IMG/VR virus record: IMGVR_UViG_3300021425_004367
Span: 1 to 20,450 of that record
DNA length: 20,450 nt
Origin: a virus
Reading direction: 5' to 3' (one strand)
This document shows positions 1-20,450 of the stretch, piece by piece. Under the pieces are notes generated by a model. It did no database searches and was not told the DNA's origin. It saw nothing but the letters and a program-made list of their open reading frames with translations. Positions within the stretch are counted from its first letter, which is position 1; each line of letters begins with the position of its first letter. The translations under genes and the position numbers were made by a program.

Positions 1-42
1 GATGCTAAGGCTAGGTATTCTTATTCTATCATGAGTTGGTTC

Positions 43-60
43 CTATGGCTTTAGCCATAG
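43..60. repeat. Perfect inverted repeat downstream of the 78-620 gene
   Basis: An 8-base arm CTATGGCT, two bases, then AGCCATAG form a perfect hairpin 18 bases beyond the stop of the leftward gene. Neither strand has a T-run after it, so it is not a standard intrinsic terminator. It could protect a 3' end or be chance. The remaining bases 1-42 hold no gene I can support. Confidence 0.35.
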
Positions 61-77
61 CCAGTTATAGAAGTTGC

Positions 78-620
78 TTACCGACTTGGGGATTTGATAA
101 TTTCTGATTCTGGGTAGGTGTAATGCATTTGGTCAGAAATTGACTCCGGAAGTACAACGTTGAGTACTTTATAAGCTGCTTCAAGAGCCTCGGAGCGAGT
201 GCGTTTATGCGAACTTTTATACTCCTCCGCAGTACTTTTAACCTTAGGAATTACAGAATAAAAGTATTCTTCGTCGGGGTTTGTTACAAGATAGTATTGG
301 CGACGATGTTGAACACCCTGCTCTACAACTACCTCCCCTGGCTCTACGTGAAGTTGCCCAATGTCATAAGAAGGATTGCCTTTTGGATCGTAGTCTTTGG
401 AGTGTGGCTGAGTCTCGTAGGATTGTTTGGCCCCGCCAACTTTTGCGGCGCCAAATGGCCCTTCAGGATCGACATACTGGGAATGATAATCATCCTCGCC
501 TTGGCCTTGAGGCCCGGGAGTAATCAACTCTAGGTTCTTTGATTGTTTACCAGTATCGGTTCCCGGCTCAGCGTGATTGGCAATTTGCCAACCCTCCGGT
601 ACTCGTAACTCTTTGGACAT
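78..620 (-). CDS. Hypothetical phage protein, 180 aa
   Basis: I do not recognise this protein. It is hydrophilic, with no signal peptide or membrane segment. The N-terminal half (about residues 20-95) is rich in Gly, Pro, Asp and Gln and probably disordered or extended. The C-terminal half (about 100-165) looks folded, with a mixed aromatic segment (YYLVTNPDEEYFYSV) followed by a basic-to-helical stretch (HKRTRSEALEAAYKVL). The ATG at 620 is the natural start. The bases before it lack a clear Shine-Dalgarno site. It follows the 734-1672 gene on the same strand but is separated from it by an intrinsic terminator, and a CATACT-type element about 27 bases upstream of the start could be its own promoter. 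Its place beside late genes suggests a virion or late protein, but this is position only. Confidence 0.7.
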   Translation of the reverse strand: MSKELRVPEGWQIANHAEPGTDTGKQSKNLELITPGPQGQGEDDYHSQYVDPEGPFGAAKVGGAKQSYETQPHSKDYDPKGNPSYDIGQLHVEPGEVVVEQGVQHRRQYYLVTNPDEEYFYSVIPKVKSTAEEYKSSHKRTRSEALEAAYKVLNVVLPESISDQMHYTYPESEIIKSPSR

Positions 621-641
621 GAGAAAAATGGAGCAGTGTTT

Positions 642-665
642 GTCGTAGTATGAGTCTTTAAACCC
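642..665 (-). promoter_or_regulatory. GTTTAAAG/CATACTA element upstream of the 78-620 gene
   Basis: On the minus strand the region reads GTTTAAAGACT directly followed by CATACTAC, 27-43 bases before the start codon at 620. CATACT matches the -10 consensus at four of six positions. Nearly the same string, with two extra bases inserted, occurs at 1769-1792, and a looser version at 8814-8836. Recurrence ahead of leftward units suggests a promoter or regulator site. The function is inferred. Confidence 0.4.
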
Positions 666-667
666 GT

Positions 668-700
668 AAAAAACAGGCCCCAGAGAAACCCCTGAGGCCT
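668..700 (-). terminator. Intrinsic terminator after the 734-1672 gene
   Basis: Read leftward, arms AGGCCTCAG (700-692) and CTGGGGCCT (683-675) pair over nine positions with one G-U wobble, around an eight-base loop, and are followed by G and a run of six T (673-668 region). The wobble makes the stem complete only in the minus-strand transcript (plus-strand RNA has a C-A mismatch), so the direction is clear. It ends the single-gene unit 734-1672. Confidence 0.85.
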
Positions 701-713
701 TGGTTTTATCGCT

Positions 714-751
714 CTAGAAGTCTAAATTGAGTCTTAAAAATCTAAGTTGAG
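714..751 (-). repeat. Tandem duplication of the gene's 3' end (LNLDF-stop twice)
   Basis: On the minus strand the last codons CTC AAC TTA GAT TTT TAA (751-734) are followed two bases later by CTC AAT TTA GAC TTC TAG (731-714). Both encode Leu-Asn-Leu-Asp-Phe-stop, the second in the -1 frame. All four base differences fall in third codon positions (AAC/AAT, GAT/GAC, TTT/TTC) or between stop codons (TAA/TAG). It is read directly from the sequence. Confidence 0.8.
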
Positions 752-1672
752 ATCCTCTTCTCCGGCCTCTTGGGCAGAGAGAAGCAACGTAGAGCGAATC
801 CTGATTTTATTATTATCCAATTCTTCTTTGCTACGCAACGTTAGAGTAGCAGGCTTCTCCCGGGTGATTTCAGGCTTGGTGGAGAGAAGTGGGCGGATGG
901 AACTATGAGCCCATGCCCCGGCCACTTGTGCCTCGGCGGGATAGTTGTTGATTAGAATGCGGTACGTAAGTCCATAGGAGGTCTTACAAGGATAATAGCC
1001 AATTACCTCGTAGGGGACTTGGACATCCAGCTCCCTAAAGTCAACTTCGCTATCGGCCTCGATGCGGCTCCCACCACCCCCAGAACCTTTGGGTGTAACT
1101 TTTTGAACAAGGGCAACCACATCCTCTGGCTTTTTCTTCAGAAGAGCATTTAGGGCTTTGGGTTCTATGGGTGTTTCCCAGTCGGTAAAACGAATGGCAA
1201 CTGGAAGGACGAGTTGGCCATCTTCAACGTCAACGCTTATAAACAGAGCAGGATCTTCACCCCGACCGGAGAAGTTATACGAGCCAAACTCGGCCTCGAT
1301 TGCGGTCCCGTCGGTTTTAGTGAAACCGCCTTTGACAATGTTAATTGGCAGGTAGCGTGGCCCCCACTGAATATAGAGTTGGCCATCGGAGGTTCCTTCA
1401 ACGCCTTCAGTTCCGGCCTTGAGGACAGGGCCGAATAGGCGGAAGTAAACTCCATCTCGCGACTTGACGAGAAAAGTATTTTCATCGAGGGGTAGTTCTT
1501 CGCCGACAAGGAACTGGAACATGATATCCAGATCTTTACGCAAACCTTTGGGGAGGTTGGCGTTTGGCAACGAGGTATACTCGGAGGTATATTCACGGCC
1601 GGCGAGCGGAGCAAGTTGTGGAGCGCTGGTGCTCAGGTCGATGGTCGTAACGGAAAATGTAGCTGTGGTCAT
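734..1672 (-). CDS. Possible phage single-stranded-DNA-binding protein, 312 aa
   Basis: No firm family match. The protein has two beta-rich parts joined by a flexible GSGGGGSR linker (residues 196-203). Part one (about 65-165) has alternating strands such as ALFISVDVEDGQLVLPVAI. Part two (about 218-300) contains YEVIGYYPCKTSYGLTYRILI, a pattern like OB-fold single-strand DNA binders. The last residues, EAGEEDLNLDF, form an acidic tail ending in Phe, as in bacterial SSB and T7 gp2.5. I infer an SSB-like role, with moderate to low certainty; a structural protein is the alternative. The ATG at 1672 (MTTATF) is preferred to an upstream one at 1747, because the latter would lie at or before the expected transcription start of the promoter at 1736. 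The dedicated promoter and strong terminator suggest abundant monocistronic expression. The sequence encoding the LNLDF tip is duplicated out of frame just past the stop. Confidence 0.75.
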   Translation of the reverse strand: MTTATFSVTTIDLSTSAPQLAPLAGREYTSEYTSLPNANLPKGLRKDLDIMFQFLVGEELPLDENTFLVKSRDGVYFRLFGPVLKAGTEGVEGTSDGQLYIQWGPRYLPINIVKGGFTKTDGTAIEAEFGSYNFSGRGEDPALFISVDVEDGQLVLPVAIRFTDWETPIEPKALNALLKKKPEDVVALVQKVTPKGSGGGGSRIEADSEVDFRELDVQVPYEVIGYYPCKTSYGLTYRILINNYPAEAQVAGAWAHSSIRPLLSTKPEITREKPATLTLRSKEELDNNKIRIRSTLLLSAQEAGEEDLNLDF

Positions 1673-1734
1673 GTGTTTTTCTCTCTTAGAATAGGGGTCT
1701 CTTTGAAGCAGGGATTTCTCTCTGTCTCTCTTAG

Positions 1735-1744
1735 TATTATACCA
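1735..1744 (-). promoter_or_regulatory. Extended -10 promoter for the 734-1672 gene
   Basis: The minus strand reads TGGTATAATA, a perfect TATAAT with the TGn extension, about 63 bases before the ATG at 1672. No good -35 hexamer lies 16-18 bases upstream; that zone instead holds the palindrome ATCGGCCGAT (1759-1768). The same decamer with one change (TGGTACAATA) occurs at 17901. Confidence 0.65.
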
Positions 1745-1768
1745 CAAAACGAGTCCAAATCGGCCGAT

Positions 1769-1792
1769 GTGGTATGTCAGTCTTTAAACTGG
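1769..1792 (-). promoter_or_regulatory. Second copy of the GTTTAAAG/CATAC element
   Basis: The minus strand reads GTTTAAAGACT, GA, then CATACCAC. It spans the last codons and stop of the 1777-2091 gene and ends about 25 bases upstream of the extended -10 box for the 734-1672 gene. It matches the element at 642-665 at 18 of 19 positions apart from a two-base indel. It could be an activator or sigma-related site; this is inferred. Confidence 0.35.
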
Positions 1793-2091
1793 TTTAGGTT
1801 GGCTAGGTAGGTTTGGGCCTTGAGGCGTATGGAGTAGAGTTGGCCGGAAAACGGATTGAGTGGGCAAAGCGGCGGAATGTAGAGCACAAGACGCTCCCCC
1901 CACCAAACCTGCCTCTCAAACGGGCACTTGGATGGGATGGCATCTATCCATTTTTGTGCGAGAGTTGGGGTCCAGGTGCGTGGTTCGAGGAAGGGCAAAG
2001 AAAATTTTGGCAACACCTCGGTAAAACGCCCCCACCACTTAGGAACGCGTGCTCTTATTCCAGATTCCGATCTGGAAAAATTAAACCCCAT
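1777..2091 (-). CDS. Small hypothetical protein, 104 aa
   Basis: A small, Trp- and Pro-rich soluble protein. The C-terminal segment, from about residue 70 (YIPPLCPLNPFSGQLYSIRLKAQTYLA), recalls a motif I remember from small proteins of cyanobacteria and their phages, with a Cys or Phe, LNP, an L-x-x-LR-F/K core and an ending YLA. This is memory, not a search. It starts five bases after the preceding gene's stop and is the last gene of the leftward fibre unit. Shine-Dalgarno is weak. The function is unknown; a virion-associated or assembly role would fit its position. An overlapping opposite-strand reading of this segment exists but lacks such a motif. Confidence 0.6.
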   Translation of the reverse strand: MGFNFSRSESGIRARVPKWWGRFTEVLPKFSLPFLEPRTWTPTLAQKWIDAIPSKCPFERQVWWGERLVLYIPPLCPLNPFSGQLYSIRLKAQTYLANLNQFKD

Positions 2092-2096
2092 TGTTT

Positions 2097-2567
2097 CTAT
2101 ACACCAATACCCTCAAGGCGATTATTAGAGAACCCTTGAGCTGCCTCGTCGTCGATCCAGATATACATTTCCGGATTGGAAGAAAATGCCTCTTTTTTGA
2201 GATGGTATTCGTTGCGTGCCTCATCTATAAAGGCAACCATTTCCTTGAAGGCGGTTGTTTGATTTTCTTCTGAAATGATGGCTTTAAGCTGATCATTGAT
2301 GATCTTGAGTTGATCAATATAAAAGTACCTGGAGAAGATTTTTTTAATTGTGTTATCACGGAGAGTTTGTTGAGTGACTATTTGAGTTTCATTTTCATTA
2401 CAAATTTTGCCGGTTTCATAGTCCCCGTACCAAAAGTCTCCTTCAGACATCTCCACCTCTTTGTAGAGGAAGAGGTTCGTATCAATTCCATCCGTGTTAA
2501 AATCTTGAGCATCTAAAGACGCAAAAAGAATTCCTGTTTGGGCATTAAAAAGAATAATTTTTTTCAT
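2097..2567 (-). CDS. Possible tail-fibre assembly chaperone or hypothetical protein, 156 aa
   Basis: N-terminal part (about 1-60) is beta-like and acidic (MKKIILFNAQTGILFASLD). The C-terminal part (about 85-140) is helical, with regular hydrophobic spacing and charged residues (YIDQLKIINDQLKAIISEE, then AFKEMVAFIDEARNEY). Small proteins with a variable N-terminal fold and a C-terminal helix, coded just after a fibre gene, are often fibre assembly chaperones (tfa/gp38-like). Here the 2OG oxygenase gene lies between. I see no specific family motif, so the role is inferred from context only. The ATG at 2567 is the only good start. A 33-bp gap separates it from the oxygenase stop, so it belongs to the same leftward unit. 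Confidence 0.65.
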   Translation of the reverse strand: MKKIILFNAQTGILFASLDAQDFNTDGIDTNLFLYKEVEMSEGDFWYGDYETGKICNENETQIVTQQTLRDNTIKKIFSRYFYIDQLKIINDQLKAIISEENQTTAFKEMVAFIDEARNEYHLKKEAFSSNPEMYIWIDDEAAQGFSNNRLEGIGV

Positions 2568-2600
2568 TTTATCAGTGTTTATGTAAATCTTTCAACCCTA

Positions 2601-3116
2601 TTATCTCCAGATAAATACCATGCTGTATTTATCCTCCTCATCGGGGGCAATTACGGTACTTTCATGGATTATATTTACAGGCATTTCAAGTCCGCGTCCG
2701 GGTATTTCTTCGACAAGATGCGCATTATTTTCCCTATCATACCACGTAAAATGAGACCTAGTAGATTTTAAAAATATAAGTTGAAACTTCCAGTATTTTC
2801 CGGCTCCATCGCGATGTTTACCTAAATAAGAACCGGGGGGATATTTATTTATGACTATTTCATCCGGCCGCGGAAATTTGCCAAAATCCACTGTTTCTAC
2901 GCAGAGCTCTTTGAGTCTAGGGGAAAAAAAGTGATACATTATGGAGTACATGGTTGCACCTTTACCACAAATTGTTTTAATTTTATAAAATTCCGATTCT
3001 TCTGAACGGGGTTTAAAAGCGGAGGAGTGGTGAAGATGCACTTCCTCTAGGATTTCGTTAACATTTGATACATAATTATCAAGCAATTTTATTCTGTAGA
3101 GATTATCTATGTTCAT
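2601..3116 (-). CDS. 2OG-Fe(II) dioxygenase, 171 aa
   Basis: An Fe(II)- and 2-oxoglutarate-dependent oxygenase of the double-stranded beta-helix fold. Visible motifs, numbered from the ATG at 3116: NKYPPG (90-95), the iron-binding H101-R-D103, the distal H151 in IIHEST, and R171 at the extreme C-terminus or K163 as the candidate 2OG carboxylate partner. The NxYxxG...HxD spacing recalls AlkB-type and prolyl-hydroxylase-type phage enzymes; I cannot decide which from sequence. The substrate could be DNA/RNA (alkylation repair) or protein. A GTG one codon upstream (3119) is an alternative start. It lies 14 bases after the giant fibre gene, in the same direction, so modification of the fibre or another virion protein is a reasonable but unproven idea. 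Cyanophages often carry such genes. Confidence 0.85.
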   Translation of the reverse strand: MNIDNLYRIKLLDNYVSNVNEILEEVHLHHSSAFKPRSEESEFYKIKTICGKGATMYSIMYHFFSPRLKELCVETVDFGKFPRPDEIVINKYPPGSYLGKHRDGAGKYWKFQLIFLKSTRSHFTWYDRENNAHLVEEIPGRGLEMPVNIIHESTVIAPDEEDKYSMVFIWR

Positions 3117-3130
3117 CACTGTTGTTTGTA

Positions 3131-6100
3131 TTATCTTACAAATTGAGTACCGTTATTTGTATAGGTCCATACCACATCGTCCGTACCACCAGCGAAGTCC
3201 GCGCTAAATGACCCTGCACTAAAAGTAATACCAGTTACAAAAGCTTGGGAGGAAATGTAACCTCCGGTAGTGTAAGACTGAGACGACGCGGTATAAGAGT
3301 AGTTAATTGATCTCCTTACAAGTTTTAAAATCTGGCCGGTTGGGTACAGAGAGGCATTTGCCACTCTATTTACAATATAGTCGGCAATATGGGCATACCC
3401 GGAAGGTCCAGAACCTCCTCCATCGGGACCTACCGGCATTACAAGAACAAGAGGCTGGTTTTTTGTATAATTAACAAGAGCTTGTTCGGTTACTAGACTA
3501 GTACTAGACGGACTATTTAAATTTATAGCGTTAGTAATGCTGTCTACGTAATGCCCAGTAACGCTTCCTAAACGCAGGCCATTAAAGGCCACATCATCTC
3601 CACTTTTTGGTAGTCCAATATCAACCAAAAATCTGGTAACGTTATCATCCGGGTCATTGGGATCTCCACCTGGAACCTCAACGCTAGACGTACTAATAAA
3701 TACTCCAGGGCCCGCAACAAAATTGCCCTCAAACCTTGTATTTAGTTCTCTTGCTAAAGATGCAGGCGTTACAGCAGTTTTATCCGCAACACCTTTCCCT
3801 GCAGCCCCTAACGCCCCACGAACCACACTATCATCGGCTAACTGAACAAGTCCAGCCTTGGAGGTGGTGGCATATACCTCAGGAAGGGGCGTTTGAGATG
3901 CTGTAATTGGCCCGGTTGTTGTATTGAAAGTAGTAGTAGGATCAAAATAGATGGAGCTATCGGTGCCAAAAAATAGCGAAGAACCATCATCCATGGCCAA
4001 CAACGATCTGATAACCACGCTATTGAAGACCTGGTTGGTGACTGAGCCGGGTTCATTGTCCGCCTCGAGCGGGATGGCAAATTGTTCCCCGGTGCGAAGA
4101 TCGAAGACAGTGGTTCCGATATAAAAACTACCTTCTTCATTCATGCCTGTGGCATAAACTTTACCCCCTCTGTCTTCTACAATAATCTTCCCAAGAGCAA
4201 AATCTTGGTCGAGTGGTTCACCTTGGAAAGTGGGGAAGGCAGTGTCATAGTTGAGGTACCCTGTCCATTCCCACGTATGACCTGATGCTCTAATAACAGA
4301 AGGTCTACGTAAACCAACCAAGATACCGGGTGTTGCGGAAGTCGAACGTACCTTTACGCCGATTGGGTCTACGTTAGGTTCGATGGGTTTGTCAAAGTAG
4401 ACCCCGGGCCTTTGCAGCATCTGAACAAGAGATTCTCTTGTGATAGAATCTATTGGGTCGGTAGTTTGTTCGGGTTCGTCTGCATCGCCTTCCGGATATA
4501 AGTCGCCTGTGGCAACTTTGCGAGCCTGTGAGGCCAAAGTGAGATAGGCTACATATCTTCCATATTCTTTGGAAGTAATGTTAGATTTTGGAAATACATC
4601 TTCATAGGTTCTTACCTGCGAAATGGTAAGGGGATCATCGAGGAGCGTGGTCGATCCATTAAAAGGAAAACCACTTACACTAGACTGCTTCTCAAGAATG
4701 TAGAAGTTTTGTGGTCTTCTTAATCCCTGGTCTCTCAGGAATCCATCAAGGACAACTTTATAGATTCTATTTTCGTTTTTTCTACGATCGATACCCCTTA
4801 CCAGGGTAAGAACTGATCTATCAAACATAAAGTCTAGTGTATTATAAAATACGGCTGAACCTGTCGGACTCGAAATAATTTTATATCTAAAAGCGTAATC
4901 AATTCTCTTGAGAAGGAATCCATCTTCATCTTGGTCGGTGGCCTCCTCAACAATGGTGCTTGTGGTTACGTTTACGTACCAACAATTCGCTTGATTGTCC
5001 CAAACAAAAATTTTCGATCTGTCATCCAAGTACTCAAATCCTGGAGATGAAGAAGGCGAAGAGATGAGGGCAATGTTTCCAGCATAGATGATCGAATTGC
5101 CAACCTCATCAAATCCTTTAATTCTAATTTGTTTTCTATTTTGTCTGGAACCACCTACAAGTTCATAGGATCCATCGGACTTTTTACGCGTATAAGAAAA
5201 CTGACCGAACCCCATCGAGGACGCTGTTGGAACGTTGGTTATCTCAGTGAATGGAGATCCTGCGTTTGTGCTTCGGAAATAGATTCTGATTATGGAGGGG
5301 GGAACTTCATTATTGGTATTATCAACATACCAATCTTTCGTCAAGTTATAATCTAGGACCAAAGAACTATTAATTTCTGTATCTACGAGCGTCGGTGCTC
5401 CTCCATTGGGCAGTTCAGAGTAGGTTAGTGGTAATGGCGGAATGATTTCAAGTAACTTTGTGCCTCCAAAGTTGGTTGAAGGAATCCCCTCATCTTGGCT
5501 AAAGGCCCTTGTCTTATAACCAATTGAGCGAAGTGAAATGTCTCCAAAGTCGGAGCAGGAGTTGGTGATAGAAAGATCACCGCCAGAATCGCATACAAAA
5601 TGATCGGAGTTTCCAATCACAAACACAGAGACAATTTGGATGGTGGCGTCGTTGCTGCCTCTCATTCCGAAGTGTCTGTATTTAAATGTGTCATTAGACG
5701 ATACGCGATATTGCTTACCTACGCCATCGAGTTTATTGGTTGGGGGGTCAAGATAATAGGCCTGCGGATTAAAACAAGTAGGATCGGTTTGGAGACTAAC
5801 TTGGGTGAAGTTGGCCGTTACCATGGACTTGAAGCCACTCACCAGCGCTCCATCGGCCCATAAACCATTCATACCAAAAATTGATCTTACAGAACAATTA
5901 AAAATATAAGGGGATGAGGAGCGGGTTGAGTTGATATCCGGTAGGTCAAATATCCTCTGGTCTTGTGAACCCAATCTTTTAATTCTTGTTGCGCCGGGAT
6001 ATGCAATTGGGGCGTCGGGGCGAGAATCAGCAAATGGCAAACCAGTCTGGTTTTCTTCAGAGTCGGTTTGTCTGAGGTCTTTAGAGTCTGCAATGGGCGC

Positions 6101-8230
6101 AACAATTGTTGTCTCAGCGCTTATTGGCTCCAGGCCTTGCGCCCCCCATCCATCATATTGGCCGAAGAGGCTATTGAGCTTGGAGTAGTACGAGGTTTCG
6201 CCGGCGCCGCCGTTGATCTCGGACTCAGAGGCAAAGGTAACAGCGGTTACGGTGTTATGGCTTCTGTGAATTTGTGGATTATCGGTAAATGTAAGTAAAC
6301 TTACGTACGTACCGCCAGTAACTTTGAAAATAGCGGTTTGTTCACGTTGTGGTTCTTCTTCTACGGGATTAAGAGTAGGCACGTACATTGGCCTCACTCT
6401 CACCTTACGAAGGTCTACTCCATTAATTGAAATACCCCTAGGAACAACCAATCCGCCGCCTGAGGGGTTGATTAGGGAGAGCCCGTCATAGTAAATTTCG
6501 TCGTTGACACTAAAGGTTCCACGTACATATTCAAGAGTGATATTCCAAATTGATGAGCCAATGCTCTCTTTTTCAATTTTTGCAATATTTCCTACACCGC
6601 CACTTTGAGAGTATATGATCCGACCCAAATTAAGAGCGATTGGTGGCTGAGTGAAACTAGGATTGAGAGCGTTGACTTGAATTACGGTGGCCCTATCGAT
6701 TTGAGTTACTGTCTCGATTGTAAATCCTGTCTCGATACGTTGAACCAGGCCTGTCGAAGAAGTCAACCCAGGAATACTTCCTGCTCCGGGTGTATTATCC
6801 ACATAATAATCTCCAGGCGCAAGTTGAACAACAACTCTGTCATATCGGTCATTATATTGACCCGACCTACGACTCTCTCTAACGGCCTGGATGATGGCTC
6901 TCTCAATGGACCTGAAAGGCTTATCTTCTACAAACCCTGAGTTGGAGATAGAATCATCACCGATGGACGGATCAACGTGAATGATATTGCGAACCAAAGA
7001 GTTTGTATTAGTAATGCCATCGCGGTTACAACGTGGAGCATCTTGGACCCGGATGAGTCCGCCTTGGCCATTGGCATATACAGCCACCGACCGATAAAAT
7101 TCTTTATAACATTTTTGTGAAGAAGGTTCGTAGCGATAAACTCCTTCGGGCGGGTTCGGAAAAACAGTCGGGATGGTTTGGCCGTCTGGACATTCAATAG
7201 CCAATCTTTGCCCAATGAACTCCCGTCCACCACACGAGAGAAACGCCCCTAGAACGGGCGAGCAGTCCCCGCCTGGGGTCTCTTCAAACTTCCACTCAGA
7301 GGTGGCCGCGTGGTAAAACAACTCAATGTGAGCGTCCTTAATGTTAATAATCCAATCATCGACCGAATTGTTAATTTTTGTATCTGCTCCTGGGCGAATG
7401 ACGATTGGAAATCTATCAAAAGTACCAGAAATATCTACAACTGCAATGCGATCGGAGTCCGTGGGATTGGCTGGCAATGAGACAATCATTGAACCGCTGG
7501 ATGTATCGGCAATTACTCTCTGCCAACTCTTGGCAACAACAGAGTCTCCGATGATGTCGGTATTTCGTAATGTTCGTGGATAGGTATTTAAATTGCCAAC
7601 ATAGACCCCGGGTCTAAGATCGATATAACCAGCTCCGACAACATCTCCATCTTCATTGGTGGCTAAAGTTGTACCATTTGCAGCAAGAGTGAGTTTAGCC
7701 AGCGGAACATGTGGTTGAGCCACCGAGGGTAAAGATGACCCAATTGAAATTTTTACCGATTCATTGGCTTCAATGGAGGCTTTTGCTCCCTCCTCATCGA
7801 CATACAAATAGTTTATTTCAACGCTACTTAGAAGTTGGACAAATTGAATTTCCCAGGTAATAAGTTCACCATCCGATCCCGCAATGCTACCTGCCTCAAC
7901 CCATACTCCATAACCTCCGCCGGTAACTTCTACTAATGCCGGAGGACCCCATACTTTTGCCAACGTAGTCGGATTATATGATCCTAATACAATGCCATCG
8001 TGGGCAAGTCGACCCACCCCGGTCTCATTATCCTCGCGAGGATCAGCAATCTCCCAGTCCTTTATACTATCTCGTTGACCAATACCCCATCCCGCATGTT
8101 CGCCTTGGGTGGGTTCGGCGTAATAATCATTACGAGATGTCGGTGCAGAAAAGCTCGAACCTTTTTGCACTTCATTGAGATATTCTTTGGATACAATTGT
8201 TCCATTTTGGAACGTAATCTTATCTAGCAT
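3131..8230 (-). CDS. Giant tail fibre / host-recognition protein, 1699 aa
   Basis: A very long phage adhesin. The N-terminus (MLDKITFQNGTIVSKEYLNEV) is of the kind that anchors fibres to baseplates. About residues 355-385 hold a Cys-containing module (CGGREFIGQRLAIECPDG...YEPSSQKCYKEFYR). From about 415, NIIHVDPSIGDDS followed by FRSIERAIIQA is the usual start of a pectate-lyase-like right-handed beta-helix, which probably continues for several hundred residues. Near 1445-1480, ATTSKAGLVQLADD matches the phage tail-fibre repeat (PF03406). The C-terminal part is Gly/Ser/Thr-rich, with a short GPDGGGSGPSG linker near 1610, and ends in FVR, probably the receptor-binding or trimerisation end. It starts 17 bases after the Mtd-like gene and is followed closely by a 2OG oxygenase. 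No frameshift is seen over its 5.1 kb. Confidence 0.88.
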   Translation of the reverse strand: MLDKITFQNGTIVSKEYLNEVQKGSSFSAPTSRNDYYAEPTQGEHAGWGIGQRDSIKDWEIADPREDNETGVGRLAHDGIVLGSYNPTTLAKVWGPPALVEVTGGGYGVWVEAGSIAGSDGELITWEIQFVQLLSSVEINYLYVDEEGAKASIEANESVKISIGSSLPSVAQPHVPLAKLTLAANGTTLATNEDGDVVGAGYIDLRPGVYVGNLNTYPRTLRNTDIIGDSVVAKSWQRVIADTSSGSMIVSLPANPTDSDRIAVVDISGTFDRFPIVIRPGADTKINNSVDDWIINIKDAHIELFYHAATSEWKFEETPGGDCSPVLGAFLSCGGREFIGQRLAIECPDGQTIPTVFPNPPEGVYRYEPSSQKCYKEFYRSVAVYANGQGGLIRVQDAPRCNRDGITNTNSLVRNIIHVDPSIGDDSISNSGFVEDKPFRSIERAIIQAVRESRRSGQYNDRYDRVVVQLAPGDYYVDNTPGAGSIPGLTSSTGLVQRIETGFTIETVTQIDRATVIQVNALNPSFTQPPIALNLGRIIYSQSGGVGNIAKIEKESIGSSIWNITLEYVRGTFSVNDEIYYDGLSLINPSGGGLVVPRGISINGVDLRKVRVRPMYVPTLNPVEEEPQREQTAIFKVTGGTYVSLLTFTDNPQIHRSHNTVTAVTFASESEINGGAGETSYYSKLNSLFGQYDGWGAQGLEPISAETTIVAPIADSKDLRQTDSEENQTGLPFADSRPDAPIAYPGATRIKRLGSQDQRIFDLPDINSTRSSSPYIFNCSVRSIFGMNGLWADGALVSGFKSMVTANFTQVSLQTDPTCFNPQAYYLDPPTNKLDGVGKQYRVSSNDTFKYRHFGMRGSNDATIQIVSVFVIGNSDHFVCDSGGDLSITNSCSDFGDISLRSIGYKTRAFSQDEGIPSTNFGGTKLLEIIPPLPLTYSELPNGGAPTLVDTEINSSLVLDYNLTKDWYVDNTNNEVPPSIIRIYFRSTNAGSPFTEITNVPTASSMGFGQFSYTRKKSDGSYELVGGSRQNRKQIRIKGFDEVGNSIIYAGNIALISSPSSSPGFEYLDDRSKIFVWDNQANCWYVNVTTSTIVEEATDQDEDGFLLKRIDYAFRYKIISSPTGSAVFYNTLDFMFDRSVLTLVRGIDRRKNENRIYKVVLDGFLRDQGLRRPQNFYILEKQSSVSGFPFNGSTTLLDDPLTISQVRTYEDVFPKSNITSKEYGRYVAYLTLASQARKVATGDLYPEGDADEPEQTTDPIDSITRESLVQMLQRPGVYFDKPIEPNVDPIGVKVRSTSATPGILVGLRRPSVIRASGHTWEWTGYLNYDTAFPTFQGEPLDQDFALGKIIVEDRGGKVYATGMNEEGSFYIGTTVFDLRTGEQFAIPLEADNEPGSVTNQVFNSVVIRSLLAMDDGSSLFFGTDSSIYFDPTTTFNTTTGPITASQTPLPEVYATTSKAGLVQLADDSVVRGALGAAGKGVADKTAVTPASLARELNTRFEGNFVAGPGVFISTSSVEVPGGDPNDPDDNVTRFLVDIGLPKSGDDVAFNGLRLGSVTGHYVDSITNAINLNSPSSTSLVTEQALVNYTKNQPLVLVMPVGPDGGGSGPSGYAHIADYIVNRVANASLYPTGQILKLVRRSINYSYTASSQSYTTGGYISSQAFVTGITFSAGSFSADFAGGTDDVVWTYTNNGTQFVR

Positions 8231-8247
8231 GGTTTAAGACTGTAATT

Positions 8248-8805
8248 TTATGTCTCGGGAATTGCGCTGACCCAAAGTAACCTTCCGATCCATTCAGCGC
8301 TTGGACCGAAAGAACTTAGTTCTATAAGGATTTTTCTTCCTTGGCCTTTGTAAAAGTCGATGGGATTAGACGCTGAAAAGTCTAGAAGATCTGCATCTCC
8401 ACCCCAAGTGATGACAGACGTTCCAAATTTCCAACTTGCTTCAACTCCCCAGTTAACAGGATAGTCAAAATACGTTGAAAAATTTAATAATGGATTTTGA
8501 GTAAATCTAAGCAAAATACGATGCTCACGATAAAATCCCGAAGGAATATCTAGTGGGTTAGTATTTGCAATTGGAAGATTATCTGGTTGGGTTACTTCTA
8601 CGTCTAAATAGTTGGAGATAAGAAGAGGGCCCATAGGACTATTTTTTACCGCGCCACCAAGTTCAATCGGTGTGCTAATGGAATCCCCGGCCCACATCCT
8701 CCCATCTGCCGTGTTAATACATACCTCGCCTTCATCGAGGTCACCAATAAATGGTTCCTCTCCTGGCAACGAGGTTGTAATGAGTTGGAGTGTTGCTTCT
8801 GCCAT
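8248..8805 (-). CDS. Fibre-associated protein with Mtd-like N-terminal domain, 185 aa
   Basis: The first 50 residues (LQLITTSLPGEEPFIGDL, then GEVCINTADGRMWAGD) match the short N-terminal module of phage receptor-binding proteins (major tropism determinant N-terminal type). In these, a string such as L-x-EGE-x-x-x-N-T-x-D-G-R-x-x-x-G-D forms a virion-attachment hairpin. The remaining 130 residues are beta-rich and unrecognised (WGVEASWKFGTSVITWGGDADLLDF). It is likely a short fibre, a fibre connector or a fibre-tip protein acting with the giant fibre that follows 17 bases later. I chose the ATG at 8805; a TTG two codons upstream (8811) is possible. No Shine-Dalgarno site is evident, and a CATACT element only nine bases upstream would give an almost leaderless mRNA. 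Confidence 0.72.
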   Translation of the reverse strand: MAEATLQLITTSLPGEEPFIGDLDEGEVCINTADGRMWAGDSISTPIELGGAVKNSPMGPLLISNYLDVEVTQPDNLPIANTNPLDIPSGFYREHRILLRFTQNPLLNFSTYFDYPVNWGVEASWKFGTSVITWGGDADLLDFSASNPIDFYKGQGRKILIELSSFGPSAEWIGRLLWVSAIPET

Positions 8806-8881
8806 CGACAATTAGTATGTCTGATAAACTTTAACCTACCCTTTGCGGTTTAAAGTAGAAATATAGCAAAGATTTTTTGTC
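8806..8881. promoter_or_regulatory. Divergent control region between leftward fibre and rightward baseplate units
   Basis: These 76 bases separate the two diverging units. They contain an imperfect dyad, ACTTTAACC (8828-8836) and GGTTTAAAGT (8847-8856), arms matching with one bulged base around a ten-base centre, so each direction has a GGTTAAAG-type box. Leftward, CATACT (8819-8814) follows it; rightward, ATATAG (8861-8866) does. Neither is a consensus -10. I infer back-to-back late promoters or an operator. Confidence 0.45.
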
Positions 8882-9931
8882 TTGAAGACAGTTTACGTTA
8901 CTGACGATTTTAGTAGTCTTGGAGGACTGGGCGCTGTTGCATATGGCGATCCGGAATATTTTCGCGAGGTACAAAATCAAGTATGGGCCGCCTCACCCAC
9001 TCGGTTTATAGATGTTCATCGCCCATCGGATGTTTTAGAGTCGCTTCTTGGCACGGAGTCAGAACTGGTAGATGGAGTATTAGAAGTATTAGAGGCAGAG
9101 TATGAAAAAGATGGCGAATTTACAGACTACGTAGATATCATCCAAGGGCAGAATTGGAAAGAAAAAGTTACCAAAAATTTTTTCCCAACCTTGGGGCAAA
9201 TTGTTGATTCTGAAAGCTCATATATTACCTCAACTTCAAGCTACTTAAACAAAACTCTAACATCCATTCTACCAGGCTTTGTTTCTTCAGAAAATTTTGT
9301 ATCTAAGATTGTGGATTGGCTCGAGGAGGCTAAAATTTCTCCCATAAATACGAACCTTGCTGGCGCAATAATTGCCAATAATCCCCAAACTAAGATTTCT
9401 TCGCCTCCAGTCAATGCCAAAATTGCCCTGAATAATAACGTGGACCTAGGACTTGATTACAGAGGAGTTGAATTTACTAAAGGATATTCTACCCTGCAGG
9501 AATACTGGAGTGATATTCCATATCCAGGAATGGAATCCCCTTCCATATTGCCAGGTTCACTTCGCCAAAGTGTCCTTCAGGGATATGTGGGGTACGCTTC
9601 TACAACCCCACTTGAGAAAGTATACAATTCTATTGCGGCAGATTCGATTGGTAGTTTGAATTTATCATCGCCCGAAGCAATCAATTACTCCGATCCATTT
9701 ACCGCTGGATCTATTCTCGGTGAGATTCCAGACTTTAAACGTCAAGATAATGATATTTATTCTATCTCTTTAATCGGAGAGGCCATTAATGGTTATACGT
9801 CTTTTGATCCCGCAACTATGTCTAACGGAGACGCCATTGATCGTTCGCTAATTCCTGATTTTGAAGGGCAAAACGCCGACTCCGACGGCGGTAGAGCTGG
9901 CCTTTCCCGTACCTTTACCTCACCATTCTGA
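8882..9931 (+). CDS. Baseplate protein with LysM-like N-terminus, 349 aa
   Basis: First gene of the rightward baseplate unit. Residues about 10-55 (LGGLGAVAYGDPEYFREVQNQ ... RPSDVLESL) resemble the LysM-like fold of phage baseplate proteins such as T4 gp53, in which L-x-x-I-A-x-x-x-YGDP-x-x-W is followed by a loop and a P-G-x-x-L/I end. The rest is unrecognised, Ser/Ile/Asn-rich, and ends in a Gly/Ser/Asp tail (GQNADSDGGRAGLSRTFTS). A TTG at 8882 is the only usable start: an in-frame TAG lies at 8864 and no ATG occurs until well into the protein. No Shine-Dalgarno site is present. The next gene, baseplate J, begins three bases after its stop. A gp53-like wedge role is plausible but not proven. 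Confidence 0.72.
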   Translation: MKTVYVTDDFSSLGGLGAVAYGDPEYFREVQNQVWAASPTRFIDVHRPSDVLESLLGTESELVDGVLEVLEAEYEKDGEFTDYVDIIQGQNWKEKVTKNFFPTLGQIVDSESSYITSTSSYLNKTLTSILPGFVSSENFVSKIVDWLEEAKISPINTNLAGAIIANNPQTKISSPPVNAKIALNNNVDLGLDYRGVEFTKGYSTLQEYWSDIPYPGMESPSILPGSLRQSVLQGYVGYASTTPLEKVYNSIAADSIGSLNLSSPEAINYSDPFTAGSILGEIPDFKRQDNDIYSISLIGEAINGYTSFDPATMSNGDAIDRSLIPDFEGQNADSDGGRAGLSRTFTSPF

Positions 9932-9934
9932 TTA

Positions 9935-11224
9935 ATGGCTAACATTTACGGACCAATTTTACCTTTACAACTTGATAGTAGAAATACAGAAGCTCTTGTA
10001 AGAGCAATTCAAACAAGAATTTATTTGGAGTCAAATGGGACTCTTAATGACTTCACTCCCGCCTCACCTCTTAGCGCCATTGCCGAAGGGCAGGCCTTTG
10101 CCCAAGCCGAACTTCTCTATTATCTAAATAATCTTCCCGAGGCATTTAGTTTGCAATGGTTGAGACAATTAGGCATTCAAAGAAGACTTGGTAGTAAGGC
10201 TCTAGTCGAGGTGTCTTTCTACAAAGTACCTGGGTTTCAACGGGTTTTAATTATTCCCGAGGGGACAAAAGTATTAGCCAATGGTGGTCAGGTATTTGTT
10301 ACCCTGCAACAAATACAAATTACAGAGTCAAATTTTGTAGCCACGGTGGCATGTCAGTCTGAGCGTTGGGGAAGTTCATATAATGTGGCTGAAGGATCTA
10401 TTAATAAAATTGAAAAGAATTTTGCCGGATTGGAGTCACTAAGAAATAATGGTCCGGCTCTAGGAGGAACAGATATTGAGTCGGTGGTTCAAATGAAGCA
10501 AAGGGCTTTTGAAGTACTTAGTCGGCGTAATCTTACAACCTCCTTGGATTTTAATAATGAGGTAACAACTCTTGCCCCAGAAAGTGCTATTGTAAAAGTT
10601 TTAACCTATGAAGAAAGAAATAGTTTAACCTCGGCCTTATCGGGTAACATTGTAATTTGTGTGGGGGATGAAAACGGAAAGAGTCTAGATCCATCTTCTT
10701 TGGCATTTTTGATTGACTCTATGAAATCCAGGGTGACCATTGGTACAAATATATCTTTTATAGCGCCAGAGATAGTGCCTACTGATATTGTTGTCGAATT
10801 GTATTATGATCCACTTGCCATCAACGGTGGCATTGATGTGCTCTCTCAACAAGTTTTTGAAGCGCTTAATGCTTATTTTAATCCAGTGAATTTACCACCC
10901 GGCTCTGAAATAAACTATCAGAATGTGGCCAGAATCCTATATGAGTTTGATTTTATCCAAACAATTAATACATTAGATATAAAAATGATGATTAAAAACC
11001 CTGAGGAACTAGATGGGGTTTGTGCTGGATTTAGCGGAGAGGAGAATGAGGAAGGTACTGAATGTCTTTATAATTATTTAGCAGTTGTAAATGCTGATGA
11101 GCAGGTATTTTCTTCCCCGTCACCCATTCTTACATATAAGCTTTTTAGAACCCAAATTGCTTTTACGTCAATTAATGATTTTTCTTCACTAACATTTTCC
11201 TACGATAATCTATATACCCCATGA
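9935..11224 (+). CDS. Baseplate J-like protein, 429 aa
   Basis: Member of the baseplate J family (PF04865; P2 gpJ, T4 gp6-like), which forms the wedge ring of contractile tails. Hallmarks run in order: an N-terminal helical part with PASPLSAIAEGQA (42-54) and WLRQLGIQR (75-83); the beta hairpin IPEGTKVLANGGQVFVT (107-123); WGSSYNVAEGSINKIE (145-160); and the signature GGTDIES with downstream R (177-190). The C-terminal third contains the repeated wing-like domain (PTDIVVELYYDP; LPPGSEINYQNVARIL) and an extra Cys-bearing acidic loop (about 363-380). It starts three bases after the LysM-like gene and overlaps the next gene by ATGA, so translation is probably coupled. No Shine-Dalgarno site precedes it. 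The call is secure at family level. Confidence 0.93.
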   Translation: MANIYGPILPLQLDSRNTEALVRAIQTRIYLESNGTLNDFTPASPLSAIAEGQAFAQAELLYYLNNLPEAFSLQWLRQLGIQRRLGSKALVEVSFYKVPGFQRVLIIPEGTKVLANGGQVFVTLQQIQITESNFVATVACQSERWGSSYNVAEGSINKIEKNFAGLESLRNNGPALGGTDIESVVQMKQRAFEVLSRRNLTTSLDFNNEVTTLAPESAIVKVLTYEERNSLTSALSGNIVICVGDENGKSLDPSSLAFLIDSMKSRVTIGTNISFIAPEIVPTDIVVELYYDPLAINGGIDVLSQQVFEALNAYFNPVNLPPGSEINYQNVARILYEFDFIQTINTLDIKMMIKNPEELDGVCAGFSGEENEEGTECLYNYLAVVNADEQVFSSPSPILTYKLFRTQIAFTSINDFSSLTFSYDNLYTP

Positions 11225-13299
11225 TAAACTTATCTGCTTGGGATTCGGCATCGGCTATTAAAAAACTTAGTCCACAACTTTCACCTTCCCACCTTATAGT
11301 TGAATTTGATCGTACTAAAAAAGTAAAAATTTTTGCCCATCAATTAGGAAAGATAACATTTGGTCCAGTTCGCGACATCAACTCTGAAAGACAAGAAATA
11401 ATAGACCGAGAGATAGAAAACCTCTCTACCAGTGGATTTAGATATAAGAACATCGGTCACGTATATAGTTCTAGTCAAGTATCGGCCCCACTCTCCAAAG
11501 AGGATGAAGACCATCCCGTTTATAAAGTTTATGCCCATGGACATGCAATTACTCAAGGGAAGGAAAGTTGCTCCAGGAGCGGGTTAATTTGTGCCCCTGG
11601 GTCGGGTTCGGATACGATTTGTACTCCTGGCCAATGTGTTATAGGTTATGTAACACGGGTTAAAAATACAAAATGGCAATACGAGTCGGTAAAAAAATAC
11701 GGCTCTAGTCAACTCTCTGTAAAGTACTTTTTTAGTTCGGCCGAAGTCGTAAATTTAAAAACTATTTTGAGGGGAGAGTTTGAAGGATTAGAAATCGTCT
11801 CTCCCGCAAGTATTTTTACAACTCTCTACCTACCACCAAAGTTTTATTTTTCCGAAGATTTTTTTGAAACCGCTTTAATTCTTATTGACAAAAGGCTAGA
11901 AGGAGTAATTAATTCTCCATTTTCAAATATTGTAGGCGTAGACAATCGCAAAGATACTTTCATTAGAAAATTTATCATTTCTGTGTATCCAAACACATCT
12001 GAAGGTTATCTAAATAATCAATTAAGTGTTCCTATTTTGGAACAAATCAAAACCTCCCTAGAGGAGGCGTTTGAAAAACTACCGGAGGTCTGGAAAACTC
12101 AAATCAATATGATTATTGAAACAGAATGGACAAATCGACTCACTAATAATCCAACTGGCCTCGAGTTTATTTCCGCATGTTATGATAAGATTGCGTTACT
12201 ATTCAGTAGTATAATACAAGTTACTCCTAGTTCATTAAAGTTAGGTGCCGTATCCTACTCTAAATCAACAATGGCTAGGCCAATCTATTCTAGATTGCCT
12301 GGCATGGCTGAGGCCTATCGTTCCGATCCGGCCTTCTCAGACAAAGAAACCCCTTCTCAATGGCTATTGAGCGGGGCCGATGAATTTCTAGCGTCAAAAA
12401 AAGAAAATATTGCGTCATTTTATCAAACGTATCTTTCTCCAGAAACATGTTTGTCTTCAACTTTGGATTGGTTGGCGCAACATTTAGGTCTTACGGGTGA
12501 TTTATGGAACGTTCAATGGGATCGGCCTATCAAAGAAGCCATGATTCGTAACGCGTTTGGATGGTGGGATAGAGAGGGTACAAATGAAGGTAGTAATTCT
12601 CTTACGCCTAAAGGCCAAGCTTTAAACAAATTTCCCTTTACCAATTCAGAGTGGGTGGACGAGGACAATGAGGCTAATTTTTTGCGCCTTAAACTTGACG
12701 AAATTGAGACGATAGATATTAATCCTAATGGCACGTATAATTCCTACCACCCATTCAAAGCTTATTCTATCGATTCCCATTCTGAGTTGATGGTAGTTAA
12801 TGCTCCTAGAATTAATAAATTTCTCTGGAATGGCTTAATGGAAGCCAAAGGTAGTTTGCTGGTAGTAGCATTTCTTGTATCAATTTTTGGGTTAAAGTCT
12901 CATAGTCCTGTGGAATTAGAGATTGTGGACACAGAACGAAAGATTCTTAAACCACGCAATGGATTACGTAATGCAGAAATTTCTGCCCCGCCCCTCGTTC
13001 CGCATAAATACAACGTAATTCAAGTGGGTACAGAAGAGGACGCTGAAATTGGCAACTACACCAATCAGTTGGTGGCGGGAGTAAGTAGATCCTCAAGCAT
13101 TGAAGAATCTCGTAATATATTTTTTAGAATGCCATACTACTATAATAGAGATGGTAAGTCCTGGGATAGAGCAACCTACATTGCCAAAAATTGGCTTCCC
13201 TCCCATCTCAATGTAAGAGTCCAATATGCCTACCTCTCAGCAGATTTATGGGCCGTTGGAGATGGATTTTTTGAACCGGAATTAATCGAAGTTTCTTAA
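11221..13299 (+). CDS. Large baseplate protein with P2 gpI-like domain, 692 aa
   Basis: About residues 390-455 match the phage tail protein I domain (Tail_P2_I): FYQTYLSPETCL, then LDWLAQHLGL, then WDRPIKEAMIRNAFGWWDREGT, the last being the usual R-x-x-I-x-x-A-x-x-x-x-x-x-x-GT end. P2 gpI is normally about 180 residues and follows gpJ, exactly as here, so this is a greatly enlarged version. The N-terminal 380 residues are unrecognised and contain four cysteines in a 23-residue stretch (C117, C124, C134, C139) that might bind metal or form disulfides. The C-terminal 230 residues are beta-rich and unrecognised. Its ATG overlaps the baseplate J stop by four bases. It probably links the wedge ring to the fibres or outer baseplate. 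Confidence 0.85.
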   Translation: MINLSAWDSASAIKKLSPQLSPSHLIVEFDRTKKVKIFAHQLGKITFGPVRDINSERQEIIDREIENLSTSGFRYKNIGHVYSSSQVSAPLSKEDEDHPVYKVYAHGHAITQGKESCSRSGLICAPGSGSDTICTPGQCVIGYVTRVKNTKWQYESVKKYGSSQLSVKYFFSSAEVVNLKTILRGEFEGLEIVSPASIFTTLYLPPKFYFSEDFFETALILIDKRLEGVINSPFSNIVGVDNRKDTFIRKFIISVYPNTSEGYLNNQLSVPILEQIKTSLEEAFEKLPEVWKTQINMIIETEWTNRLTNNPTGLEFISACYDKIALLFSSIIQVTPSSLKLGAVSYSKSTMARPIYSRLPGMAEAYRSDPAFSDKETPSQWLLSGADEFLASKKENIASFYQTYLSPETCLSSTLDWLAQHLGLTGDLWNVQWDRPIKEAMIRNAFGWWDREGTNEGSNSLTPKGQALNKFPFTNSEWVDEDNEANFLRLKLDEIETIDINPNGTYNSYHPFKAYSIDSHSELMVVNAPRINKFLWNGLMEAKGSLLVVAFLVSIFGLKSHSPVELEIVDTERKILKPRNGLRNAEISAPPLVPHKYNVIQVGTEEDAEIGNYTNQLVAGVSRSSSIEESRNIFFRMPYYYNRDGKSWDRATYIAKNWLPSHLNVRVQYAYLSADLWAVGDGFFEPELIEVS

Positions 13300-13300
13300 T

Positions 13301-16267
13301 ATGGGATTTTTTGAAGACCTAAGAGAACTTAGAGACGTTACCACACGTGCAGTAGAGTCGCAAGGCGGAGTTTATTCTGATCCGTATAATGAAATTGGTA
13401 CCGTGGTATCGGTATCGGATCCTAAAAAACTAGGCCGCGTAAAAGTCACCTACCAAGACGGAACAAGTAGTGACTGGATTTATGTTCTTAATGGTAGTAA
13501 TAAGGGGGTGCTTAGTGCCCAGTTCATTGGCTCGCCTTGTCTAATTGGAAAGGCCAATGGTAACTCCGAAGATGCCTTTGTGCTAGGGTTTTTTAATAAG
13601 AGCCCCGAGGCAGGATTTCCTGGCGCGGCCTATCAGGTGGCCACGGTTTCCGAACAAATGGATGCCTATAGACAGGCCTCATCGCCAGGGGATCAAGGTC
13701 TACTTTGTAATGAAGGGAATAGTGGCCGGCTCTATCTGTTCGATAGTGAAAAGGACCAGGTATTAGCCATTTGCATGAGGCGTGATAGCCGGCAACAAGG
13801 CGGAGAAGCAACTTGGTCTTGGAAATCAATTACCCAGGGCAAATTTATTGAAAAAGGAGTTGATCCAGGGGTGCCTGAGGGCACGGCTACTACGGCGGCA
13901 TACGCTGGTAAAACAGGAATACCCGAGTGTTCTAAGTCCCTTGAGGGGGAAGTATTTGATTTTACTGAGGATCGTAAGTTTCGCAGTTTTCAAATTAAGT
14001 GTGGCAAGGACGAAAATGGAGATTACATATGGACCCCGGTAAGCGCAGCTCCAGTGTTTTTTCGTACAACCCTACCACCTTGCACAGAGCGTCTTCATGG
14101 CATGGACGCGATCCTCGATGAAGGACTCAACTCTCAGGGGATTAAGTGTCTACGGTATCAAGGCTCAATGAAATGGATAAATCCAGGCAAAAGAGAACCA
14201 ATCCAGTTCCACCGTCAAGACCCTCCACCGACCAGAAATGAGTTTATTGGTTCACGTGGACCTATACAAGCCTTAGCACAAACAGCTACTCCTACCGCAA
14301 ACAACTTTGTAGGCAATGCAGCCACAGCAGTTCTGAATCAGTTGGGTGAATCTATTTCGCCCACAGGTACCGACCCTGTACTCAGGGACGCATTAATGAT
14401 TGCTGGAATGCTACCTCAGGCATTTAATCCGACTAATTTTCTTTCTGATGTTGCTAGAACTGTAATTTCTAATAACGCTGGGGTAAGTACCACAACGTTA
14501 AATTCTCTACTTTCAAATGCTCTTAGCCAGGGAAATGTAATTGATGAGGAATTAGCGACCATCCTCTCGTCGTTGACTGGGGCCGGAGACATCATTGCCC
14601 AAGGAATACAAAATAATGCCCTAGATGGAGCTTTACAAACCGTCGGGCAAAAATCTCTTAATCAAACGTTAAATACAATTTCTCCACAACTTCGAAGCGT
14701 ATACCTATCCTACGCGGCAGGAGGGGCAATAGGGGCAATTGATTCGGCTGCCATGTTAGGTCTTCCCCAACTCCCTCAGGAGGTGGCCAAATTTGTATCT
14801 CCGGTATTAGATATTGGAAAGGAATTTTTTAAAACACAACCTTCCAGTATTAATGATATACTCAATGCAGCCGTGGGAAGGGGAGGGGGGCCCATCCAAG
14901 ATGTGATTGGTGGGCTTGTGAATGCGGTGGGAGGCCAAGGTAACATTTCTGGGAATATAGTTGGTGCTGTTAGTTCTGTTCTTCAGGGTGGTGGACTTGG
15001 TCAAGTTGCGGGATTGGTTGGTAATTTTGCTGGGCTTTCAGGAATTCCGCTCCTTGGCGGTCAAGCAGGCCTACCACAATTGGCCACAACAGCTCTAGAG
15101 TTGGTAGGGCTTGGTCAACAACTGAATGGTATATTGGGAGCGGGTGGAATAGGACTTGATGCGCTCGGCGCGCTTACTGCTCTTAATCCAGTGGCCGGGA
15201 TTCTTGGCGGACTCGGAGAGCTCGGAGGACTGTTTGGTGGAGGTGGCGGAGACTGTCCCTGTGGTCCTAAATGCCGAAAAACCGAACATTCAGAAGACTC
15301 GGATGGAAATACTTTACTAGAAGAGTGCGGTAGTGTCATTGCCAACTCCGCTAGTTCATATAACCCCGACGGGGATATGACAAAAAACAATGAAAATGTT
15401 GTTGCCGAAGTGCTTAGTCTCATTCCCACTGCGGTGGGCGAAGATCTATGTTTCCCGAACCCATTCGATCTTACTCAGCTCATTAAATCGGTAAAACGAC
15501 TGAATGAAATGGCCGATCGCATCGACAGCGCCAAAAACGCCGATTGGCCAGAGCTTTGGACAGAGTTAATGTATACCTTTGAGGCGGTGGAGAACGCCTT
15601 CAAACAAACGGATAACAACATTACAGGAGTGGAGTCTGTAGAACGAAAACTTATTGATGCTCAGCATCGTCTAATTACAAAATTAATGGATGGTAATAGT
15701 TCATTTTTTTCTAAAACCTTGATAAGTATTGTAGATACCTCTAAAGCCATACAAGATGTATATAACTTTGCACTAAAGTTAGACGCAAAGAAGAAAGGTG
15801 GAAGGGCCGGCGTAGCCCCCACGAGTTCATTAAAAATTGTATTTGAGAATATAGTAAAAATTGCCACTTTAAACTCTACAAGTAAAGCAGAAGCAACCAA
15901 TATTCTTTCTAATATTGTGACCCCGGCTGACAAAGAGTGGAGAAAATTAGAACCAGGAGGGGATCTCCTTAATCTTAAGGATGTAATTTTAGGACTAATA
16001 CCAGTCGATGTTCCGCTTAATTTTAGTAAGTGCTTAACTAAACGAAATAAAGACAAAGCTCTCAAAGACTCTTTAGAGTCTAAAATTAATTCACCTGTTT
16101 TGGCCCAGCCTCAGTCTCTCATTGAGGCAAAATTACCACAGAGTATTACTGAGGCCCTGGGGGCACCGATAGTGTCCGGGACACCAGGAACGCCATCTAT
16201 TAGGGAGATTCTGGATCGAATTAAGTATGACCAGGGCCGTGCGCGTGATGGCAAGGCGGATTGTTAA
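13301..16267 (+). CDS. Baseplate spike/hub protein with gp5-type OB fold, 988 aa
   Basis: Residues about 29-100 (YNEIGTVVSVSDPKKLGRVKV ... DWIYVLNG ... GSPCLIGKANGNSEDAFVLGFF) are a gp5/VgrG-type OB fold, which sits at the tail-tube tip and starts the membrane-piercing spike. The rest differs from T4 gp5, with no lysozyme domain visible. About 340-570 is helical and hydrophobic-polar. About 575-650 is very rich in Gly, Leu and Ala (NPVAGILGGLGELGGLFGG). It ends in a cysteine cluster, C652, C654, C658 and a later Cys near 676 (DCPCGPKC ... EECG). About 700-870 is helical and possibly coiled. I recall similar Cys segments in cyanophage gp5-like proteins. The start is one base after the previous stop (TAATATG). 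Confidence 0.82.
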   Translation: MGFFEDLRELRDVTTRAVESQGGVYSDPYNEIGTVVSVSDPKKLGRVKVTYQDGTSSDWIYVLNGSNKGVLSAQFIGSPCLIGKANGNSEDAFVLGFFNKSPEAGFPGAAYQVATVSEQMDAYRQASSPGDQGLLCNEGNSGRLYLFDSEKDQVLAICMRRDSRQQGGEATWSWKSITQGKFIEKGVDPGVPEGTATTAAYAGKTGIPECSKSLEGEVFDFTEDRKFRSFQIKCGKDENGDYIWTPVSAAPVFFRTTLPPCTERLHGMDAILDEGLNSQGIKCLRYQGSMKWINPGKREPIQFHRQDPPPTRNEFIGSRGPIQALAQTATPTANNFVGNAATAVLNQLGESISPTGTDPVLRDALMIAGMLPQAFNPTNFLSDVARTVISNNAGVSTTTLNSLLSNALSQGNVIDEELATILSSLTGAGDIIAQGIQNNALDGALQTVGQKSLNQTLNTISPQLRSVYLSYAAGGAIGAIDSAAMLGLPQLPQEVAKFVSPVLDIGKEFFKTQPSSINDILNAAVGRGGGPIQDVIGGLVNAVGGQGNISGNIVGAVSSVLQGGGLGQVAGLVGNFAGLSGIPLLGGQAGLPQLATTALELVGLGQQLNGILGAGGIGLDALGALTALNPVAGILGGLGELGGLFGGGGGDCPCGPKCRKTEHSEDSDGNTLLEECGSVIANSASSYNPDGDMTKNNENVVAEVLSLIPTAVGEDLCFPNPFDLTQLIKSVKRLNEMADRIDSAKNADWPELWTELMYTFEAVENAFKQTDNNITGVESVERKLIDAQHRLITKLMDGNSSFFSKTLISIVDTSKAIQDVYNFALKLDAKKKGGRAGVAPTSSLKIVFENIVKIATLNSTSKAEATNILSNIVTPADKEWRKLEPGGDLLNLKDVILGLIPVDVPLNFSKCLTKRNKDKALKDSLESKINSPVLAQPQSLIEAKLPQSITEALGAPIVSGTPGTPSIREILDRIKYDQGRARDGKADC

Positions 16268-16271
16268 TTTT

Positions 16272-17888
16272 ATGAATAAAAAAGAATTAGCAGACGAAAG
16301 AGCCACTGTGGCGGAAATGGAAAAGAACGCCAAATTACTATCTAGCACAGATAAACAAGAGTTACTTAGGTTGAAGTGTCGGACAGACTTTTTAACTTTT
16401 GCAAGATACATAACCTCCGAAGTCCCCATAGCGGGTAAATTTCAACCATTTAAAATTCATGAGGTAATTGGAGATTTTTTGCAAAATATCGGCGATGGAA
16501 GAAAAGACTATAAGCAGTCTGCAATCTCCTTACCACCACGGTCAGGAAAGTCATTGCTCATATCAAAGGTGTTTCCTGCTTGGCAGATGGGAAGATCGCC
16601 AACAGCTCAGTTTATTATGAGTTCGTACGCATTACAACTTACAAGTGAAAATTCTCGCGCGGTGATTGAGTTTATTTCCCATGAGCAATTTAAATGGATC
16701 TTTCCGGAATGCGAAATAGATCGCGAAAAATGCAATCTAAGTGCCATAAGAAACAACAATGGTGGACTTATTAAGATTGCTTCGGCTGGAGGCAGTGTTA
16801 CTGGATTTGGCTTCGGAACCATTGACGACGGCGAATTACCGGGCGTAGGAATCCTCGATGACCTTTTGGCTGACGGTAACTCCGCGGCCATCATGGAAAG
16901 TACTTTTGCTTGGACGCAAACCCAATTTTTAACCCGAGGCCTACCAAATCACGCAATCATCTCGATGGGCACCAGGTTTCACACAGACGATATTATTGGT
17001 CAACTTTTGAAGGCTGACCCCGAGCGCTGGAAAGAGCTCAATGTTCCTGCATTATGTTTCGATGAAGAAAATGACGTATTAAATAGGAAGTTGGGAGAGT
17101 CGCATTGGCCGGAATTTTTTCCGGTTGAGAACCTTGAGGCAATACGTAAATCAATTGGTGATAGGGATTTTAACTCTCTTTATCAGGGTCGTCCTGCTGG
17201 AGAACAGGGTGCAATTTTTAAAGAACCATGGCTGCAATACCATGAAAGAAATTTAGGCCGATATTCTTATATCTACGCGACTGTGGACACAGCCTATAAA
17301 GCAGAAAGGGCCAATGACTATACGGCAATATGCGTTTGGGGATTTGATAAAAAAACAATTAAACTTCACCTAATACACTATGTTCTAGACCGAATTGAGT
17401 TTCCTGAGATGGAAAAACTTCTTCCACAGCTCATTAAACAGTGGAAAATTCGGTCTGTTTATATTGAAGGAAGGGCTGCTGGCATGCCCCTCATCCAGAC
17501 ATTGCGCCGAAACACCAACATCTCGATTAAAGAATTAGTGCCCTCAAAAGACAAAGTGCTGAGGGCCAACGCCATTGCTCCCATTGTGGAGAGTGGTGTG
17601 GTTTCATTATATGAAAACTTGCCTCAACTTCCCGAACGGGTGGCTGAACTTATATCCTTTCCGTTTATTAAAAATGATGACTTTGTAGATTCATTTGTGT
17701 ACGGAGTTACTGTGTATCGTGATGAGCTTATGGGCTCTGGTACAGTCCACGGAGGAGACAGAAGTGCTTTACCAAGGCTCGTCCATGATCCATTTTATCG
17801 TGGAGGGAGTAAACGAGTCTCTACGCAAATGGGCCTAATAGGTAAAAATACTTATGCGGGTCCATCATCCACCACTAGGTACTTATAA
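16272..17888 (+). CDS. Terminase large subunit, 538 aa
   Basis: The ATP-driven DNA-packaging motor, bound at the portal and cutting concatemeric DNA. The type is that of TIGR01630 (psiM2 ORF9-like) large terminases. ATPase motifs: Walker A PPRSGKS (88-94), Walker B GILDD (193-197), and the coupling motif SMGTRFH (231-237). Nuclease motifs: TVD (D339), YIEG (E399) and DDFVDS (D469/D473), the expected acidic triad of the RNase H-like domain. Length is normal. I chose the ATG at 16272 (MNKKEL), four bases after the spike stop; an in-frame upstream ATG at 16227 lies inside the spike gene. No small terminase is recognisable in the window. It is the last gene of the long rightward run before a new promoter. 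Confidence 0.95.
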   Translation: MNKKELADERATVAEMEKNAKLLSSTDKQELLRLKCRTDFLTFARYITSEVPIAGKFQPFKIHEVIGDFLQNIGDGRKDYKQSAISLPPRSGKSLLISKVFPAWQMGRSPTAQFIMSSYALQLTSENSRAVIEFISHEQFKWIFPECEIDREKCNLSAIRNNNGGLIKIASAGGSVTGFGFGTIDDGELPGVGILDDLLADGNSAAIMESTFAWTQTQFLTRGLPNHAIISMGTRFHTDDIIGQLLKADPERWKELNVPALCFDEENDVLNRKLGESHWPEFFPVENLEAIRKSIGDRDFNSLYQGRPAGEQGAIFKEPWLQYHERNLGRYSYIYATVDTAYKAERANDYTAICVWGFDKKTIKLHLIHYVLDRIEFPEMEKLLPQLIKQWKIRSVYIEGRAAGMPLIQTLRRNTNISIKELVPSKDKVLRANAIAPIVESGVVSLYENLPQLPERVAELISFPFIKNDDFVDSFVYGVTVYRDELMGSGTVHGGDRSALPRLVHDPFYRGGSKRVSTQMGLIGKNTYAGPSSTTRYL

Positions 17889-17900
17889 ACATTGTTTATA
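17884..17900. promoter_or_regulatory. Palindromic operator candidate
   Basis: A perfect 7-base inverted repeat, TATAAAC-ATT-GTTTATA, spans the terminase stop and directly abuts the extended -10 box at 17901. It occupies the place of a -35 element, so a protein bound here would either block or recruit RNA polymerase. Its use as an operator is inferred. Confidence 0.45.
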
Positions 17901-17910
17901 TGGTACAATA
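17901..17910 (+). promoter_or_regulatory. Extended -10 promoter for the thioredoxin-sigma-HNH unit
   Basis: TGGTACAATA gives a TGn extension plus TACAAT, five of six matches to the -10 consensus, with no -35 box at the correct distance. Transcription would start near 17917, some 35 bases before the ATG at 17952. It differs by a single base from the decamer at 1735-1744. Confidence 0.55.
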
Positions 17911-17951
17911 TACCTAACGTATTACCTGCAGGAATACTCACTCATAGCATT

Positions 17952-18272
17952 ATGACAGACCAACAAGAATTTAAATATAAAGCAGTTTTCTTTCACCAAC
18001 CTGGATGTATTGCTTGCAATACCATGAAGCCGGTGTGGGTGGAAACCGCAAATGAACTGGCGGAAGAATATCCGCATTATGCAATTGGTTTTGGGGATTG
18101 GGACGTAACGTCCGATGACTGGGCTTTTTGCGATCAGATTGAGTGTGATGGGACACCCAATTTTGCCATTTTTGGCGAGGACTCCGAACTTCTTGGGTTA
18201 AATACCGCTGGTATATTAGCCAAGACCCAACTCAAAGATTTTATTATTAGCTCTATTGAGCAAGGTAATTAA
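17952..18272 (+). CDS. Thioredoxin-like protein, 106 aa
   Basis: A small thiol-disulfide protein of the thioredoxin fold. A strand (AVFFHQPGC) leads to the active-site pair C19-I-A-C22, then the first helix (MKPVWVETANELAEEY). A second strand is followed by a cis-proline (GTPNFAIF, P69) and a C-terminal helix. The length is normal for a thioredoxin, but the dipeptide between the cysteines is IA rather than GP, which would shift its redox potential; that is inference. Phages use such proteins as ribonucleotide-reductase reductants, as polymerase partners or to handle cysteine-rich virion proteins, and nothing here decides which. The ATG at 17952 fits the promoter at 17901 better than an in-frame upstream codon. 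It is followed one base later by the sigma-factor gene. Confidence 0.85.
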   Translation: MTDQQEFKYKAVFFHQPGCIACNTMKPVWVETANELAEEYPHYAIGFGDWDVTSDDWAFCDQIECDGTPNFAIFGEDSELLGLNTAGILAKTQLKDFIISSIEQGN

Positions 18273-18273
18273 T

Positions 18274-19026
18274 ATGTCATCTCATGTAAATCTATCACCG
18301 GCCAGGATGAGTTGCCGAACAAGTGACCGCGATCGGCAAATTGTTTCGCAAGCGTGGAAGGCTAATCAAGTTGCACGTAAAATTAGTAGTTTTACCGGGT
18401 TGCCATATGAAGAACTTCGCGACGCTGCCCTCGAGTATATTGTTCGCATCTATGACTCATGGGACCAGAGCAAAGGCGCTAATTTTTCTACCTGGGTGAA
18501 TAGGTGTTTGCAATTTCATATGTTAAACTACCTACGCGATAATTCTCGGTTAATAAAAATTCCGCGGTCCTATTCGGATTTATATCTTAAAATTCGTAAA
18601 TACACCACCAAAGATCCAGACGTTACCGACGATCAAATTGCCGAAAAAATTCAGGTCCCCGTAAAAAAAGTCAGAGCAGTACGCCAGGCTTTTTCTATGT
18701 CATTTTCGCAAATAACAGAGTACTCCAATATCATCGAACCAAGCTACGATGCGGAATTTACCATAGGGGATTTTATGGAAAATCATCGTGGGCTATTACA
18801 CAAAATTACAAGCTTAGAAGAACCCGACGAAACGTTCCTTACTGATTACTTGGTAAAAAAACGTAGTGTTTCCACCTTATTGCGTAAAAATCCACACTTG
18901 CGTAATGCCGATGATATCAAACGCTATTCAGAGCAACTCATTGAATTTGTATTATGCGACGCATCATATCCCTCCAAGGCACCGATTATGGCAAAGGCCA
19001 GTTCGAGAAAAAATGGAGCGAAATAA
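18274..19026 (+). CDS. Sigma-70-family RNA polymerase sigma factor, 250 aa
   Basis: A phage sigma factor, likely directing host RNA polymerase to phage promoters. Region 2 is clear at about 43-97: ELRDAALEYIVRIYDSWDQ, SKGANFSTWVNRCL (the usual SKGxxFSTxA block), and YLRDNSRLIKIP, which contains the -10-recognition and melting helices. Region 3 is seen at about 112-147 (KDPDVTDDQIAEKIQVPVKKVRAVRQ). Region 4 (-35 recognition) is not recognisable: about 185-230 is helical (LVKKRSVSTLLRKNP) but lacks the LxxRERxVI / HTH pattern, so it is either very divergent or lost, as in T4 gp55. The ATG at 18274 comes one base after the thioredoxin stop, with AAGG about nine bases upstream. The 3' end overlaps the HNH gene by 73 bases. 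Confidence 0.88.
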   Translation: MSSHVNLSPARMSCRTSDRDRQIVSQAWKANQVARKISSFTGLPYEELRDAALEYIVRIYDSWDQSKGANFSTWVNRCLQFHMLNYLRDNSRLIKIPRSYSDLYLKIRKYTTKDPDVTDDQIAEKIQVPVKKVRAVRQAFSMSFSQITEYSNIIEPSYDAEFTIGDFMENHRGLLHKITSLEEPDETFLTDYLVKKRSVSTLLRKNPHLRNADDIKRYSEQLIEFVLCDASYPSKAPIMAKASSRKNGAK

Positions 19027-19652
19027 CCTCGGCGACTGAATGTAATTATTTTGTTCGTGGAGACGACGAGGCATTTCTCAATGAGGTTGTAGACCTTGTT
19101 CCTCAGTGGAAGGCCATCAAGGATCGCGGGGAAGTTCGTTATAAAATTAGAAATAAAAAGTTTCAGGGCAAGGCAGTAAGGGGCGCAGTAATGGTTACCT
19201 CTAGGTCAAAGAGCGAGATATGGTTAGGGAAGGGGAAGGTGGTGGATGCACTTTTCCCCAAGAAAGCTGAAACGCCCGTCTATGTGCAGAATAAACGTGA
19301 GGCGTTGATGGCCATGAGGCAAATCATAGATCCTCAAATTAAGGCATATCGACAAAGTGTTCTTCGCCAACTCAAAAAGAAACCACTGAGGTGCCCAGTA
19401 TCCCACGACTTTTTAAAAGCAACCGCGTTTCACATTGACCATAAATACCCATTTAAAAATTTAGTACAAGAATGGTGTAGGGATGAGCATGTGGATCTTG
19501 AAAATATCGATGTATATTGCCGTGGCACTAAATGCTATATGAGAGACACAAATTTAGCAGAATCGTGGTTCGATTTTCATATGATGAATGCGCAACTCCA
19601 GGCACTCAGCGCTAAAGAAAACCTAAAGAAAGGTTCAAAATACTATGGTTAA
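18954..19652 (+). CDS. DUF3223-type HNH-like nuclease, 232 aa
   Basis: The central-to-C-terminal half carries an HNH-like nuclease core. RQSVLRQ (133-139) is followed by CPVSHDFLKATAFHIDHKYPF with C147 and H160-I-D162-H163; then comes ENIDVYC; and the end is WFDFHMMNAQLQALSAKENL. I recall this arrangement from DUF3223 proteins, which have an FR-x-I-x-P-x-x-x-x-Y/F-R start and an HVDH core. The N-terminal 105 residues (GKGQFEKKWSEI, GDDEAFLNEVV, GKAVRGAVMV, GKGKVVDALFP) look folded but I cannot name them. The ATG at 18954 is the only start that keeps the N-terminal part, giving a 73-base overlap with the sigma gene in another frame. It may be a homing endonuclease or a packaging-associated HNH enzyme, which are common beside terminases. 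Confidence 0.75.
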   Translation: MRRIISLQGTDYGKGQFEKKWSEITSATECNYFVRGDDEAFLNEVVDLVPQWKAIKDRGEVRYKIRNKKFQGKAVRGAVMVTSRSKSEIWLGKGKVVDALFPKKAETPVYVQNKREALMAMRQIIDPQIKAYRQSVLRQLKKKPLRCPVSHDFLKATAFHIDHKYPFKNLVQEWCRDEHVDLENIDVYCRGTKCYMRDTNLAESWFDFHMMNAQLQALSAKENLKKGSKYYG

Positions 19653-20341
19653 CGACGTTTGCGCCCGCCGGTCTTCTTCTTTTGTGAGCTGGAACCGGTT
19701 TGGGCTGCGAAGCCCATACCGGCCATTTTAGGTTGAGACTTACCAACAAATTTTAACGTTGCTAGATCGTCGCTCAAATCCACACCACCAAAAGTCAATT
19801 CAAAGATCTCAACGGCAGCTTTGGCCATCATATCCTCGAGCCCTTGGGCGGTCTTATCGCCAGTCAACCAGGGCTTTCTCTTATCCACATTGGCGGCATA
19901 GCCCATGCGGTTTGCCACCTCATAAATGCCTTGGCCCTTACGCCCTACATAATGCCCACCATATAGCCTACCGGTAATGATTCGAACACCTTCTTCCTTA
20001 TATCTTCTCTGTAAGTATTGGATTACTGCGCCGTCGGGGTTCTGTTTTTCAATATAGATTTCTAATTCTTTGATAGCGGATTCGGCCTTGGAGATTAGTG
20101 CTTCGCCAGGTTTGCCTCTAAACTCAACATCGACGCTTGCCTCGCCCAATGCCCGAACATATTGCGAGAGATTATACTCCACCTCCCTGGAATATTGCTC
20201 GGCAACATGAGCTAACATGGCCTCCCTGGCATTTCGCATTGACTGCTCGAGGAGTTGGGATTTGGCGGTCTGAACGATGTCCTTTTTGGCCGACTGGAGC
20301 ACTGAGCCCATAATCGACGCGGCCAGGGCTTTATAGATCAT
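19649..20341 (-). CDS. Probable head-tail (neck) or minor virion protein, 230 aa
   Basis: Helical N-terminus (about 1-65, YKALAASIMGSVLQSAKKDIV ... EYNLSQY), a middle part with ITGRLYGGHYVGRKGQGIYEVANRMGY (121-148) and KPWLTG (156-161), and a basic Ser/Lys/Arg tail (SSQKKKTGGRKRR). A TGRL followed by a short barrel and a PWL/PFL box recalls HK97 gp10-like neck or tail-completion proteins, but the match is weak and I rate it as a suggestion. The basic tail could touch DNA. It is translated after the upstream gene through an ATGA overlap. It converges with the HNH gene, the two stop codons sharing TTAA at 19649-19652, with no hairpin between. Confidence 0.7.
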   Translation of the reverse strand: MIYKALAASIMGSVLQSAKKDIVQTAKSQLLEQSMRNAREAMLAHVAEQYSREVEYNLSQYVRALGEASVDVEFRGKPGEALISKAESAIKELEIYIEKQNPDGAVIQYLQRRYKEEGVRIITGRLYGGHYVGRKGQGIYEVANRMGYAANVDKRKPWLTGDKTAQGLEDMMAKAAVEIFELTFGGVDLSDDLATLKFVGKSQPKMAGMGFAAQTGSSSQKKKTGGRKRR

Positions 20342-20450
20342 GACGGAGTTGGTTTATCGCATTTAATTTGAGAAAAATTAGCCACTGCAGCATCTCTTCG
20401 TTTTTGTATTCCTCCGGGCCCTCTTTCAAAACCAGCGTTCCAAGCATCGG
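20338..20450 (-). CDS. Partial CDS, C-terminal end only (cut by window edge)
   Basis: An open minus-strand frame runs from the window end to a TGA at 20340-20338. The last residues include DAWNAGFERGPGGIQKRR and DAAVANFSQIKCDKPTPS. Its TGA overlaps the ATG of the next gene (ATGA), the typical coupling of phage virion genes and the best evidence that it is real. Only 37 codons are visible, so no function can be given. Confidence 0.6.
   Translation of the reverse strand, partial: DAWNAGFERGPGGIQKRRDAAVANFSQIKCDKPTPS

Follow-up and report, generated by a model that had tools for sequence, protein, structure and literature searches.

Phage T4 gp55 is a minimal sigma factor, which reads only the -10 region of the promoter and needs co-activators. 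The late promoters that it serves with gp33 and gp45 are likewise of the -10-only type and carry one 8-bp element approximately 25 bp before the ATG. T4 gp33 clamps the flap tip helix in the manner of region 4, even though the two are structurally unrelated (PMC7892883). In coliphage phiEco32, gp36 acts at single-element middle and late promoters (tAATGTAtA) with transcription starts 6-8 bp downstream, and it has no sequence homology to region 4 (PMC8948821). Judged by this published description of its promoters and region 4, gp36 is the closest functional parallel to the sigma factor analysed here, from which it differs in the promoter element and in its E. coli host. For S-TIM5-like cyanophages, no account of late-gene activation, of the motif described below or of the function or promoter of the S-TIM5 sigma was found in the literature covered, the original description of S-TIM5 lying outside that scope; the annotation of S-TIM5 SigF says bacterial-like sigma factor and nothing more. 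The stretch of DNA analysed here (the window; 20,450 bases, an entire IMG/VR record) carries an orthologue of this protein. It is probably the late sigma of the S-TIM5 group, which would be expressed from a host-type promoter and would pass transcription on to the virion genes via the single element GTTTAAAG, with a predicted region-4-like domain that would not read a -35.

A diverged sigma-70-type factor in S-TIM5-like cyanophages

The window is syntenic with the tail and terminase region of cyanophage S-TIM5 (Aurunvirus) and is a fragment of an S-TIM5-like cyanophage. The hosts of such phages are marine Synechococcus, and S-TIM5-like relatives are frequent in IMG/VR. The sigma gene (18274..19026, + strand; ATG at 18274, stop at 19024-19026) encodes 250 aa and is the same gene as S-TIM5 SigF (YP_007006117, 67% identity) and its orthologues in S-TIM54, S-TIM61 and S-TIM66, with identities of 64-67% across this set. 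Relatives of the sigma were found in IMG/VR at 28 loci at first and then at 59, and scans with L073 and L077 for distant relatives added no further ones. Three genomes or large contigs were compared, namely S-TIM5 (172 kb), G002 (159 kb) and G001 (139 kb, 53% GC), each of which holds one Sigma70_r2 protein only.

The ORF is a genuine, strongly diverged sigma-70-type factor. Its best NCBIfam match is PRK07408 (cyanobacterial SigF, a group 3 sigma), residues 31-172 being aligned on positions 41-185 of the 258 in the model; the score is 41.5 bits against a cut-off of 261, and region 4 of the model is left unmatched. A preliminary description of this DNA had claimed a clear region 2, which is confirmed: the motifs SKGANFSTWVNRCL and SRLIKIP are both present, Pfam Sigma70_r2 matches residues 37-92 with 25.1 bits (cut-off 24; E=1.6e-5), and the same model matches 30/30 homologues. 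Delimited by Pfam, structural comparison and alignment, region 2 comprises residues 19-93 (18328..18552, + strand); it contains the near-invariant stretch KGANFSTWVNR.L.FHMLNYLRD in the homologue alignment, and VIA-align superposes it on solved sigma region 2 with a Z of 11.2. Region 3 (residues 94-140; 18553..18693, + strand), which had been claimed as well, is carried by a profile-profile alignment with SigF/FliA-type sigmas that spans residues 14-139 (E=5e-13) and ends there, and by AlphaFold2 helices at 98-113, 119-126 and 130-140, while the Sigma70_r3 HMM responds weakly (7/30 homologues, best E=0.035). As read from sequence, sigma-70 regions 2 and 3 are both present in the window sigma.

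A single promoter element before the virion genes

The 8-mer GTTTAAAG was first noticed as a repeat in the 110 bases 5' of S-TIM5 virion genes, and unsupervised counting ranks it first among the 8-mers that precede genes in all three genomes; in the T4 late region, used as a positive control, the same counting puts TATAAATA first. Copies located 10-70 bp before a same-strand ATG amount to 25/36 in S-TIM5, 25/34 in G002 and 17/24 in G001, where approximately one would be expected (binomial p of 2e-29, 2e-30 and 3e-21, respectively). Permuted 8-mers have 0.2-0.5 copies so placed on average. The upstream copies of GTTTAAAG total 67 in the three genomes, these pooled counts not being independent since orthologous promoters are common to the three genomes. 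In S-TIM5, the element precedes 17/47 virion genes versus 1/41 metabolic or host-like genes (Fisher p 1e-4), and is found before 7/124 hypothetical, 1/16 DNA-metabolism and 0/25 host-like genes. The exact box thus stands before only 36% of the virion genes, the remainder being accounted for by genes that lie inside operons or carry variants of the box.

The distance from box to ATG has a median of 26 nt (quartiles 22 and 31), and the same analysis places TATAAATA of T4 14-28 nt before the ATG. Since the start codon has to be part of the transcript, the box is too near it to be a -35, and GTTTAAAG occupies the -10 position. A preference for A/purine at +7 to +9 downstream of the box fits a transcription start site, and substitution counts mark G1 and A5 of the box as nearly untouchable. 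The -35 of sigmaB/sigmaF promoters is GTTTAA; the likeness of GTTTAAAG to it was considered, and a -35 role was rejected, as the ATG follows at approximately 26 nt and purines are favoured 7-9 nt past the box. A T4-type late element was ruled out also, as TATAAATA is not enriched in the S-TIM5 group.

In the window, only two of six exact copies of GTTTAAAG are promoter-like. The copy at 8848..8855 (+ strand) lies 26 nt 5' of the TTG start at 8882, which opens the first gene of the strand encoding baseplate, TerL, thioredoxin-like protein and sigma. Close by, the variant GGTTAAAG at 8829..8836 (- strand), which is upstream of genes in 4/26 of its copies, precedes the gene at 8248-8805. The two form a putative divergent pair that would drive the tail genes in one direction and, in the other, the genes from baseplate through terminase and thioredoxin to sigma. 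Another copy of GTTTAAAG at 656..663 (- strand) is placed 35 nt 5' of the ATG at 620, and a further variant, GTTGAAAG at 2589..2596 (- strand; upstream of genes in 7/24 copies), lies 21 nt 5' of the ATG at 2567. Just 5' of the element at 656-663, a hairpin and T run resembling a terminator (approximately 670-710, - strand) make a compact terminator-promoter junction.

Which factor reads the box is suggested by two lines of evidence: the sigma described here is the only phage sigma found in these genomes, and sigma and box are retained together in genomes ranging from 41% to 53% GC. From these we infer that the phage sigma reads GTTTAAAG. It could be argued that the tie is indirect and that SigF-type sigmas exist in the hosts, so that another factor, such as a host sigma with a phage activator, would read GTTTAAAG and the phage sigma would serve a different class of genes. 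This is improbable in view of the joint conservation, and also because genes in the stretches of T4, Syn9 and PSS2, which have other sigmas, are hardly ever preceded by the box (in PSS2, GTTTAAAG is not enriched, with 1 copy in 50 kb).

Absence of a conserved -35

The promoters defined by GTTTAAAG have no conserved -35. None of the -35 columns is significant in the 25, 25 and 17 promoters of S-TIM5, G002 and G001 when taken separately, and in the 67 pooled promoters -1 is the sole upstream column that exceeds the shuffled threshold; furthermore, no hexamer is enriched at spacers of 13-20 upstream of the box. The sensitivity of the search was calibrated with boxes implanted in shuffled flanks, TAYAAT sites being uninformative as a positive control. 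Hexamers of 0.6-0.75 fidelity implanted at fixed spacing were recovered in almost every simulated set of n=25 or n=67, and less well in sets of n=17 or when the spacing varied. The orthologous promoters in the pooled set would favour a false -35 instead of a missed one.

These results weigh on the reading of the protein as an ordinary full sigma, whose diverged region 4 would read a -35 that escapes notice through degeneracy or variable spacing. A near-threshold signal (0.14 vs 0.152) in the column 22 bp before the box would suit that reading, but this column leans towards G/T in S-TIM5 and G002 and is mixed in G001, and no column of the -35 region is significant in any of the three genomes even though implanted boxes are detected.

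A predicted region-4-like fold in the C-terminal domain

In the preliminary description, region 4 was held to be unrecognisable and approximately 65 C-terminal residues to lack its helix-turn-helix signature; an HMM search and structure prediction of this part were proposed as checks. By sequence, the first statement is correct, since neither the Pfam region 4 models (PF04545/PF08281; no match in 30 homologues, in a search that matched region 2 and only weakly region 3) nor a profile-profile comparison (hhalign) between the C-terminal part and aligned region 4 sequences gave a match. A separate region 4 protein (PF04545/PF08281) was likewise not found in S-TIM5 or the two large contigs. The structural results point the other way. 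Residues 171-229, which rank with the better conserved stretches of the protein, are strongly conserved over 30 homologues with identity down to 52%, and AlphaFold2, run with 30 sequences, predicts helices at 171-178, 183-193, 199-205 and 212-228 with the topology of region 4. When the domain (residues 164-229; 18763..18960, + strand) is folded without its sigma context, matching four helices are obtained (pLDDT 82.7, pTM 0.71), and the BFVD model of S-TIM5 SigF, an independent prediction, shows the same C-terminal fold.

Structural comparison of this predicted domain is consistent with region 4. In VIA-align, sigma region 4 fills the first 25 rows, with Z of 4.9-7.1 (a Z near 7 being modest for a helical domain); the best is BldN (Z 7.1, 59 residues, 2.7 A), DNA-bound region 4 of E. 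coli sigma-E reaches Z 6.3, and the first non-sigma rows are the HTH proteins ArdK/KorA with Z 4.6 or less. Foldseek gives weak E values (2.8 and above), with sigma region 4 dominating the list, and gp55 is absent among the structural matches, an absence that carries no information. A region-4-like fold is therefore likely at the level of prediction. A helix-turn-helix of this kind in the C-terminal part is what the preliminary description had named as refuting its reading of a missing region 4, and that reading is probably wrong.

The predicted fold has opposite consequences for two of the readings. For a minimal sigma of the gp55 type, in which region 4 would be wholly missing and phage co-activators would be required, the single-element promoters and the failure to detect region 4 by sequence are as anticipated; the confidently predicted four-helix domain with region 4 topology contradicts it, as do the length of the protein (250 aa vs 185 aa in gp55) and the failure to find homologues of gp55, gp33 and gp45, and such a sigma is hence very unlikely. 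The ordinary full sigma gains from the predicted fold, and also from the conserved D/E213 and K/R216, which in our own alignment register fall at the places of E585 and R588 of sigma-70. Its weak point is the predicted recognition helix (residues 212-228; 18907..18957, + strand), which is not basic: the net charge of residues 211-228 averages -1.3 in 30 homologues, whereas the seven bacterial sigmas used for comparison have +3 to +5 and the single phage sigma has 0. The helix and turn before it are strongly basic (+6). Along with the promoter evidence above, this leaves the full sigma an unlikely reading.

Within the preferred reading, a late sigma that reads only the -10 box, one version is offered tentatively, at somewhat short of an even chance: a complete region-4-like domain would no longer read DNA but would dock on the beta flap and so allow the polymerase to start at a single GTTTAAAG box. 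One protein would then read the -10 as gp55 does and hold the flap as gp33 does, without clamp coupling.

Genomic neighbourhood and expression of the sigma gene

The gene order terminase (TerL), thioredoxin-like protein, sigma and HNH-like protein is kept in S-TIM5 and S-TIM54. Immediately 5' of the sigma lies the thioredoxin-like gene (17952..18272, + strand; CIAC motif, Pfam Thioredoxin E=3.6e-5), a neighbour in S-TIM5 too, and at its 3' end an HNH-like gene (18954..19652, + strand), for which no Pfam family was matched and which was traced by tblastn in 20 relatives. The unit with these two neighbours described earlier holds good, as both are kept in the operon among relatives; no link of either to transcription was seen. 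The start of the HNH-like gene overlaps the sigma 3' end by 73 nt in a different frame; this overlap is kept in many relatives and may limit how far the sigma tail (residues 228-250) can vary.

The motif TGGTACAAT (17901..17909, + strand), which precedes the thioredoxin-sigma pair, corresponds to a host-type extended -10, which is present at this place in nearly all relatives, mostly as TGGTATAAT. The S-TIM5 genome has 25 TGnTATAAT extended -10 sites, 8 of which are TGGTATAAT. One TGnTATAAT site of the window (approximately 1736-1744, - strand) precedes the gene with its ATG at 1672; the copy of GTTTAAAG near it (1782-1789) is within coding DNA and is probably no promoter.

In the proposed late switch, the sigma would be expressed early or mid infection from the host-type extended -10 before the thioredoxin-sigma pair and would displace the host sigma on the host RNA polymerase. 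Its regions 2 and 3 would then read the 8-bp GTTTAAAG at the -10 position of the virion genes, A5 of the box probably being the flipped -11 base, and transcription would probably start 7-9 nt downstream of the box. The C-terminal domain would probably hold the beta flap and would have a recognition helix that no longer reads a -35. The likely circuit would run from host sigma to phage sigma, and from there to the virion genes and, via the long operon, to more sigma.

Comparison with other phage sigma factors and implications

The promoter layout resembles that of T4, and to this extent the earlier comparison with gp55 stands; the proteins themselves are another matter. Sequence homology of the window sigma to gp55 (phrog_234) was not detected, the gp33 and gp45 families (phrog_254 and phrog_223) were not found in S-TIM5 or the two large contigs by a search whose T4 control was positive, and PF02916 is absent from S-TIM5. 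As gp33 and gp45 are not found, the co-activator scheme of T4 is not transferable to the S-TIM5 group, and its single-box promoters look like a solution separate from the T4 late switch. The idea of an independent -10-only late sigma accordingly survives in its promoter part, with a single GTTTAAAG before virion genes and no conserved -35, and loses its premise of a missing region 4; for the reader of the box, the phage sigma is the candidate.

Sigma genes of other records were also noted. In cyanophage PSS2 (L098/L131, 2091-2732), the sigma gene directly follows the large terminase gene and its product has Pfam region 2 only, which makes it a possible further sigma of the single-element kind, though PSS2 yielded no clear promoter element. 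L099 (MW495066, 'Microcystis phage MaAM05') carries rpsA, ispH and fliA together with a sigma 90-94% identical to Vampirovibrio genomes, and appears to be bacterial DNA entered under a phage name.

If the sigma does keep a flap-docking domain that no longer reads DNA, phages would have a third -10-only late transcription system of independent origin, present in many aquatic cyanophage contigs. An almost invariant single element and one phage sigma make for a simple, testable model, and the late operons of the S-TIM5 group would be directly readable from sequence via GTTTAAAG. The model also raises the question of whether a sigma may retain region 4 solely for contacts with protein, which would place it halfway between full sigmas and gp55.
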